From positions 682,001-746,000 of the forward strand of contig NZ_CP095491.1 of NCBI RefSeq assembly GCF_023028105.1: DNA of 64,000 bases, read 5' to 3'. Shown here piece by piece: positions 1-64,000 of the stretch (the stretch's first letter is position 1; each line of letters starts with the position of its first letter). The DNA comes from Halosolutus gelatinilyticus. Its GTDB lineage: Archaea; Halobacteriota; Halobacteria; Halobacteriales; Natrialbaceae. The position numbers were made by a program, and so were the translations under genes. The notes under the pieces are model-generated. The model was not told where the DNA came from. It saw only the letters and a program-made list of their open reading frames with translations, and did not search any database.

Positions 1-665
1 CGACTCGCGTCCGCGTCGGGTTCGACTTCGGCGTCGGTCCGCTCGGCTCCCTCCTCGGGTTGCAGTTCGGCCTCGGGCTCCCGGTCCGTCAGTTCGCTCG
101 GATCGACGTCGGCGCCGCGAGCCGACCGCTCGCGTTCGATCGCGTCCGGTTCCTCGGCGCGGTCCGAATCCCGCGGCGCCTCCGACGCGTCGGTTTCGTC
201 GAGTCCGCTCGTTCCGCCGGCGGGCTCCGGTTCCGGTTCGTCCCGGATTGCGCTCTCGGTTCCGGCGTCGGAGCCGCGCTCCGTCCCCGTCGTCCGCGAT
301 CGCTCGTCGCGATCGACCTCCCCGACATCGGTGTTTTGCGAATCGGCCGACTCGTCGCTCACCGCCCCGATCTCGCGTTCGCCTTCGGCACCGCGTTCGT
401 CTCGAACCGCCGCCCCCTGTGTCGTGGAGTCGTCTTCGAGGAAGACGGCGGCTTCGGTGATCTCGTCGACGTCCGACTCGGACAACTGCATCTGCTCCTC
501 GCCCGCCGATTCCCATCCGATCGCGGCCTTGATCGAATCCGTGATCCCGGGGTCCGGCTCGACGTACGCCGTCCCCGACTCGACCGCAGTTACCATCCCG
601 ATCTGTTCGCCGGCCGCGTTCTCGACGGGTTTGCCGATCTCGTCGTCAGTAATCGTCGGGCTCAT
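1..665 (-). CDS. PRC-barrel-like acidic protein, 3' end outside window
   Basis: The reading frame starts at ATG 665 on the minus strand and is still open at base 1, so the C-terminus is missing. The first ~80 residues (MSPTITDDEIGKPVENAAGE, then a stretch ending in EAAVFLEDD) look like the haloarchaeal PRC-barrel family: a short beta-rich domain that often begins with the idea 'set a value, keep it, record it', including the PDPGITDSIKAAIGW segment typical of these proteins. After it comes a long low-complexity tail of Glu, Asp, Arg, Ser and Pro, probably disordered. PRC-barrel proteins elsewhere take part in RNA processing or cell division, but nothing here points to a particular partner. 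The family call is from recognition of the N-terminal pattern only. Confidence 0.6.
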   Translation of the reverse strand, partial: MSPTITDDEIGKPVENAAGEQIGMVTAVESGTAYVEPDPGITDSIKAAIGWESAGEEQMQLSESDVDEITEAAVFLEDDSTTQGAAVRDERGAEGEREIGAVSDESADSQNTDVGEVDRDERSRTTGTERGSDAGTESAIRDEPEPEPAGGTSGLDETDASEAPRDSDRAEEPDAIERERSARGADVDPSELTDREPEAELQPEEGAERTDAEVEPDADAS

Positions 666-785
666 ACGCGTTTCTGAGCCCGTCCGGGGGAAGCGTGTGG
701 TGCCTGCACACCCTGGCAGGAAGCGATCGAGCGCGTCGAGCGACGGGCGTAGGCTCAAGTGAGTTCGCGTCGCCTCCCCACAGGA

Positions 786-1349
786 ATGACCACGGAGCAC
801 CGATCCCGAGGAGAGTTGTCGGGCGAGCCGGCGCTTCCGCCGGACCGGGAGACCACGCTCGCGGAAGCGGTGGCCGATCGGCTGCCGAACGGCCGCGCGC
901 TCGACATCGCGACGGGCGACGGGCGCGTCGCGATCGAACTCGCCGATCGCGGCTGGACGGTCGACGCCGTCGACATCTCCCGGGCGAAACTGGATCGCGC
1001 CCGCGAGCGGGCCGCCGGACGATCGGCGAGCGTCGAGTGGATCCTCGCCGACGTCGACGGCTACTGCTTTCCCGAATCCGCCTACGACGTCGTCTCGATC
1101 CGGTTTTTCGACGCGCGCGATCGGCTTCCGGACGTAAAAGGAGCCCTCGCGCCGGGCGGCGCGCTCGTCTACGAACACCACCTCCAGCCGTCCGACGAAC
1201 GCGATCCGCGAAACCCGTATCGGTTCGAATCGAACGAACTGCTGGAGGCCTGTGCGGAACTCTCGGTGCGGTACTACGCGGAAGACCCGGACCGGGCGCG
1301 CGTCTGGCTCGTCGCCAGCAACGAGTCCGCCTCCGAGCGGGAGGGCTAA
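786..1349 (+). CDS. class I SAM-dependent methyltransferase
   Basis: A 187-residue Rossmann-type methyltransferase. Motif I is ALDIATGDGRVAIELA, followed by the acidic end of strand beta2 (VDAVDIS) and motif IV-like YDVVSIRFFDAR. A late strand reads LAPGGALVYEHHLQPS. The open frame reaches GTG 759, but ATG 786 is preferred because the methyltransferase fold starts soon after it. The substrate is not evident; the length suits small-molecule methyltransferases. It converges with another methyltransferase gene on the opposite strand, 11 bases beyond its stop. The two proteins do not look like close paralogues, so the pairing may be chance. Confidence 0.75.
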   Translation: MTTEHRSRGELSGEPALPPDRETTLAEAVADRLPNGRALDIATGDGRVAIELADRGWTVDAVDISRAKLDRARERAAGRSASVEWILADVDGYCFPESAYDVVSIRFFDARDRLPDVKGALAPGGALVYEHHLQPSDERDPRNPYRFESNELLEACAELSVRYYAEDPDRARVWLVASNESASEREG

Positions 1350-1360
1350 TCGGCGGAAGT

Positions 1361-2110
1361 TCAGCGATTCGAACCCGTCGACCGAAACACCCGCATCGTC
1401 ACCCGATCGAGGTCGATCGATCGGCGCTCGACGAAGCCGGCGTCGGCGAGCGCCCGATCCCAGTGGCGTTTGTACAGGGTGACGCCGTCGACGGAGGTCA
1501 CGCGGATCCCGTCGCTCGATCGCGCCCGAGCGGACCCGGAATCGGACTCGGACGGCTCGGGATCGGATTTGGAGTCGAACCTCCCTGGGTCGGGTTCGAC
1601 TTCGGCCGTGACGAGCACCTCGCTCGTCACCCGCGCGAGGTCGGCGAACACCCGATCACAGGAGGGGTGCAGGTGCTGGAGCGTCTCGACCGAGTAAACG
1701 ACGTCGAACCGATCGTCCTCGAACGAAGGGACGACGGACTCGATCGCGCCGCGGTGGAACGTGCCCGTCGCGGCGAGGTCCGGATAGGTTCGGCCCATTA
1801 CGTCGAACGCGTCCGCGTTGAGGTCGATCCCGGCGAGGTCCGAGTAGCCGTGTTCGAGGAGGTGCGCGAGGTGGCGACCCGAACTACAGCCGAGTTCGAG
1901 GACGGCCGCGTCTCGATCGACGTGCTCGGCGAGGACCTCCCGAAGTCGATCGCTTCGTTCGTCGGAGCCGTAGTACGCATAGTACTCGGGTGAGTAGGCG
2001 CGAGACCGCTGTTCCCACCGGCGACGAACGTCGTCGGCGTCCCGATCGTTGTCTCTGTCCGTCCTGTCGTCTCCGTCCGTTCCGCCGTCTCCGTCCGTAT
2101 CTGAACTCAC
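1361..2110 (-). CDS. class I SAM-dependent methyltransferase with acidic N-terminus
   Basis: A 249-residue protein. The first ~30 residues are an Asp/Gly/Thr-rich leader that is probably disordered. The methyltransferase core follows: AVLELGCSSGRHLAHLLEHG is motif I, LAGIDLNADAF the acidic loop, and FDVVYSVETLQHLHP motif IV. A second low-complexity insertion rich in Glu, Ser and Pro interrupts the core before a C-terminal segment (TLYKRHWDRALADAGFVE) typical of type-11/12 methyltransferases. Such insertions in loops are common in salt-adapted proteins. The substrate is unknown. It is convergent with the methyltransferase at 786-1349. Confidence 0.75.
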   Translation of the reverse strand: MSSDTDGDGGTDGDDRTDRDNDRDADDVRRRWEQRSRAYSPEYYAYYGSDERSDRLREVLAEHVDRDAAVLELGCSSGRHLAHLLEHGYSDLAGIDLNADAFDVMGRTYPDLAATGTFHRGAIESVVPSFEDDRFDVVYSVETLQHLHPSCDRVFADLARVTSEVLVTAEVEPDPGRFDSKSDPEPSESDSGSARARSSDGIRVTSVDGVTLYKRHWDRALADAGFVERRSIDLDRVTMRVFRSTGSNR

Positions 2111-2293
2111 ACGTACCTCGTTGCGGATTCGGTAATTGCGACGCCCGCAGTCGGCGGTACCGACGGAGCGACGTCGATCGCCGTCGTGACGACAGTCCCG
2201 TCGCGGCGGCCACGACGCTATTCGTAGTCCCGATCGGCGACGCGGGACGCGGGATGTTGACGCGTCCGATCGGGTCGGGGTCCGTGTCGGGAG

Positions 2294-2488
2294 CTAGAGA
2301 CGTTCGAGATTGGTCGCCCGCGGCCCTTTCTCCGCCTGTTCGATGTCGAACTCCACTTCCTGGCCTTCCTCGAGGTCGGGGCCGCCGACGTCCTCCATGT
2401 GGAAGAAGACGTCGTCGTCGATCTCGTCCGTCTCGATGAAGCCGTAGCCCCCTGTCTCGTTAAAGAACGCGACCGTACCGGTTGGCAT
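2294..2488 (-). CDS. cspA: cold-shock domain protein (CspA family)
   Basis: A 64-residue single cold-shock domain. The RNA-binding motifs are visible as GTVAFFNETGGYGFIETD (RNP1-like) and DDVFFHMEDV (RNP2-like), ending in KGPRATNLERL. The full length matches bacterial CspA, and haloarchaea usually carry several copies. It binds single-stranded nucleic acid and is thought to act as an RNA chaperone. ATG 2488 is chosen over an in-frame codon 15 bases upstream because a strong GGAGG lies about 8 bases before it (complement of 2497-2501). A TATA-like element lies near 2525-2531, next to an inverted repeat listed separately. Confidence 0.93.
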   Translation of the reverse strand: MPTGTVAFFNETGGYGFIETDEIDDDVFFHMEDVGGPDLEEGQEVEFDIEQAEKGPRATNLERL

Positions 2489-2530
2489 TACAGGTTCCTC
2501 CACGTGGTCCGAACAGAGCCGCGTTGATAT

Positions 2531-2547
2531 ACCTGCATCTGGCAGGT
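2531..2547. promoter_or_regulatory. inverted repeat beside the cspA TATA element
   Basis: ACCTGC and GCAGGT are separated by five bases. In the cspA direction the repeat lies just upstream of, and touching, the TATA-like GGTATATCAA, the place where a repressor or activator would contact the basal factors. It also lies between cspA and the divergent deaminase gene. Operator function is inferred from symmetry and position only. Confidence 0.4.
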
Positions 2548-2681
2548 GCCACGGGTATATGACGGGACGGGCATTCGACCGACACTGTTCCCGGCCAACG
2601 ACGGACCGACGCCGACTCCGGGCCGAACACGAGCCGAACGGCGGCGAGCGGACTTACGTCCGCACCCGGCGAGGAGCGTGT

Positions 2682-3146
2682 ATGAGCCACCCTGACTTCG
2701 ACGCCTTCGACCACGACTCCCACATGCGTCGCGCCTTCGATCTCGCCCGATCGGCCGTCGATCGGGGCGATCGCCCGTTCGGCTCCGTCCTCGTCCGCGA
2801 CGACGAAATCGTCATGGAGGCCTCGAACCGCGTCCTGACGGAAGACGACGTCCGGCGCCATCCCGAACTCCACCTCGCCTACCGCGCTGGCCGGGAACTC
2901 GATCCGGCGGCGCGCCGCGGGACGGTCATGTACACGAGCACCGAACCGTGCCCGATGTGCGCCGGCGGGATGCGGTACGCCGCGTTCGGGCGCGTCGTCT
3001 ACAGCGTCGGCAGCGACGAGCTGTCGGCGTTCACCGACCAGGGGGCGCCGGTCCGATCGGCCGACGTGCTCGACGGCGTCACCGAGGTCGTCGGCCCCGC
3101 GCTGAACGCCAAGGGGCGAAGACTCCACGAGGAGTTCGACTGGTGA
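2682..3146 (+). CDS. nucleoside deaminase (cytidine/deoxycytidylate deaminase superfamily)
   Basis: A 154-residue zinc hydrolase. The zinc and proton-shuttle signature is HPEL (His-X-Glu) followed about 40 residues later by PCPMC. The usual Ala between His and Glu is Pro here, but the catalytic Glu is kept. GDRPFGSVLVRDDEIV is the substrate-side loop seen in guanine/tRNA-adenosine-type deaminases. ATG 2682 is chosen because the domain starts about 15 residues later; the open frame continues upstream without recognisable sequence. The likely reaction is hydrolytic deamination of a free base or nucleoside; the exact substrate cannot be read from the sequence. Confidence 0.82.
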   Translation: MSHPDFDAFDHDSHMRRAFDLARSAVDRGDRPFGSVLVRDDEIVMEASNRVLTEDDVRRHPELHLAYRAGRELDPAARRGTVMYTSTEPCPMCAGGMRYAAFGRVVYSVGSDELSAFTDQGAPVRSADVLDGVTEVVGPALNAKGRRLHEEFDW

Positions 3147-3180
3147 GCGAGCGCGCGGCCGTCGATCCGTTCCGATCCGA

Positions 3181-3642
3181 TCACTCGATCGCCCTCCCAC
3201 GGTCGTCGATCTCGCCCCGGACGATCCGCGTCGACGAGATTCGCTCGCCATTCTCGGCCAGGACGTACGGGGCCACGATCCCCGTCAGCGGATCGAGTCC
3301 CCGATTCCGCCGCTCGTCGTTGATCGGGACGAGTTCGTCCGCGGTCTCGGGCGAGACGACCAGCGCGTCGACGGTCGGATCATCCGCGACGATCGCGTGC
3401 GGATCGGAGACCTCGCGGATTTCGACCTCGCGGCCCCGCTCGTCGAGGTCCTCGACGATCGACTCGAGATCGGCTTTCCGCGCCTCGTACGGTGGTACCG
3501 GACGCGATCGCGATTCGCGAGCGAACTCGTCGCTCGTCAGTCCGACGATCACGCCGTCGTCGCCGAACCGAAGGGCGTGCTCAAACAGGTTCCGATGACC
3601 GTCGTGGATCGGCCCGAACGTGCCAGCAACTGCGACGCGCAT
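3181..3642 (-). CDS. coaD: archaeal phosphopantetheine adenylyltransferase
   Basis: A 153-residue nucleotidyltransferase of the archaeal CoaD type. MRVAVAGTFGPIHDGHRNL carries the H-X-G-H ATP-binding motif at residues 13-16, and ISSTRI near the C-terminus is the second nucleotide-binding signature. It transfers AMP from ATP to 4'-phosphopantetheine to make dephospho-CoA, the penultimate CoA step. ATG 3642 is chosen over an in-frame codon 21 bases upstream because the beta1 strand begins directly there. It is convergent with the deaminase gene. Confidence 0.9.
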   Translation of the reverse strand: MRVAVAGTFGPIHDGHRNLFEHALRFGDDGVIVGLTSDEFARESRSRPVPPYEARKADLESIVEDLDERGREVEIREVSDPHAIVADDPTVDALVVSPETADELVPINDERRNRGLDPLTGIVAPYVLAENGERISSTRIVRGEIDDRGRAIE

Positions 3643-3693
3643 ACCGCACATCGACGGCGCCAAACCACAAGAAAACGGGGGCGTCCGCGGACG

Positions 3694-4328
3694 CTATCGA
3701 TGCTCCCGGAGGAACGCCATCGTCTCCTCGAGCACCGTTTCTCGGTGTCGATCCGCTCGGTAACTATGGCCCGCGCCCTCGATCGCGACGAGTTCGGCGT
3801 CGGCGAGCCGATCGACGATCCACCGGGCGTCGTCGAGGTCCACCACCTCGTCGTCGGTTCCCTGAACGAGCGCGACCGGCGTCGAAATCGCCGCGACCCC
3901 CTCGGAATCGAGAACGACCATCCCTTCGGCGTCCGCCCCGAGGTAGGCCGCCGGCGCCCATAGGACCGCCCCCTCGAAGGCCGACAGCCCGTGAGTGAAC
4001 AGGAGGCCGCCGCCAAGGCTCTTGCCGACCGCGAAGACGCGATCGCAGCCCCGCTCCCGGAGGATATCGGCCGCCGCGTCGATCTCCTCGTGAAACGTCG
4101 AGAGGTCCTTCGCCTTGATGTCGTCGTGGCTCCCCCAGCTCTCGTACTGCAGGAAGCACCACCCGACTCGCCGGTCTCGCGCGCGAGACGATCGAAGATT
4201 CCGCCGAACGGTCCGGCGCTCGCACCGGGTACGAGCACGACGCCGCGGGACGATTCGGATGCCAGAACGGTGGGTCGAGCGGGGTGGCGATCGGTGCCGA
4301 CGACGAGCGTCGTTTGTTCGATTTCCAT
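3694..4328 (-). pseudogene. alpha/beta hydrolase (dienelactone-hydrolase-like), one frameshift
   Basis: Two frames are needed to read this gene. From ATG 4328 the first frame gives MEIEQTTLVVGTDRH and then VVLVPGASAGPFGGIFDRLA, a normal hydrolase N-terminus with an oxyanion region. Near 4161-4165, in a run of three G on the coding strand, homology jumps to another frame (WCFLQYESWGSHDDI). That frame carries the nucleophile elbow GKSLGG, the acid in GTDDEVVD, and the catalytic His in GAGHSY, then stops at 3694. Restoring one G (GAG TCG GGG TGG) would join both parts perfectly. It is either a recent single-base deletion or a sequencing error; the intact triad suggests it was functional very recently. 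Confidence 0.75.
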
Positions 4329-4879
4329 CGCGTTCGCGCTTCATTTCCGACCCCGTATTAAACCCTACTAACATAAACCCGATCCCGGCGCTCACGAGAT
4401 TTCGCTCTCGCGGTGAAATCGAACGCGAAAAAACACGACCGGACGGAGCCACGATTGAGCGCCGAACGGGAGCGGATTCCGATCCTTCGGCCCTGGGGTA
4501 GTTCGCGGATCTCGCTTACGCGGGATTCGCTACTGGGCCTTCACACCGATCCGCGATCGCGGATCGGGTACGGACCGCTTCGGCTCCGTCGAGGGGACCG
4601 TTAATCCGTCTGACCGAATTTCCGGTTATCCCTCGACACTCGATTCGATCGACGTAATTGCCGTCGAACCGAGTCGTTCGGTGTCGCCTTGCGGCTTCGC
4701 CCGTTACTATGCTGTACGTTACCATCACTCATAAACCTTGTTCAGCGGCGGTATCACGTTATCTCCGGCGGGAGTACCAGCGCGTGCCGAGTAGCCGATC
4801 ACGCACGGGGAAGTCGAGCACTCGGGCGGGGTCGGAACCAATCGCGATCGACGATCGTTTACCGCGGCGTCCGGATACG
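4329..4879. other. long intergenic region, no gene seen
   Basis: About 550 bases between the hydrolase and the aldo/keto reductase, whose genes diverge from here. Open frames in it have compositions and hydrophobicity unlike proteins and look like chance. A moderately AT-rich patch around 4710-4745 (ACCATCACTCATAAACC) could hold promoter elements, but it is 140 bases from the reductase start. I see no RNA gene, repeat or convincing hairpin. Confidence 0.4.
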
Positions 4880-5650
4880 ATGGATGTGGACCTTCCGCCT
4901 ATCGGCCTCGGCACGATGGGGATCGAGGATCCCGACGTCGTCGAGACGGCCCTCGACGTCGGCTACCGCCACCTCGACACCGCCCGGATCTACGGGAACG
5001 AGCGCGTCGTCGGGGAGGGACTCGCCGCGAGCGACGTCCCCCGCGACGAGGTGCTCGTCGCGACGAAGCTCTGGATCGACGACCTGGCGCCGGGCCGCGT
5101 TCGCGCCGCGGCCGAGGAGAGCCTCGATCGGCTGGGACTCGATCGGGTCGACCTCTGCTACGTCCACCGGCCGCGGGGCGAGTACGACCCCGCCGAAACG
5201 CTGCCGGCGCTCGACGACCTCGTCTCCGACGGCCTCGTCGACGCCGTGGGACTGTCGAACTTCACGGTCGATCAGCTGGCGACAGCCCGGGAGCACCTCG
5301 ACGCACCGATCGCGGCCCATCAGGTCGAACGCCACCCGCTGTTCGCCGAGAACGACCTCCTCGCCGACGCGCGGGAAAACGGCTACCCGCTCGTGGCGTA
5401 CTCGCCGCTGGCCGGCGGTCGAGTCCGCGAGTTGCTCGAGGTGCAGGCCGTCGCCGAGAAACACGACGTCACCCCGGAAACCGCGGCGATCGCCTGGGTC
5501 GTCGGCACCGACGGCGTCGTCGCGATCCCGAAGGCGTCGTCGCGAGCGCACCTCGAAGCCAACCTCGCCGCGGCCAACCTCGATCTGGACGCCGAGGACC
5601 GCGATCGGATCGCGTCGATCGATCGGGAGGAGGAACTGTTCCCGGAGTGA
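4880..5650 (+). CDS. aldo/keto reductase
   Basis: A 256-residue (beta/alpha)8 NAD(P)H-dependent oxidoreductase. The catalytic tetrad is visible: Asp and Tyr in HLDTARIYGNE, Lys in VATKLW, and His in CYVHRP. The cofactor-binding end has VAIPKASSRAHLEANLAA, the usual nucleotide-phosphate loop. The length is slightly below the typical 270-300, as in many archaeal AKRs. ATG 4880 is chosen because barrel strand beta1 (LPPIGLGTMGIED) starts right after it. It probably reduces aldehydes or ketones; the physiological substrate is unknown. Confidence 0.87.
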   Translation: MDVDLPPIGLGTMGIEDPDVVETALDVGYRHLDTARIYGNERVVGEGLAASDVPRDEVLVATKLWIDDLAPGRVRAAAEESLDRLGLDRVDLCYVHRPRGEYDPAETLPALDDLVSDGLVDAVGLSNFTVDQLATAREHLDAPIAAHQVERHPLFAENDLLADARENGYPLVAYSPLAGGRVRELLEVQAVAEKHDVTPETAAIAWVVGTDGVVAIPKASSRAHLEANLAAANLDLDAEDRDRIASIDREEELFPE

Positions 5651-5728
5651 CGGGGTGTTGATCCGCACGCACCGTCACAGCCCCGATCGGCGGAACGTTC
5701 ACAAACGAGCCCCGCGTCACCCTCGCGT

Positions 5729-5851
5729 ATGAGCACCGACTGGCCGCGAGAGATCGGCGAGCACACCGTGTCCGACCGGTGGGAGTGCGAAGACTGCGGC
5801 GCCAGTTACGCGTGTCTCGACCAGTTCAGACGCTCATCCTGCGAGCCGTAA
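5729..5851 (+). CDS. 40-residue cysteine-rich microprotein
   Basis: ATG 5729 to TAA 5851 encodes a 40-residue peptide beginning MSTDWPREIGEHTV. It contains WECEDCGASYACLDQF and a later Cys: one C-X2-C pair, then C-X6-C-like spacing and a final Cys, so a single zinc could be bound. The start sits about 80 bases after the reductase stop. Small CxxC proteins are frequent in haloarchaea and often conserved, but I cannot assign a named family. The frame's acidic, Trp/Cys-rich composition argues against chance. Confidence 0.5.
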   Translation: MSTDWPREIGEHTVSDRWECEDCGASYACLDQFRRSSCEP

Positions 5852-5939
5852 CCTCGGCGATCGGCGAGGCGCCACACCGGCCGATCGAGGCCGAGCGCAC
5901 CCCTGCGAGTTTTTCACGCGTCGTACGTTGAGTGGCGGT

Positions 5940-6689
5940 ATGGGCGCGACGATCAACGACACCGTTCGGGGAATGGGATCGCGGGCGAATCCGGCCTTCG
6001 CCGCCGGGGTGATCGTGATCCCGATCGCGGCGCTGGCGTACGCGATTCGGTTCGGCACGGTTCAGCAACACACGTACGTCCACGTCACGGCCGGAGTGCT
6101 TTGGACCGGGATCGACCTGTTCATGGCGCTCGTACTCGGTCCGGTCCTCGGGGGCCTCGACGTCTCCGAGCGAGCGAGCGTGTTCGAGCGGTTCACGCCG
6201 AAGATGACGTTTCTGATGCCGGCGCTGGCGCTCGTGACGATCGCCGGCGGGATCACCCTCGCGATTCGATTGGGGATTTTTCCGCACGCCGACCCGTGGA
6301 TCGCGCTGTTTTCGACCTGTTCCGTCCTTCCGGCGTTACTCCTGCTGGGGTGGCAGTTGAAGGCGGTTCGCGATCGGCGGTGGCAGGCGGCCTTCGCGAT
6401 CGCGCTCGTCGCTCACGCGGCCTTCCTCGCTGTGACCCTCCCCGCGTTCGAGACGACGACGCCGTCGATCGCCGTCTCCCTCGCGATCGTCATCGTCCTC
6501 ACCGTGCTCGGCTTCGGCGTGTTACTGCCCGGAGAAGCCCGGATCTACCTGGAGATGGTGTCGGCCGATCCCGATCCGAACGTGATCAGCCGCTACGGCA
6601 TGCGCAACGCGAAACTCAGCGGCGTCCAGGGTGCGTTTCAACTGGCGATCGTCGTCGTCATGGTGTACATCCGCTGGGGCTGGATCTGA
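5940..6689 (+). CDS. multi-pass membrane protein, CopD-like
   Basis: A 249-residue protein with about seven hydrophobic helices (for example FAAGVIVIPIAALAYAI, GIDLFMALVLGPVLGG and AVSLAIVIVLTVLGFGVLL). The segment HVTAGVLWTGIDLFMALVLGP resembles the first helices of CopD/DUF2269-type proteins, in which a helix-borne His followed by a Trp-Thr-Gly turn is typical. The same pattern occurs in the smaller membrane protein at 29811-30257. ATG 5940 was chosen over TTG 5928. No partner genes are nearby. The family assignment is tentative; heme or copper binding is only a possibility. Confidence 0.55.
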   Translation: MGATINDTVRGMGSRANPAFAAGVIVIPIAALAYAIRFGTVQQHTYVHVTAGVLWTGIDLFMALVLGPVLGGLDVSERASVFERFTPKMTFLMPALALVTIAGGITLAIRLGIFPHADPWIALFSTCSVLPALLLLGWQLKAVRDRRWQAAFAIALVAHAAFLAVTLPAFETTTPSIAVSLAIVIVLTVLGFGVLLPGEARIYLEMVSADPDPNVISRYGMRNAKLSGVQGAFQLAIVVVMVYIRWGWI

Positions 6690-6839
6690 TCGTCGACCGG
6701 TTTCGTCGACGTTCCGACGCGATTGCCGACCCGGCCGAAGTCGCCGGCGACCTCGCGCCGAACCGAACGAGCGTGCTAGGCGGTGTCGCGGCCGGTTGCC
6801 GGGGGCCACCGTTATACGCGTTCATCGATTACCGGGTCC

Positions 6840-8795
6840 ATGATCGAGCAGATCGGCGGTGATCGGCGGGCGGTCCGAACGGTGGAGACGGGGCTCGACG
6901 CGCTGCGTCGCAGCCCCGACTTTCGGGGGCCGGTCGAACCGCTCGACAACCACGAGCACGTCAACGACCACCTCGCGCTCATCTACGAGAGTCGCGAGGA
7001 GCAGTTCGCGGCCGCGATCCCCTTCCTCCGCCAGGGACTCGAACTCGGCGAGCGGTGCGTCTACATCACCGAGGAGAACCCCCGCGAGGTCGTCGTCGAG
7101 GAGATGGAAACCCGCGGAATCGACGTCGACGCCGCGATCGAATCGGGACAGCTCTCGATACACGACGAACACGAGACCTACCTCCGGACGGGACGGTTCG
7201 ACCCCGACGACACGATCGCGTTCCTCGACGAGACGATCGCCGCGGCGAACGAGGAGTTCGACGGGCTGCGCGTCACCGGCGAGATGGGCTGGGTGCTGGG
7301 CGAGGACCCCGACGTCGAGGACCTCATCAAGTGCGAGGGAAAGGCCAACTACCTCTTCGATGAGGTCGACGGAATGGCGCTCTGTCAGTACAACCGCGAG
7401 CGGTTCCCGGCTGACGTCATCCGCGACGTCATCAGCACCCATCCGCACCTCATCCACGGCGACAGGGTCAGTCACAACTCCTACTACACGCCCCCGACGG
7501 AGTTCTTCGGTCCCGAACGGCCCGAGCAGGAGGTCGACCGCCTGCTGGGAACGCTGCGAGAGCAAACCGAGGCCAAGGTCGCGCTGGAAGAGCGCGAACG
7601 ACACCTGCACCGACACCACGAGATCACCGCGGACCCCGATCGGACGTTCGAACAGAAGGTGAACGCGCTATTCGGGCTCGGCTGCGAGCGGTTCGACCTC
7701 GAACTCGGCGCGATGGCCCGCGTCGACGTCGACGCCGATCGGGTGGAAATCGAGTACGTGAGCGGCGATCACGACTACCTCGAACCCGGCGTCGTCCTCC
7801 CGCTCTCGGACACGTACTGCGCCGCGACGACCGACGGCGGGGTCACGAGTGTAACCGATCCGACCGGAGACGACTACGAGGCGATCGCCGTCCGGACCGA
7901 GTTCGGCTTCGATACCTACCTCGGAACGCTCGTCGAGATCGAGGACGGTCCCGACCGAACGTTCTTCTTCATGGACTCCGACCCTCGCGATCGGGCGTTT
8001 TCGCGCGACGAACGCACGTTCCACCGGCTGATGGGCCAGTGGGTGAAATACGAACTCGAGCGACACTACCGCGAGCGGACGCTCGAGCGGACGGTCGACC
8101 GCCTCGAAGCGTCCAACGAACGGCTCGAGCAGTTCGCCTACGCCGCTTCGCACGACCTCCAGGAGCCGTTGCGCATGGTGTCGAGTTACCTCCGGCTCAT
8201 CGAGCGTCGAGCGCCCGGGGAACTGTCCGCGGAGACCGAGGAGTTTCTCGAGTTCGCCGTCGACGGCGCCGATCGGATGCGCGAGATGGTCGACGGTCTC
8301 CTCGAGTACTCCCGGATCGAAACGAGGGGACGGCCGTTCGAATCGATCGACCTGGAGACCGTCTTCGAGGACGTTCTGGACGATCTGCAGCTCAGAATCG
8401 ACGAAAGCGACGCGGAGATCACGGCGACGTCGCTGCCGCGAGTCGAAGGCGACGGCGATCAGCTCCGACAGGTCTTCCAGAATTTGCTGGATAACGCGAT
8501 CACGTACAGCGGCGACGAACCGCCGCGGATCCGCGTCGACGCCGAACGCGAGTGCGACGAGTGGACGATTTCGGTCCGCGACGAGGGGATCGGGATCGAC
8601 GCGGACGACCCCGGTCGCGTCTTCGACGTTTTCGATCGGTTACACACCCGCGAGGAGTACGCCGGAACCGGGATCGGACTCGCCATCTGCGAACGGATCA
8701 TCGAACGTCACGGCGGCGAGATACGGGTCGAGTCCGAGCCGGGCGAGGGAGCGACGTTTTTGTTCACGCTTCCGGCGGCGGATAGCGGATACTGA
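6840..8795 (+). CDS. sensor histidine kinase with MEDS and GAF domains
   Basis: A 651-residue cytosolic kinase with no membrane segment. Residues ~40-205 match the MEDS (MEthanogen/methylotroph DcmR Sensory) domain: HVNDHLALIYESREEQ and later FDGLRVTGEMGWVLG. A GAF-like domain follows at ~275-415, with a short coiled linker after it. HisKA carries phospho-acceptor His438 in ASHDLQEPLRMV. The ATPase domain has the N-box NLLDNAITYS, G1 DEGIGID and G2 GTGIGLAICERII. It should autophosphorylate on His438 and pass phosphate to a response regulator; none is encoded next to it, as is common in haloarchaea. ATG 6840 lies after an upstream GTG extension that lacks homology. Confidence 0.88.
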   Translation: MIEQIGGDRRAVRTVETGLDALRRSPDFRGPVEPLDNHEHVNDHLALIYESREEQFAAAIPFLRQGLELGERCVYITEENPREVVVEEMETRGIDVDAAIESGQLSIHDEHETYLRTGRFDPDDTIAFLDETIAAANEEFDGLRVTGEMGWVLGEDPDVEDLIKCEGKANYLFDEVDGMALCQYNRERFPADVIRDVISTHPHLIHGDRVSHNSYYTPPTEFFGPERPEQEVDRLLGTLREQTEAKVALEERERHLHRHHEITADPDRTFEQKVNALFGLGCERFDLELGAMARVDVDADRVEIEYVSGDHDYLEPGVVLPLSDTYCAATTDGGVTSVTDPTGDDYEAIAVRTEFGFDTYLGTLVEIEDGPDRTFFFMDSDPRDRAFSRDERTFHRLMGQWVKYELERHYRERTLERTVDRLEASNERLEQFAYAASHDLQEPLRMVSSYLRLIERRAPGELSAETEEFLEFAVDGADRMREMVDGLLEYSRIETRGRPFESIDLETVFEDVLDDLQLRIDESDAEITATSLPRVEGDGDQLRQVFQNLLDNAITYSGDEPPRIRVDAERECDEWTISVRDEGIGIDADDPGRVFDVFDRLHTREEYAGTGIGLAICERIIERHGGEIRVESEPGEGATFLFTLPAADSGY

Positions 8796-8841
8796 CGCCG
8801 ATCGATCGGGATCCGAAAGAGGGGAACGAGACGACTCCGAG

Positions 8842-9396
8842 TTAGCTCGCGCGCGGGAAGTTGTCGATCGTGGCCGCGCGGAACGCCGTCTCGTCGAACT
8901 CGTACTCCTCGTCGAGGAACGACAGGACGGTCCGCGTATCCTGCATCGCGTTCTTCAGGCAGGTGGAGGCGCCGGGCGACAGCGTGATGTTGAAGATGAT
9001 GTCGTCGCCGACGAGCTTCGCCTCGCCCATGTCGAGCGATTTCTCCGTGGTGTCGACGATCTGTGGACGGACGCCGCCGTACCCCTTCGCGCGTTGAATG
9101 TGGTTGAGTTCGACGCTCGGGACGACCTTCTGGACGTGCGGGAGGAACTCCTTCGGTCCGGCCTTGGGAAGGTCGTAGACGAGGTTCCGGAGCACGTAGG
9201 GAAGGAGGATGCGATCGGAGAGGATGTTCGCGTAGCTGAGAAACGCCGCGCCGTTCAGCCCGAACACGTCGAAGAAGTCTCCCACGGTGGAGATGCGGCC
9301 GCGTTCGAGGGCCGGGACGAGTTTCGCGGTCGTGTACAAAAGCGACGCGCCGCTAATACCGCCACCGGCGATAACGAGGTCGTACTTGCCAGACAT
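8842..9396 (-). pseudogene. malate:quinone oxidoreductase remnant with large internal deletion
   Basis: The 184-residue frame begins like a full-length haloarchaeal Mqo: MSGKYDLVIAGGGISGASLL is the FAD-binding beta-alpha-beta. From residue ~27 it jumps to what looks like the C-terminal third (LVPALERGRISTVGDFFDVF through LSPGASTCLKNAMQDTRTVL and a normal end). Mqo proteins are about 490 residues, so roughly 300 residues are missing, in frame, with the joint near base 9320. Most of the FAD and substrate site is therefore gone and the product cannot be an active enzyme. The frame being otherwise clean suggests a recent deletion, or selection on the leftover. Confidence 0.7.
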
Positions 9397-9623
9397 AAAC
9401 TATGGTCTCCACCTCGATCACGGAATTCCGGCTAAATAACTCGTCTTTTTTCGATCCGATTCTCGGCATCAACGAGCCTGATATCGACGGTTCTCGCCCG
9501 ATGCGCCGGGATCGATCCAGCCGATAATCGCCCCGTCGATCTCCGACGCGATCGTTCGTCCGGTTCGATCGTCGGCCGCGGCCGAAGGGGTATAACTATG
9601 CCCCTTGCGTGTGTACGACTACC

Positions 9624-10433
9624 ATGATTCCGAGTGCCACAAGTTCGCCGCTCGACGACGTCGAGTACCTCGCGCGGTCCGAACACCGCGTGACCGCACT
9701 CGACGCGCTGTCTAGACGGCCCCAGAGCCGAGCCGATCTCCGCACGCTGACCGGCGTTTCGCAGTCGACGATCGGCCGCACGCTGCGCGCGTTCGAAGAC
9801 CGTCGCTGGATCACCAGAGAGGGCGCACACTACGAGGCGACGGCGCTGGGTACGTTCGTCGCGACGGGGATGCGAGAGCTGATCGACCGACTCGAAACCG
9901 AGCACCGACTCCGCGAGGTCTGGGAGTGGCTGCCGTCCGAGGCGACCGGATTCACGATCGAGATGATCTCCGACGCGGTCGTGACGGTCGCGGCCGCCGA
10001 CGATCCGTACCGCCCGGTAAACCGGTTTCTGACCCTGCTCCGGGAGGCCGATCGGTTTCGGTTCGTCGGGTTCGACGTGGCGCTGCTCGAGCCGTGTAAG
10101 GACGAACTCTGCGGGCGGATCGTCGAGGGGATGCACACGGAGATCATCGCGCCTCCGGCGGTCGCGAAATACATCCGGTCGACCGCTCCCGAGCAGTTCG
10201 CGGCCGCCCTAGAGAGCGGCAACCTCGTGGTTCGACTGCACGACGACCTGCCGCACTACGGCGTCAGCCTCTTCGATACTCGGATCGCGATCAGCGGATA
10301 CGACCCCGCCAGCGGGTCGGTTCGGGTCCTGGTCGATACCGACGGGCCGGCGGCGCGCGAGTGGGCGGAGTCGGCCTACGACGCCTATCGGCGCGAACTG
10401 CCGACGATCGCGCTCGAAACGCCGCTGGCGTGA
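9624..10433 (+). CDS. winged-helix transcriptional regulator (haloarchaeal two-domain type)
   Basis: A 269-residue protein. Residues ~15-80 form a winged helix: DDVEYLARSEHRVTALDALS, then the recognition region DLRTLTGVSQSTIGRTLRAF, with the wing ending TREGAHYEATALG. The C-terminal ~160 residues form an effector-like domain (WEWLPSE..., LVVRLHDDLPHYGVSLFDTR) like the one following such HTHs in many archaea (FilR1/methanogenesis-regulator-like). A close relative is encoded at 23004-23846. A TATA-like TATAACTA at ~9592-9599 gives a near-leaderless start at ATG 9624. It is the nearest regulator to the three units carrying TTGCAGCNNNTGACC, so it is the obvious candidate to bind them, but this is inference. 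Confidence 0.8.
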   Translation: MIPSATSSPLDDVEYLARSEHRVTALDALSRRPQSRADLRTLTGVSQSTIGRTLRAFEDRRWITREGAHYEATALGTFVATGMRELIDRLETEHRLREVWEWLPSEATGFTIEMISDAVVTVAAADDPYRPVNRFLTLLREADRFRFVGFDVALLEPCKDELCGRIVEGMHTEIIAPPAVAKYIRSTAPEQFAAALESGNLVVRLHDDLPHYGVSLFDTRIAISGYDPASGSVRVLVDTDGPAAREWAESAYDAYRRELPTIALETPLA

Positions 10434-10586
10434 CGATCGGGACGCCGCGATCGATCGTCGTCCCCGTCGCCGGTACCGCCTCGACGGTCGACGCGAGACC
10501 CGCGTCCCGATCACCGTTCGAGGAGCGCGAGATCCCCGTCGCGGACGGCCGGAGCACGGTCGCTCGGTTCGCAGCTAGTGCACGCG

Positions 10587-10641
10587 TTGCAGCGACTGAC
10601 CGACGGGTACCGACTGCACGAATCTCGCCAGATACCTACCT
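10587..10641 (+). promoter_or_regulatory. promoter A: TTGCAGCNNNTGACC plus GATASCTAYCT
   Basis: TTGCAGCGACTGACC lies at 10587-10601 and GATACCTACCT at 10631-10641, 35 bases before ATG 10676. The second element occupies the position expected for a TATA box, while the first sits where an activator or repressor would bind. The same two elements precede the next two transcription units (11358-11430 and 11816-11888). See findings. Confidence 0.6.
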
Positions 10642-10675
10642 GTACCGCCGTCTCGTACCGTCTTTCGGTGGTACG

Positions 10676-11215
10676 ATGAGCACAGATCAAGCGGCGGTCG
10701 ATCGACACGGCACAGCACACGAACTCGATCGCGGTGTTCGACTCGGCGCGCTCCTCATGGCGCTCGCGGGCATCGCGTTCGTCGGCTACGGCGTGGTCTT
10801 CCTCGGCAGGACGTTCTTCGGGAGCGGCTTCGAACTCGGCGTCGAGACCTTAAACGGCGTCACCCCGGCGGACCTCGATGCGGTGGACCCCGCCGTCATG
10901 CACTACATCAATCACCTCCACGTCGCCACCGCGGCGTTTATCAGCTCCACCGGGATCGCCGTGGCGGCGCTCTCGTGGTACGGCGTTCGACGCGGACAGC
11001 TGTGGGCGTGGGCGACCGCGGTCGTCGCCGCCGTCGTCGGACTGGCCCTCGCCCTCCCGATGCACTACGCGGACCTGTTCACCCACAACTGGATGACCCA
11101 CCTCGGTCCGATCTACCTCGCGACGATCGTGTTCGTCGTCGGCGCCGGCCTCTCGGTTCGCGGACTGCTGAGTGAGAGCCGATCGGCAGAATCCGGCGGC
11201 GAGACGGACGTCTAG
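10676..11215 (+). CDS. four-helix membrane protein
   Basis: A 179-residue protein with four predicted membrane helices: ALLMALAGIAFVGYGVVFLG, a segment around TAAFISSTGIAVAALSWYGV, AWATAVVAAVVGLALALPM, and LGPIYLATIVFVVGAGLSV. The loop between helices 1 and 2 is soluble and contains HYINHLHV; another His-rich segment, MHYADLFTHNWMTHLGP, precedes helix 4. Several His residues in or near membrane helices could bind a metal or heme. ATG 10676 is chosen over a long upstream extension. The promoter is shared in type with the DUF1059 and OsmC genes downstream, suggesting a common stimulus. I do not recognise a named family. Confidence 0.7.
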   Translation: MSTDQAAVDRHGTAHELDRGVRLGALLMALAGIAFVGYGVVFLGRTFFGSGFELGVETLNGVTPADLDAVDPAVMHYINHLHVATAAFISSTGIAVAALSWYGVRRGQLWAWATAVVAAVVGLALALPMHYADLFTHNWMTHLGPIYLATIVFVVGAGLSVRGLLSESRSAESGGETDV

Positions 11216-11357
11216 CGGCGCCATCTTTTGGTCGACGCCCGACCGGCGGTCCGCGATCGGAGAGCGACGCTCGACCCGCGAGGGTACCGTCGAGATCGAT
11301 CGACTCGTTTCCGTGCCGTCGTCGGACGTGGCGAGTCGCTCTCGGAGCGACCGCCGC

Positions 11358-11430
11358 TTGCAGCACGTGACCGGCTTGCAGCACTCGCACGGCGACCGAA
11401 GGGTGCCGGACCGTCACGGGATAGCTATCT
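11358..11430 (+). promoter_or_regulatory. promoter B: two TTGCAGC copies plus GATAGCTATCT
   Basis: TTGCAGCACGTGACC lies at 11358-11372, immediately followed by a second copy, TTGCAGCACTCGCAC, at 11376-11390. GATAGCTATCT lies at 11420-11430, 43 bases before ATG 11473, and is a perfect palindrome within AGATAGCTATCT-type sequence. The two TTGCAGC copies are 18 bases apart. Same architecture as promoters A and C. Confidence 0.6.
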
Positions 11431-11472
11431 CTTCCCCGGCGGCGTACCGCCTCCCGAAGGGCGTGATTACCA

Positions 11473-11646
11473 ATGGCAGACGCACACAAACTCGACTGCG
11501 AGTCCCAGGCGGCGGATTGCCGGTTCATCATCCAGTCCGAGGACGAGACGGAAGCGATCGAACTGGCCAAGAAACACATGCGAGAGGTCCACGGGCAAGA
11601 GTACTCGGACGAGGAACTACAGGAGGACTACTTACAGGTCGTCTAG
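11473..11646 (+). CDS. DUF1059 family small protein
   Basis: A 57-residue protein, MADAHKLDCESQAADCRFII onward, with the C-X6-C-X-F pattern and a later KKHMREVHGQEYSDEEL that define DUF1059. In bacteria and archaea such proteins are small, soluble and uncharacterised; the two Cys and the His suggest metal binding or redox chemistry. It stands alone between two intergenic regions, each carrying the repeated promoter elements. ATG 11473 is the first in-frame start that gives the family N-terminus. Confidence 0.85.
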   Translation: MADAHKLDCESQAADCRFIIQSEDETEAIELAKKHMREVHGQEYSDEELQEDYLQVV

Positions 11647-11735
11647 GGCGGCCTCACCGTCGATTCTTCGCAGCAGCGCTTCCGAACGAACGTTTCCGAA
11701 CCGATCGAGGCGTATCGAGCCTCCAGTCGGCGATC

Positions 11736-11888
11736 CGGTCTCGTTGCAGCCGGCGGCACGGTTCTCGCGTGCGGTCAGCGACCGGTTCCCGCTTGCGGCC
11801 ACGATCGGTTCTCGCTTGCAGCCGATGACCGCCTTTCATCGCCTGCAAGCGGGCCAGTCGCTGCGAGGTTCCCACAAGATACCTATCT
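11736..11888 (+). promoter_or_regulatory. promoter C: four tandem 23-24-base repeats, an inverted copy and GATACCTATCT
   Basis: Tandem units begin at 11736, 11759, 11783 and 11806. Each starts with CGGTYYYCG and contains a TTGCAGC-like core; the last has TTGCAGCCGATGACC at 11816-11830. An oppositely oriented CTGCAAGCGGGCC lies at 11843-11855. GATACCTATCT at 11878-11888 lies 46 bases before ATG 11934. Spacing of 23-24 bases is close to two helical turns plus, so bound proteins could line up on nearly the same face. Operator function is inferred. Confidence 0.6.
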
Positions 11889-11933
11889 AACAGTTATCCG
11901 CGTATCGACGATCGCCGAGAGGTGACGAATCCA

Positions 11934-12539
11934 ATGAACGATACCAACGATACTACCCACGGAGTAAACCTCGAAACGTTCGAGGCGTTCGCCGGCCACG
12001 CGGCCGAAAACCCGGCCGACATCCAGTTCGAACTCGAGGCCCGATCGACCTACGAGGGGACCTGTGCCCACAGCCTCGCGACGATCGACTCGTACGCGCT
12101 CGGCGGCGAGACGATCGAACGCGACACCCGCGAATACACTATCCCGTACGGCGGCTGGAAGGAGGTTCTCGACGCCGGCGGCTGGGTCGGCGCGACCGAT
12201 CGGATGGAGCCGATCGAGGTCGCGCTCTCGGCGCTGGCCTCGTGTATCAACGTCGGCATCACGATCAACGCGATCGCGAACGGCGTCGACGTCGAGCACC
12301 TTCGAACCCGCGTCCGGACCGACTTCGATCCGGCGGTCCTGTTCGGCCTCGCCGGCCTCGACGAGGCGGACTCGGTCTTCGAGAACGTCGAGGTCGAAAT
12401 CGAGATCGACGGCGAGGGCGTCGACGAGGAACAGATCGACGAGTGGGCCCAACGCGCGCCGGTGTACGCGCTCGTGTCGCTCGCCCAGGACGTCGACGTC
12501 ACGATCGACGCGAAAACGCCGGTAGCGGCGGACGACTGA
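11934..12539 (+). CDS. OsmC family protein
   Basis: A 201-residue OsmC/Ohr-fold protein. The conserved central helix is seen as MEPIEVALSALASC with Cys104, matching the C-terminal redox Cys of the family. Another Cys (Cys44, in YEGTCAHSLATIDSY) is a possible partner. Members reduce organic peroxides or move reactive thiol species; some are of unknown function. ATG 11934 is selected because GAGGTGAC, complementary to the 16S 3' end, lies 5 bases upstream. The same GAGGTGACGA leader precedes the methyltransferase that follows, where it overlaps this gene's stop, so the two are cotranscribed and probably translationally coupled. Confidence 0.85.
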   Translation: MNDTNDTTHGVNLETFEAFAGHAAENPADIQFELEARSTYEGTCAHSLATIDSYALGGETIERDTREYTIPYGGWKEVLDAGGWVGATDRMEPIEVALSALASCINVGITINAIANGVDVEHLRTRVRTDFDPAVLFGLAGLDEADSVFENVEVEIEIDGEGVDEEQIDEWAQRAPVYALVSLAQDVDVTIDAKTPVAADD

Positions 12540-12552
12540 GGTGACGAGTACA

Positions 12553-13323
12553 ATGTCTGACACACTCAACGTCGACAAGCTCGAACGCGAAGTGAAAGAC
12601 GTCTACCAGGCCGTCGCCGAGACGCCCGACGAGGAGTTCCACTTCGAGATGGGACGACCGCTGGCCGAGCGGCTGGGATATTCGCCGGCGGATCTCGATC
12701 GGGTCCCCGACGCCGCGGTCGACTCCTTCGCGGGCGTGGGCTACCACTACGATCTCGCCGATCTGCAGCCGGTCGACGACGTGCTCGATCTGGGTAGCGG
12801 CTCGGGGCTGGACGCGTTCGTCGCCGCGCTCCGCGTCGGCGACGGCGGAAGCGTGACCGGACTCGACATGACCGAGGAACAACTGGCGAACGCGCGACGC
12901 CTCCGGGACGAGGCCGAACTGGAATCCGTCTCGTTCGAGTCGGGGTACATCGAAGACCTTCCGTTCGAAGACCAGACGTTCGACGTCGTCGTCTCCAACG
13001 GCGTCATCAACCTCTCCGCGGAGAAGGATCGCGTCTTCGAGGAGGCGAATCGCGTGCTCAAACCGGACGGTCGGCTGGCGATTTCCGACATCATCAGCGA
13101 AACCCAGATGCCGGATAGCATCAAAACCAACGCCGATCTCTGGGCGGCCTGTATCGGCGGCGCCGAGCAGATCAACGAGTACACGACGATGATCGAAACG
13201 ACCGGCTTCGACGTCGTCGAGGTCAGGGAGAATCCCCAGTACGACTTCATCTCGGACCAGGCCCAGGGCGCGTGCCAGAAGTACGGCGTGAAAAGCGTCT
13301 CGCTCGGCGCGCGAACGCGCTAG
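12553..13323 (+). CDS. ArsM-like SAM-dependent methyltransferase
   Basis: A 256-residue methyltransferase resembling arsenite methyltransferases: motif I VLDLGSGSGLDAFVAAL, then VTGLDMTEEQLANARR and the ISDIISE region. AACIGGAEQ (Cys200) matches the family's Cys-X2-Gly-Ala arsenic-site segment, and Cys241 lies in GACQKYG. Ser replaces Cys in the motif I loop where many ArsM proteins have GCG. Because one thiol seems absent and no other ars gene is nearby, the substrate could be another soft element or a thiol. It is the second gene of the OsmC operon; its start, ATG 12553, follows GAGGTGAC. Confidence 0.75.
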   Translation: MSDTLNVDKLEREVKDVYQAVAETPDEEFHFEMGRPLAERLGYSPADLDRVPDAAVDSFAGVGYHYDLADLQPVDDVLDLGSGSGLDAFVAALRVGDGGSVTGLDMTEEQLANARRLRDEAELESVSFESGYIEDLPFEDQTFDVVVSNGVINLSAEKDRVFEEANRVLKPDGRLAISDIISETQMPDSIKTNADLWAACIGGAEQINEYTTMIETTGFDVVEVRENPQYDFISDQAQGACQKYGVKSVSLGARTR

Positions 13324-13462
13324 CGCGGTCGACGGAGGGGGCGGCGGTGGAGCCACACGGACGCGAGATCGGTACCCGAACAGCTACGACGCCGGCCCGC
13401 GGCGACTCTCCGATCCCTATCGACGCCGTCGCATTTTTGCCTGGATGAACCGTACGGAGCGT

Positions 13463-13942
13463 ATGCTCCCGCGCCCCTCGCGCGCCGTCCTCGCGGGGAC
13501 GTTCCTCCGCGATGCAAGACGACTCGCCCTCTCGATTCGCGGCCGGTTGTTCACCCGATCGAAGCCGCTCGAGCCCGCTCTCCTCGTCTCTCGTTCCGTC
13601 GACGACATCGAGCGAGCGCTCGGCGAGCGCCACTTCGAGCCCAACTGGGACATGTCGTTCGCGTACTTCGGGGAGGTACTCAACCTTCGACGGGTCGAAT
13701 ACGTCGGCGATCGTCACTCGAAGTTCGACTGGTGGCAGGTCCACGTCCGCGGCTACCACCACCCCGACGGGGTCGAACTCACCGCCCACTTCGAGACGGA
13801 CCCGAGCGAGTACCCCGACGCTCACGTCGAACGGGTAGGGATCGACATCGATCGCGGCCTCGAGACGCTGACGTCGGCGCTCGAGGACGCGAACGTGGAG
13901 TTTCGATCGATGACGCCGGCCGAGGTCGCGGCGCTCGACTGA
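13463..13942 (+). CDS. conserved hypothetical protein
   Basis: A ~159-residue soluble protein. After a basic N-terminal helix (MLPRPSRAVLAGTFLRDARR) it has an acidic alpha/beta domain containing FEPNWDMSFAYFGEVLNLRR and FDWWQVHVRGYHHPDGVEL, with a cluster of Trp, Tyr and His that could form a ligand pocket. ATG 13445 in the same frame is a possible start, but ATG 13463 has a GGAG six bases upstream. I recognise the pattern as haloarchaea-typical but cannot name a family. It converges with the uspA-type gene, 11 bases from its stop. Confidence 0.65.
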   Translation: MLPRPSRAVLAGTFLRDARRLALSIRGRLFTRSKPLEPALLVSRSVDDIERALGERHFEPNWDMSFAYFGEVLNLRRVEYVGDRHSKFDWWQVHVRGYHHPDGVELTAHFETDPSEYPDAHVERVGIDIDRGLETLTSALEDANVEFRSMTPAEVAALD

Positions 13943-13953
13943 GGCGATCCCCG

Positions 13954-14364
13954 TTATCGGACGATCGTCACGGGAACCGACGCGCGACGGGCGACCGTTT
14001 CCGCGACGCTTCCAAGCAGGAGCCGCTCCATTCCGTGCCGACCGTGGCTCCCGAGAACGATCGCGTCGACGTCTTCGTCCTGTTCGAACTCGAGGATCGA
14101 TCGCGCCGGCGACCCGAACAGCGTGACCGTCTCGAGCGGCCGATCGCGCTCGTCCGCGACGGCCTCGGCGCGTTCGAACAGATCCGTCGACGCGTCCTGC
14201 CGGTCCTCGACCGACGCGTCGGTGAGTTCGAGGGGCGCGTCTCGGACTCCCGGAACGACGTGCAGCGCCGTTATCGCGGCGTCGGGGTAGCGGTCGAACG
14301 CGTAGGACAGCACCGTCTCCGACAGCGGCGTATTGTCGATCGGAACGAGAACGTGGTCGGTCAT
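13954..14364 (-). CDS. universal stress protein (UspA family)
   Basis: A 136-residue single Usp domain. It starts with the usual beta strand (MTDHVLVPIDNTPLSETVL) and has the ATP-binding signature G-X2-G-X9-G-S as GSHGRHGMERLLLGS, ending VARRASVPVTIVR. Full-length and complete. Haloarchaeal genomes encode dozens, generally involved in stress survival; the specific role is unknown. An 11-base palindrome GTACTTAGTAC at 14388-14398 lies 24-34 bases upstream of the start, overlapping the probable TATA position. Confidence 0.9.
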   Translation of the reverse strand: MTDHVLVPIDNTPLSETVLSYAFDRYPDAAITALHVVPGVRDAPLELTDASVEDRQDASTDLFERAEAVADERDRPLETVTLFGSPARSILEFEQDEDVDAIVLGSHGRHGMERLLLGSVAETVARRASVPVTIVR

Positions 14365-14387
14365 CGATCGACCGGTAGTCCTCCGAC

Positions 14388-14398
14388 GTACTTAGTAC
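14388..14398. promoter_or_regulatory. palindrome at the uspA-type promoter
   Basis: GTACTTAGTAC is a perfect 11-base palindrome with a central T. At 24-34 bases before the ATG it coincides with the expected TATA region, so it may simply be the core promoter or an overlapping operator. Confidence 0.35.
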
Positions 14399-14683
14399 GG
14401 ATACGCTCGCGGGGAGAGTGTCGGGTGCGGAACTCAGTCACGGATTCCGACCGACGCTACTCTCGGCCCGGGTTCGGAGCGCCGAACGAGACTCGGTCTT
14501 CGAAGCCGGCGCTACCGCGTCGAGCCAGGACACCGGATTCGGCCCGTCGATCGGTCCAGAACGCCGCACAGGGCCGCGGGCGGTCGATCCGCCTCGGCGA
14601 CGGCGAGACGGGCGGCGACAGACTCGAGACCGCGGACGTCGAGTTCCCGTCGTCGACACGGCGATCGCGGCCGACCTGTGCCG
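14399..14683. other. intergenic region without recognised content
   Basis: About 285 GC-rich bases downstream of the DUF5518 gene and upstream of the stress-protein promoter. The open frames present are Arg/Ser-rich, as expected for antisense or noncoding frames in this genome. No repeat, hairpin or RNA gene was recognised. Confidence 0.4.
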
Positions 14684-15076
14684 CTACAGTTCGTCTTTGA
14701 CGTACACGCCGAGAATCCCGCCGACGGCGCTCAAGCCGACGGTGTACACGGCGCCGAAAACGAGAACGAAGATCGCCAGCAGTGCGAACGAGGGTCCCCC
14801 GCCGGTCCAGAATCCGAGGATGAACGGCACGAGAAACAGGCCGATAAATAGCATCGGGAGGAGCATGACGAGCCCGGCGATCGCGCCGACTCGCAGCCCG
14901 TCGTTCGTCGTGCTGCCCTCGAGGTAGCCCGCGACCGCGCCGCCGAGGAGCGTCGACAGCGGAACGAACGAGAGGACGATGCCGGCGACTCCGCCGATCA
15001 GCGCGTTTATCGCGGTGCTGGACCGCCGGTCGGTCTCCGGCGTCTCGACGGCGGGATGAGATGATTGCGGGTCCAT
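14684..15076 (-). CDS. DUF5518 membrane protein
   Basis: A 130-residue protein with four hydrophobic segments: INALIGGVAGIVLSFVPLS, VGAIAGLVMLLPMLFIGLFL, FALLAIFVLVFGAVYTVGL and a short C-terminal one. The order 'NALIGG-V-GIVLSF-P-S-LLGGAVAGYLEG' followed by 'GLRVGAIAGL' is the haloarchaeal DUF5518 signature. Function is unknown. ATG 15076 is used rather than the upstream extension because the N-terminus there matches the short acidic leader usual in this family. An inverted repeat at 15106-15125 sits in its promoter. Confidence 0.8.
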   Translation of the reverse strand: MDPQSSHPAVETPETDRRSSTAINALIGGVAGIVLSFVPLSTLLGGAVAGYLEGSTTNDGLRVGAIAGLVMLLPMLFIGLFLVPFILGFWTGGGPSFALLAIFVLVFGAVYTVGLSAVGGILGVYVKDEL

Positions 15077-15105
15077 ACCGAACCGGTACAGAGTCGCCGC
15101 GCAAA

Positions 15106-15125
15106 AATGTTGCCGTTTCAACATT
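15106..15125. promoter_or_regulatory. inverted repeat in the DUF5518 promoter
   Basis: AATGTTG and CAACATT are separated by six bases (20 bases total), 30-49 bases upstream of the DUF5518 start. It is the only AT-rich patch in this intergenic region, so it overlaps the expected TATA/BRE position. It could be an operator or, less likely, a hairpin in the opposite direction. Confidence 0.45.
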
Positions 15126-15493
15126 CGGCGCGCGTTCGGCCACCACGACGGCCCAGCACCGGCCGTCGGATCGAACGGCCGGCCGGTGGGCGCGTCCGCT
15201 CGCGGTAGCTCGGGCCGCCCGATCGAGAAGCGCGGATCGGGTTCCGAACGATGCTCACCGACGTTCGAGCGCGATCGACACCCGCGCTCACTCAGCCGAG
15301 TCGTCGTAGTCGGCCGCCTCGATCGGGACGATCAGCGATCGCAGGCGATTTCGATCGGAGCGGCGCCGGCGGCCGTCGCAGATCGGAGCGTCACCGGTGA
15401 TCGTCGCGGATCGATAGCGGCCGCCGATCGCCTCGAGTCGGAAACCGGCGCCCGGCGACGGTCCGGATCCGTTCGGCGTCGGCGGTCGCGCCC
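15126..15493. other. intergenic region without recognised content
   Basis: About 370 GC-rich bases between the zinc-ribbon gene (both flanking genes read leftward) and the DUF5518 promoter. Several open frames cross it, but all are Arg/Ser-rich and overlap one another. No gene, RNA or repeat recognised. Confidence 0.4.
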
Positions 15494-15745
15494 TCACCTG
15501 CTCCGCAGAACGCTGCGGATGCCGTCCGAGATCCGTTCCAAGAGCGACGGATCGGTTTCGGTCGTCTCCGCGTCCGCGGGGTTGGCCGCGCCGGCCGATT
15601 CTTGTGGCGAGTGGTCGGTTGCGGTCGAATCCGACTGCACCGACGCGCGTTCGCAGTACGGACAGCCGTCGCGGTCCGCGTAGTACGGCAGTCCGCACCG
15701 CTCACAGGTCGTCCGTTCCCCGTGGGTTGCGGCCTCGGAACTCAT
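15494..15745 (-). CDS. zinc-ribbon protein
   Basis: An 83-residue acidic protein. Residues ~12-35 hold a four-Cys zinc ribbon, CERCGLPYYADRDGCPYC. A low-complexity Ser/Thr/Ala/Glu linker follows, then a C-terminal amphipathic helix, PSLLERISDGIRSVLRSR, rich in Arg. Single zinc ribbons like this occur in many haloarchaeal proteins of unknown function and may mediate protein or RNA contacts. ATG 15745 is chosen because upstream codons lack the acidic composition. Confidence 0.7.
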   Translation of the reverse strand: MSSEAATHGERTTCERCGLPYYADRDGCPYCERASVQSDSTATDHSPQESAGAANPADAETTETDPSLLERISDGIRSVLRSR

Positions 15746-15882
15746 TGGCTCGTTCGAAGAGAGGTTATGAATCGTGATAAATGTCCGTTCCGGACGAGGT
15801 GAACACTCAGTCGGGCTGAAACGCGGATCGCAACTCGCAGTCGACGGGACGACGGGATCGACCGGCACCGATCGAGGGTCGA

Positions 15883-16548
15883 TTACTGCTGCGGCCCGCG
15901 TTCCTCGTACGGCTGGACGACGACGAAGCCCTCCGAGCCGGTAAACTCGAGCTGATAGGTCTCCTCAGAAGACCGGCCGATCATGTTCGAGAGCGCGCGG
16001 TCCATGTGGCTACTCGGGGTCGTGTCGCTCCAGGCGACGGTCGCGCTCGGGTCGGTTCGGACCGGCGGGCGCAACACCAGCGGCGTGCCGTGCGTCGTGA
16101 TCGCGACGCTACCCGGCCCGACGAGCGAGACGTTGGTCAACCCGCCCGCGGAGAAGCCCGCGATGCTCTTGATGGTTCTGATCTCGTAATTTACGCTCGA
16201 CTCGAACGCGAGGACGTCGTTTCCGTTGACCGAGATCTCCTCCTCGGCGTCGAGTTCGAGGATCTGGATCTTCTTTTCGTCGTCTGCGAGGTAGAGGTGG
16301 CCGGTTCCGCTCGCCTCCATCACCGGCGTTCCCTCGCTCGTCGCCTTCTCCTTGAGAAAGCCCGTGATCCCGCCTTCCGCGGAGGACTTGCCCTCGAACG
16401 AGATATCGCCGCTGTAGGCGATCATCGAGCCGGCCTTCGCGATCACCGACCCGTCGAGATCGACGTCGAGGAGCTTACTGTTCTCGAGTTGAAACGTTTC
16501 ACCGCCCTCCCTGGGCTCGTTCGTGGTAACGAATTCGTCTACGTCCAT
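15883..16548 (-). CDS. AIM24 family protein
   Basis: A 221-residue beta-rich protein of the AIM24/TIGR00266 family: LLDVDLDGSVIAKAGSMIAYSG, a central GTGHLYLADDEKKIQILELD, and the C-terminal SVAITTHGTPLVL. The family forms a double-beta barrel; in mitochondria it supports inner-membrane organisation, in prokaryotes its role is unclear. ATG 16548 is preferred to ATG 16584 because a TATA-like GTATATCA (16598-16605) places the transcript start between them. The C-terminal part (SSHMDRALSNMIGRSSEETY) may be an extra helix. Confidence 0.85.
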   Translation of the reverse strand: MDVDEFVTTNEPREGGETFQLENSKLLDVDLDGSVIAKAGSMIAYSGDISFEGKSSAEGGITGFLKEKATSEGTPVMEASGTGHLYLADDEKKIQILELDAEEEISVNGNDVLAFESSVNYEIRTIKSIAGFSAGGLTNVSLVGPGSVAITTHGTPLVLRPPVRTDPSATVAWSDTTPSSHMDRALSNMIGRSSEETYQLEFTGSEGFVVVQPYEERGPQQ

Positions 16549-16791
16549 GATAACTGAGCCGTCTCCGGCTCTATTGACCTGCATGGAAGGGCGAGGTGAT
16601 ATACTTGTACGTCGATCGGTAGCGGCTCGCAAGCGCTGCCGGGCGCCCGTACGACCCCGGTCGACGATCGACCGGCGAATGCGAGGGTGCCGTCGCACGA
16701 TCGACACGGATCGTTCGAGACGCGGTCCGATTCCGGCGGTTTCGACCGTCACAACACGCAAGCGGTACCGGATCTCGGCTCCCGGGGACGC

Positions 16792-17793
16792 TCAGCCCGA
16801 CGCGGTTTCCGGCCCGTCGCCGCCCACCGTTATCACCACCTTTCCCGTGGCGTGTCCGGCTTCGAGATACCTGACGGCGTCGGGGACCTCGGCCAACGGG
16901 TATCGACGATCGATAACCGGGCTGACGGCGCCGGCTTCGAGAAGCTCTTTCACGGCGGCCAGATCGGTCGCACTGGGTTCCATGTACAGGTTCCCCAGCG
17001 TCTTCTCGCCGGCCATCGAGATCACCGGTCCGAGGATCACGGCTTGCAGCAGGCGCCCGAACGGGCCGCCGACCATGACGTAGCTGCCTCCCGGAGTCAG
17101 TGCGCGTCTGTACGCGACGATCGAATGCGGCGCCGCCGCATCGAAAATCAGGTCGTACGATTGCCCGTCTTCGATGACGTCCTCCCGGGTATAATCGATG
17201 ACCCGATCCGCTCCGATCGAGCGCACTAGGTCCGTTTTGTCCGTGCGACAGACGCCGGTTACGTCGGCGCCGTACGAGTCGGCGATCTGCACCGCGAACG
17301 TCCCGACGCCGCCTGACGCGCCGATAATCAAGACCGCGTGGCCCGACCGGATCCGTCCGTTATCTCGAAGCCCCTGAAGGGCGGTAACCGCCGCCGTCGG
17401 GACGGCCGCGACCTCCTCAAAGGAGCGATCGGCGGGTTTTTCGATCACCGCCTCCTCGGGCGCCGCGACGTACTCGGCGAATCCGCCGAAGTCGCTCCTC
17501 GAGACGTCCCCGAACACCTCGTCGCCCGGCCGAAACCGCGTCACGGCGTTCCCGACGGCTTCGACCCGGCCCGCGACGTCCATTCCGAGTATCCGCCGCT
17601 CGGGGGTTCGAACGCCGCCGTACATGAACCGCACCGGAAACGGCGATCCTCGCATGAGGTGCCAGTCGCCGGCGTTGACGGACGCGGCGCGAACGGCTAT
17701 CAGCACCTCGTCGTCGCCGGGCGTCGGCTTCGCCACCGTCGACGGTTCGAGAACGTCGGGGCCGCCGTACTCGGAATACACTACTGCGTTCAT
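16792..17793 (-). CDS. zinc-independent MDR oxidoreductase (quinone-oxidoreductase-like)
   Basis: A 333-residue medium-chain dehydrogenase/reductase. The substrate domain starts MNAVVYSEYGGPDVLE; GMDVAGRVEAVGNAVTRFRPGDEVFG is the GroES-like fold. The nucleotide motif is LIIGASGGVGTFAVQIA (A/G-X-G-X2-A type). The structural-zinc Cys cluster and the catalytic-zinc Cys are not evident, consistent with the NADPH:quinone reductase/NAD(P)-dependent branch. ATG 17793 starts the domain; an in-frame ATG at 17835 is possible. It probably reduces quinones or alpha,beta-unsaturated carbonyls with NADPH. Confidence 0.85.
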   Translation of the reverse strand: MNAVVYSEYGGPDVLEPSTVAKPTPGDDEVLIAVRAASVNAGDWHLMRGSPFPVRFMYGGVRTPERRILGMDVAGRVEAVGNAVTRFRPGDEVFGDVSRSDFGGFAEYVAAPEEAVIEKPADRSFEEVAAVPTAAVTALQGLRDNGRIRSGHAVLIIGASGGVGTFAVQIADSYGADVTGVCRTDKTDLVRSIGADRVIDYTREDVIEDGQSYDLIFDAAAPHSIVAYRRALTPGGSYVMVGGPFGRLLQAVILGPVISMAGEKTLGNLYMEPSATDLAAVKELLEAGAVSPVIDRRYPLAEVPDAVRYLEAGHATGKVVITVGGDGPETASG

Positions 17794-18082
17794 CGCGTCT
17801 TCGCCACCGCGTCCGGTTGTCCCCTGGATCGTCATGATCGCCGAATACCGACGTCCAATAGTGAACTTGTCATAGCTGTCGCGTCCCGCCTTCTCCGCCT
17901 CGTGTACGCTCGATGATGGTATAATCGTTTGCCCGGTCTTCCCGGTCAAAAATCCCACGTACGGCCCGTAGCAGGAACGAAGTCCCCGTCCCGGCGACTC
18001 CCTCGAACGCAGTGACGGCCGCCGCTTCCGGTCCGTCGAGCCACCGGCGGGACGTCTCTCCCGGTTCGCGGACGGCCCTCCC

Positions 18083-19108
18083 TCAGTCTTCGAGAAGCGG
18101 CGCCAGTTCGTCGGCCAGTCGCTCCGCCATCGTCGTCATCGCGCCGTCTCCGGGGTGGACGAGGTCGGTGGTGAGACCGTCGACGCTCGGGAGCAACGCG
18201 GGTCCTTCGAGGAGATAGACGTTGTCGTGTGGCGACGCCGCGACGACGTCTCGGAGTTCCGCCCTGAATCGCTCGCAGGTCTCGGCCTCCTCGTGGCCGT
18301 CGACCACGTCGCGGGAGTTACGGAAGACGGTGATGCAGACCACCGGCCTCTCGGGGTGGGCGCTCGCGACGGTGTCGACGAGGTACTCGGCGCGCTCGCG
18401 GAAGGTCTCCGGGGAGAACCGACCGACCATGTTCACCGAGACGGAGAGCGTCACCACGTCCCAGTCGTCGCGCGCGGCGATGTGGTCCGCCATCGCCGCG
18501 TCGCAGTACGCGGTGCCGCAGGAGCCGAGGTTGAGGAGGTCCGCACCGAGCCGTCGGGCGGTCTGGTTCACGTAGGTCAGGTGCTCCCCCAACGCCGCTT
18601 CGCCTTCGGTTATCGACGTTCCGTAGGCGAGATACCGGCGATCGGGCACCTCGTCCTCGGTCGGCGGTCGCCGCGCTCCCTCGGCGCCGTGATACCGCGT
18701 GTAGCCGCTCCGGTGTTCGCCGGGGAGACAGACCCGACAGACGCGCGGATCGAACGGCAGATCCGCCATGGCGGACGGTTTCAACCGACGTAGCTTCTCG
18801 GGCATCGACACCTCGACGGTCCGCGGCTCCGCGCCGATTTCGAACTCGTCGTACCCCTGTATCGGACCCCAGAACACCCGCACCGTCTCGCTATCGGCGC
18901 TCCCGCCCGGCCGCACGGAGAGGGTCAGTTCGACCGACTCCTCGGGAACGAACCGGAGTTCGACGCCCGCCGGGTGGCGCACCCGCGACCGCGCGCCCTC
19001 GTTGAGTTCGGTCCTGACCGCCTCGGGAACGCGCTGGATCAAGCGACCGCCGCCGTCGACCGGCACGAGCGCGCCGACGTTGTGAAACTGGATGTCGTCC
19101 GCGTGCAT
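18083..19108 (-). CDS. SGNH/GDSL-type hydrolase
   Basis: A 341-residue protein with two parts. The N-terminal ~130 residues are beta-rich and carbohydrate-binding-like (VELRFVPEESVELTLSV and similar). The SGNH domain then shows block I YGTSITEG (nucleophile Ser), block III with Gly/Asn in VTLSVSVNMVG, and block V DLVHPGD (catalytic Asp-X2-His). This layout resembles carbohydrate-esterase-type SGNH hydrolases, which deacetylate sugars. No signal peptide is seen, so it is probably cytosolic. It diverges from an Abhydrolase_7-like gene at 19283, another esterase-like family, hinting at a shared substrate. Confidence 0.8.
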   Translation of the reverse strand: MHADDIQFHNVGALVPVDGGGRLIQRVPEAVRTELNEGARSRVRHPAGVELRFVPEESVELTLSVRPGGSADSETVRVFWGPIQGYDEFEIGAEPRTVEVSMPEKLRRLKPSAMADLPFDPRVCRVCLPGEHRSGYTRYHGAEGARRPPTEDEVPDRRYLAYGTSITEGEAALGEHLTYVNQTARRLGADLLNLGSCGTAYCDAAMADHIAARDDWDVVTLSVSVNMVGRFSPETFRERAEYLVDTVASAHPERPVVCITVFRNSRDVVDGHEEAETCERFRAELRDVVAASPHDNVYLLEGPALLPSVDGLTTDLVHPGDGAMTTMAERLADELAPLLED

Positions 19109-19282
19109 GGTTCGACCCTCGCGCCGGATACCATTAATCTAGGGAAGGCGGCCGAACGGACGGACCGGCGCCCGCGCAGCCGGGACGCCGCGGCGAGACG
19201 GCCCGCGATCCCGGGCCGCGATCGCGAATCCGTCGTCGAACCGCGGATTGTTATCACGTCCGATCTCGCACCGGGAGACGAG

Positions 19283-20320
19283 ATGGACGATCAGCAGTTC
19301 AATCCGGACCGGTGGACGGCGCGGCTCTTTCGCGACCACGGGCGCCGGTGCGCCTACGAGGGCCAGACCGGCGACGCGCTCCGCACCTGGCGGACGGCGT
19401 TCCGGACGGACCTCCGCCGAGCCCTCGGTCACGAAACGATCGCCGACGCCGGCGTCCCGGAACTGGACCCGGAACGAAACGAGCGCGAGCGCCGCGACGG
19501 GTACGACCGCCAGCGGTGGACGATTCGGACGGAGACGGGCCTGCGGCTTCCGTTCTACCTGCTCGTGCCCGACGACGCCGACCCGCCGTATCCGGTCGCG
19601 CTCGTCGCCCACGGCCACGGTGACGCGGGCAAGGAACTCGCCGTCGGGCGAGCGAGCAACGAGGACCACCGGCGCCAGATCGACGAGGACGAGCGCGATA
19701 TGGCGGTTCAGGCGGTCGAACGCGGGTACGCAGCGCTCGCGCCGGACATGCGCGGACTGGGCGAACTCTCGAACCCGGCCGACGCGAAGCTGGGGTATCG
19801 AACCTGCCACACCCTGCAGTTGCGCGCGCAACTGTTCGGCCGATCGCTTCTCGGCGATCGCGTCTGGGACGTGACGCGACTCGTCGACTTCGTCGACGAC
19901 CGCGACGACCTCGACGCCGATCGCATCGCGCTCACCGGCCACTCCGGCGGCGGCGCCGTGGCGCTGTTCGCCGCGGCGATCGACGACCGCATCGACGTCG
20001 TCGCGCCGTCGTCGTACTTCTGCACGTTCGAAGACTCCATCGCCGCGATCGACCACTGCGAGTGCAACTATCTGCCCGGCGTCCTCGACCTGGGCGAGAT
20101 GCCCGACGTCGCGGGGCTCGTCGCGCCGCGGCCGTTCGTCGCCGTCGCGGGACGCGACGACCACCTCTTCCCGGTGGCGGGCGTCCGCCGAGCGTTCGAT
20201 CGCCTCGCCGAGATCTACGAGGCCGCGGGCGCGCCCGATCGGTGCGAACTCGTCGTCCGCGACGGCGGCCACCGCTACTACGCCGACGGCGTCTGGCCGT
20301 TCGTCGACGAGCACCTGTAG
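19283..20320 (+). CDS. alpha/beta hydrolase (Abhydrolase_7/acetyl-xylan-esterase-like)
   Basis: A 345-residue hydrolase. After an N-terminal helical region, the core begins LPFYLLVPDDADPPYPVALVAHGHGD, with the oxyanion region HGHGDAGK. The nucleophile elbow is ALTGHSGGGAVALFAAA, the acid lies in VAVAGRDDHLFPVAGV, and the catalytic His in DGGHRYYADG. The large insertion between the oxyanion and the nucleophile (EDERDMAVQAVERGYAALAP) is characteristic of dienelactone-hydrolase-related carbohydrate esterases. ATG 19283 is chosen because upstream residues lack homology. It is transcribed divergently from the SGNH hydrolase. Confidence 0.8.
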   Translation: MDDQQFNPDRWTARLFRDHGRRCAYEGQTGDALRTWRTAFRTDLRRALGHETIADAGVPELDPERNERERRDGYDRQRWTIRTETGLRLPFYLLVPDDADPPYPVALVAHGHGDAGKELAVGRASNEDHRRQIDEDERDMAVQAVERGYAALAPDMRGLGELSNPADAKLGYRTCHTLQLRAQLFGRSLLGDRVWDVTRLVDFVDDRDDLDADRIALTGHSGGGAVALFAAAIDDRIDVVAPSSYFCTFEDSIAAIDHCECNYLPGVLDLGEMPDVAGLVAPRPFVAVAGRDDHLFPVAGVRRAFDRLAEIYEAAGAPDRCELVVRDGGHRYYADGVWPFVDEHL

Positions 20321-20491
20321 ACCGCGGCGAGAGACGGACGATCGGGGATCGCGGAAGGAAGTCCACGGGTACCTCGTTACGGCTCGCCCTCGCGATCCGA
20401 TACGGCGGGCCGCCGCGCATCTCCGTACCGAGCGTCCACCCGACGGACACTAGAGTTCGCAGACGAGTCCGGTCCGGATTCGATCCGGTAT

Positions 20492-21175
20492 TCAGGCGAA
20501 CTCGCCGAGATCCGATTGGTCGCTGCCCAACGGCTCGATCACCCGAGCATCATCGTTCTCCGGATTGTTCACCCTGGTCGAGATCGGGTACGCGTTCAAG
20601 TCGTTCCCGGGGTACGGCCGGCACAGTTCCCGTCGCTCGTCCGAATCCGCATTCAACCACGTCCGCTCGTCCTCCCGCCGGAGGACAACCGGCATCCGAT
20701 CGTGGATCGGCTCGACGACTTCGTTGGGTTCGGTCGTGAGAATGGTCACGGTCCGAAGCGACTCCCCGGCTTCCGGTTCTCGTTCCTCCCATAACCCGGC
20801 CATCGCGAACGCCGGATCGTCTTCACGGTAGACTCGGTACGGCTGTTTCGCTCCGCCGTTCGGTTGCTTCCACTCGTAGAATCCGGTGGAGAGCACCAAG
20901 CACGGTCGCGTCTCCCAGGCGTGTCTGAAGGCGGGCTTTTCGTGAGCGGTTTCCGATCGTGCGTTGATGAAGCCCGCATCCGGGTCGCCCATCCACTGTG
21001 GAACGAGTCCCCAGCGGTACTCGGTGATCTCGTCGGGGTCGTCGTTCGAGATCACGGGATGCGGTTGTTGCGGCGCGATGTTGAACCGGGCCTGATAGCC
21101 GCCGACAGTCACTCGGGCGTCGAACCGCTCCTCGAGTTCGGCTTCCGAGATGAACAGCGAATTTCGCCCACACAT
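20492..21175 (-). CDS. SOS-response-associated peptidase (SRAP/HMCES/YedK family)
   Basis: A 227-residue protein complete from MCGRN: Cys2 becomes the N-terminal nucleophile after Met removal. NIAPQQ, INARSETAHEKPAF, GFYEWKQ (Glu) and IHDRMPVVL (His) are the remaining active-site blocks. SRAP proteins form a covalent thiazolidine with abasic sites in single-stranded DNA, protecting them during replication. Length and motifs are normal. No repair gene is adjacent. Confidence 0.93.
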   Translation of the reverse strand: MCGRNSLFISEAELEERFDARVTVGGYQARFNIAPQQPHPVISNDDPDEITEYRWGLVPQWMGDPDAGFINARSETAHEKPAFRHAWETRPCLVLSTGFYEWKQPNGGAKQPYRVYREDDPAFAMAGLWEEREPEAGESLRTVTILTTEPNEVVEPIHDRMPVVLRREDERTWLNADSDERRELCRPYPGNDLNAYPISTRVNNPENDDARVIEPLGSDQSDLGEFA

Positions 21176-21416
21176 ACGCGTTGGTACGGTGTTGAAGGGG
21201 AAAAACCCGTCTCCAATTCCGTCGTTTTTCTCGGACGTTGCGATCGGCGAGTCGTGGTCTCGTCGCGCTCGTTCCCCATCGCTCGGTGGTAGGTTCGATC
21301 GTCGTGACAGTATCCTGTGCGTGTAATACGCCAGGAATTATGAGTCCGCTCGGCGGACGAGACGGATTTCGGGACGCGATTGCGTTCGTTCGGTTGCGCT
21401 CGATCGGCGTCATCCG

Positions 21417-21931
21417 GTGGGGTTCGCGACGTGGTCTGCGACGCGCCCGGCCGAGGAGATCGATCCCGACGTTCGGGCGCTACTGGATAAAGGTGCCGAG
21501 GTCGGTGCACCCGATATCAGTCACTGCTCTCCCGAGCAGGCTCGAGCGGATCTCGAGCGATTGTTCGTTCCCGACGTCGAGCCGGACCCGGTCGCCGACG
21601 TAACCGAACGGCTGATTCCGGCCCCCGCGCGGGACGTCCGGGTTCGGATTTTCGATCCCGACCCCGGCAAAGCGCTCCCCGCGGTCGTCTACTTCCACGG
21701 CGGCGGCTGGGTCGCCGGTGATCTGGAGACGCACGACGGACTCGCGCGGTCGCTCGCGACGGAGGGGGCCTGCGTCGTCGTGTCGGTCGACTACCGGAGA
21801 GCGCCGGAGCACCCGTTTCCCGCCGCGATCGAAAACCGAACGTCGAGTTTTCGACGGTCGGGACGCTCGTCGACGAGATCCAGGCCGGCGATCGAGACGC
21901 CCTCGACGTGATGGGGACGGAACGACGTTGA
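21417..21931 (+). pseudogene. truncated alpha/beta hydrolase fused to an unrelated fragment
   Basis: The frame starting at GTG 21417 reads as the first ~140 residues of a hormone-sensitive-lipase-type hydrolase: DPDVRALLDKGAEVGAPDIS, the oxyanion motif VVYFHGGGWVAGDL, and VSVDYRRAPEHPFPAAIE. It then breaks at ~21835 before the nucleophile. In another frame the next ~30 codons read like the end of a different protein (PNVEFSTVGTLVDEI, ending in MGTERR and TGA at 21929). The GxSxG, Asp and His are all missing, so no lipase activity is possible. A deletion joining two genes is the simplest explanation. Confidence 0.6.
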
Positions 21932-22322
21932 ACCGTCGTTGTAATCGTCGGATCCCGGACGATCCGTGACCGGAGTCTCGAGGGCGAACTAACGGGCGTC
22001 GGCGTCCGATATCGGAGGTGACGGAGGGCGTACACGCCCGATCGGTGCGTCGGCGGGCGCGTCGACTCGCGGGTTCAGCGAGTGGGCAACGAGAATACGC
22101 GGAACACGCCGTCGAAAGGTGTCACGATATTCACCCGGTGAAAATCTTCACTAGATAAGTACACGTTTACCAGCCCCGTCCGTCAGCGTGCTACGGAGCG
22201 GATCGCGACGCTCTCCGACCTCGGCGGGGCCGCCGCCGGCGGCGCACGAACGGTGTCCCCGCGCCGGCCCTCGAAAACCGGGTGCAGGAGGTGCGTCTGC
22301 CCCGTAGACACAGGTGATCGAA
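21932..22322. other. intergenic region with a TTCACCCGGTGAA palindrome
   Basis: About 390 bases between the broken hydrolase and the cupin gene. A perfect 13-base palindrome, TTCACCCGGTGAA, lies at 22130-22142, followed by an AT-rich stretch ACTAGATAAGTA (22150-22161) that could be the TATA element of the cupin operon, with a ~135-base leader. The leader's frames lack plausible starts. No RNA gene recognised. Confidence 0.4.
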
Positions 22323-22715
22323 ATGAAACGAGATAAACGGGACGTGCCGGTCAAAATCGACACGCCAGATGCCGTCGCCCGCCAACAGATGGGATTCGGC
22401 GACGCGAGTCAGTACGGAGAACTCAGCGGCGAATACTTCACGCTAGCCGCGGGGACGGACATCACGGGGCTTCTAGAGGGGCTCGAAGACGACCACTGCC
22501 AGTGCCCCCACTGGGGGTACATACTGGACGGAACGCTCACCGCCAGGTACGCAGACGGACGCGAGGAGGTAACCGAAGCCGGTGAGTTGTTCTACTGGCC
22601 GCCGGGCCACACGGTTCGAGCGAACGACGACTCGGAGTTCATCATGTTCAGTCCGCAGGACGAACACGCCGACGTCCTCGATCACATGCTGCGTAAACTG
22701 GGTGAGAGCGCGTAA
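22323..22715 (+). CDS. cupin domain protein
   Basis: A 130-residue single-domain cupin. The metal-site segment is DDHCQCPHWGYILDGTLTARY; it differs from the classic cupin box because His-Cys-X-Cys precedes Pro-His. The second box is LFYWPPGHTVRANDDSEFI. CQCPHWGY is typical of a widespread uncharacterised cupin group. ATG 22323 is preferred over GTG 22314 because GGTGA sits five bases upstream. Its stop TAA overlaps the ATG of the next gene (TAATG), so the two are translationally coupled. Confidence 0.8.
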   Translation: MKRDKRDVPVKIDTPDAVARQQMGFGDASQYGELSGEYFTLAAGTDITGLLEGLEDDHCQCPHWGYILDGTLTARYADGREEVTEAGELFYWPPGHTVRANDDSEFIMFSPQDEHADVLDHMLRKLGESA

Positions 22716-22909
22716 TGGGATCCGCATCAACGCCGACGGATCGGGGTCCGGTTACGGAGGTTGCCTGTCCCCAGTGTGATACCCGGGTGGAGATATCGGT
22801 GCCGGATCGTGAGGTCGACCCGGTAGTGAGACCGTACGTCGCGGCCTTCGGAGACCACAGCGTCGTCCACTGTTCGGATGGGCACAAATTCTGGGTGTAC
22901 TACTGCTGA
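22715..22909 (+). CDS. small zinc-binding protein
   Basis: A 64-residue protein: VACPQCDTRVEISV has one C-X2-C pair, and VVHCSDGHKFWVYYC supplies another Cys, a His and a terminal Cys. That is enough for one zinc. It overlaps the cupin gene by one base, implying coordinated synthesis and perhaps a complex. I do not recognise a named family. It is followed 95 bases later by the HTH regulator at 23004. Confidence 0.65.
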   Translation: MGSASTPTDRGPVTEVACPQCDTRVEISVPDREVDPVVRPYVAAFGDHSVVHCSDGHKFWVYYC

Positions 22910-22953
22910 GGACACGCGTCCTCCACAGTAACGTTTGTGGCTCGAGCGAAGAG

Positions 22954-22960
22954 TATTATA
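22954..22960 (+). promoter_or_regulatory. TATA-like element of the HTH gene at 23004
   Basis: TATTATA at 22954-22960 is the only AT-rich heptamer between the zinc-protein stop and the regulator. A start of transcription 22-27 bases downstream falls at about 22979-22984. That favours ATG 23004 as the translation start, with a ~20-base leader. Confidence 0.45.
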
Positions 22961-22983
22961 CCGAGCATGCAAAGAGATGACAC

Positions 22984-23027
22984 GGGTTCCGCAATTCAGG
23001 ACAATGGGTTCCGCAATTCAGGACATC
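22984..23027. repeat. 22-base tandem duplication across the HTH start codon
   Basis: Two copies of a 22-base unit, identical for the first 20 bases (GGGTTCCGCA...), lie at 22984-23005 and 23006-23027. The ATG 23004 sits at the joint. Because 22 is not a multiple of three, the two copies are read in different frames (RVPQFRT and then GSAIQDI). It looks like a recent slippage or duplication that moved the original upstream sequence away from the start. Confidence 0.75.
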
Positions 23028-23846
23028 GAGTTTCTGGCGCGATCGGAACACCGCGTCGCGACGCTCGAAGCGCTGTTCGACGCCCCGCGCGACCGACGTG
23101 ACCTCCGCACCGCGACGGGGGCGTCCGATCCCACGATCGGACGCATCATTCGCGACTTCGAGGATCGCTCCTGGCTCGCCCGCGACGGCCCACGGTACGA
23201 ACTCACGCCGCTCGGTGAGTTCGTGGCCGAGCGGTTTCTGCAGCTACGCGAGGGCATGAAAACCGGCACGACGCTTCGCGAGGTCTGGCAGTGGCTGCCC
23301 CAGGAGATGGAGGGGTTCGCCGTCGAATACTTCGAAGACGCCGTCGTCGCCTACCCCGGTCCCAACTACCCCTACGAGCCCATCGATCGGGTGACGCACT
23401 TGCTCGAGTCGACCGAGTCCATTCGGGGACTCGGAACGACGATCTACAAGTCGGGTAACCTCGAGGTATTCTGCAGGCGCGTACTCGACGGAATGGAGAT
23501 GGAGTACATCTACTCGCCGCGGATCCTCCGCGCGATCGTACACTGGGACCCCGAGCGTACCACCCGAGCCCTCGAGTGTGACAACTGTACCATCTTCCTG
23601 CACGACGACCTTCCGGACGACAACCGGTGCGGACTCAACATCATGGACGACTGTATCGGTATCTGCGGCCACGATCCGGGGTCCGCACAGCTCGAAGCCG
23701 TGATCGACACTGCGTCTCCCGAGGCCCGTGAGTGGGCAGAAACCGTCTACGAGCAGTATCGGGACGAAGCGCGCCCGTTCGACGCCGAGGAACTGGTCGT
23801 CGGCGATCAGGAGCGAGAGGAGTCGCTTCGCGTCGAGTCGCGGTAG
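23004..23846 (+). CDS. winged-helix transcriptional regulator, paralogue of 9624-10433
   Basis: A 280-residue protein with the same two-domain plan as the regulator at 9624. IEFLARSEHRVATLEALF opens the winged helix; DLRTATGASDPTIGRIIRDF is the recognition part. The effector domain has WQWLPQEMEGFAVEYFEDAV, a Cys pair in ECDNCTIFLHDDLP, and HDPGSAQLEAVIDTASPEAREWAE. ATG 23004 is chosen from TATA spacing; ATG 22977 is in the same frame and would add nine residues. It follows the cupin and zinc-protein genes and may control them. Confidence 0.8.
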   Translation: MGSAIQDIEFLARSEHRVATLEALFDAPRDRRDLRTATGASDPTIGRIIRDFEDRSWLARDGPRYELTPLGEFVAERFLQLREGMKTGTTLREVWQWLPQEMEGFAVEYFEDAVVAYPGPNYPYEPIDRVTHLLESTESIRGLGTTIYKSGNLEVFCRRVLDGMEMEYIYSPRILRAIVHWDPERTTRALECDNCTIFLHDDLPDDNRCGLNIMDDCIGICGHDPGSAQLEAVIDTASPEAREWAETVYEQYRDEARPFDAEELVVGDQEREESLRVESR

Positions 23847-23902
23847 CGGTCCGTCGTTGCGCGAAGCCGCAGGCTCCGACGGTCGGTTCGCGGGAGATAA
23901 TT

Positions 23903-24265
23903 TCACAATCGAGTTAGTTCCCTCGACTCAAGGTTCGTGTGCTTGTAGGTGTAGAGCTTGATATTTTGATCGCCACAATAGGACGCTAGCTTCGCCGGAT
24001 GGATTTCTCGCCAGTTCCACGGGCCGTCGTCGAGCATATTCGGAAAGGCCACGTTCACCGCCTCGCCGTCCATCTCCTGGCCGTATGCAGTGGTGTTTTT
24101 CTCCGGCGGCAACACCATTCTCCAATCTGGACTCTGGAACGTCAATCACGTCGAAGAGCAGTACGATCCCGGATTCCTTGCTCTCGTAGCGCAGAAAATC
24201 GACGAAACAGACCCGATCTGAAGTGCGCGTAAATCGGCGGCCTCGGCACTCATAGGGCTCGTCAT
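23903..24265 (-). pseudogene. frame-disrupted remnant of an unrecognised gene
   Basis: Protein-like stretches appear in three frames in order on the minus strand. From ATG 24265: MTSPMSAEAADLRALQIG. Then in another frame: RVCFVDFLRYESKESGIVLL. Then from about 24145 down to the stop at 23903: FQSPDWRMVLPPEKN, and ANMLDDGPWNWREIHP-like sequence followed by KLYTYKHTNLES. Residue composition (Trp, Tyr, Lys, Asn) differs from the Arg/Ser-rich chance frames. The DNA is less GC-rich than its neighbours. Two frameshifts would be needed to rejoin it. I do not recognise the family; it may be a remnant of a mobile or viral gene. Confidence 0.45.
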
Positions 24266-24367
24266 AATCGGATGCCGAGTCCGATTCGGAGCGGGTGCAT
24301 CGTCATCGGCCGATCGGACCTAGCCACTTCACTCAAAAGACGGTTTGGATCGCGACCCGCTACTGCG

Positions 24368-24580
24368 TCAACGATCGCCCTGCGACGCGGCGAACGCGGC
24401 GTTGAACTCGTCGACGAGGTTCTGGAGGCGCCGCGTGTTTTGAGCGAACGTCTTCGGCGCCCGATCGGTGGGCGAGCGGACGAGCTCCGCGGGCGGCGTC
24501 GGGCGGACGGTCGAGGGGGAGCGATTCGCGGTGCGGTTCGGCGTCGATTCGCGTCGTGTCTGCAGGCGTTGTGTGTTCAT
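24368..24580 (-). CDS. small hypothetical protein (doubtful)
   Basis: A 70-residue frame from ATG 24580, starting MNTQRLQTRRESTPNRTANR and ending KTFAQNTRRLQNLVDEFNAA FAASQGDR. The C-terminal half looks like an amphipathic helix with Asn and Phe, unlike the Arg-rich chance frames. A TATA-like TTTATTATAG is found on the same strand at ~24700-24709, but it would give a leader of about 100 bases. There is no recognised family, so a gene is possible but unproven. Confidence 0.35.
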   Translation of the reverse strand: MNTQRLQTRRESTPNRTANRSPSTVRPTPPAELVRSPTDRAPKTFAQNTRRLQNLVDEFNAAFAASQGDR

Positions 24581-24900
24581 TGCCGGTTGGGAGTTCGAGG
24601 GATTCGAGAGGCGGTACGACGGCTCTGAAAATGGGAGTTAGGCGCGTACGCGTACCGGTGCAACCGACATCGTACCCCACCCTACACAGCCATCTATAAT
24701 AAACGTTCATGATCGATCATTGCTTGCCGATGTGGGGAACGGTATCGATACGCGCGATCGGCAGTCGGGCACCGGGCGGCGAGCAAGGGGACGGTAGCGA
24801 GCGGACGTCCGGGGGGAGCCGGTGACGAGCGACGAGACGAGATCCGCGGAGACGCACGCGGAGCACTTACAAGCGCCGCCGAGAGAGTTTCGCGCAGACG
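24581..24900. other. intergenic region, one TATA-like patch
   Basis: About 320 bases upstream of the glycosyltransferase. The only AT-rich patch is CTATAATAAACG at 24700-24711, which reads as a TATA box on the minus strand. The rest is GC-rich with no convincing frame. No RNA gene recognised. Confidence 0.35.
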
Positions 24901-25587
24901 ATGGCCGACGGAGCCGATGCCGAGACCAACGGGCCGGCGGTGAGTTTCGTCGTGCCCGCGAAGGACGAAGCCGACTACCTCCGCGGGACGCTCTCGAGCA
25001 TCGCCGCGCTCGACACGGCCTCCGAGTACGAGGTGCTCGTCGTCGACGGCGGCTCGCGGGACGCGACGCCCGAAATCGCCCGCGAGTACGGGGCGACGGT
25101 GCTCCCGGAGCCGCGATCGGGCATCGCCGCGGCTCGAAACGCGGGCGCCGACGCGGCGGCGGGCGAGTGGCTCGCGTTCGTCGACGCCGACACGCGGGTT
25201 CGCGCGAACTACCTGACCGCCATGCTCGGGTTCGCCGAGGCGAACGGGCTGGCGGCCGCGAGTTCGTACTGTCGGATCACCGGCCCCCGGCGGGCGAAGC
25301 TCATGGAGGCGACGATCAACCGCGTCTTCTCGCGGCTGGAGCGGCCGATCCTGCCGGGATTTAACTTCTTCGTCCGTCGATCGGCCTTCGAGGACGCGGG
25401 CGGCTTCCCGCCGGTGCCGAACGAGGATACGGCCCTGAGCCGACGGCTCGGGCGTCGGGTCCCGACGGGCTACTGCCCGTCCGTGCTCGTCGAGAGCTCC
25501 GGCCGGCGGATCGCCGCCGACGGCCTGACCGGGACGCTCTGGCACTACGTCCGGCTCGACGCCGAGCGGATCCGAGCGGAGTACTGA
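24901..25587 (+). CDS. family 2 glycosyltransferase
   Basis: A 228-residue GT-A glycosyltransferase. SFVVPAKDEADYLRGTLSSI is the nucleotide-binding start; LVVDGGSRDATPEIA and AFVDADTRV give the Asp residues and the D-X-D motif. NEDTALSRRLGRR supplies the later acidic acceptor motif. There is no membrane anchor, so it probably acts on the inner face of the membrane or on soluble acceptors, for example in glycolipid or N-glycan assembly. No other glycosylation gene adjoins it. Confidence 0.83.
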   Translation: MADGADAETNGPAVSFVVPAKDEADYLRGTLSSIAALDTASEYEVLVVDGGSRDATPEIAREYGATVLPEPRSGIAAARNAGADAAAGEWLAFVDADTRVRANYLTAMLGFAEANGLAAASSYCRITGPRRAKLMEATINRVFSRLERPILPGFNFFVRRSAFEDAGGFPPVPNEDTALSRRLGRRVPTGYCPSVLVESSGRRIAADGLTGTLWHYVRLDAERIRAEY

Positions 25588-25689
25588 TCACCCCGGCCGC
25601 CCGCGGCGCGAGCGAGCGCGATCCGTCGCGGTTCGGCGGCGGCACGATCATGGCGATCGCTTTTGTCGATTGCGCCCAGTGGCAACACC

Positions 25690-26073
25690 GTGACAGTCCC
25701 GCCGGAGGCGGAGCGACTGCTCGAGAGCGAGCCGGTGATGGCGCACCTCGGGACCTGCGTCGCGGGTCGCCCCCACGTCGCGCCGGTCTGGTACCGGTAC
25801 GCGGACGACGCCGTCGAGCTCGTGACCACGGGCCGAAAGCTGGCGAATATTCGGGAAAATCCGCGCGTCGCGCTCTCCGTGCAGGCCGACGACGACGGTG
25901 ACACGAGATGGATGGTGACGATTCTCGGCACGGCGACAGTCGTCGACGACGAGGCGGAAACGGCGGCGGCTCGCCGGCGCATCAACGAGAAGTACGGCGC
26001 GGACCCCGACGCCTACGCCGAGAACGCGCTCGTCCGGGTCGACGTCGGATCGACGACGTTCCGGACGTATTGA
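25690..26073 (+). CDS. pyridoxamine 5'-phosphate oxidase-like flavoprotein
   Basis: A ~127-residue split-beta-barrel protein: MAHLGTCVAGRPHVAPVWYRY, then LVTTGRKLANIRENPRVALSV and the C-terminal ALVRVDVGSTTFRTY. This is the PNPOx-like fold that binds FMN or F420. Short archaeal members reduce varied substrates or store flavin. The start is probably GTG 25690 (VTVPPEAERLLES); a TTG at 25663 is in frame but adds only an unlikely leader. It is followed by a convergent thioredoxin-reductase-like gene. Confidence 0.75.
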   Translation: MTVPPEAERLLESEPVMAHLGTCVAGRPHVAPVWYRYADDAVELVTTGRKLANIRENPRVALSVQADDDGDTRWMVTILGTATVVDDEAETAAARRRINEKYGADPDAYAENALVRVDVGSTTFRTY

Positions 26074-26133
26074 ACGGGAACCGATCGGGCCGAGCGCTGA
26101 TCGGACGTCGATCCCCGCTCGATTCGATCGGAC

Positions 26134-27279
26134 TCAGTCCCGACCGGGCGACGGCCCGCGGAGCCCGGGGTGGGTGTCTATCTCGCGAACGCGGCGCATC
26201 TGCGCCCGGAGGTCCGCCGCGGCGGCGGGCGCCTCGATGTCACGATCGGCCTCCGTCGAAGACTCCTCGCTCTCGGTGCCTCCCTCGATATCGTCCGTCG
26301 ACAGCGGAAACCGCCGCAGATCCTTATGGATCGCGATGCCGGCGTACGCGCCGTCGCCGATCGCGATCGTGGTCTGGTTCTGGCCGTGGGTGACGTCGCC
26401 GACGGCGTAGGCCCCCTCAATGCTCGTCTCCCGGCGCTCGTCGACGTCGATCGCGCCGTCCTCGTCGAGGTCGCAGCCGAGGTCGGCGGCGAGGTCGGCG
26501 TTGTACGACGAGCCGTACATCGCGAAGCCGCCGAGGTAGTCCTGTTCGGTGCCATCAGCGAAGGAGAGGCCGCCGAGCCAGGGCGGTTCATCCTCGGCGA
26601 TCATCTCGTCCTCGTAGGCGGCGACGACCTCCCCGTCGAGTCGCCGGATCGGGTGTGCGTCGATCAGGGCGTCGGTTTCGTCGTCCCAGCCCGGATCGCG
26701 GCCGTCCAGCAGGAGATCCACGTCGCCGGTGAAGTTACACATCGTCATTGCGACGCGGGCCGCGTGCTCGTCGTGGCCGAGCACGAACACGGGGCCGTCA
26801 CCGAGCGCGTAGGCGTCGCAGTGGAGGCAGTAGTGGAGCCCGCGACCGGTGAACCGTTCGAGTTCGGGTACGTCCGGACTGCGATCGCGAAAGCCGGTCG
26901 CGAAGACGATCCGATCGGCCTCGATCGTCGCGTGGCTCGACTCGATTCGAAACCGCGGCTCGCCGTCGGCTTCGGCCCCAGTTTCGCTTCCCGCTGTCGA
27001 TCCTCCCTCGGCCGATCGCGCAACGGAGTCGACGGCGTCGGGATGGAAGTCGCCGCCGTAGTGTTCGAACTGGGCGACGGCGTGAGCCGCGAGTTGCTCC
27101 CCGGAGACGCTCTCGGAGACGCCGAGCAGGTTGTGGACGTGGGTGGCCTTCGCGTGGCGACCGCCCTCCTTCTCGAAGACGGCCGTCCGGTGGCCGAGCC
27201 GGGTCGTGTACAGCGCCGTCGTTAGGCCCGCCGGCCCGCCGCCGATGACGGCGACTTCGTACTCGAGTGGGTCCCTCAT
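26134..27279 (-). CDS. thioredoxin-reductase-like FAD oxidoreductase
   Basis: A 381-residue flavoprotein. The FAD motif is EVAVIGGGPAGLTTALYTTRLG, and the FAD-closing motif is YAVGDVTHGQNQTTIAIGDGAYAGI. A CXXC pair, CLHC, occurs in GRGLHYCLHCDAYA, at the place where TrxB has CATC or CAVC. NADPH binding is suggested by FVLGHDEHAARVA. The last ~60 residues are an acidic extension absent from bacterial TrxB. It may pass electrons to a thioredoxin-like partner, but the altered Cys context leaves another acceptor possible. Confidence 0.8.
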   Translation of the reverse strand: MRDPLEYEVAVIGGGPAGLTTALYTTRLGHRTAVFEKEGGRHAKATHVHNLLGVSESVSGEQLAAHAVAQFEHYGGDFHPDAVDSVARSAEGGSTAGSETGAEADGEPRFRIESSHATIEADRIVFATGFRDRSPDVPELERFTGRGLHYCLHCDAYALGDGPVFVLGHDEHAARVAMTMCNFTGDVDLLLDGRDPGWDDETDALIDAHPIRRLDGEVVAAYEDEMIAEDEPPWLGGLSFADGTEQDYLGGFAMYGSSYNADLAADLGCDLDEDGAIDVDERRETSIEGAYAVGDVTHGQNQTTIAIGDGAYAGIAIHKDLRRFPLSTDDIEGGTESEESSTEADRDIEAPAAAADLRAQMRRVREIDTHPGLRGPSPGRD

Positions 27280-27427
27280 GGCATCCGTACTCGAGCACCC
27301 ATCGGGTTGAGACTGCGCCGTGAATATGCGCTGTGGAGATGCGGACGTAACACCGGCGATTCTATCAATTATTCCATATTATTGTAGAGCTGACCAATGA
27401 AACGACACTGTCGATCGTTGAATGAGG

Positions 27428-27613
27428 TCAACGTTCTTCGGAATCTGACTGAAACGTGCGAGCCGCAACCAGCCCAAGTGCGATACCGAGCCCAAAGACG
27501 ACGAACCGAGGCGGGCCTTGTTGATCGGGACGGCCGTAATTCTCGTCCGGTTCCGTTCGAGCGCAATCCTTACCACCGAATTTCGATCCGATTGGACATG
27601 ACTTCGGAGTCAT
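27428..27613 (-). CDS. small membrane-anchored protein (possible)
   Basis: A ~61-residue frame from ATG 27613. The polar N-terminus contains ENYGRPDQQGPPR, followed by one hydrophobic helix, FVVFGLGIALGLVAARTF, and a charged end. The pattern of polar head plus one helix is common in haloarchaeal small membrane proteins. It lies downstream of the SDR gene at 27695 on the same strand. A GAACATGTT sequence at ~27655-27663, 40-50 bases before its start, matches half of the regulon palindrome seen at 29228. Not recognised as a family. Confidence 0.45.
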   Translation of the reverse strand: MTPKSCPIGSKFGGKDCARTEPDENYGRPDQQGPPRFVVFGLGIALGLVAARTFQSDSEER

Positions 27614-27694
27614 CAACGAACCAGATGGGCGCTCTCCCCCTCAAAATTCGGTTGAACATGTTTTTCCTCGCCGGATCGTCTCCGTTGATACGCG

Positions 27695-28450
27695 TTATAG
27701 CCCGCCCGTCACCGGAACAACCGCACCGTTGACGTTCCCGTTGGCTTCCGAGCCAAGGTACACCACTAGATTCGCGACGTCCTCCGGCGTGGTTATTCGT
27801 CCCGACGGCGTCCGCTTGGCGACCGCTTGCCGAACGTCTTCGGGCCGTTCCACGTTTCGTTCGGTTAGGACCATGCCCGGCATGACCACGTTTGAGAGGA
27901 TGCCCTCCGTCCCGAACTCGTCAGCCAGGACGCCAGTCAGGCCGTGTATCCCGGCCTTCGCGGTTCCATAGGACGCCATTCCCGCCGTCCCTCCCTCGGC
28001 CGACGACGAGGAGATACTAACGATGCGCCCCCAGCCATCCTCCTGCATCGCCGGGATTGCGGTGCGAACGGTGTGAAAGACACCGTCTTGGATCCCGTGA
28101 ACGAACAGCTGCCACGACTCCGGCGCAATCTCCTCGAACGGCGTGGGTCCTACACCCGACGGGACGGCGTTGTTCACGAGCACGTCGAGCGCTCCCCAGT
28201 GGTCGATCACTCCCTGTACAGCCGCGTCGATGGACGTGCGATCCGTCATGTCGTATTGTACGACGAATGCGTCACCGCCAGCGTCGCGCACGAGGTCCGC
28301 TGTGTCTTCCCCGCCGCTCTCGTTGGTGTGATAAGTAACGGCTACGCGCGCCTGTTCGCGTCCGAACGCGACGGCTGTTGCCCGGCCGATCCCCGAGGAG
28401 CTTCCGGTCACCAGAACGACGCGATCGCTGAGATTCGTCGGTAGCATCAT
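27695..28450 (-). CDS. SDR family oxidoreductase
   Basis: A 251-residue classical short-chain dehydrogenase. The cofactor motif is VVLVTGSSSGIGRA, NNA is in LVNNAVPS, and catalytic Ser and Tyr-X3-Lys are in SISSSSAEG and YGTAKAG. The C-terminal cofactor loop is PGMVLTERN. It resembles 3-oxoacyl-ACP reductase-like enzymes (FabG family). ATG 28450 is chosen because the NAD-binding strand starts soon after. Its promoter region contains CTCGAATATGTTCTCGAAG, the operator-like sequence shared with two other genes. Confidence 0.87.
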   Translation of the reverse strand: MMLPTNLSDRVVLVTGSSSGIGRATAVAFGREQARVAVTYHTNESGGEDTADLVRDAGGDAFVVQYDMTDRTSIDAAVQGVIDHWGALDVLVNNAVPSGVGPTPFEEIAPESWQLFVHGIQDGVFHTVRTAIPAMQEDGWGRIVSISSSSAEGGTAGMASYGTAKAGIHGLTGVLADEFGTEGILSNVVMPGMVLTERNVERPEDVRQAVAKRTPSGRITTPEDVANLVVYLGSEANGNVNGAVVPVTGGL

Positions 28451-28487
28451 CGAACGCTCGTAGGCCGTCACGCCGTACGACCCTTCG

Positions 28488-28506
28488 CTCGAATATGTTC
28501 TCGAAG
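28488..28506. promoter_or_regulatory. operator-like CTCGAATATGTTCTCGAAG
   Basis: An imperfect match to the 16-base palindrome CTCGAACATGTTCGAG, located 38-56 bases upstream of the SDR start. It is one of three clear copies in this 1.3-kb neighbourhood. Confidence 0.5.
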
Positions 28507-28541
28507 CTCCTCTAGTAGGAGTAGCGACGTATGCTCGTCGT

Positions 28542-29189
28542 TCACTCGATCGACACGGCGAAGAACTCCTTGACGATGATTTCTTCCGCGTTGTGAAGCA
28601 CGACGCTCGTTGTCGACTTGCTGACGCCGAGTTCGTCTGCGAGTTCCGTGAGCGAACACTGCCGTGGGGCGTCGTAGTACCCTCGCTCGATGGCTTCGGT
28701 CACGAATTGTCGTTGCCGATCGGTCAGAAGATCGGCCGGATCGATCGACTGATTGATCCTAATGACCTCCAGCGAAAAGCCCGTTTCCACCAACTCGTCC
28801 CTGAAGCGCGACAGCCGTTCGTGTGAGGTAGAGAGGTCACAGACGATCCAGCCGTCTTGAATCGTGTAGGGAAACTGGGGCAGATTGCCCGAGGCGAAGA
28901 GCGCACGATACGGCGGCGGAACGAACGGCAACTGGAACTGAACCAGGATCGTCTCCTCATCGGCGTGGAGGACTTCGGAGGAGGAGACCCTCGATTTCGG
29001 AGCGCCCCTGAAGAGATCGAGAACGGCCGATGGATCAGCCATCTGCGCCTCCAGCAGAACGAGCAACCCCTCCCCGGTGGGGTAGGCGCTCAAGATTCGA
29101 AACGTGTCGTTCGGATACTCGGTCGACAACCGGAAGGGGCCTCCAAGTTCCCCTCCAGGTGGTTTGAACTTCACTCGAGCGCTAGGCAT
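28542..29189 (-). CDS. HTH-10 (Bat-family) transcriptional regulator
   Basis: A 215-residue archaeal regulator of the bacterio-opsin-activator type. Residues ~1-150 form the BAT-like sensory domain (GPFRLSTEYPNDTFRIL, GEGLLVLLEAQMAD, VRINQSI-like end). The HTH-10 is at the C-terminus: LLTDRQRQFVTEAIERGYYD and LTELADELGVSKSTTSVVLHNAEE. ATG 29189 (MPSARVKFKPPGG) is chosen over upstream codons. The palindrome CTCGAACATGTTCGAG lies between this gene and the divergent membrane gene at 29280, consistent with autoregulation. Confidence 0.87.
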   Translation of the reverse strand: MPSARVKFKPPGGELGGPFRLSTEYPNDTFRILSAYPTGEGLLVLLEAQMADPSAVLDLFRGAPKSRVSSSEVLHADEETILVQFQLPFVPPPYRALFASGNLPQFPYTIQDGWIVCDLSTSHERLSRFRDELVETGFSLEVIRINQSIDPADLLTDRQRQFVTEAIERGYYDAPRQCSLTELADELGVSKSTTSVVLHNAEEIIVKEFFAVSIE

Positions 29190-29227
29190 ACAGTGGTGGT
29201 ATCGAGGCCCGGCCTTATCCATATGGC

Positions 29228-29255
29228 CTCGAACATGTTCGAGTGAACGGCCACG
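29228..29255. promoter_or_regulatory. operator: 16-base palindrome plus direct-repeat flank
   Basis: CTCGAACATGTTCGAG (29228-29243) is a perfect palindrome. The 24 bases from 29232 to 29255 recur at 29763-29786 with a single mismatch. It lies 37 bases before ATG 29280 and between two divergent genes. GTTCGAGTGAAC inside it is a second, overlapping inverted repeat. Confidence 0.65.
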
Positions 29256-29279
29256 TGGTCTCGTCGCGAACGACTCGCC

Positions 29280-29738
29280 ATGGAAGCGTCTGATGCTGGA
29301 ACGTCGGAGAACGATAAGAATCGAGACGAGGGTCGACCGGACCGCCGGTTCTGGTCAACCAGTGGAATCACCGCAGGACGAGCAGTGCGTGTACTGCTCG
29401 GGGTCGAGGCCGCATCGTTCCTCCTCGCGGCCGCGATCCACGCCGGCGTACTCGTCGGGGGGTACGAGCACTCCGAGGCGATGATCGCCGAGAGCGTGAT
29501 CGGGACCGTCTTACTCGTCGGCCTGACGACGACTTGGCTCCGCCCGCGCTCGATGTTTACTGCCGCTGCTGGTGTCCAGACGTTCGCGCTTCTGGGTACG
29601 CTCGTCGGACTCTGGACGATGGTCGTCGGCGTCGGCCCTCGCACCGTTCCGGACGCGGTATACCACGTCATCATCGTAATCGTGCTGGCTGCGGGGATTC
29701 GCACAGCGTGGCGAAACCGCGGTACCGACGCCCCCTAG
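29280..29738 (+). CDS. four-helix membrane protein
   Basis: A 152-residue protein. A charged N-terminus (~35 residues) is followed by four hydrophobic helices: LLGVEAASFLLAAAIHAGVL, MIAESVIGTVLLVGLTTTWL, VQTFALLGTLVGLWTMVVG and VYHVIIVIVLAAGIRTAW. His residues are in helices 1 and 4. Function is unknown. Its promoter carries the shared palindrome, as does the next gene, so both probably respond to the HTH-10 regulator. Confidence 0.7.
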   Translation: MEASDAGTSENDKNRDEGRPDRRFWSTSGITAGRAVRVLLGVEAASFLLAAAIHAGVLVGGYEHSEAMIAESVIGTVLLVGLTTTWLRPRSMFTAAAGVQTFALLGTLVGLWTMVVGVGPRTVPDAVYHVIIVIVLAAGIRTAWRNRGTDAP

Positions 29739-29762
29739 GGCACCGTCCGTCGGTCCGGGATA

Positions 29763-29786
29763 AACATGTTCGAGTGAACGGCTACG
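29763..29786. promoter_or_regulatory. second copy of the operator
   Basis: AACATGTTCGAGTGAACGGC plus four bases, matching 29232-29255 except one T for C. It lies 25-48 bases upstream of ATG 29811. The left arm of the palindrome is changed (AAACATGTTCGAG), so the site is half-perfect. Confidence 0.65.
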
Positions 29787-29810
29787 GTCGGTAGATCCCT
29801 CGTTGACCAT

Positions 29811-30257
29811 ATGGCGACTATAACGCTCTACGTCGCGATGCGCATCGTGCACTTGCTGATCGCCGGCGTGTGGACCGGTTGGACCGTGTTCATGGCCGCA
29901 CTCGTTGTCCCGGCGGCACGCGACGGATACTTTGATCCGGATACCCTGACTTGGCTGACGACCAGGTTCTCCCTGTTCTCGAAGGCGGCGCCCCTTATCA
30001 TGTTCTTCACCGGGATGTACATGATCGGAGAAGGATACGCGAGCGACACCCTGCTTACCAGTTTTCGAGGACAGCTCGTCCTGACGATGATCGGCCTCTG
30101 GATCGCCCTGTCGTTTCTGACCAACGTGTCGAGCCGACGGTTGATCGACAGCATTGAGACAACCACTGTGGAAGGGGCCACACAGAACGGGTGGACGTCG
30201 TTCACACTGGCTGGGGTCGTCGCCCTCGGTCTATTGGTGGTCGGTGGCTGGCTATAG
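29811..30257 (+). CDS. CopD-like four-helix membrane protein
   Basis: A 148-residue protein with four helices. The first begins MRIVHLLIAGVWTGWTVFMAALVVP, the same His/Trp-Thr-Gly arrangement seen in the larger protein at 5940-6689. Others are LIMFFTGMYMIGEGY, LVLTMIGLWIALSFLTNV and FTLAGVVALGLLVVGGWL. CopD-type proteins sit in the membrane and some handle copper or heme, but the family here is not certain. The promoter has the repeated operator at 29763. Confidence 0.65.
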   Translation: MATITLYVAMRIVHLLIAGVWTGWTVFMAALVVPAARDGYFDPDTLTWLTTRFSLFSKAAPLIMFFTGMYMIGEGYASDTLLTSFRGQLVLTMIGLWIALSFLTNVSSRRLIDSIETTTVEGATQNGWTSFTLAGVVALGLLVVGGWL

Positions 30258-30525
30258 AAACAGCTGACCCGTCGAAATCCTCTTCAGCCATCTACCTCTG
30301 TGAAACCACCGCGAACTATTCGCGCGAAGGTAACGCTCTCACTTCGATCAGCTAACGGTGATAATCTCTGAACCGTACTGAATGGACGATGTATCGGTTA
30401 CGGGCACTCTTTCCGCCCGCGCCCCAAGGATCTGTCACGAACAGAGTAAGAAAAGCGACGAAGAGGGTACTTGCAACGGTGTGTGTTGAGGGTGTGTTTA
30501 TGAACGCGGTCATATTAGTGGTTGT
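30258..30525. other. intergenic region without recognised content
   Basis: About 270 bases of lower GC content than its neighbours, between the CopD-like gene and the SDR-like gene. A CATATTAG near 30510-30517 might be the TATA of the next gene, though it lies only 9 bases before the ATG and is thus more likely fortuitous; TTTATGAAC at 30498-30506 is another candidate. No gene or RNA recognised. Confidence 0.35.
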
Positions 30526-31230
30526 ATGGCTGATACGAAAGTCGCAGTAGTGACAGCGGCGGGAAGCGGTATCGGGGAAGCCTGTGCCCGGCGTCTGAAC
30601 GAGAATGGTTACACGCCGATTCTGTTATCACGGTCAGGGAGCGCCGTCGAGGTTGCGAACGAACTCGGCGGAGATGGGTTTGAAGGCTCGGTGACCGATC
30701 CTGACGATTTGGCAGCCCTTGTCGAGACGACGTACGAGCGCTACGGTCGTCTTGACGCGGTGGTGAACAACACGGGTCATCCGCCGTCCGGTGATCTTCT
30801 CGGGATCTCTGACGAAGAGTGGCACGAGGGGCTGGACCTCGTTCTGCTGAATACTGTCCGCATGACGCGACTTGTCACCCCCATTATGGAAGAACAAAGC
30901 CACGGGTCGATCGTAAACATCTCTACCTTCTCGGCGTTCGAACCGTCGAGTGAGTTTCCCGTGTCATCGGTGCTTCGGGCTGGACTCGGGAGTTTCACCA
31001 AACTCTACGCTGACCGATACGCAGCGACCGGAATCCGGATGAACACAGTTCAGCCCGGATTCGTCGATAGTTACGATGTAGACGAGGAAACGAGAGAGCG
31101 AATCCCGATGGAACGACCGGCACAAACCGGGGAGATTGCAGATGCAGTCGCGTATCTTCTCTCACCCGCTTCAAGCTACATCACCGGCCAGAACATCCGC
31201 GTCGATGGTGGCCTTACGGCATCCGTATAG
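30526..31230 (+). CDS. SDR-fold protein lacking the catalytic Tyr-X3-Lys
   Basis: A 234-residue protein with an intact Rossmann fold: [24 protein letters not shown] for the NNAG site, and [14 protein letters not shown] at the end. The active-site block reads [20 protein letters not shown], where the usual Tyr-X3-Lys (as in YSASKAAL) is replaced by Ser and Arg. Ser in NISTF is kept. The replacement seems to belong to a subfamily rather than a mutation because the flanking sequence is clean. It may bind NAD(P) without classical SDR catalysis, or use another residue. Codon use is less GC-rich than average here. Confidence 0.75.
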
Positions 31231-31435
31231 ATGCTGCAGGCTCTCTTTCATTTCGTTTTGTAGCAACCGTCCGCCGTGCAGACTACACCTCCCTGCGCGG
31301 TAGTCGTGGACGGTATCTGTAATAGAGACTTCCTCCCTGTTACCTGCTTGACCTGTATGTGACAGGACGTCACGAGGTAGCCGATCGAAAAATCGTATTA
31401 CTAGCTACTAAGGACCCGTCAGCTGTACGATCGGT

Positions 31436-31753
31436 ATGAGCCGAGCGTACGACAAACTCGTCCGCGATCGCATCCCCGAGATCATCGAGGAGAACGGCGA
31501 GACGCCGATCGTTCGAACCGCGAGCGACGACGCGGAGTACGAGACGTACCTCGTCGAGAAGCTGCACGAGGAAGTCGCGGAGTACGACGAGAGCCGAGAC
31601 ATCGAGGAGCTCGCCGACATTCTCGAAGTGATTCGCGCGATTCGGGAGTTCGACGGGCTCTCCGATGGCGACCTCGCGGACCTCCGCGATCGGAAAGCCG
31701 ACGAACGGGGCGGATTCTCCGAACGGATCGTGCTGGAGCGCGTCGAGCCGTAG
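31436..31753 (+). CDS. MazG-like nucleoside triphosphate pyrophosphohydrolase
   Basis: A 105-residue all-alpha NTP-PPase. KLVRDRIPEIIEENG is the conserved start, and the metal-binding E-X2-E and E-X2-D motifs are in KLHEEVAEYDE and EELADILEVIRAI. It resembles phosphoribosyl-ATP pyrophosphohydrolase-like archaeal proteins. It likely hydrolyses noncanonical NTPs to NMP and pyrophosphate. It is convergent with deoxyhypusine synthase, 40 bases apart. Confidence 0.87.
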   Translation: MSRAYDKLVRDRIPEIIEENGETPIVRTASDDAEYETYLVEKLHEEVAEYDESRDIEELADILEVIRAIREFDGLSDGDLADLRDRKADERGGFSERIVLERVEP

Positions 31754-31793
31754 CCCGACGCCTCCGTCTCATCAATCCGATCGCCGTGATCCG

Positions 31794-32828
31794 CTACTCG
31801 CTTCCTCCGATCCGCTCTCTGGCCGCCGCGACCACAAGCGGCAGCGCGATCGTCGCGTCGCCGTAGACGGAGACGTTCTCGGCGTCCGTCTCGAGTTTGC
31901 CCCACGATCGGGCCTCGTCGAGGGTCGCGCCGGAGAGGCCGCCGGTCTGCTTGGGATCCATCGTCAACTGGACGGCGTAGTCGTAGGCGCGGGGCGTGAC
32001 GAGCATCGTCTGGAGGGTGAAGTTCTTCGGGACGCCGCCGCCGACGACGAACGCGCCGGCCTCGTCGGCCTCGAAGGCGATGTCGGTGAGGCCCGTCATG
32101 TCCGACAGCGCGTCGAGCGAGAACGGCGAGGTTTGGGAGTACATCCACGCCTGCAGGCCGAGGACGGAATCCTGCACCGCGGGGCAGTAGATCGGCACGT
32201 CGTTCTCGTACGCCGCGGCCGCGATGCCGGCGTCCTCGGCGACGTCGTCCCGATCGTTTACTTCGGCGTTCGCCCGGCCGAGTTCACGGGTGAGCCGCTC
32301 GATCGAGACGGGACCCGATTCTTCGGCTTCCGCTTCGAGCACCGGGAACACCTCGTCCCGGAGGTGGGACTCGAACGTCGCGAAGAACTCCTGGGGAAGG
32401 TAGACGTTGTAGATTCGGTCCACGCCCTCGTCGCGCAGCGTCTCGTCGTGTTCGCGCTCGGTCTTCCCCTCGGCGTGGACCTCGCCGTGGTGGTGTTTGC
32501 CGCCGATCGCCTCGATCGAGTCGTGGGTGAGGTTCGCGCCGGTGGTGACGAGGACGTCGACGTATCCATCGTGAATGAGTTCGGAGACGATCTTCCGCAT
32601 TCCCGTGGGGACCATCGCGCCCGCGAGCGAGAAGAAGAGGGTTACGTCGTCGTCGAACATCGCCGCCGTCACGTCGACGGCCTCGTGGAGGTCCGCCGCG
32701 CCGACGCCCGCGTTCCCGTACTCGGCGGCCAGTTCGCCGACCGTCATCCCCGCGCGGACCTCGGCGTGACCGATCGGGTCGTGACTGAACGTCTCCCGAT
32801 CGGGCTCGTGGTGGTGCTCGTCCGTCAT
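31794..32828 (-). CDS. dys: deoxyhypusine synthase
   Basis: A 344-residue enzyme: VTLFFSLAGAMVPTGMRKIV and VDVLVTTGANLTHDSIEAIGG are conserved NAD-binding blocks; VPIYCPAVQDSVLG and FVVGGGVPKNFTLQT contain the active-site Lys. It transfers an aminobutyl group from spermidine to a Lys of aIF5A, the first hypusine step. ATG 32828 gives the usual His-rich archaeal N-terminus (MTDEHHHEPD). The same frame stays open to 33455 but upstream sequence is antisense to the homoserine kinase and not real. Confidence 0.93.
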   Translation of the reverse strand: MTDEHHHEPDRETFSHDPIGHAEVRAGMTVGELAAEYGNAGVGAADLHEAVDVTAAMFDDDVTLFFSLAGAMVPTGMRKIVSELIHDGYVDVLVTTGANLTHDSIEAIGGKHHHGEVHAEGKTEREHDETLRDEGVDRIYNVYLPQEFFATFESHLRDEVFPVLEAEAEESGPVSIERLTRELGRANAEVNDRDDVAEDAGIAAAAYENDVPIYCPAVQDSVLGLQAWMYSQTSPFSLDALSDMTGLTDIAFEADEAGAFVVGGGVPKNFTLQTMLVTPRAYDYAVQLTMDPKQTGGLSGATLDEARSWGKLETDAENVSVYGDATIALPLVVAAARERIGGSE

Positions 32829-33071
32829 GCTTCGCCGTCGGTCGGCCAGCGGTTTGAACGACGCGATTCCGTTCGAAACGCCTCCGAGGCGACCGGGCGA
32901 GGTCGTCGTCTCCGTTCGAGTCGGTACCGACGCGGCGTCCTCGATCGGGTAGCGACCCCGATCGACGACGTCGACGCTCCTCGGATCGATCCGCGTCGAC
33001 CCGCGTCGGAAACCGATCCCGCGCGGTCGTCGTCCGCTACCTTTTTGCCCGCCGTCTGGGAAGCACTCGCC

Positions 33072-33953
33072 ATGCTCACCGTGCGGGCACCAGCGACGAG
33101 TGCGAATCTCGGGAGCGGTTTCGACGTCTTCGGTGTCGCCCTCGGGACGCCCGCAGACGTGATCCGCGTCGAACGCGCCCCGGAGACGCGCATCACCATC
33201 ACCGGCGCCGGGAGTCAGTACATTCCGGAGGATCCGGAGCAAAATACCGTCGGCGCCGTCGCGGACGCGCTCGACGCCCCGGCCCACATTCGGATCGACA
33301 AGGGCGTTCGGCCCTCCTCGGGGCTTGGCTCGTCCGCCGCGAGCGCGGCCGGGGCCGCCGTCGCGCTCAATGCGCTCTACGATCGCGGCCTCGCGCGCGA
33401 GGAACTCGTCCCGATCGCCGCCGAGGGCGAGGCGCTCGTCTCCGGCGAGGCCCACGCGGACAACGTCGCCCCGTCACTGCTCGGCGGCTTTACCATCGTC
33501 ACCGACGACGGCGTCACGCAGGTCGACGCGTCGATCCCCGTCGTCGTCTGCCTCCCCGAGACGACCGTCTCGACGCGCGACGCGCGCGGGGTCGTCCCCG
33601 AGACGACCTCGATGGCCGACGTCGTCGACACCGTCGGGAACGCCGCCACGCTCGCCGTCGGGATGACCCGCGACGATCCGGACCTCGTCGGCCGCGGCAT
33701 GGACGACGGCGTCGTCACGCCCGAGCGAGCCGCGCTCATCGACGGCTACGACGACGTCTACGAGGCGGCGATCGAGGCGGGCGCAACCGGCGTCACGGTC
33801 AGCGGCGCCGGCCCGAGCGTCATCGCGGTCTGTCGCCGCCGCGACCGGCGACGGATCGCCGCCGCGATGGTCGAGGCCTTCGATCGAGCCGGCGTCGAGA
33901 GCCGCGCCTACCAGACCCGCGTGAGCGACGGGGCTCGGCTCTACTCGAAGTGA
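33072..33953 (+). CDS. thrB: homoserine kinase
   Basis: A 293-residue GHMP kinase. VRAPATSANLGSGFDVFG is motif 1; the ATP-binding motif 2 PSSGLGSSAA is at residues 81-90; VTVSGAGPSVIAVC is motif 3. It phosphorylates homoserine for threonine synthesis. ATG 33072 follows CTCGCC and begins strand 1 immediately. It diverges from deoxyhypusine synthase, and a small membrane gene follows 28 bases after its stop. Confidence 0.93.
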   Translation: MLTVRAPATSANLGSGFDVFGVALGTPADVIRVERAPETRITITGAGSQYIPEDPEQNTVGAVADALDAPAHIRIDKGVRPSSGLGSSAASAAGAAVALNALYDRGLAREELVPIAAEGEALVSGEAHADNVAPSLLGGFTIVTDDGVTQVDASIPVVVCLPETTVSTRDARGVVPETTSMADVVDTVGNAATLAVGMTRDDPDLVGRGMDDGVVTPERAALIDGYDDVYEAAIEAGATGVTVSGAGPSVIAVCRRRDRRRIAAAMVEAFDRAGVESRAYQTRVSDGARLYSK

Positions 33954-33981
33954 CCCTCGGCGAACGCCGATCGAGACGACG

Positions 33982-34311
33982 ATGGGAACACGAACCGACG
34001 CCGCGCTCGCGGGACTCTCCCTCTCCGCCTTCGTCGTCGCGCTCGGCGCGACCGACGCGCCACTCTCGGCGGCCGGTCTCGTTCTCGGCGGCGCGGGAAC
34101 GATCGCGTTCGAACTCGTCGCGACCCGCCACTACCGCGCGGTCCGCCGCGTCTGGGAGCGCCCCGCCGTCCAGGCCGGGTCGCTCGCCGGCGCGCTCGCG
34201 ATCGCCGTCGGGGGTGCGGTCGTCGCCCCGTCGATCGTCCTCTCGGCGGGGGTCGGCGCGCTGGTAACGTACCTGCTGTTTCTGGCGGTCGCGGCGGCGC
34301 TGCGAGCGTGA
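33982..34311 (+). CDS. small membrane protein
   Basis: A 109-residue hydrophobic protein of about four short helices: AALAGLSLSAFVVALGA, SAAGLVLGGAGTIAFELVA, GSLAGALAIAVGGAVVAPS and VGALVTYLLFLAVAAAL. Between helices 2 and 3 is a basic loop, RHYRAVRRVWERP, probably cytosolic. It sits close behind the homoserine kinase and may share its transcript. Function unknown. Confidence 0.65.
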   Translation: MGTRTDAALAGLSLSAFVVALGATDAPLSAAGLVLGGAGTIAFELVATRHYRAVRRVWERPAVQAGSLAGALAIAVGGAVVAPSIVLSAGVGALVTYLLFLAVAAALRA

Positions 34312-34354
34312 TGCGTCGATCGTCGGCCGGCTTCCACTCGCGCCCGGGCCGACG

Positions 34355-35134
34355 TCACCGATCGGCCGCGGCCGTCCGCCAGCGACGGCCGTAAATCCGC
34401 GGGAGGGCGTCGATCTTCGACCCGCGGACGTTCGCCGGGACGGTCGACACCCTCGTGGATGCGCTGGCCGGAAGCGGGCCGTGCGGCACCGACGAAACCG
34501 CGGTCGGGTTCTTCGAGACCGGCCGTCGGCCGGCGTAGCCCGGGCCCCGCTGGGTCGACTCGTACAGCTCTTCGAACTTCGAGTGGCCGTCGATGACACC
34601 GCCGCGAGCGGCCTCAGCGGCTGATTGGGCCTTCTGTTGGAGCGCGGCGTTCGTCGCCTCGGGTTTCACCTCGTCGACGAATTTCGCGGCGTCGGCCGCT
34701 ACTTCGGAGTCGCCGGAAGACTCGAGCACGTCCGGACCGACGACGTCCGCGAGTTCGGTCTTGAGTTGTCGTAACTCCTTCTGGAAATCGACGAGATCGA
34801 CGGTGTTCCAGAGCTCCCCCGGTGTGATGGCGTGCCGGATCGTGCTGAGATCCAGCGCACGGTCGGGGTCTTTCTCCCGGATCGCGGCCGGGAGCTGGTC
34901 CGGCTCGATGAGGTCCGGCAGCGCCGACGCTTCGACGGCATCCGGAAGCTTCTCGAAATCGATCGTGCCGAGAAGGTCGTCGACTTCCTGGACGACGTCC
35001 AGCAGTTCCTTCGCCGTCGACGACAGCGTCTCGTCCGATACATCGGTCGTGATTTCCTGGAGCAATCGCTCGGTTCCGGCCATGACCCCGTCGGAGAATT
35101 GCTCGAAGCTGGTCGGAGATGTTTCCTGACCCAT
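34355..35134 (-). CDS. alpha-helical hypothetical protein
   Basis: A 259-residue protein. MGQETSPTSFEQFSDGVMAG begins a long, mostly helical, acidic region (residues ~15-185) with TERLLQEITTDVSDETLSS, LLDVVQEVDDLLGTIDFEKL and KELRQLKTELADVVG; several stretches could form coiled coils. The C-terminal ~70 residues are basic and rich in Pro, Ser and Arg. The family is not recognised. The open frame goes on upstream to 36163, but that part is antisense to pdxS and was left out. Confidence 0.7.
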   Translation of the reverse strand: MGQETSPTSFEQFSDGVMAGTERLLQEITTDVSDETLSSTAKELLDVVQEVDDLLGTIDFEKLPDAVEASALPDLIEPDQLPAAIREKDPDRALDLSTIRHAITPGELWNTVDLVDFQKELRQLKTELADVVGPDVLESSGDSEVAADAAKFVDEVKPEATNAALQQKAQSAAEAARGGVIDGHSKFEELYESTQRGPGYAGRRPVSKNPTAVSSVPHGPLPASASTRVSTVPANVRGSKIDALPRIYGRRWRTAAADR

Positions 35135-35229
35135 ACGAAAGGGAGGTCGGGTACGGAGAAAACGGGCGTGCTTGCCGATCAATCGCGAATTCAGCACGTC
35201 ACAGGCGAAATCGAGGGTACGACCGTCAG

Positions 35230-36138
35230 TCAGACGCCGCGGCCCTGCAGTTTCTCCTCGTCGGGCAGGTCGACGTTCGCGTCGCCTTTCATGCTCTTGC
35301 CGAGGTTCTTCGAGATCTCGGCGAGCGTCTCGGGGTCGTCCCAGTTGTTCGTCGCCCGGACGATCGCATCGGCCATCTCCGGCGGGTTTTCGGCGCCGAA
35401 GATGCCGCTGCCGACGAAGATGCCGTCGCACTCGTGGTGCATCATGAGCGCGGCGTCGGCAGGGGTCGCGATCCCGCCGGCAGCGAAGTTGACGACGGGC
35501 AGGCGGCCCATCTCGGCGGTCTCGTGGACCAGTTCCGCGGGGGCTTCGATCTCGCGGGCGTAGGCCTCGCGCTCCTCGTGGTGCATCCCCTCGAGTCGGC
35601 GGATCTCGCCTTTGATCGTTCGCTGGTGGTGGACGGCCTGGTTGACGTCGCCGGTGCCGGCTTCGCCCTTGGTGCGGATCATCGCCGCGCCCTCGTCGAT
35701 CCGGCGCAGCGCCTCGCCGAGGTTCCGGGCGCCGCAGACGAACGGCGCGGTAAAGTCGCGCTTGTCGATGTGGTAGGCGTCGTCGGCGGGCGTCAGCACC
35801 TCGGACTCGTCGATCATGTCCACGCCGACGGCTTCGAGGATCTGCGCTTCCTTCGTGTGGCCGATGCGGGCCTTCCCCATCACCGGAATCGACACTTCGT
35901 TTACGATCTCCTCGACGTCCGCGGGGTCGGCCATCCGGGCCACCCCGCCGCGCTTGCGGATGTCCGCCGGGACCGCTTCCAGGGCCATGACGGCAACCGC
36001 GCCGGCGTCCTCGGCGATTCGGGCCTGTTCCGGGTCGACGACGTCCATGATGACGCCGCCTTTCTGCATCCGGGCGAACCCTCGCTTGACGAGGTCCGTC
36101 CCGCGTCGCAATTCCTCGAGATCGGTATTCTCGGGCAT
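35230..36138 (-). CDS. pdxS: pyridoxal 5'-phosphate synthase lyase subunit
   Basis: A 302-residue (beta/alpha)8 enzyme, highly conserved throughout: [20 protein letters not shown], the catalytic Lys in [21 protein letters not shown] with the second active Lys, and the phosphate loop [16 protein letters not shown]. It condenses ribose 5-phosphate, glyceraldehyde 3-phosphate and ammonia into PLP, with glutaminase PdxT (not in this window) supplying ammonia. ATG 36138 is chosen because [14 protein letters not shown] matches archaeal PdxS. Confidence 0.97.
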
Positions 36139-36231
36139 GAGCAACCGTTTGAATCGCCAGCACTTACGCGTGTCCTTTGCCGACACGACCCCCGATCGAG
36201 CGGTCGCCGGCCCGCCCAGATCTCGGTGCGG

Positions 36232-36990
36232 TCATCGGTTCCGTCGCGCCGTCTCCACCGCGTCTACGGGGTCGCCTTCGAACAGCCGGGCTCGAACGCG
36301 CGAGCCGTACAGCCGGGTAAGCGGCCGTTGCCACGGGCCGAGTTCCCGTATCGGAGCCGCGTCCGGGCCGACGGAGACGCTCGCGCCGACGGGCGGCCCG
36401 ATCGCGATCTCGCCCTCGACGTCGACCCGCGTTCGCACCAGGTCCCGATCGCGGGTCGTGAAACTCCGCAACCGCCAGTCGCGTCGTCGAGTACCGATTT
36501 GCGGGCGAGCGACGTCGATCCGGACGGTCTCCGATCGGCCGTCGCCGACGACGGCCCGAATGCCTCGGGGGCCGTCGGTAACCGTCACCGCGGCTCGCTC
36601 CTTCGGGTAACCCCACAGTTCGCGGCCGAGGGCGACGCTCTCCTCGGTCGGAACGGCCAGCCAGTGGACGTAGCCGCCGATCTCGCCGCCGAACAGCCCT
36701 CCGAGCGGGAGGGACGAGCGGCCGCCGCGGACGGTCGGTACGATCGCGGCGACCTCGTCGTAGGGCTCGATGCCGTTGTCGCCGCCGACGCGGTGGTACT
36801 GGATCGCGACGAGCGCGACACAGCCAACGCCGGGTGCGATCGACAGCGGCGCGAGTTCGTCCGGCAGGGCGCGATCGAGGCGGGCGCGTCGCGCCGGTAC
36901 CGTCACGCCGCCGATCGAGAAGCCGAGTTCGAGCGGGAGGTCGACCTCGTGACCGGTCGACAGGCGCCGTCGCGTCTCCGAAACTGTCAT
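36232..36990 (-). CDS. acetoacetate decarboxylase-like protein
   Basis: A 252-residue protein. The family's active-site segment is ELWGYPKERAAV, with Lys130 in the Schiff-base position and Glu next to it. Blocks YDEVAAIVPTVRGG and GGYVHWLAVPTEESVALGRE also match the fold. Many family members are not true decarboxylases; Schiff-base chemistry on other carbonyl compounds is possible. ATG 36990 begins directly with MTVSETRRRL. It is followed by pdxS on the same strand, 93 bases further on, but no functional link is obvious. Confidence 0.8.
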   Translation of the reverse strand: MTVSETRRRLSTGHEVDLPLELGFSIGGVTVPARRARLDRALPDELAPLSIAPGVGCVALVAIQYHRVGGDNGIEPYDEVAAIVPTVRGGRSSLPLGGLFGGEIGGYVHWLAVPTEESVALGRELWGYPKERAAVTVTDGPRGIRAVVGDGRSETVRIDVARPQIGTRRRDWRLRSFTTRDRDLVRTRVDVEGEIAIGPPVGASVSVGPDAAPIRELGPWQRPLTRLYGSRVRARLFEGDPVDAVETARRNR

Positions 36991-37127
36991 GGGCGGTACT
37001 CGGACGGAACGGCCTATAGTGACCGGGGGTCGTTACTGACGGACCCTCCGCGGCGGGGAAGATCGATCGCCGGCACCCCGTAACCGCTATCGTTTTGCGT
37101 GTTCCGTTCGTCGCGCCGGACGAGACG

Positions 37128-37844
37128 ATGTCAACGTCGATCGCGGTTCCGGACCGGGACCCGCTGCCAGGTTACCTCGCGCCGCTCCCGAAGACGATCG
37201 AAGACCTCGGGCTGCGCTTCGCCTGGCTCGTCGTGGCGATCAACCTCGCCGGGACGGCCTTCGGCTTCTGGTACTACTCGGGGCAGTTCGTGCGAACGGC
37301 GCCCGCGATGTGGCCGTGGGTTCCCGACAGCCCGCTCGCGACGCTGTTTATCGCGCTCGCGATCGCCTGCTGGAAACTCGGCTACGAGCAGCCGTGGCTG
37401 ACCGCGCTCGCCTTCTTCGGGAACGTCATCCTCGGCCTGTGGACGCCGTACACCCTGCTAGTGTTCCACGAGACGTACACGGCGCAGCTCCACCCGCTCA
37501 TGTACCAGTTCCTCTTCTGGAGCCACCTCGCGATGGTCGTCCAGGCCGCCGTCCTCTACCGGATCACCGACTTCCCGATCCGGGCGGTCGCGATCGCGCT
37601 CGTCTGGTACGGGAGCAACCTGCTCGTCGACTACTTCGTGCCGATCGTCGGCGATCCGCACCACACGATCATCCCGGTCCCGCGGGATGCGCCGATGTTC
37701 CTCGGCGCCGACGCCCTGGGGATGGTCGCCGCTGGCGAAGTTACGTTCACGCTGCTCGCGCTGTTTCTCGCGCTCGCGACGCGGGTCAAAAAGTGCGAAT
37801 CGGCTCGAAATCGGATCGAGCGCGATCGGGAAAGGGGGTTGTGA
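37128..37844 (+). CDS. DUF1405 family membrane protein
   Basis: A 238-residue protein with about six helices: FAWLVVAINLAGTAFGFWYY, SPLATLFIALAIACWKLGY, TALAFFGNVILGLWTPY, QFLFWSHLAMVVQAAVLYR, AVAIALVWYGSNLLVDYFV and a last one before RVKKCESARNR. The sequence W-X-PD-SP and the H/E loop FHETYTAQLHPLM are typical of DUF1405. Function unknown. ATG 37128 is chosen; 33 upstream bases stay open without matching sequence. Confidence 0.8.
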   Translation: MSTSIAVPDRDPLPGYLAPLPKTIEDLGLRFAWLVVAINLAGTAFGFWYYSGQFVRTAPAMWPWVPDSPLATLFIALAIACWKLGYEQPWLTALAFFGNVILGLWTPYTLLVFHETYTAQLHPLMYQFLFWSHLAMVVQAAVLYRITDFPIRAVAIALVWYGSNLLVDYFVPIVGDPHHTIIPVPRDAPMFLGADALGMVAAGEVTFTLLALFLALATRVKKCESARNRIERDRERGL

Positions 37845-37871
37845 AGTGTGGGTCTCCGCAGCGATCGCCGA

Positions 37872-38222
37872 TCAGGCGTGTCGCTGCGAGAGTTCGAGGT
37901 ACGGATCGAGTGCCGCCGCGGCGGCGCGACGTTCGATCGTCCTCGCGTCCGGATCGTACCGGACCACTGCCGTGTCGACGAGTTTCGGCAGGTGCTTGTG
38001 GTGGAATCCGGCCGCGACCGCCTCGAGGCGTTCGCGCGTCGGTTCGCCGTCTCCGTGGGCGAGTTGCGCCGTCAGATCGTCGATCGCCACCGCGCCTACC
38101 TTCTGGGAGAGGTAGTACAACGCGTCCCGCCGTTGCTCGTCGAGTAAGAGCTCGAACACCGTGTTCGCGGGGAGCGTCGCGCGGCTGTTCCGGGGTTCCA
38201 CAGGTGAGATATCTGTCGTCAT
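37872..38222 (-). CDS. DUF7344-like HTH protein
   Basis: A 116-residue protein. The core LLLDEQRRDALYYLSQKVGAVAIDDLTAQLA is the haloarchaeal wHTH-like domain seen in DUF7344 proteins; HHKHLPKLVDTAVVRYDPDARTIE forms the wing. It often regulates stress or gas-vesicle genes, but direct targets here are unknown. The start ATG 38222 is preceded by an AT-rich region. It is convergent with the DUF1405 gene. Confidence 0.75.
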   Translation of the reverse strand: MTTDISPVEPRNSRATLPANTVFELLLDEQRRDALYYLSQKVGAVAIDDLTAQLAHGDGEPTRERLEAVAAGFHHKHLPKLVDTAVVRYDPDARTIERRAAAAALDPYLELSQRHA

Positions 38223-38475
38223 GGGTGCTCTGTACTCGGCTTACACGGCGACCTGCGACCGATCGGCTCGCGGCGACTTCAGCAGAGCACAGTAGTCGGT
38301 TGGTCCCAATTCTTATAAATCTTTGCTTAAAATTGAGTAATAGGAGATATTCGTTCGGAAATGTTGTATTTCATAATCAGAACTCTGTAGAATATTCCAG
38401 CGTTCTGTACTATCAAAACGTGATTTTTCGCGCGAGCTGAAACTCACCCGATCGATCGGTTCACGCCCGCGAAAC
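38223..38475. other. AT-rich intergenic region
   Basis: About 250 bases with a core (38310-38430) far richer in A and T than anything nearby: TTCTTATAAATC, TTGTATTTCATAATC and TATTCCAGCG. It separates two leftward genes. It might hold terminators of the upstream lipoprotein gene, promoters for the DUF7344-like gene, or a small RNA. No frame longer than ~30 codons is protein-like. Confidence 0.45.
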
Positions 38476-39456
38476 TCAGTCTTCGAGTTCGCGCGTACTG
38501 ACCCTGTAGTACGACCCCTGGTATTCGTAGACGGCGTCGGTATCGTGACCGAAGATCGGGTGCGTCGCGTTGTACTCCTCGAGCCGAACGGCCGACGCGT
38601 CGTGTTCCACTGCGAGCGCGATCGCGTCTCGAAGCCGATTCCGTCGCACGACCTGCTCGGTGATCATGGATCGGGGTTCCGTCGAGGGTTCGGCCACCGT
38701 CTCGAGTTCGTAGGCACCCAGGCGGTAGTTCTCGTCGTTGGGCTCGCCGCGAGTCGATCGGGCGACCAGGGTCTCTCCCTCCCAAGTCGTCTCCTCGATG
38801 GCGTCGGTCGGCGTCAGGGTCAGCGGTTCGGCGTCGAGGGCGAACGTCGCCGCGAACGCGAGGATCGCTTCGGACCGCGATCCCTCGAACCAGCCCCGAG
38901 CCCTGAACGCGTAATGACCGCCGCCGAGACCCCTGAGGCTGAGATCCTCCGTTCCCCCCGCCCAGCCGACGGAGTCGACCGCTTCGATCCCGTCGTTGGT
39001 CGGCGTCAGGGTCCACGCGTGCCTGTCGCCCGGATCGATGAACATCAGCGGTTCGTTGTATGCGAGCGGCGCAACGTGGTACCAGTCGCCGTCGACGTGC
39101 TTGTCGACTCGCCAGTTGTAGAAGTTCGTGTTCAGTCGCTCGTCGGCGCCGTTGGACAGCGTGAACGTGATCTCCTCGCCGAGTTCGATCGTGTCGGCGG
39201 AGGGCTCCAGAACTACCGGTTCGTCGGCCGCGTCGCCGTAGCAGACCACGCGATCGACGTGGTCCCCGTAGTCGGGACAGGACGCGGGGGGCCGATCGTC
39301 GCGATCCGCACCGTCTCCGTTCTCGTTCCCGCCTCGATCCGCGCCGTTCCCGTCCGTATCGTCGGTCGATCCCGAGGTCGGTTCGCCGTCGAGACAGCCG
39401 GCGAGCGCGCCGATCCCGACGCACCCGAGCACTCGTCGTCGCGTGATCCGGTCCAT
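38476..39456 (-). CDS. Tat-exported lipoprotein of unknown function
   Basis: A 326-residue protein with signal MDRITRRRVLGCVGIGALAGC: twin arginines and a lipobox ending at Cys, the haloarchaeal TatLipo pattern. A Ser/Thr/Gly/Asp-rich linker follows. The mature domain (residues ~80-326) includes CPDYGDHVDRVVCYG, ADTIELGEEITFTLSNGADERL and an Ig-like segment FYNWRVDKHVDGDWYHVAPL. It is anchored outside the cell. Family not recognised. ATG 39456 is preferred over the upstream in-frame ATG because it starts the signal. Confidence 0.8.
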   Translation of the reverse strand: MDRITRRRVLGCVGIGALAGCLDGEPTSGSTDDTDGNGADRGGNENGDGADRDDRPPASCPDYGDHVDRVVCYGDAADEPVVLEPSADTIELGEEITFTLSNGADERLNTNFYNWRVDKHVDGDWYHVAPLAYNEPLMFIDPGDRHAWTLTPTNDGIEAVDSVGWAGGTEDLSLRGLGGGHYAFRARGWFEGSRSEAILAFAATFALDAEPLTLTPTDAIEETTWEGETLVARSTRGEPNDENYRLGAYELETVAEPSTEPRSMITEQVVRRNRLRDAIALAVEHDASAVRLEEYNATHPIFGHDTDAVYEYQGSYYRVSTRELED

Positions 39457-39562
39457 GGTCACCGGTTCGTCGATCGCCGTCAAATACCTCCGGCTACCTG
39501 AAACGAGAGTTTGAGCTAGCGGTTCGCCGTCGTCGGCCAGGTCCGTCGGTTCGGGCCGACGC

Positions 39563-42298
39563 TCACTCGAGGATGACGACCGCCGACTCGGTTTCGAGCA
39601 TCTCGCCGTCGCCCGAGTAAGTCCGCTCGAGTTCGATCTCGAACAGGTCGTCTTCCAGTTCCTCGTCGGCGACGCGGAGGACGCCGGCCTCCGTATCGAG
39701 TTCGTACTCGCCGGCGTCGATCGCGGCGTCGATCTCGCCGACCTTCGCGCCGTACTTCGGCCCGAGGGTCGCGTAGTCGAGGTCGATCGAGGCGATCTCG
39801 GTCGCGATCTCGGGTTCTTCCTCGAGCACCGTCAGCTCCCGGACGTGCATCACGTTCTGGATGGCGTCCTCGAAGCCTTCGATCGGCCCGTAGACCGAGA
39901 CGGATTCGAGGTCGGCGTTCAGCGGCAGCTGGTTCTCGCTCTTGTACCGGCGGAGCGCGGAGATGACCTCCATCGCGGTTTCGCCGGCTTCGAGGTCCGC
40001 CTCGTACCCCTGGGACTCGGGCCAGTCGCGGGTGTGGATGCTGGTCTCGTCCAGCCCCTCGCCGTCTCGCGCCTCGCTTCCCGCGTAGACGGCCTGCCAG
40101 ATCTCCTCCGCGATGTGGGGCAGGAACGGCGCCCACAGTTCGAGGAACGTCCGGTGGGCCGTCCGCAGCGCGTACTGCGTCGAGGGGTTGTCTTCCCGGC
40201 CCTTCGCGATCTCCAAGTAGTCGTCGCAGAAGGTGTTCCAGAAGAACGTCCGCAGCCGATCGCGGGCCTTGGCGAACTCGTAGGCCTCGAAGTGCGCGGT
40301 GAGGTCCGCGATCGCGTCGTCGAGTTCCGCGAGGAGCCAGCGATCGATCGCCTCCAGGTCGTCGGGTTCGTCGGGGTCGCGCGGCGCGAGGGAGTCGACG
40401 AGCTTCGAGGCGTTCCAGAGCTTTCGCAGGAGCTTCTCGCCCGCCGTGAGGTCCTTCTCCTGGTACGGGAAGTCGTCGCCGACGGCGGCACTCGCGGCCC
40501 AGAACCGGACGGCGTCGACGGGATACTCGGACAGCACCTCGTCGGGGGCGACGATGTTGCCCTTGGACTTGGACATCTTCTCGCGGTTTTCGTCCAAGAC
40601 GTGGCCGTTGATCATCGTCGCGTCGAACGGCACCTCGCCGGTGTGCTCGTAACACTTGACGATCGTGTGGAACAGCCAGAACGAGATGATGTCGTGGCCC
40701 TGCGGTCGGAGGTCGAACGGGTAGAGTTCGGGGCTGTCCATCGTGAGCTCCTCCGCGTCCTCGTCCCAGTCCCAGCCGGCGTTGATCAGGGGCGTCAGCG
40801 AGGAGGTGGCCCAGGTGTCGAAGACGTCCTCCTCCGCGACGAAGTCGTCGGACCCGCACTGGGGACAGCTATCGACCGGCGGCTCGTCGGAAAGCGGATC
40901 GACGGGAAGATCCTCGCGGTCGGCCAGGATCTCGCGGTCGCAGTCCGCGCAGTACCAGACCGGGAACGGGATGCCCGAGTCGCGCTGGCGCGAGATGAGC
41001 CAGTCCCACTCCAGGCCCTCGATCCAGTGCCGATAGCGAGTGAACATCTTCTCGGGGTACCAGTCCATCTCGCGGCCGGCTTCGAGGTACTCCTCTTTGT
41101 GGTCGAGCAGTTCGACGTACCACTGCTTGGAGACGCGGAACTCGACGGGCGTCTCGCAGCGCTCGTGGACCTGCACGGTGTGGGAGATGTCCCGCCGATC
41201 GCGCAGGGAGCCCTCGTCGTCCAGGTCCTCGACGATCGCCTCGCGGGCCGCCTCCGTGGAGAGCCCTTCGTACTCGCCGGCGAGGTCGGTCATCGTCGCG
41301 GACTCGTCGATCGCCACCCGGAGCGGCAGGTCGTGGGCCTGGTACCACTCGATGTCCTTCTGGTCGCCGAAGGTACAGCACATGACGATGCCGCTGCCTT
41401 TCTCCATGTCGACGCGCTCGTCGGCGATGATGGGGACCTCCTGGCCGAAGATGGGAACGCGAGCCGTCTCGCCGACGAGATCCTGATTCTCGTCGTCGTC
41501 GGGGTGGACGAAGACGGAAACGCAGGCCGGCAGTAGTTCCGGCCGCGTCGTGGAGATGACGAACTCCTCGCGCGGCGCGTCTCGCGGCTCCGCCGCTTGA
41601 CTGTCCGAGGCGCTCTGCGCCTCGCTCTCCTCTCCGACTAACTCGAAGGCGATGTCGTTGAAGTGCGAGCCGCGCTCGTCGTCTTCCATCTCGACCTGCG
41701 AGATCGCCGTCTCGCACTCGGGACACCAGATCGCCGGCGCCTTCTTGCGGTACTCGCGCCCCTTCTCGTAGAGGTCGAGGAAGGATAGCTGCGAGATGCG
41801 CTGGACGCGCGGCTCGATCGTCTTGTAGGTGTTGTTCCAGTCGATCGAGGTGCCGAGCGCCTGCATCTTCTCCGTGAACTCGGCCTCGTACTCCCGACAG
41901 ACCTCGCGGCAGAGTTCCTGGAACTCGCGGCGCTCGTAGTCCTGGTGGCGGATGTCGAGTTCGTCCTCGGTCAGCCGCTCGCTCGCGATCCCGTTGTCGT
42001 CGTAGCCGAAGGGGAACAGCACCTCCCCGTCGTGCATGCGCTGGAACCGCGCGGCGAAGTCCTGCAGCGTCGAGCCGTAGAGGTGGCCCATGTGCAGGCT
42101 CCCCGACACCGTCGGCGGCGGGGTGTCGATCGCGTAGACGGTGTTTGGGTCCCGTTCGGGATCGCCGTCGTAGGCGTAGACGTCCTCGTCGACCCAGCGC
42201 GACTGCCATCGCGATTCGACGGTCTCGGGCTCGTAGCTTCCCTCGAGCGTCGGCTTGCCGTCGGCCTCGTCTTCCTGCTCGGGGGCGTCCATGCTCAT
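39563..42298 (-). CDS. valS: valyl-tRNA synthetase
   Basis: A 911-residue class I synthetase. The HIGH motif is HMGH at residues 69-72 (SGSLHMGHLYGS), KMSKS is at 574-578, and an editing domain lies between. PVWYCADCDRE and DSCPQCGSD contain zinc-binding CxxC pairs. An acidic insertion, EESEAQSASDSQAAE, is typical of halophiles. The C-terminus has an anticodon-binding helix bundle. ATG 42298 is chosen because GGTGA lies six bases upstream; 35 more in-frame codons upstream look noncoding. Confidence 0.96.
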   Translation of the reverse strand: MSMDAPEQEDEADGKPTLEGSYEPETVESRWQSRWVDEDVYAYDGDPERDPNTVYAIDTPPPTVSGSLHMGHLYGSTLQDFAARFQRMHDGEVLFPFGYDDNGIASERLTEDELDIRHQDYERREFQELCREVCREYEAEFTEKMQALGTSIDWNNTYKTIEPRVQRISQLSFLDLYEKGREYRKKAPAIWCPECETAISQVEMEDDERGSHFNDIAFELVGEESEAQSASDSQAAEPRDAPREEFVISTTRPELLPACVSVFVHPDDDENQDLVGETARVPIFGQEVPIIADERVDMEKGSGIVMCCTFGDQKDIEWYQAHDLPLRVAIDESATMTDLAGEYEGLSTEAAREAIVEDLDDEGSLRDRRDISHTVQVHERCETPVEFRVSKQWYVELLDHKEEYLEAGREMDWYPEKMFTRYRHWIEGLEWDWLISRQRDSGIPFPVWYCADCDREILADREDLPVDPLSDEPPVDSCPQCGSDDFVAEEDVFDTWATSSLTPLINAGWDWDEDAEELTMDSPELYPFDLRPQGHDIISFWLFHTIVKCYEHTGEVPFDATMINGHVLDENREKMSKSKGNIVAPDEVLSEYPVDAVRFWAASAAVGDDFPYQEKDLTAGEKLLRKLWNASKLVDSLAPRDPDEPDDLEAIDRWLLAELDDAIADLTAHFEAYEFAKARDRLRTFFWNTFCDDYLEIAKGREDNPSTQYALRTAHRTFLELWAPFLPHIAEEIWQAVYAGSEARDGEGLDETSIHTRDWPESQGYEADLEAGETAMEVISALRRYKSENQLPLNADLESVSVYGPIEGFEDAIQNVMHVRELTVLEEEPEIATEIASIDLDYATLGPKYGAKVGEIDAAIDAGEYELDTEAGVLRVADEELEDDLFEIELERTYSGDGEMLETESAVVILE

Positions 42299-42679
42299 GC
42301 TCTCACCGCCCGTCGCGGGCGTCGTCGATTCGTCGTCGTCGCGTGGGTGGTACTGTGGTCCATCGGTGATACCGGTCGTTGCTCGGTGAATGCTGGTCGC
42401 CGACAATACATCCGTCGAAACGGGGTGGGAAGTGCGGGGCTATGGGGCCCCTACCAAAACGGTGTCGCGCGGGCCGGCGAACGCGTCGGCCGCGACGGCG
42501 TCGGACATACACGTGTATACTTCGGCGATCGGTGTTAGGTGTTTCGTCGTCGACGCGGTCGCCGTCGAAACCGATCGCCGACGCCGAATCACAAGCACGA
42601 TCGCGTCCCCGTCGAGTTCTCGTCACCGATTGTGACGCGGACTGAAAAGTTATGTGTCTGTCACGAGAACGGACGAACG
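42299..42679. other. intergenic region with an ATACACGTGTAT palindrome
   Basis: About 380 bases between divergent genes. ATACACGTGTAT is a perfect 12-base palindrome at 42507-42518. An AT-rich element, AAAAGTTATG (42646-42655), is spaced as a TATA box for the gene at 42680. I see no RNA structure I would trust; GGGGCTATGGGGCCCC at 42456-42471 is a small self-complementary patch. Confidence 0.4.
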
Positions 42680-42888
42680 ATGCCCCCCGCTGACGGAGTC
42701 CACGGATTTTTTGACGTCCAAGCTGCGTTCTACGCCTACGTCGCGCTCGCGATCGGAATCACGATCGGGCTGTGGTGGTTCGGCGTCCCCACGAACTTGA
42801 CGGTCCTCGCGTTTCTCGCGGTTGGGCCGTACTGCTCGTCCCGTTCTGGCCGTTGTTCGTGGACCGCCACCCGGAACACGACGGTTGA
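42680..42888 (+). pseudogene. small two-helix membrane protein with one frameshift
   Basis: From ATG 42680 the frame gives MPPADGVHGFFDVQAAFYAY, then ALAIGITIGLWWFGV and LTVLAFLAVG. At 42821-42829 (GTTGGGCC) the frame becomes Ser/Arg/Thr-rich. A different frame continues naturally with WAVLLVPFWPLFVDRHPEHDG and a stop at 42886-42888. A single missing base would restore a ~69-residue protein with two membrane helices. It is either a young pseudogene or a sequencing error in a G run. The TATA-like element at 42646 suggests the gene is or was expressed. Confidence 0.6.
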
Positions 42889-42957
42889 GACGGCCGCTGC
42901 CGCGAAGACGACACCGCCGCCGTAACCCTCCGGAGTCATCCGTTCCCGTTCGACTCG

Positions 42958-43611
42958 TCACTCCGCCGGCGACGCGTCCGCCAAGCAGATGACGGCCCGC
43001 GAGTCGTTGATCCGTCGGAGTTCCCCGTCGAGGTAGGTCGTCAACCGGTCGAGAATCCCGCCGTCGGCGTCGTGTTCGTCCGCCCCGACGATCGTGATCC
43101 GATCGCATGCCGACACGTCGTAGTCGCCCTGCATGAGGACGGAGAACAGTTCGCGCGGCGTAACCGGCTCGCCGGCGTCCAGTCGGGCCGCGACCCCTTC
43201 GAGCGACGACTCGATCGCCGTCTCCACTTCGAAGGTGACGTCGACGGAGACGGTCTCGTCTCGATCGGCCGCGGCGAAGTACTCCTCGGATCCCCTGACC
43301 GCGGGTTCGAGGACGTCCTCGAACCCGATGCCGTACGCCTCGGCGCCGAGGTAGACGAACGCAACCGTCGCCCGGAGCCCGTCGAGGAACGCCTCGTCGG
43401 TCGTCGCTCGCTCGAACACCTGCCGTCGATCCTTCTCGGACAGCGTGTGCAACAGCAGGTCGAAATCCAGTATCGCCGCGCGGACCCGCCGTCGAATTCG
43501 CGCCTCGGCGTTTCGCCGCGACTGCTCGTGTCCGAACTCCCGCTCGCCGAGCAGGTACTCCCGATCGGCCGCGCTCAACATCCCTCGTTCGCGATCGATA
43601 TCCGTGTTCAT
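42958..43611 (-). CDS. conserved haloarchaeal hypothetical protein
   Basis: A 217-residue protein. The N-terminus, MNTDIDRERGMLSAADREYL, has the R-G-X-LS-X-ADR-X-YL-X-GE pattern that I associate with a haloarchaeal domain of unknown function. After it are helical segments (RVRAAILDFDLLLHTLSEKD) and an alpha/beta region with TFEVETAIESSLEGV. ATG 43611 is chosen from that match. It is divergent from the RND gene; the AT-rich stretch 43612-43650 probably serves both promoters. Confidence 0.65.
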   Translation of the reverse strand: MNTDIDRERGMLSAADREYLLGEREFGHEQSRRNAEARIRRRVRAAILDFDLLLHTLSEKDRRQVFERATTDEAFLDGLRATVAFVYLGAEAYGIGFEDVLEPAVRGSEEYFAAADRDETVSVDVTFEVETAIESSLEGVAARLDAGEPVTPRELFSVLMQGDYDVSACDRITIVGADEHDADGGILDRLTTYLDGELRRINDSRAVICLADASPAE

Positions 43612-43754
43612 AATCGATATTGGATTATATTCAATCAAATTCCATCCAAACGGTTATCAATTCCCCGGTCACAGACGCAGCCGATGCGTACGGAGCCGGC
43701 ACGAACGGGAGGGAGGGAAGAGATCGCGCGGCTCGGATCGGCGAGGGGCGTCGA

Positions 43755-46373
43755 ATGAACGGCGGAGTCGCCGCACGATTCGCGGCCGCGATCGTCGACA
43801 ACAGTCGACTCGTCGTCGTACTCGTCGTCCTGCTGACGGCGGTGGTCGCCGCCGGAGCGGCGATCGGCGACCCCGAGGACGGAGGTATCGGCCGGTTCGA
43901 CGTCGATTCCGAGGAGACGCGCGCACGGGAAGAGATCGAATCGACTTACGGTACCGACGACGCGATCGTCGCCCAGATCGTCGTCCGCGACGAGGGCGGC
44001 GACGTCCTGGCCCGCGAGTCGCTGCTCGAGGGACTCCGACTTCAGCGGGACGTTCGGGAAGACGACGACCTGAACGCGACGCTCGACGAGCGGGGGATCG
44101 TCGGCCTCGAGAACGCCGTCGCCACCGCCGCGGTCTTCGAGGATCGACGGGCCGCAGCGAACGGGCCGCCCGACGCGAGCGAACCGACGCTCGACGAACA
44201 GATTACGGCCCTCGAATCGCGATCGGACGAGGAGGTAGAGGCGTTGCTCGCCGACGTACTCGATCCCGACGCCGACGGGGCGCGCGGACAGCCCGGACCG
44301 GGCGCTGTCGGGGGCGACCCCTACGAGTTCCTGCCGATCGATTACGAACCCGGCTCGACGACCGCCGACGCTCGCATCGCGTTCGTCTTCCAAACAGACG
44401 ATAGCGGGCCCGACGAGGACCCCGAGGCGGCGTACGAAGCGCAGGTCGCGATCGCCGATCGCGTCGACGATCGGTTCGACGACGCGTTCGTCTTCGGGCA
44501 GGGGATCGTCGACGAGGCGTCGGCCAGCGCCGTCGGCGACAGCTTCGCGATCATCACGCCGGTCGCGCTCGCGTTCGTCCTCGTCGCTCTCGGGACGGCC
44601 TACCGCGACGTCGTCGACGTCCTCGTGAGCATCGTCGGCATCGCCGTCGTCATGGCCTGGCTCGCCGGCGTCCAGGGCTGGCTCGAGATCCCCTCGAGCC
44701 AGCTGCTGATCGCCGTCCCGTTCCTGTTGATCGGGCTGAGCATCGACTACTCGCTGCACGTGATCATGCGCTCTCGGGAGGCGCGAGCGGGCGCCCTGAA
44801 GCGCGATTCCGGCGACGACGACCGACGCGGCGTTCGGGCGGGCGTTCGCGTCGGTCTCGCCGGCGTCCTCCTCGCGCTGGCGGCCGCGACGTTCTCGACC
44901 GGGATCGGCTTCCTTTCGAACGTCGTCAGCCCGCTGCCGGCGATCCGCGACTTCGCGATCCTGTGTGCGGCCGGAATCCTCGCGACGCTCGTCTCCTTCG
45001 CCGTCTTCGTCCCGGCGCTGAAGGTCGAGGTGGATTCGCTCCTCGAGGGCCGGTTCGGGATCGATCGCCGAAAGCGCCCGTTCGGCACGGGACCGGGTCC
45101 CGTCAACCGGGCGCTGTCGAGCGGCGCGTTCCTCGCGCGACGGGCGCCGATCGCGGTCGTGATCGTCGCGCTCGTCCTCGCGGCCGGCGGCGCCTACGGC
45201 GCGGCGGGGATCGACACGGAGTTCAACCAGTCTGACTTCCTGCCGCGGGACGCTCCCGACTGGGCCAAGTCCCTCCCCGGTCCGCTCGCGACGGGCACGT
45301 ACACGATCAGCGACGACGCCGAGTACCTCGGCGAGAACTTCCAGGAGCGCGGCGAGGGGAGCCGAACGCAGGTGCTGATACGCGAGGGCGCGACCGATCC
45401 CGCGACGCTCGCGGCCGTCGACGATGCCGCGACTGACCTCGACCCCGAATCGACGGAGGCGGTCGTCGTCCGATCGGACGGTCGACCGGCGATCGAGAGC
45501 CCGGTAACGGTGCTCCGCGAGGTGGCGAGCGAGAACGAGTCGGTCGCCGCGGCGCTCGACGAGCGCGACGCGGACGGCGACGGACTGCCGGACGAGGACC
45601 TCGGCGGGCTCTACGACGTCCTGTACGAGGCGGACGCCGACGCCGCGTCGTCCGTCCTCCACCGGACCGGCGACGGCGCCGATCGCGAGTACGAGTCGGC
45701 TCGACTCCTCGTGAGCGTTCGCGGTGACGCGGCCGCACAGGACGCGGCCGCGGACACCCGGTCGATCGCGGCCGCGATCGAGTCGGGATCGAGCGGCGCG
45801 GCGACTGCGGTCGCGACCGGCGGTCCGGTGACGACCGCCGTGGTCCAGGACGCCCTGCTCGAGACGCTCGTCCGGGCGTTCGCGCTCACGCTCGTGGTCA
45901 TCCTCGCGTTTCTCACGGTTCTCTACTGGGTGCGCTACCGGTCGCTCTCGCTCGGCGTCGTCACGCTCGCGCCGGTCGTCGCCGCGCTCGCGTGGCTGCT
46001 CGGACTCATGGCGGTGCTCGACCTGCCGTTCAACAGCGAGACGGCCGTCATCACCAGCCTCGCGATCGGACTGGGGGTCGACTACAGCATCCACGTCGGC
46101 GAGCGATTCGTCGAGGAGCGACGAGCGGGTGAGAGCGGATCGATCGAGGACGCGCTCGCGGCGACGGTCACCGGCACCGGCGGGGCGCTTCTCGGAAGCG
46201 CGCTGACGAGCGCCGCCGGGTTCGGCGTCCTCGCCCTCGCGCTGTCTCCGCCGATCCGACGGTTCGGGCTCGTGACGGGGCTCAGCATCGTCTTCGCGTT
46301 CGTCGCCTGCCTAACCGTGTTGCCCTGCCTGCTCGTCCTGCGGGAGCGGCTGCTCGGGCGGGGTGCGGCGTAG
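43755..46373 (+). CDS. RND superfamily exporter (MMPL/Patched-like)
   Basis: An 872-residue protein with the RND plan: one helix, a large external domain, five helices, then a repeat of the same. Helix bundles include LIAVPFLLIGLSIDYSLHVIM and LAIGLGVDYSIHVGERFVEE, whose G-X-DYS-H motif in each half is the family's proton-relay signature. The external domain has low-complexity acidic stretches. It should move hydrophobic compounds out using the ion gradient; haloarchaeal versions are uncharacterised. ATG 43755 starts just before helix 1; the frame is open further upstream. Confidence 0.88.
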   Translation: MNGGVAARFAAAIVDNSRLVVVLVVLLTAVVAAGAAIGDPEDGGIGRFDVDSEETRAREEIESTYGTDDAIVAQIVVRDEGGDVLARESLLEGLRLQRDVREDDDLNATLDERGIVGLENAVATAAVFEDRRAAANGPPDASEPTLDEQITALESRSDEEVEALLADVLDPDADGARGQPGPGAVGGDPYEFLPIDYEPGSTTADARIAFVFQTDDSGPDEDPEAAYEAQVAIADRVDDRFDDAFVFGQGIVDEASASAVGDSFAIITPVALAFVLVALGTAYRDVVDVLVSIVGIAVVMAWLAGVQGWLEIPSSQLLIAVPFLLIGLSIDYSLHVIMRSREARAGALKRDSGDDDRRGVRAGVRVGLAGVLLALAAATFSTGIGFLSNVVSPLPAIRDFAILCAAGILATLVSFAVFVPALKVEVDSLLEGRFGIDRRKRPFGTGPGPVNRALSSGAFLARRAPIAVVIVALVLAAGGAYGAAGIDTEFNQSDFLPRDAPDWAKSLPGPLATGTYTISDDAEYLGENFQERGEGSRTQVLIREGATDPATLAAVDDAATDLDPESTEAVVVRSDGRPAIESPVTVLREVASENESVAAALDERDADGDGLPDEDLGGLYDVLYEADADAASSVLHRTGDGADREYESARLLVSVRGDAAAQDAAADTRSIAAAIESGSSGAATAVATGGPVTTAVVQDALLETLVRAFALTLVVILAFLTVLYWVRYRSLSLGVVTLAPVVAALAWLLGLMAVLDLPFNSETAVITSLAIGLGVDYSIHVGERFVEERRAGESGSIEDALAATVTGTGGALLGSALTSAAGFGVLALALSPPIRRFGLVTGLSIVFAFVACLTVLPCLLVLRERLLGRGAA

Positions 46374-46439
46374 CGTGGTCCGGCGCAGACAGGGGTCGGC
46401 CGGCTGTGGTTTTATCGCGCCGCAGGTGGGAGGGCGCGT

Positions 46440-47027
46440 ATGGAGATCGGCATCCTCGGCACCGGAAACGTCGGCAGCGCGCTCGCGCGGGGATTTGACG
46501 CGGCCGGACACGACGTCGTCCTCGGGTCGCGCACGCCCGACGAGACGGCGATCGACGGGTTACGGGTCGTCGACCAGCGGGCGGCCGCCGAGCACGGCGA
46601 CGCGGTCGTGCTCGCGCTGCCGTCGGACGCGATCGACGACGTCGCGGCCGACCTCTCGGACGCGCTGGCCGACAAACCGACGATCGACACCGCCAACGAG
46701 TACCCGACCGCGTCCGACGGTCCGTCGATCGCCGAACGGGTCGCCGAGGCCGCACCCGACGCGAAGGTCGTCAAGGCGTTCAACACGATCGGAGCGAACC
46801 TGATGACCGATCCCGTCGTCGACGGCGAGCGGGCGACGATGTTTCTCGCCGGCGACGACGCGATCGCCTGCGAGCAGGTCGACGCGCTTGCGACTGACCT
46901 CGGATTCGACGTCGTCCCCGCCGGTGCCCTGGCCCGCGCCGAACTCCTCGAGGACCTCGCCCGGCTCTGGATCCACTGCAGCGGCGAGTACGGTCGCGAC
47001 ATCGCGTTCCGACTGCTCCGGGAGTGA
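46440..47027 (+). CDS. NADPH-dependent F420 reductase-like protein
   Basis: A 195-residue Rossmann protein: MEIGILGTGNVGSALARGFD is the NADP-binding motif, ALPSDAIDDVAADLSD and ANEYPTASDGP follow, and VVKAFNTIGANLM is the conserved F420-reductase (NpdG) segment. Shorter than typical NpdG by few residues. It may move hydride between NADP and F420, or be a related coenzyme-binding oxidoreductase. It reads in the same direction as the RND gene, 66 bases downstream. Confidence 0.8.
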   Translation: MEIGILGTGNVGSALARGFDAAGHDVVLGSRTPDETAIDGLRVVDQRAAAEHGDAVVLALPSDAIDDVAADLSDALADKPTIDTANEYPTASDGPSIAERVAEAAPDAKVVKAFNTIGANLMTDPVVDGERATMFLAGDDAIACEQVDALATDLGFDVVPAGALARAELLEDLARLWIHCSGEYGRDIAFRLLRE

Positions 47028-47037
47028 GCGGCGGCGA

Positions 47038-47928
47038 TCAGTTGTCCGAGTGGGACCGCACCCAGAGTTCGCCGATCCGCGAGAGCCGCGTCCGGTAGGA
47101 CTTCCCGTGCTCCTCGCGCTCGATGTACCCCTTGCCGCCGGGGCCGAGCCGATCGACGTTGTAGATCACCTTCGAGCGGAAGCTGTCGGTGTACTCCTCG
47201 TTGAGTTCGCGGGCCAGCGACTCGGCGAGTTCGGAGACGGAGTCGAACTCGCCGTCCTCGCCCAGCTTGAAGAGGATGAGTTCCTCGAACGGCTTGACGT
47301 TCGAGAAGGAGGTGACGGGGAGTTCGACGATGTGGCTGCCGTCGATCTCCTTCGCGCCGATCGTCGTCCCGCGCTCGTCGAACTCCGAGAGCAGTTTCCG
47401 GGCGCTCTCGAGCCGATCGGCGATCCGGTCGTCCTCGACGGAGTCGGTCTCCCGGAGGTCATCGAGCAGCGCGCGCTGTTCGCGCAGTTCCTCGGCGAGT
47501 TCCGTCTCCAGGTACTTCTCCGGGGCGGTGTAGTAGGTGTGGATGTGTTCGCGCTCGTCCTCCCGTTCGACCATCAGGGAGTTGGCGGCCGTCGCGAAGG
47601 CGAAGCTGACGGTTCGGGGCATCGCGGCGACGTTGACCCAGACCTCGTTGCCGTCGTCGAGTTCCGCGGTGATCAGGTTGTACGCCTGTTCGAACGCCTC
47701 GTCGTAGTCGTAGACGTCCTCGAGGACGAACCGCTCGGTCTCCGCGCCGAGCAGGTTCTGGAAGTCGGTCTCGAGTTTACCCGAGAGTCGACGCGAGTAC
47801 TCGACGTTGGCCTCGCTGCCGACGGCTCCTTCCAACAGGATGACCCTGTCGACATCGAGTTGATCGCGGACCAGCGGCGCGATCAACCGGTCGTAGTCGA
47901 ATCCGACCGGGACGATGTGGGTTTGCAT
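47038..47928 (-). CDS. HFX_2341-like transcriptional regulator (DUF6293)
   Basis: A 296-residue protein. The N-terminal domain (QTHIVPVGFDYDRLIAPLVR through VWVNVAAMPRTVSFAFATAA) has the CARF-like alpha/beta pattern of DUF6293, including the nucleotide-binding-like N-X-AAMPRT loop. Helical linker, then a C-terminal wHTH: LGEDGEFDSVSELAESLARE and RLSRIGELWVRS. TTATATATTC at 47951-47960 is a strong TATA element 27 bases upstream of ATG 47928, so the mRNA is probably leaderless. CARF-like domains often bind cyclic oligoadenylates in CRISPR contexts; no CRISPR is nearby. Confidence 0.85.
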   Translation of the reverse strand: MQTHIVPVGFDYDRLIAPLVRDQLDVDRVILLEGAVGSEANVEYSRRLSGKLETDFQNLLGAETERFVLEDVYDYDEAFEQAYNLITAELDDGNEVWVNVAAMPRTVSFAFATAANSLMVEREDEREHIHTYYTAPEKYLETELAEELREQRALLDDLRETDSVEDDRIADRLESARKLLSEFDERGTTIGAKEIDGSHIVELPVTSFSNVKPFEELILFKLGEDGEFDSVSELAESLARELNEEYTDSFRSKVIYNVDRLGPGGKGYIEREEHGKSYRTRLSRIGELWVRSHSDN

Positions 47929-47950
47929 AGGCTATCCTTCGTCGGAGCGG

Positions 47951-47960
47951 TTATATATTC
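47951..47960 (-). promoter_or_regulatory. TATA element of the HFX_2341-like gene
   Basis: Minus-strand GAATATATAA, the best TATA match in the window. Its centre is 27 bases upstream of the ATG, as expected for leaderless haloarchaeal transcripts. Confidence 0.6.
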
Positions 47961-48044
47961 CCTCAAGTAGCGTCGCGTCCGATCCGTCCCGCCGATCGTC
48001 GCGGCGGTATCGGTCCGCGACGACCGGGTCGACGTCCGGCGGCC

Positions 48045-50561
48045 TCAATCGTCGGGTGGGCCGCCGTGTAGCGTGTCCGGCCCGTTGACGATCGTCTCGA
48101 TCAGTTTCTGCTGTGCCGTCCGGAGGTGTTCGTGGAACGTCGCCGGCGAGATGCCGAGCGCCGCTGCGATCTCCTCGCCGGAACTGTCGCGGGGCCACTC
48201 GAAGAAGCCGGCGTAGTAGGCCGTCTCCAGCGCCGTCTGCTGGCGATCGGTGAGCTTGCGAGCCAGGTGCGACTGGAGTTGCCCGATCGACTCGTTCACG
48301 GGCGTGATCTGCCGCCGGGCGATGATCTGGACGCTGGGATAGATCTCCTTGATCGCGTCCGTGACGGCCCTGACGTCGGTATCCTGGGAGAAGTGCAGCG
48401 TCGTGATGTAGTCCCCGTCGTGGATCGCCGCCGACTCGACGTAGCCGCCGTGGGACTCGACGACCGAGAACAGCGGCGGCGACGCGATCGTGAGTTCGAA
48501 CCGGACCTCGTCACCCGCGCGATCGAGCACCGTGATCGCGTCCCAGTGTGGAACGCACTCGACGAGCTCCTCGATGTCCGGCAGCGTCTCCGCGGCCGTG
48601 GTTCCGTACTCCAGGTACCGGTCGTCGCCGATCCGGATGACCCGATCCAGCCAGACCGACTGGCCGTCCATGTCGGGGCCGTCGAAAATCGAGACGGCGT
48701 CGTCGATGACGAGTTCGAGTTCGATCACCGTCTCGCCGAGCAGGACCTGCGTGCGCTCGAGCCCGGCGATCGCGTGGCCCAGAATTTCGCCCAGCTGGCC
48801 GATGGCCGCCCGCTCTTCGTCGGTGAACGCGTACTCGCGTTCGCTCGTGATTCCCAGGACGCCGTAGAGGGCGCCGTCGTGTGTGACCGGCACCGCGGCG
48901 GCGGATCGGTAGCCGTGTTCGCGCGCGTCCTCGTGCCACGGCTCGAAGTCGGGATCGGCGAACACGTCGTTCGACACCTGGATCTCCTGCGTTCGGACCG
49001 CGCGGCCGAGCGGCCCCTGCCCCGCGGGCGCGTCGGCGTCGATCGAAAGCGGAATCGACTCGAGGTAGCCGTCGATGCCCGCCTCGGCGCGGTGGAACAC
49101 CGTTCCCTCCGACGGATCGACGGCGGCGACGAAGGCGAACAGGTAGGACGGGGCGTCGGCGAGCGACTCGCAGGTGACCCGTTCGAGTTCCTCCCTCGTC
49201 GATCCGGTCACGATCGCGTCGTTGAGATCGCGAGCGACGCCGTAGACGTGATCCAGCGCCGTCAGGCGTTCTCGCTGACGCTCGAGTTGCCGTTCGCGAT
49301 TGCGCGCCTCGGTAGTGTCCCGGAGGACGGAGACGTGAACGCCCGGAAGGACGTCGGCCACGGCGTTACAGTCGACGATTCGTTCGCTGCCGTCGGGGCG
49401 GATCAGCGAGAACGAACCGCGGTACCGGCCGTCGGCGACGAACGAGTCCCACGCGGACTCGACGTCGTGGCTATCGTGGACGAATTCCGTGAGCGATCGG
49501 CCGCGCAACGCCGTCCTATCGATCCCGAGCAGCTCGCAGGCGGCCGGGTTGGCCGCGACGATCTCGTTTTCGTCCCCGAAGAGAATGGCGTCGTGGACGT
49601 CCTCGAAGATCGACCGCAGGAGCCGGTTCTCCTTCTCGCGCTCGGTTCGCTCGGTGATCTCGCGGACGCAGCCCGTGAGGCCCGTTTCGGAGGGAAAGAT
49701 GCGCGCCTCGAGCCACGCGTCGGCCGGCGGATGGTACGTTTCGACGGTGAGCCGGCGCTGGCGGTTGAGGGCGCGCTCGTGGGCGGCGGAGAACAACGGC
49801 GGTTCGAACGCGCGTCGATCGAAGTCCCCGTCGCGGGGATCGCCGAGCAGGGCGCGAGCCCGGTCGTTGACGTACGCGTACTCCAGGTCGGCGTCGAGGA
49901 CGTAGAACCCGTCCGCGATGCGATCGACCGCCTCCGAGAGGACCGGCGACCGATCGTCGCGGTCCGCGAGTACCGCCGCGCTATCGCCGGCGCTCGCGGT
50001 CGTCGCACCGTCACCGCGGGTTGACTCGGCGTTCGCGGCCCGTTCGTCGGCGCGCGGATCGCCGCGGTCGGCGGCCCCCGTCTCTTGAACGCCGGTCGCG
50101 TCAGGCGTTTCGAGCGCGTCGGTTCGAACCGTCGCGACGATTCGACCGTCGCTTTCGTCGACCCGTTCCTGGCGCTGTAACCGATGTGTACACGGGATCG
50201 TCTCGCCGTCGGCGCTTCGGACGGGGGCGTCGATCGTGACGACTACCCGGTTGCGCCGCCCGTGCGAGCGGTCGCGATCGGCGGACGCACCGGTCGCGCT
50301 CCGCTCGGCGGGCGCCTCCACGAGCGCCTCGGCGGTTTCGACGGCCGCGTCGGACAGGACGATCGACGCGTGCGCTCCGAGCAGCGTCTCGCTGTCGTAG
50401 CCGGTGAGTTCGACGAAGGGATCACTGACGGCGACAAACCGGAAATCGGCGTCGAGTTCGTACGATCCGTTGCCGCCGGTCGGCAGCCGATTCCGGGGCG
50501 AACGGTTCGTCGTTCGATCCCCGACAGTATCGGAGTCGAACCAGTACCAGTGCCCTGTCAT
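48045..50561 (-). CDS. Bat-type regulator: three PAS, GAF, BAT and HTH-10
   Basis: An 838-residue sensor-regulator. PAS domains lie at ~35-150 (DADFRFVAVSDPFVELTGYD), ~210-310 (DADLEYAYVNDRARALLGD) and ~315-430 (IFEDVHDAILFGDENEIVAAN). A GAF domain follows at ~445-605, then the BAT domain (~610-760) and C-terminal HTH-10 (LTDRQQTALETAYYAGFFEWPRD, AALGISPATFHEHLRTA). It should sense redox, oxygen or a ligand in the cytosol and bind DNA directly. TTATCGATAC about 26 bases upstream of ATG 50561 suggests a leaderless message. Confidence 0.9.
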   Translation of the reverse strand: MTGHWYWFDSDTVGDRTTNRSPRNRLPTGGNGSYELDADFRFVAVSDPFVELTGYDSETLLGAHASIVLSDAAVETAEALVEAPAERSATGASADRDRSHGRRNRVVVTIDAPVRSADGETIPCTHRLQRQERVDESDGRIVATVRTDALETPDATGVQETGAADRGDPRADERAANAESTRGDGATTASAGDSAAVLADRDDRSPVLSEAVDRIADGFYVLDADLEYAYVNDRARALLGDPRDGDFDRRAFEPPLFSAAHERALNRQRRLTVETYHPPADAWLEARIFPSETGLTGCVREITERTEREKENRLLRSIFEDVHDAILFGDENEIVAANPAACELLGIDRTALRGRSLTEFVHDSHDVESAWDSFVADGRYRGSFSLIRPDGSERIVDCNAVADVLPGVHVSVLRDTTEARNRERQLERQRERLTALDHVYGVARDLNDAIVTGSTREELERVTCESLADAPSYLFAFVAAVDPSEGTVFHRAEAGIDGYLESIPLSIDADAPAGQGPLGRAVRTQEIQVSNDVFADPDFEPWHEDAREHGYRSAAAVPVTHDGALYGVLGITSEREYAFTDEERAAIGQLGEILGHAIAGLERTQVLLGETVIELELVIDDAVSIFDGPDMDGQSVWLDRVIRIGDDRYLEYGTTAAETLPDIEELVECVPHWDAITVLDRAGDEVRFELTIASPPLFSVVESHGGYVESAAIHDGDYITTLHFSQDTDVRAVTDAIKEIYPSVQIIARRQITPVNESIGQLQSHLARKLTDRQQTALETAYYAGFFEWPRDSSGEEIAAALGISPATFHEHLRTAQQKLIETIVNGPDTLHGGPPDD

Positions 50562-50666
50562 TAGCTGGCCAATTAGTTCAGTATCGATAAGCGTGTCGGG
50601 TAATACGTCGTTTCCGCGCCGGAAGCGCCGCGGTACCGACGGTCCCGCGCCGGTCGATTCGCGACG

Positions 50667-51290
50667 TTACGACCCGTCGTCGTCGCCGAAATCGAGCGAG
50701 CGAACCAGGGCGGCGATCGCTTCGCGATCCCGATCCGGGTCGATCGGTGGGACCGTCGACAGCGATGATGCGACCGCGTCCGGGAGTCCGAGCGGAACCG
50801 TTCCGCCGGCCAGTCCGTACGCCGCGTCGGTCGGCCAGACGGCGACGTGGGTTTCCGCGGCGATCCGATCGGGACCGTTCGCGGCTACCGCCGGCGCGAG
50901 GGGGTAGGAGACGTCGAGGACGTACCACCGCCCCTCGGCACCGGATTCCGCCTCGAACGCCCGTTCCGTCCGCGTCCCGTCGACCGCGATCCCGTCGTCC
51001 ACGAGGACCTCGACGAGCTGCCGGCGAGCCTTCGGCGCGGCCGTCGAGAGCGCGCCGGCGGGCGAGATACCGATCGATCGCAACGGCGGGGAGAACGAGA
51101 GGTCGACGGCGAACAGCGAGCGAACCGGCACCTCGCTCGCGCCGAGTTCGGCGACGGCCGGCCCGGTCTCGACGGGTTCGTACAGCGTCGTCTCGGCGGT
51201 GATCGACGCGAGCAGGACGGTCGTCGTGCTGGTCCGCGTCCCGACCGGTCGCCACGTCTCGGCGAGCGACTCCGGCAGCGCGATCGTCAT
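50667..51290 (-). CDS. haloarchaeal hypothetical protein
   Basis: A 207-residue soluble protein. MTIALPESLAETWRPVGTRT begins an alpha/beta domain with RSLFAVDLSFSPPLRSIGIS and a central acidic part (FEAESGAEGRWYVLDVSYPL). No membrane helix or known motif. ATG 51290 is chosen from codon composition; the frame is open to 51359. It sits between the Bat gene and a small membrane gene. Function unknown. Confidence 0.6.
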   Translation of the reverse strand: MTIALPESLAETWRPVGTRTSTTTVLLASITAETTLYEPVETGPAVAELGASEVPVRSLFAVDLSFSPPLRSIGISPAGALSTAAPKARRQLVEVLVDDGIAVDGTRTERAFEAESGAEGRWYVLDVSYPLAPAVAANGPDRIAAETHVAVWPTDAAYGLAGGTVPLGLPDAVASSLSTVPPIDPDRDREAIAALVRSLDFGDDDGS

Positions 51291-51445
51291 CGCCGAGGGG
51301 TACGCGACTCGCCCTTTTCGGCGTGGCGATTCGCGGGTCGTTCCGACCGGTGAGGTCACGAAACGGAACCGGTTTGTCTGACGACAGGTATCTTTCCGCC
51401 ATGGGGTACGCTGTACCGACGATAGAATCGGGCGCAGGTGTCTCG

Positions 51446-51619
51446 ATGCTGTATCTTTCGCGGACGTTCGCGGCGTCGACGATCGAATTTAGCGACTGGT
51501 TGGTCGCCGCGGGCGTCTTTCTACTTGGCCTGTGTCTCCTCTTTCACGGCGCGTTTAGCGGGATCGAAGCCGCCGTCGCCGCCGGAACGGAACGGTCCGG
51601 CGCGAACGCGGAACGGTAG
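51446..51619 (+). CDS. small membrane protein
   Basis: A 57-residue protein: MLYLSRTFAASTIEFSDWLV, then a long hydrophobic helix, AAGVFLLGLCLLFHGAFSGI, and a short charged tail. ATG 51446 has AGGTG six bases upstream; ATG 51401 in the same frame is an alternative. Its stop is 19 bases before the convergent symporter gene's stop. No family recognised. Confidence 0.5.
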   Translation: MLYLSRTFAASTIEFSDWLVAAGVFLLGLCLLFHGAFSGIEAAVAAGTERSGANAER

Positions 51620-51637
51620 CCGGATAGGGGACGGCGA

Positions 51638-53107
51638 TCAATCCGCGCGCAGCCCGTCGAAGTAGATCGCCCGACGCTCGTCGGCCGCGGGAACGGTGAC
51701 GAGCGAGACGGCGACGGTGACGACGAGGCCGATCCCCATGCCGACGAGGCCGGCCGTCCAGCCGGCGTAGGTGGTCGGAATCGCGGCGACGAAGAGACTC
51801 GAGAGGTAGAACGCCTGACTGACCACGATTCCGGCGGTGATTCCGATCCGCGTCGTCCGCCGCCAGTAGAGCGCGACCAGCACGGGCAGGGCGAGCTGGG
51901 CGAACCCGCTGAAGGCCGCGTCGCCGAGTTCGAACAGGGTCGCGGGCGTCCGGAGGCTGGCGAGGAACGCGGCGGTCGCGAAGCCGACGACGCCGACGCG
52001 GGCGAGCAGGTCCTCCCGGCGATCGCTGAGGCCCCGATCGACGAACGGCCGGTAGAGGTCGCGGGTGAAGTACGACGAGCCCGAGAGCAGCATCGAATCC
52101 GACGAGGACATCATCGCGGCCATCGCGCCGGCGATGACCAGCGCGGCGAACCAGACTGGGGTGTACTCGGCGAGGACGACGGGCAGGACGTTCCCGCCTT
52201 CCGGCACCGTCACGTCGAGGCCGCGCGCCCAGGCGCCGAGCATGAATGCGGGAACGAACAGCAACACGCAGAGGACGGGCCAGAGCGCGAACGATCGCTT
52301 CAGCACCGTCTTCGAGCCGGCGACGAAGAACCGCTGGTTCACCTGCGGGAACATCGCGACGCCGAAGCCGATCACGATCGCCGTCGAGAGCATCCACTGC
52401 GGGGTGTAGAAGTCGCCACCGAGCGCGAGATGGCCGGCCGCTTCGCCCTCGAGCGCCGACGCGGCGGCGCCGGGGCCGCCCACCGCGGCCAGGATCCAGG
52501 CCGCCGCGAGCCACGTCGTCACGAGCATGAACGCGCCCTGGAGGGTGTCGGTCCAGGCGATCCCGCGCATGCCGGCGACGACGACGTAGAGGATCATGAA
52601 CGCCGTGATCAGCCCGGCGCCGACGGCGTAGGGAACCGCGCCGTCGGTCAGCGCCTGGAGCGCGGTGCCGGCGCCGACCTGCTGGAGCATCACGTAGGGG
52701 AAGAGCCAGAGGAGACTGATGCCGGCCACGAGCCCGCGGAGCCGTCGCGACGCGAACCGATCGCCGAGCATCTCCCCGAGCGTGACGTAGCCGTACTGCC
52801 GTCCGAGCAGCCACTGCTTGTAGCCGATCACGTACCAGAGGATCGCGAAGATGATTCCGTCCATCATCCCCATCACGAGGATCCACTCGGGGCCTTGGTG
52901 GTAGGCGATGTTCGGCCCGGCGAAGAACGTGAAGGCGGAGAGCAGCGTCGCGAACGTCGTGAACAGGAGGACGATCGTCCCGAGCGTTCGACTCGCGAGG
53001 TAGAAGTCCTCGGCGTTTCGTTCAGTTACCCGGTAGGCGACGAGCCCGATCGCGAGCGCCAGCAGGAGGTAGCCGACGATGATCCCGAGTTGGAGTTCGA
53101 CAGTCAC
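51638..53107 (-). CDS. sodium:solute symporter (SSS family)
   Basis: A 489-residue transporter with about 13 helices. Signature segments include FTTFATLLSAFTFFAGPNIA, AGMRGIAWTDTLQGAFM, FPQVNQRFFVAGS, and the Na-binding helix region MAAMMSSSDSMLLSGSSYFTRDLY. The start is GTG 53107; it overlaps the stop of the DUF3311 gene by four bases (GTGA). That coupling is common for SSS transporters paired with a small accessory protein. The substrate could be a carboxylate, amino acid or other solute. Confidence 0.92.
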   Translation of the reverse strand: MTVELQLGIIVGYLLLALAIGLVAYRVTERNAEDFYLASRTLGTIVLLFTTFATLLSAFTFFAGPNIAYHQGPEWILVMGMMDGIIFAILWYVIGYKQWLLGRQYGYVTLGEMLGDRFASRRLRGLVAGISLLWLFPYVMLQQVGAGTALQALTDGAVPYAVGAGLITAFMILYVVVAGMRGIAWTDTLQGAFMLVTTWLAAAWILAAVGGPGAAASALEGEAAGHLALGGDFYTPQWMLSTAIVIGFGVAMFPQVNQRFFVAGSKTVLKRSFALWPVLCVLLFVPAFMLGAWARGLDVTVPEGGNVLPVVLAEYTPVWFAALVIAGAMAAMMSSSDSMLLSGSSYFTRDLYRPFVDRGLSDRREDLLARVGVVGFATAAFLASLRTPATLFELGDAAFSGFAQLALPVLVALYWRRTTRIGITAGIVVSQAFYLSSLFVAAIPTTYAGWTAGLVGMGIGLVVTVAVSLVTVPAADERRAIYFDGLRAD

Positions 53108-53373
53108 GGCGACTCACCTCCTGCCGCATCCGGCGTCCCCCCCGGTGACGAATCGCTTGCCCCTGCGTTGTCGGTCTCGATTCCGATCCCCCACGATCGT
53201 CGGGCGAACGTCCAAAAGACCAGCGACGCCAGCAGCATCCAGCCGACGTGCCACCAGAGCCACAACGGCAGCCCGGCGATCACCGTTGCGTCCGCCCAGA
53301 GGAACCACGGAATCGCGAGTCCGCAGAGAACGAGTCCGATCGCGATCCACCCCCGCAGTTGCAGTCGTCGCAT
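53104..53373 (-). CDS. DUF3311 small membrane protein
   Basis: An 89-residue protein with two helices: IAIGLVLCGLAIPWFLW and PLWLWWHVGWMLLASLVFW, plus an acidic Ser/Pro/Gly-rich tail. The Trp-rich second helix is the DUF3311 hallmark. These proteins pair with sodium:solute symporters and probably assist their folding or function. The last codon overlaps the symporter's first (GTGA), so both are translated from one message. Confidence 0.85.
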   Translation of the reverse strand: MRRLQLRGWIAIGLVLCGLAIPWFLWADATVIAGLPLWLWWHVGWMLLASLVFWTFARRSWGIGIETDNAGASDSSPGGTPDAAGGESP

Positions 53374-53565
53374 ATCGGTGGTCGGCGTCGACGGCGGTAA
53401 GGTGTTTCCGTTCGCCGGTCGACGGCGTTCGTCGCGGCCGATCGAACGCGGCGACTCGTTACAAGGGGATTACCCGCCCAGTTCCAGAAATCGGTAAGGT
53501 GAAATCGCGCTTTCACCGAGGAAAAGGAGTATAAGTGTCGGACAACGAATGAGAATCTAGCGAGT

Positions 53566-54510
53566 ATGGCCCGTCTCTTTCCCTTCCGGTCCGAACCCTC
53601 GACGGCGGACCGCCACCCCCGCGTGGTCGACCTCGAGGGCGAGGACGCCGACGCCGTCTTCGGGGCCCTTTCGTCGACGACCGCCCGACGGATCTACGCA
53701 CGCCTCGACGAGGAACCCGCCACTCCGAGCGACGTCGCCGACGCGATCGACTCGTCTATTCAGAACGTTCGCTACCACTTAGAGAACCTCGAGGACGCGG
53801 GGCTCGTCGAGGTCGTCGACACGTGGTACTCCTCTCGCGGGAACGAGATGAGCGTCTACGCGACGGCTGACGGGCCGTTGATCGTCACGAGCGACGAGTC
53901 GACGGCCTCGCAGCTCAAGACGGCGCTGTCGCGGCTGATCGGCGGCATCGGCGCGCTCGCGGGCGGCAGCTTGCTCGTCCAGTACGGACTCACGCGGCAG
54001 TTCGGGTTCGGCTCGTCGATCCCCGGCGGAACCGAAGACAGCGCCCAGGAGGGGGCGGGACCGGACGAGCGTGGCGGCGACGACAGCAACTTCTCCGGCG
54101 ACAGCGCGGAGGTAACGAAAGAAGAAACCGATGACGCTGAGGACGGTGCCGGCGATGCGTCCACGGAGACCGTCAACGACGAGGAGGATTCAGGTGCGGA
54201 CGGTGCTGACGGTAACGATGCGGCGGACGGTGCCGGCGCGGAAGCCGACGACGTCCCGGCTGCGGACGATTCCGGTAGCGCCGACGATGGAGGCTCGTTC
54301 GATTCCGATGCGGACTACCTCAACGGAAGCGGCGGGAACGAGACCGATCCGAACGGAACCGTCGACCAGCTGACCGACGGCGGTGCCGAAGCGATCGACA
54401 CGGCATTCGGATCGATTCCGCCCGGAATGCTCTTCTTCCTCGGCGGACTCGTCGTGTTGCTGGCCGTCGCGATCTACTGGTACTGGTTCGCGTACCGACC
54501 GCAGTACTGA
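53566..54510 (+). CDS. membrane-tethered winged-helix protein
   Basis: A 314-residue protein. Residues ~30-105 form an ArsR-type winged helix: AVFGALSSTTARRIYARLDE, TPSDVADAIDSSIQNVRYHLENLEDAGLVEVV. A hydrophobic stretch GGIGALAGGSLLVQYGL follows at ~125. Residues ~150-280 are an Asp/Glu/Gly/Ala linker, and a final membrane helix is MLFFLGGLVVLLAVAIYWYW. A TATA-like AGTATAAG at ~53528-53536 gives a near-leaderless start. It probably binds DNA at the membrane. It lies upstream of dnaG, facing the same way, 120 bases apart. Confidence 0.82.
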   Translation: MARLFPFRSEPSTADRHPRVVDLEGEDADAVFGALSSTTARRIYARLDEEPATPSDVADAIDSSIQNVRYHLENLEDAGLVEVVDTWYSSRGNEMSVYATADGPLIVTSDESTASQLKTALSRLIGGIGALAGGSLLVQYGLTRQFGFGSSIPGGTEDSAQEGAGPDERGGDDSNFSGDSAEVTKEETDDAEDGAGDASTETVNDEEDSGADGADGNDAADGAGAEADDVPAADDSGSADDGGSFDSDADYLNGSGGNETDPNGTVDQLTDGGAEAIDTAFGSIPPGMLFFLGGLVVLLAVAIYWYWFAYRPQY

Positions 54511-54630
54511 TCGACGGACCGCGTCACGATTCTTCCGAAGGTCAACAGCTATTTGCCCCTCACGGTCCACATTCGATGTAAAGCGGTCTCCGGACAGCGT
54601 ACGTCCGCCCCTTCCGGGGACAGATCTCCA

Positions 54631-56031
54631 ATGGAAGACACATCGAAATACCTCATCCACGCTGACGTTACCGCCGACGGGGTCGTCGAGCGGAGCGACG
54701 TCGTCGGGGCGATCTTCGGGCAAACCGAAGGGTTGCTCGGCGACGAACTCGATCTCCGCGACCTCCGGCAATCCCAGAAAGTCGGCCGCATCGACGTCGA
54801 AATCACGAGCACGCAAGGACAGTCACACGGCACGGTCACGATCGCGACGAGCCTCGACAAGGTCGAGACGGCGACGCTAGCCGCCTCCCTCGAGACGATC
54901 ACCCGCGTCGGCCCCTGTCGAGCGGACCTCGACGTGACCGAGATCGAAGACGTTCGCGCGGCGAAACGAAAGGAAGTCGTCGAGCGCGCGAAGGAACTCC
55001 TTCGCACGGGCTTCGACGACAGCGTGATGTCCTCCGAGGAGATCCTCGCGGAGGTCCGCCAACACGTCCGCGTCGAGGACATCACCGAGTACGAGGGGCT
55101 TCCCGCTGGCCCGCGGGTCACCGACAGCGACGCCATCATCATCGTCGAGGGCCGATCGGACGTCCTCACCATGCTCACCTACGGCATTAAGAACGCGATC
55201 GCCGTCGAAGGGACGAACGTCCCCGACGCGGTGGCCGAACTCACGCACCACCGGACGGTCACGGCCTTTCTGGACGGCGATCGCGGCGGCGACCTGATCC
55301 TCGAGGAGCTCTCGCAGGTCGGCGACATCGATTACGTGGCGTTCGCCCCCGCCGGCGAGTCCGTCGAGGAACTCGACCACCACGAGGTGTTCGCCGCGCT
55401 CCGAAACAAGGTTCCCTACGACGCCGTGTCGGGACTGAACGAACCCCGCGAGGCGGTCGCCGCGACCGACGGCAGCGCGACGCCGGCCCCACCGGTCGAC
55501 GACGCCGCCACCTCGTCCTCGGCATCGATCGAGTCCGAGAACGAGGTCGAGTACGAACGCCCGGGTCGCCCCTCCACGGCGGGGTCAAAGACGGCCGCGA
55601 GCGGGACGCAGGCGGAGTCGGCGACCGAGACGGACGACCGGTCGCCATCCGCGACGCCCGGTGCCGACGCCGAGGGAGCCGACGAGACCGACCTCGAGTC
55701 GTCGACGGCGGCCGCCGAGCCGGAGACGATCTACGAGCACGCGACCGCGGTGATCCGCGGGGACACCGACGCGGTCCGCTTTCTCGACGCGGATGCCGAG
55801 ATACTCGAGGAGGCGCCCGCGAGCGACGCCTACGACGAACTCGAATCGATCGAACCGGCGCCGACGACGGTGCTTCTCGACGAGATTCTCGAACAGCGAC
55901 TGCTCGATCTGGCCGCCGATCGGGGCGTCGATCGGATCGTCGCTCGATCGCTCGGCCAGTTCACCAAACGGCCGACGGGCGTTCAGGTCCACGCGATCGA
56001 CGACGTCGCCGAGACGCCGCCGGACGGGTGA
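54631..56031 (+). CDS. dnaG: archaeal DnaG primase
   Basis: A 466-residue archaeal DnaG. The TOPRIM catalytic Glu is Glu173 in IIVEGRSDVLTML, followed by FLDGDRGGDLI with the metal-binding Asp-X-Asp. The N-terminal domain (TSKYLIHADVTADGVVERSDVVGAIFGQTEGLL) is the archaeal type. A long acidic low-complexity insertion occupies ~295-380. Besides primer synthesis, archaeal DnaG is associated with the exosome. ATG 54631 is chosen as the start of the conserved domain. Confidence 0.95.
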   Translation: MEDTSKYLIHADVTADGVVERSDVVGAIFGQTEGLLGDELDLRDLRQSQKVGRIDVEITSTQGQSHGTVTIATSLDKVETATLAASLETITRVGPCRADLDVTEIEDVRAAKRKEVVERAKELLRTGFDDSVMSSEEILAEVRQHVRVEDITEYEGLPAGPRVTDSDAIIIVEGRSDVLTMLTYGIKNAIAVEGTNVPDAVAELTHHRTVTAFLDGDRGGDLILEELSQVGDIDYVAFAPAGESVEELDHHEVFAALRNKVPYDAVSGLNEPREAVAATDGSATPAPPVDDAATSSSASIESENEVEYERPGRPSTAGSKTAASGTQAESATETDDRSPSATPGADAEGADETDLESSTAAAEPETIYEHATAVIRGDTDAVRFLDADAEILEEAPASDAYDELESIEPAPTTVLLDEILEQRLLDLAADRGVDRIVARSLGQFTKRPTGVQVHAIDDVAETPPDG

Positions 56032-56176
56032 TCGAGGGCGACCGAGTGAACGTTCGCGCGCGTACGGCTCCCGGGGCCGACACCTGTCATCACGAGTCGT
56101 GCGAACCGTGTTCACGCGACGATCGAGACTCGGTTTCGAGCGATTGATACGCCGGCGCGCCCGAGTTCGACGCGAG

Positions 56177-56335
56177 ATGTCACCTCCTCCCGAATTCGCC
56201 CTCTTCTTGCTCGGCGTCTGGGTGCTCGCGACGTTCGCGGTGACGAACCAGACCGGCTACGACCAGTGGCGCGCGGCCCGATCCGACGACGCCGCGGAGA
56301 CCGTCGACGACGCCGACGGTGCCGACGCTCGGTAG
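56177..56335 (+). CDS. small membrane protein
   Basis: A 52-residue protein: MSPPPEFALFLLGVWVLATF is one hydrophobic helix, followed by AVTNQTGYDQWRAARSDDAA and an acidic tail. Haloarchaeal genomes carry many short proteins like this near dnaG, but I cannot name a family. A Shine-Dalgarno-like sequence is not obvious. Confidence 0.55.
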   Translation: MSPPPEFALFLLGVWVLATFAVTNQTGYDQWRAARSDDAAETVDDADGADAR

Positions 56336-56395
56336 TCCGACCGATCCGCCTCGACGACCGCCGCGTCGGCCATCGACGACTGATCGCCGGAACCC

Positions 56396-56455
56396 CTCGA
56401 TCAGCCGACGGACGTCTCGATCAGCCGACGGACGTCTCGATCGGCCGATCGACGT
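56396..56455. repeat. three tandem 20-base repeats
   Basis: Units start at 56396, 56416 and 56436. The first two are identical (CTCGATCAGCCGACGGACGT); the third differs at three positions. Located between the small gene at 56177 and the end of the DUF92 gene. Probably a short slippage repeat rather than a regulatory array. Confidence 0.8.
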
Positions 56456-56507
56456 GCGCGACGCTCGACTCAGTCTCAGGTTCGATCGTCGCGGTGCGAC
56501 GGCGGAG

Positions 56508-57839
56508 TCATCCGAGGAACGCGAACGAGAGAATCAGTAGGGCACAGACCAGCGCGCCCGACAGCGTCGCCAGGAAGTTCACGCCCTGGTTGCCAAGCAG
56601 CGGCCCCTCGAGGGTCGCACCGAGGAGGCTGTCGACGGTCATGCCGACGAAGCCCGCCGCGACGATGACGGCGCCGCCCAGGACGCCGACCTCGGGGAAG
56701 AGCCAGTAGGAGATGCCGGCGACGACCGCCGCCCCCGCGACGCCGGCGATCTCGCCCTGCCAGGTGACCCCGCCGTCGGTCCCGGGCTCGACCGGTTCGA
56801 ACGTCGTGATCAGCCGCGGCGTCTCGAAGACGCTGCCGATCTCGCTCGAGAGCGTGTCGCTCATCGCCGTCGCGACCGAGCCCGTGAAGGCGAAGAGGAA
56901 CAGCCTGGGATCGAGGTCGGCCGGCAGGATCGCCGCGGAACTGGCGGCGTAGCCCAGGACGGCGGCGAGGGCGACGGCGGCGTTGCCGAGGACGTTTCCG
57001 CTGCCGCGGGCCCCGTTGTTGTCCTCGGCGACGCCGAGGGCTTCCTTCTGTTCGTAGCGGAACTTCGTCGAGAGCCCGCCGATCGCGAAAAAGGAGATGA
57101 GCACGACGAACCAGCCGTAGCCGCCGAGGACGATCGTCAACAGCCCGAGTAGGATTCCGGTGAGCATCCCCGCGATCGAGGCCGTTTCGAGGGCGTAGGA
57201 CGTGTATCCCAGCGCGACGGTGACCGCGAGGGCGAGGAGGATCTCGGCCGAACCGAGGACGGGTTGGAGTTCCGCGAGCAGCCACAGCAACAATCCGACC
57301 GAAAGCATGACCACGGGATCGTCGTAGAGCCAGAGCACGTCGCGAAGCAGGGCCGCAAGCAGCGCGCCGCTGGCCGCGAGAAACAACAGCGTGGGGAGCG
57401 CCGATCGGACGGCACCGCCCTGGAGGGCGATCGTGAGGGCCTGTCCGGCGACGGCGCCGGCGGTCGCTCCCAGACAGAAGCCGGCTACCCGGACGACGTC
57501 GTCGTCCGTCCGTCCGCGGACGAGTTGTTCCGTCAGGTTACCGTATCCGATCAGGAGGACGGTGCCCGCGAAGACCGCGATCGACATCGACGACTGCGTC
57601 GCGATGACGCCGAGGGTGATCCCCGCCAGGACGAACGTGATTAGCCCGTAGAGGCGGCTGTCCTCGTAGTCGCCCGGGTAGGCGAGCAGATCGAAGAGCG
57701 GACCATCGGTGACGACGAACGCCCCCAGTAACACGACCGCAGCGAGCGACGCCGCGGCCCGCGGCCCGACGAGCGGAACGACGAGCGAGAGCGTACAAAG
57801 GATCGCGAAGACGCCGGCTCGCCGAACGGGTGCTGTCAC
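56508..57839 (-). CDS. DUF92 family membrane protein
   Basis: A 443-residue, highly hydrophobic protein of roughly 12 helices. The C-terminal half has the DUF92 (TIGR00297) blocks: FRYEQKEALGVAEDNNGARG, SGNVLGNAAVALAAV, and the conserved SVATAMSDTLSSEIGSVF and GTDGGVTWQGEIAGV. Family members may be CDP-alcohol- or polyprenol-related membrane enzymes; plant homologues act in phytol phosphate metabolism. The start is GTG 57839, with TATA-like GGTTAAAG ~30 bases upstream. Confidence 0.87.
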   Translation of the reverse strand: MTAPVRRAGVFAILCTLSLVVPLVGPRAAASLAAVVLLGAFVVTDGPLFDLLAYPGDYEDSRLYGLITFVLAGITLGVIATQSSMSIAVFAGTVLLIGYGNLTEQLVRGRTDDDVVRVAGFCLGATAGAVAGQALTIALQGGAVRSALPTLLFLAASGALLAALLRDVLWLYDDPVVMLSVGLLLWLLAELQPVLGSAEILLALAVTVALGYTSYALETASIAGMLTGILLGLLTIVLGGYGWFVVLISFFAIGGLSTKFRYEQKEALGVAEDNNGARGSGNVLGNAAVALAAVLGYAASSAAILPADLDPRLFLFAFTGSVATAMSDTLSSEIGSVFETPRLITTFEPVEPGTDGGVTWQGEIAGVAGAAVVAGISYWLFPEVGVLGGAVIVAAGFVGMTVDSLLGATLEGPLLGNQGVNFLATLSGALVCALLILSFAFLG

Positions 57840-58046
57840 GATATCCGATCCTTTCTGTGGCGATCACTTTAACCTTCTTGAACCCGCATCGAGTCGGTTT
57901 TCGCCGACTTCAGCGCCTCTGACACGTGTCGCTGATCGGTCACCGGTCCGATGAATCGTCGCGGTATCGGGCGGATACCGGCCGTGACAGGGCGGGAGCG
58001 TCGGCGAACCCAAAACCCGTATGGTCTTCGACGGAAAATCCCGACT

Positions 58047-58652
58047 GTGGGCCTGTACGAACGTTATCTCGCCTCCCGAATCCGTCGCCACGAGATCGAC
58101 CCGCCGGAGCACGTCGCGCTGGTCATCACCGAGCGCGACCTCCTCGAACGGGGCGCCTACGAGACGCTGGTCGAGTTCTTCGACTGGGCGTTCGAGTACG
58201 CCTCGCGCGTGACCGTCTACGTAAGCGTCCTCGACGCCGACGCGGTGCCGCCGTTGCGACGCGAACTCGAGTCGATCGACGCGCCGCGGGAGGTGGCGGT
58301 TCGCGGACCCGACGACAGCGCGCCGGCCGACGCCCCGATTCAGATCGGGATCGGACTCGGGGGCAAACACGAGTTCACGAGCGCCGTCCGAACCCTCGCG
58401 GAGAGCGTCGACGCCGGCGACCTCGACCCCGACGCGATCGACGACGAACACGTCGAGCGACACCTCGTCTTCCCCTCGGAGCCGGATCTGGTGATCAAGA
58501 CCGGTGCCGAGCGGCTCTCGGATTTCATGATCTGGCAGTCGGTGTACTCGGAACTGTACTTCACCGACGTCAACTGGCGGGACTTCCGCAAACGCGACTT
58601 CCTGCGCGCGGTCCGCGAGTTCTGCAACCGATCGCGGCGGTTCGGGCGGTAG
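58047..58652 (+). CDS. cis-prenyltransferase (UppS) homologue without the catalytic signature
   Basis: A 201-residue UppS-fold protein. The C-terminal half is strikingly well kept: DLVIKTGAERLSDFMIWQ and YSELYFTDVNWRDFRKRDFL, containing the substrate-binding and dimer-interface residues. The N-terminal catalytic loop is lost: HVALVITERDLLERGAYETL stands where active enzymes have D-G-N-R-R. It starts at GTG 58047. An active-looking relative is encoded 760 bases away at 59414-60346. It may be the noncatalytic partner in a heteromeric enzyme; see findings. Confidence 0.8.
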   Translation: MGLYERYLASRIRRHEIDPPEHVALVITERDLLERGAYETLVEFFDWAFEYASRVTVYVSVLDADAVPPLRRELESIDAPREVAVRGPDDSAPADAPIQIGIGLGGKHEFTSAVRTLAESVDAGDLDPDAIDDEHVERHLVFPSEPDLVIKTGAERLSDFMIWQSVYSELYFTDVNWRDFRKRDFLRAVREFCNRSRRFGR

Positions 58653-58676
58653 CCGTCCCTCGCCCGGCCTGCGGGA

Positions 58677-59033
58677 TCAGCGACCCCACCGATCGCGGTC
58701 GTCGTCCTGACGATCCCGAGTAACTCCCCAGCGATCGCGATCCTCATCGCGTCGATCGGCGGCCCCCCGGCGATCGCTCGTCCCGCGGTCTCCGCGCCCC
58801 CTCTCGTCCGCGCCCTCGTCGAGGGCTACGTCGTCGTAAATATCGATGTGGTGGACCGCACCGGGCGAGAGCAATCGGTTTCCCTCGAGTTCGAGCCAAC
58901 CGTTCGGATGCACCAGGATCGGCCCTTCGTAGAGCACGTCGTCCGCGTCGGCGCCGTCGTAGATCACGACGTCCTCGTAGGCGAGCGTCGATCGACTGGA
59001 CCGTCCGTGGGGGAGGAATCCGTTGATGCCCAT
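58677..59033 (-). CDS. hypothetical protein with Asp/Arg repeats
   Basis: A 118-residue protein. The first ~70 residues form a globular domain, MGINGFLPHGRSSRSTLAYE followed by LVHPNGWLELEGNRLLSPG and HHIDIYDDV. The tail is Arg/Asp-rich with imperfect copies of a DRDRWG unit, likely disordered. It lies between the two cis-prenyltransferase-family genes on the opposite strand from the first. Function unknown. Confidence 0.6.
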   Translation of the reverse strand: MGINGFLPHGRSSRSTLAYEDVVIYDGADADDVLYEGPILVHPNGWLELEGNRLLSPGAVHHIDIYDDVALDEGADERGRGDRGTSDRRGAADRRDEDRDRWGVTRDRQDDDRDRWGR

Positions 59034-59113
59034 ATCGACACTACCGCGTCATCGACTAATTACGTTGGGTCGAGACACACCGGATCGCGCGTTTGCAGTA
59101 CCGATCCGATCGG

Positions 59114-59332
59114 TCACCCGTTCATCGACGGCTCGACGTACGCGAGAAACGTCGCGAGGACGCCGACGACGACGAGCAGGAATCCGATGCCGATCGCGAG
59201 AAACTCCGCTGGCATCGTCTGTTCGGACGCCGACGCCGGCTGTCGAACGACGCCGTTCGCCGCGAGTCCGAGTAAGACGGCGACGCCGAGTCCCGTCGTG
59301 CCGACGCCGGACGCCAGCAGGCGACTGTCCAT
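59114..59332 (-). CDS. small two-helix membrane protein
   Basis: A 72-residue protein with two helices, GVGTTGLGVAVLLGLAANGVV and FLAIGIGFLLVVVGVLATFL, separated by a short polar loop. The start is ATG 59332. It lies between the uppS gene and the Asp/Arg-repeat gene in the same direction and could share the uppS transcript. No family recognised. Confidence 0.6.
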   Translation of the reverse strand: MDSRLLASGVGTTGLGVAVLLGLAANGVVRQPASASEQTMPAEFLAIGIGFLLVVVGVLATFLAYVEPSMNG

Positions 59333-59413
59333 ACCGAGCCTTCGCCGCGGTCCGGATTGTGAGTTTCGGTCGGCGCGGCCCGATCGGCGGCCGCGATCGG
59401 TCCGCGGCCGCGA

Positions 59414-60346
59414 TCAGTCGGCGGTCTTCGTCCCCGACTCGATCGCGTCGAGTTCCGCGTCGTCGGGACGTTCGGCCGTCGGCAGCGAGTCGCGGAACCG
59501 ATCGACGATCGATCGCGCCTCGGCGAGTTCGGTGTCGCTCATCGCCCCGAGGAGAGCGAGCGCGCGGCGGGCGCGGGTCCGCCGCCACGACTCCTCGCGG
59601 GACTCGTAGGTGCGGATGCCCCGCAGAAAGTCGGTCTTCGAGAACTCCGGCCAGTAGGGTGTACAGAAGAAGACGGCCGCCTCGTTGCCGTTGGCGTGCC
59701 ACGGCAGGAAGTTCGAGGTTCGTTCCTCGCCGCCGGGTCGAATAATCAGGTCGACGTCGCGTACCGGCTGGTCGTGCAGCCGTCGTTCGATCGCCTCGAC
59801 GTCGATCGCGTCGGGGTCGAGGTCGCCGGCGTCGACCTCAGCTGCGACCCCGCGGGCGGCTTCGAGCAGCCGCGAGCGGCCGCCGTAGGCGAGCGCGATG
59901 TTGAGCACGAACTGATCGTAGTCGCGGGTGCGCCGTTCGGCGTACTCGACGGCGTCCTGCACCCGTTCGGGAAGCATCTCGATCTCGCCGATCGCGCGGA
60001 TGCCGACTTCGTTCTCGTGGACGCGGTCCGCGTCCGCGAACTCGTGGAGCTTCTCACAGAGGAGGTCGAACAGCGCCTCGTTTTGCTCGGGCGGGCGGTC
60101 GAAGTTCTCCGTCGAGAAGGTGTACAGCGTCAGCTCCTCGACGCCCACGTCCTGACACCACTCGAGAACGCGTTCGGTCGTTTCGGCGCCCGCGCGATGG
60201 CCCTCGTGAGCATCGTCCCCCTTGCGACGGGCGTACCGACGGTTGCCGTCCTGGATCACCGCGACGTGTGTCGGCGCGCCGGAAATCTCTCTGGCGAGCA
60301 ATCGCTCGTAAACAGCGTCGACGCGCCCGCGAAGCCACCGCCTCAT
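59414..60346 (-). CDS. uppS: cis-prenyltransferase (undecaprenyl-diphosphate-synthase family)
   Basis: A 310-residue enzyme. The catalytic signature QDGNRRYARRKG has Asp33, Asn35, Arg36 and Arg37; TLYTFSTENFDRPP, LNIALAYGGRSRL and DLIIRPGGEERTSNF are the remaining blocks. The last block continues LPWHANGNEAAVFFCTPYWPEFSKTDF, which differs from the bacterial WQ-Y-ELYFTD consensus that the paralogue at 58047 keeps. It makes long-chain cis-polyprenyl diphosphate for lipid carriers used in glycosylation. The C-terminal ~50 residues are an acidic extension. Confidence 0.93.
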   Translation of the reverse strand: MRRWLRGRVDAVYERLLAREISGAPTHVAVIQDGNRRYARRKGDDAHEGHRAGAETTERVLEWCQDVGVEELTLYTFSTENFDRPPEQNEALFDLLCEKLHEFADADRVHENEVGIRAIGEIEMLPERVQDAVEYAERRTRDYDQFVLNIALAYGGRSRLLEAARGVAAEVDAGDLDPDAIDVEAIERRLHDQPVRDVDLIIRPGGEERTSNFLPWHANGNEAAVFFCTPYWPEFSKTDFLRGIRTYESREESWRRTRARRALALLGAMSDTELAEARSIVDRFRDSLPTAERPDDAELDAIESGTKTAD

Positions 60347-60511
60347 CGATCGATGTAACGTCTCCGATGACTATGTGTCTTGTGTGTTACTTCGCCACAG
60401 TGATAGCGCTGGCCGCGCCGACACCGCCGGCCGAGAACGTCGTTAGCCGTCGCGCGACGGCCCGGGTCGGAATCGTGACGGCTATCCGTTCGGCGGTGCT
60501 CGAGTCGATCA

Positions 60512-60916
60512 ATGGCAGACGTACTCGACAACGATCTCTACCAGCGGACGAAAGCCCTGCTCGAACCCGGCGACGTCGACCTCAACGGCGCGATCGTCCA
60601 CACCGAGTACGGCGGACAGGAGGACGTCCGGATGATGCAGGCGACGATCGACGTCGGCGATATCATCGCCGAACACGCCGGGCACGATCCGACGGACTGC
60701 TACGTCTACTCGGGCAACGACGATCCCGACTTCTCGTCGAACCAGCACCAGGGGCTGACCTTAGACGGCGAGGAGTTCGTCTGGGAGTGTCAACAGCTCC
60801 TGCGCAACGGCACGTTCGACATCGTCATCTACTACGAGGCCAGCGCCGATCACGAGGCGATCCTCGAGGACGTTCGGGAGCTGGGATTCGACGTAACCGG
60901 CGTTGAAGGCGACTGA
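60512..60916 (+). CDS. DUF5778 family protein
   Basis: A 134-residue acidic protein: DNDLYQRTKALLEPGDVDLN, GAIVHTEYGGQEDVRMMQAT and FDIVIYYEASADHEAILEDV. The sequence matches what I know as the haloarchaeal DUF5778. It is compact, with no membrane helix or known catalytic motif. It reads the same way as the heme operon that starts 110 bases after it, but a shared role is not evident. Confidence 0.8.
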   Translation: MADVLDNDLYQRTKALLEPGDVDLNGAIVHTEYGGQEDVRMMQATIDVGDIIAEHAGHDPTDCYVYSGNDDPDFSSNQHQGLTLDGEEFVWECQQLLRNGTFDIVIYYEASADHEAILEDVRELGFDVTGVEGD

Positions 60917-61027
60917 TCGGCACTCGACGCTTCGACTCGGTTTTCCGCGCTCTCGATCGGTCTGCGGTTTTCTCGTTCCGATCGGCGTCCCGGTTCGTTT
61001 ATGGCGCGTGCCTGCCGACTACCGGGT

Positions 61028-62107
61028 ATGAGTACGGACGTCGACCTCGCGGACCGCGAGCGGGCGGTCGTCAACGCCTTTCAGGGCGGGTTCCCCGTCG
61101 TCGAACGGCCGTTCGAACCCGCCGCGTCCGCGATGCGCGATCGCGGGGTCGACATCGACGCGACGGAGCTGCTCGAGACGATCCGCGAGCTGGACGATCG
61201 GGGCGTCCTCTCGCGGTTCGGCCCGCTCGTGAACGCCCAGGAGATCGGCGGCGCGGCGACGCTGGTCGCGATGCACGCGCCCGACGATCGGTTCGACGAG
61301 ATCGTCGACGCGGTGAACGCCCGCCGCGAGGTGGCGCACAACTACGAGCGCGAACACCCGTACCTGAACGTCTGGTTCGTCGTGAGCGTTCCAGCGGAGG
61401 ACCGCGTCGAGGCGGTGCTCGACGCGATCGAGGACGAAACCGGCCAGGAGACGTACAACCTTCCGAAACGACGGGAGTTCCGCGTCGAGGCGAAGTTCTA
61501 CGTCGACGGCCCGCTCGACGGCTCCGACGGGGAGCCCGCGGGGATCGACCTCTCGAATCTCGGGCCCGACGCGGCGCCCACCGACGGCGCGACGCTGTCG
61601 CCGGCCGAGCGCGACCTCGTCCTCGAAATTCAGGACGGCTTGCCGCTATCCGAGACGCCCTACGCGGACGTCGCCGACGCGATCGGTCGGACGCCCGAGC
61701 GTGTGCGCGAGACGATCAAACGATTCGAACGCGAGGGGAAGATCCGCCGAATCGGCGTCGTGCCAAACCACTACGCGCTCGGCTACACGGAAAACGGGAT
61801 GACGGTCTGGAACGTGCCCGACGACCTCGTCGGCGAGGTCGGCTCCGAAGTCGCCGCGCTGCCCTTCGTCACGCACTGCTACGAGCGGCCGCGCCACGAG
61901 GGCGTCTGGCCGTACAACTTCTTCGCGATGACCCACGGCCGCAGCGAGGCGGAGAGCCGGCGTCGGATCGCGCAGGTCCGCGAGACGATGGCCGACCACT
62001 GGGACGTGACCGACGACGACTGGGACTCGCTGTTCTCGACGAAGATATTGAAGAAGACTGGCATCCGATTAGCCGAGCGCGCCGACGCCAATACCGTATC
62101 GGAATGA
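61028..62107 (+). CDS. ahbAB: fused siroheme decarboxylase (AhbA-AhbB)
   Basis: A 359-residue protein with two Lrp/AsnC-like halves: residues ~1-165 (RAVVNAFQGGFPVVERPFEP, LSRFGPLVNAQEIGGAATLVAM) and ~190-359 (ERDLVLEIQDGLPLSETPYAD, KIRRIGVVPNHYALGYTENG, HCYERPRHEGVWPYNFFAMTHG). AhbA and AhbB normally form a heterodimer that removes two acetate carboxyls from siroheme to give 12,18-didecarboxysiroheme. Here they are one chain. ATG 61028 is chosen because the HTH starts directly after it. The precorrin-2 dehydrogenase and hemA genes follow immediately, supporting the role in heme synthesis. Confidence 0.9.
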   Translation: MSTDVDLADRERAVVNAFQGGFPVVERPFEPAASAMRDRGVDIDATELLETIRELDDRGVLSRFGPLVNAQEIGGAATLVAMHAPDDRFDEIVDAVNARREVAHNYEREHPYLNVWFVVSVPAEDRVEAVLDAIEDETGQETYNLPKRREFRVEAKFYVDGPLDGSDGEPAGIDLSNLGPDAAPTDGATLSPAERDLVLEIQDGLPLSETPYADVADAIGRTPERVRETIKRFEREGKIRRIGVVPNHYALGYTENGMTVWNVPDDLVGEVGSEVAALPFVTHCYERPRHEGVWPYNFFAMTHGRSEAESRRRIAQVRETMADHWDVTDDDWDSLFSTKILKKTGIRLAERADANTVSE

Positions 62108-62144
62108 CAGCTAGCGATCGATCACGGAGGGACGAGAACACCGG

Positions 62145-62801
62145 ATGATTCCGCTCTTTCACGACTTCTCCGGCGCGAGGGTGCTCGTCTTCGGCGGCGG
62201 CCCCGTCGGCGCCCGCAAGGCGCGGCGGTTCGCCCGCGAAGCCGACGTGCTCGTGGTCAGCCCCGCCTTCGCCGATCGGGACTTCGGCGGGTCGGAGCGG
62301 ATCCGGGCCGCGCCGGAGCCGGCGGACGTGCCGGGGTGGATCGATCGCGTCGACCCGGCGCTTGTCGTCGCCGCGACCGACGACGCGGCGATCAACGAGG
62401 CCGTCGCGAGCGCGACCCGGGAGCGCGGGATCCTCGTCAACCGAGCGGACGAGTCCGGCGGGCGAGCGCCGGGGAGCGTCGTCGTCCCGGCGACCGTCCG
62501 CGAGGATCCGGTCGTCGTGGCGATCGCGACCGGCGGAACGGCGCCCGCGCTGAGCAAGTACCTTCGGCGGGAACTCGAAGAAACGCTTTCGGGTGCCGGC
62601 GAAATGGCCGAGCTCTGCTCGCGACTTCGAGCCGAACTCAAAGCGCGCGACGTGCCGCCGGCGCGCCGGCGCGAGATCGTCACCGATGTCGTCAATTCTC
62701 CGGCCGTTTGGACAGCTTTACGTACCGGTGTTCCAAATTATCCCCAAGTGATCGAGGACGTGCTCGGGGAGGAGCCGGCTACCGGGGGTGACCGCTCGTG
62801 A
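62145..62801 (+). CDS. precorrin-2 dehydrogenase/sirohydrochlorin ferrochelatase
   Basis: A 218-residue protein of the Met8/CysG-N type: ARVLVFGGGPVGARKARRFA is the NAD-binding motif, LVVAATDDAAINEAVASATR and RGILVNRADESGGRAPGSVVVPA follow. The C-terminal helical domain (SGAGEMAELCSRLRAELKAR) dimerises. It oxidises precorrin-2 to sirohydrochlorin and may insert iron, supplying siroheme for the decarboxylase upstream. A GGAGG lies 15 bases before ATG 62145. Its stop overlaps the hemA start by four bases. Confidence 0.9.
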   Translation: MIPLFHDFSGARVLVFGGGPVGARKARRFAREADVLVVSPAFADRDFGGSERIRAAPEPADVPGWIDRVDPALVVAATDDAAINEAVASATRERGILVNRADESGGRAPGSVVVPATVREDPVVVAIATGGTAPALSKYLRRELEETLSGAGEMAELCSRLRAELKARDVPPARRREIVTDVVNSPAVWTALRTGVPNYPQVIEDVLGEEPATGGDRS

Positions 62802-64000
62802 CGCAGTTCGGGGTCGTCATGGCCGCCTGCGTGACTCACGAGAGCGGCAGCGTTGACGATCTCGCCGCCGCTAGTCCTGACAGCCAGTACGAGGGTGTCG
62901 ACGACCTGCTGTCGATTCCGAACGTCGAGGAGGCGTTCGTCCTCTCGACGTGCAACCGGGTCGAAGCGTACGTCGTCGCCACGGACGAGGGGATCGGCCG
63001 CGCGGCGCTCGAGGAGTTCTTCGCGCCGGTCGACGACGGTGCAGTCGTCCACACCGACCACGACGAGAGCCTGCGGCACCTCCTTCGGGTCGCGACGGGG
63101 CTCGAATCGGTCGTCCTCGGCGAGGACCAGATCATCGGCCAGGTCCGAACGGCGTACGAGGACGCCCGCAGCGCCGGCGGTATCGGATCGATGCTCGAAC
63201 CGGCGGTGACGAAGGCGATCCACGTGGGCGAACGCGCTCGCACCGAGACCGCGATCAACGAGGGCGTCGTCTCGCTCGGATCGGCCGCGACGAAACTCGT
63301 CGCCGAAGATGTTCCGTTGGCGGATGCGACGTCGCTGGTCGTCGGCGCCGGCGATATGGGCCGGCTCGCCGCCCGCAGCCTCGCCGACGCCGGCGTCGGC
63401 GAGCTCGTCGTCGCGAACCGGACCGTCGCCCACGCCGAACACGTCGTGGACGAACTCGACGCGGACGCCGCCGCGGCGCCGCTCGAGGCGCTGGGGCGGA
63501 TCGCTCACGAGGCCGACGTCGTCATCGCGGCGACCGGAAGCGACGATCCCGTCCTGGAGCCGGCGCACTTCGCGGCCGACGATCGCAACGACGGCGACGG
63601 CGACAGTACCGACGACGGAACGCCTGGACGGGTGATCGTCGATCTGGGACAGCCGCGCGACGTCGAGCCGGCGACGGCCGCCCTCCCGACGGTGACCGTC
63701 TACGATCTCGACGACCTCGAGTCGATCACCGAAGCGACCCGCGCCCAGCGTGCGGACGCGGCGCGCGACGTCGAGTCGATGATCGATCGCGAGTTCGATC
63801 GCCTCTGCGATCAGTACAAGCGATCGCGCGCGGACGAGGTGATCGCCGCGATGTACGAGTCCGCCGAGCGGATCAAAGAGCGCGAACTCGCGCGTGCGGT
63901 GTCGGAACTCGAGGGCGAACGCGGGAGCGGCCTCTCTGACGAGCAACGTCACGTCGTCGAGGCGATGGCCGACTCGCTCGTCAGTCAGCTTCTCGCACCG
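62798..64000 (+). CDS. hemA: glutamyl-tRNA reductase, 3' end outside window
   Basis: At least 401 residues; the stop lies beyond base 64000. The start is GTG 62798, whose GTGA overlaps the previous gene's TGA, with GGGGTGA eight bases upstream. VEEAFVLSTCNRVEAYVV contains the catalytic Cys; LGEDQIIGQVRTAYEDAR and the NADPH-binding ATSLVVGAGDMGRLAARSLA follow, then a C-terminal dimerisation helix (LCDQYKRSRADEVIAAMYES). It reduces glutamyl-tRNA to glutamate-1-semialdehyde, the first step of tetrapyrrole synthesis. Confidence 0.95.
   Translation, partial: MTQFGVVMAACVTHESGSVDDLAAASPDSQYEGVDDLLSIPNVEEAFVLSTCNRVEAYVVATDEGIGRAALEEFFAPVDDGAVVHTDHDESLRHLLRVATGLESVVLGEDQIIGQVRTAYEDARSAGGIGSMLEPAVTKAIHVGERARTETAINEGVVSLGSAATKLVAEDVPLADATSLVVGAGDMGRLAARSLADAGVGELVVANRTVAHAEHVVDELDADAAAAPLEALGRIAHEADVVIAATGSDDPVLEPAHFAADDRNDGDGDSTDDGTPGRVIVDLGQPRDVEPATAALPTVTVYDLDDLESITEATRAQRADAARDVESMIDREFDRLCDQYKRSRADEVIAAMYESAERIKERELARAVSELEGERGSGLSDEQRHVVEAMADSLVSQLLAP

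Follow-up and report, generated by a model that had tools for sequence, protein, structure and literature searches.

Paralogous cis-prenyltransferase genes of Halosolutus gelatinilyticus as the probable subunits of one heteromeric enzyme

The window analyzed here is a stretch of 64,000 nucleotides from the genome of Halosolutus gelatinilyticus (NZ_CP095491.1, positions 682,001 to 746,000), and it holds two cis-prenyltransferase-like reading frames, both confirmed at the positions given by an earlier, sequence-only reading of the same DNA. One (58047..58652, plus strand) starts with a GTG that is common to haloarchaeal relatives in the alignment and encodes a 201-aa non-catalytic, NgBR/NUS1-like subunit (the partner), in which the Pfam Prenyltransf match is limited to the C-terminal half (profile 117–219, E = 1.2e-25). 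The other (59414..60346, minus strand) encodes a 310-aa catalytic, DHDDS/UppS-like subunit that matches the same profile from 1 to 216 (E = 3.7e-66), and these two are the only Prenyltransf genes in the 4.76 Mb genome. A DUF92 membrane protein is encoded divergently from the partner (56508..57839, minus strand), in a conserved context that suggests a functional link. Two small minus-strand reading frames between the pair (58677–59033, 118 aa, and 59114–59332, 72 aa, the latter with two hydrophobic stretches) gave no Pfam match, and beyond the catalytic subunit (60512–62801, plus strand) lie genes for a DUF5778 protein, a siroheme decarboxylase-like protein of the AhbA/B type and a precorrin-2 dehydrogenase-like protein.

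The sequence-only reading had proposed that the two proteins complement each other, and its observations on the motifs hold for the most part. In the 58047 protein the catalytic Asp and Arg are absent, the DGNRR position being occupied by VITERDL (58122..58142, plus strand; T28, E29, R30, D31 and L32 are invariant in 51 haloarchaeal sequences), while the canonical C-terminal block WQSVYSELYFTDVNWRDFRK is present as described. The catalytic DGNRR motif is found at residues 33–37 of the 59414 protein (60236..60250, minus strand) and in 144 of 144 catalytic subunits. The same protein was also credited with an atypical C-terminal block, PWHANGNEAAVFFCTPYW; the sequence is correct, but it is no sign of a damaged enzyme, all substrate-binding residues having been kept. 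Alignment places these residues in the region RPGGEERTSNFLPWHANGNE...WPEF (59642..59755, minus strand), after which comes a C-terminal extension that has no RxG; R203, R209, S211, and E222, corresponding in E. coli to R194, R200, S202, and E213, are invariant in 53 haloarchaeal sequences. Judged from the alignment, the real lesion of the 59414 protein is the missing C-terminal RxG.

That element is carried instead by the 58047 protein, which terminates in SRRFGR, and the prediction is that the motif R198-F199-G200 (58638..58646, plus strand) reaches into the active site of its catalytic counterpart. R198 and G200 are invariant in 51 haloarchaeal sequences, and RxG stands in the last eight residues of 118 of the 119 partners collected, the remaining one having KFG. 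Conversely, DGN[R/G] is absent from all 119 partners and the canonical RRFG tail ends none of the 144 catalytic subunits, chance R-x-G triplets being present in the C-terminal extensions of some catalytic relatives. A complementary split that recurs in every family examined is not attributable to chance, and this division of RxG, the element with which human NgBR reaches into the active site of DHDDS, is the best evidence obtained here, although the sequence-only reading did not name it. The haloarchaeal TERDLL motif, by contrast, is not conserved outside Halobacteria in the phylum alignment, whereas RxG is, so that the functional core is probably the C-terminus and not TERDLL. In one family (f15, five loci) the catalytic subunits seem to have lost the acidic residue that corresponds to E. 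coli UppS E213 and have PWQS..YFCD instead of PWxANGNE; their partners retain RxG.

Co-occurrence across Halobacteria, which had been named as a check on the pairing, is near-obligate. A Prenyltransf match was found in 390 of 391 Halobacteria genomes and at least two matches in 388 (by our own count from the search table, 373 genomes have two, thirteen have three, two have four, two have one, and one has none); the shortfalls comprise a fragmented assembly with the partner only (G072) and two genomes that are only 82–88 per cent complete (G381, G389). The partner profile matched in all 377 good-quality Halobacteria genomes, a count that at E values up to 1e-20 could, for a handful of divergent genomes (e.g. 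G218, 9.8e-23), take in the catalytic paralogue, and the Pfam counts were used beside it for that reason. The sequence-only reading had named absence of the 58047 protein from close relatives among what would refute it, and virtually all relatives have the partner. Among 120 genomes sampled across the phylum, 114 gave matches, nearly always two, one running from profile position 1 to ∼216 and the second starting late and reaching 219. The six genomes without either subunit are five of one family and one genome that is 76 per cent complete, and almost every one of the 120 has both genes or neither. The two-subunit form appears standard across nearly all of the archaeal phylum. Five genomes of family f18 have no Prenyltransf gene, catalytic or partner; two genomes of family f9 (G195, G226) have four matches each, perhaps a second pair. 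In one genus group of Halobacteria (g30, e.g. G038 and G065) the partner is more divergent, its profile match falls into separate pieces in some genomes, and, wherever positions are listed for both genes, it no longer adjoins the catalytic gene.

The linkage of the two genes is likewise conserved. Of the 80 named haloarchaeal loci, 75 have the catalytic gene downstream of the partner, in convergent orientation and no more than 5 kb away, with a median gap of 424 bases; of the five that lack a catalytic gene, two are short contigs. Convergent neighbours are also found in eleven families (f12, f14, f17, f21–f23, f25, f26, and f28–f30). The earlier proposal of a pair encoded at one locus stands in the sense of convergent neighbours. 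Given that the genes converge, this is conserved linkage with no implication of co-transcription, and an operon was rejected on gene orientation. The DUF92 gene is divergent and upstream of the partner at 76 of the 80 loci, and is a neighbour also in families f12, f17, f22, and f25. DUF92 includes the plant phytyl-phosphate kinase VTE6, and since the gene lies beside polyprenyl synthesis, a role as lipid-phosphate kinase is a reasonable guess, which would make its product a candidate polyprenol or polyprenyl-phosphate kinase.

Single-chain models generated with AlphaFold2 give both subunits the cis-prenyltransferase fold. The model of the 58047 protein (mean pLDDT 83.9, pTM 0.82) begins with a polar helix (residues 3–14) and a strand (22–28), and among solved structures it is the DHDDS chain (A) of the human enzyme that it matches best (Z 14.7, rmsd 3.5, 192 residues aligned), with other cis-prenyltransferases within one Z unit; the fold comparison gives one chain per entry, and the NgBR chain is thus outside the match list. 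The model of the 59414 protein (mean pLDDT 81.1) superposes on Bacillus subtilis UppS with Z 26.1, rmsd 1.9 and 226 residues aligned, and on DHDDS with Z 25.8. Residues 210–222 of this model, which are mostly conserved, have pLDDT below 50, and it is suggestive, though only that, that such low values would fit a region that becomes ordered on dimerization.

The closest parallels to this division of labour are human NgBR (NUS1)/DHDDS and yeast Nus1/Rer2, in which a catalytic subunit without RxG is joined by a non-catalytic subunit with a terminal RxG. The RxG tail of human NgBR crosses the subunit interface and helps to form the DHDDS active site, and mutation of this motif lowers activity and causes disease (PMC7573591); in yeast Nus1, Asn replaces the RxG Arg (PMC7573591, PMC7839719). 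The likeness extends to an extra N-terminal helix in the catalytic subunit, with a C-terminal extension in haloarchaea, and to the archaeal profiles, each of which can be aligned with its human counterpart almost from end to end. For the partner profile, the alignment to human NUS1 runs through the last residue (17–210 of 210, E = 3e-11), and bacterial enzymes outscore NUS1 against this profile owing to the conserved C-terminal half. For the catalytic profile DHDDS is the best solved match (249 bits vs 242 for E. coli UppS) and reaches further at the N-terminus than the E. coli enzyme, a likeness of profiles that does not settle descent. The archaeal partner differs in its N-terminus: no hydrophobic stretch was found ahead of the domain in the 58047 protein, where NgBR/NUS1 has a membrane segment, and a single origin of the two systems is conjectural. 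Homodimeric bacterial UppS is alike in fold and catalytic positions, and the ...NRERRFG end of the E. coli enzyme resembles that of the 58047 partner, but there the catalytic residues and RxG stand together in a single chain, a combination that neither of the two proteins here has.

Within the same archaeal phylum, a heteromeric cis-prenyltransferase of two paralogous subunits, MM_0618 and MM_1083 of Methanosarcina mazei, makes C45–50 products (PMC8131916, citing Emi et al. 2019). In our sample, Methanosarcinaceae-like genomes have a single catalytic type, which is missing RxG, and a single partner type, which carries it, and some also have an enzyme like MM_0014 of M. mazei. In the 2019 M. 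mazei study MM_0618 and MM_1083 were reportedly almost without activity when either was alone. By elimination, the two types should be MM_0618 and MM_1083, and the haloarchaeal pair very probably belongs to the same paralogue system; the two genes are far apart in the Methanosarcinaceae-like genomes sampled, whereas the haloarchaeal genes are convergent neighbours. One such genome (G410, loci L119–L122) has two catalytic copies, one MM_0014-like enzyme, and one partner ending RKFGK instead of RRFGK. No description or assay of the haloarchaeal pair was found in the open literature searched, subscription papers apart.

A tree of 99 sequences, whose root was not inferred and which has some very long branches, sets the 47 partners apart by a single branch (support 99) and the 50 catalytic subunits by another (support 82), and its two MM_0014-like sequences make up a third group. 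Methanosarcinaceae-like members fall in both the partner and the catalytic branches (MM_0618 and MM_1083 themselves are not among the sequences compared). Separation by single branches means that the split is old, and, as far as these sequences go, the tree shows one old split without its direction. It is tempting to suppose that the division into catalytic subunit and RxG donor had a single origin, at the root of the phylum or earlier, and that eukaryotic NgBR/DHDDS is its descendant, which came with the archaeal contribution to the eukaryotic cell and did not evolve afresh, but this is tentative and on balance doubtful; a literature search on cis-prenyltransferase and Asgard returned no paper.

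Taken together, the complementary losses, the co-occurrence, the neighbourhood, the cis-prenyltransferase fold of each chain, and the precedent of the M. mazei heteromer within the phylum support the proposal of a haloarchaeal heteromeric cis-prenyltransferase. The sequence features that mark the heteromeric type are found at this locus, namely DGNRR and the substrate-binding Arg and Ser in a catalytic subunit that is missing RxG, and a co-occurring homologous subunit that ends in RxG without the catalytic Asp and Arg. We put the probability that the 58047 and 59414 proteins are subunits of one such enzyme at roughly 0.9; physical association, dependence on both chains, product and chain length are what we infer. 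The two-chain enzyme would elongate an allylic prenyl diphosphate with isopentenyl diphosphate, yielding a polyprenyl diphosphate as the precursor of a dolichol-type glycosyl carrier. The 59414 protein would bind both substrates and Mg2+ through D33, R36/R37, N81, R84, R203, R209, S211, and E222, and would be unable to complete its own active site. The 58047 protein would dimerize with it and thread its C-terminal Arg-Phe-Gly-Arg tail over the interface into the active site, an insertion modelled on that of NgBR into DHDDS and on the reciprocal subunits of homodimeric UppS. In homodimeric enzymes the RxG Arg coordinates Mg2+ via water and the main chain of the Gly contacts the acceptor diphosphate (PMC8131916).

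It might be supposed instead that the catalytic protein works as a homodimer, and that the 58047 protein is a catalytically inactive paralogue that does something else, such as sensing prenyl diphosphates or regulating another enzyme. A homodimer of either chain is conceivable, given that the single-chain models resemble ordinary cis-prenyltransferases, and the catalytic subunit, with every substrate-binding residue kept, might hold some activity alone; M. mazei MM_0014, moreover, is an active homodimer without RxG and makes C25–40 products (PMC8131916). However, MM_0014-like proteins (recognized as such because one of them matched 7caq and 7vq9) form a separate branch with a TLGG tail of their own, and the two families in which they were seen always had the pair as well. 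Exactly complementary losses, chains that are kept or lost together in nearly every genome, and a conserved RxG that in a dead paralogue would have no evident purpose outside an active site make this arrangement improbable.

Other readings concern the 58047 protein itself. The near invariance of TERDLL in Halobacteria, and the position of K151 and R156 still near the diphosphate site, could be those of an active prenyltransferase of another type, whose own residues replace DGNRR; given that TERDLL is unconserved outside the class where RxG is conserved, that the catalytic Asp and Arg are missing, and that the N-terminal half is shortened (201 aa), this is very improbable. The loss of catalytic residues is also what a decaying duplicate would show, yet full-length identity of 69–89 per cent across Halobacteria and presence across the phylum leave that idea hardly any credence, and a pseudogene was rejected on conservation across class and phylum.

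The two-subunit arrangement was already known in archaea from one methanogen, and here it appears to be the rule across nearly the whole of an archaeal phylum. Haloarchaeal N-glycosylation depends on dolichol phosphate. The main text of a 2021 review of open Haloferax gene assignments mentions neither dolichol nor the enzyme that makes its chain (PMC8305020), and the heteromeric reading would assign this synthesis to an enzyme encoded by two genes, in a group amenable to genetics, with the prediction that the gene annotated UppS is insufficient alone. An apparent broken copy, the 58047 protein, would be recast as the donor of part of an active site, and small soluble partners without a membrane anchor may serve as material for studying the NgBR/DHDDS mechanism. 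Whether the eukaryotic division of labour between NgBR and DHDDS was inherited from archaea would also become a testable question.
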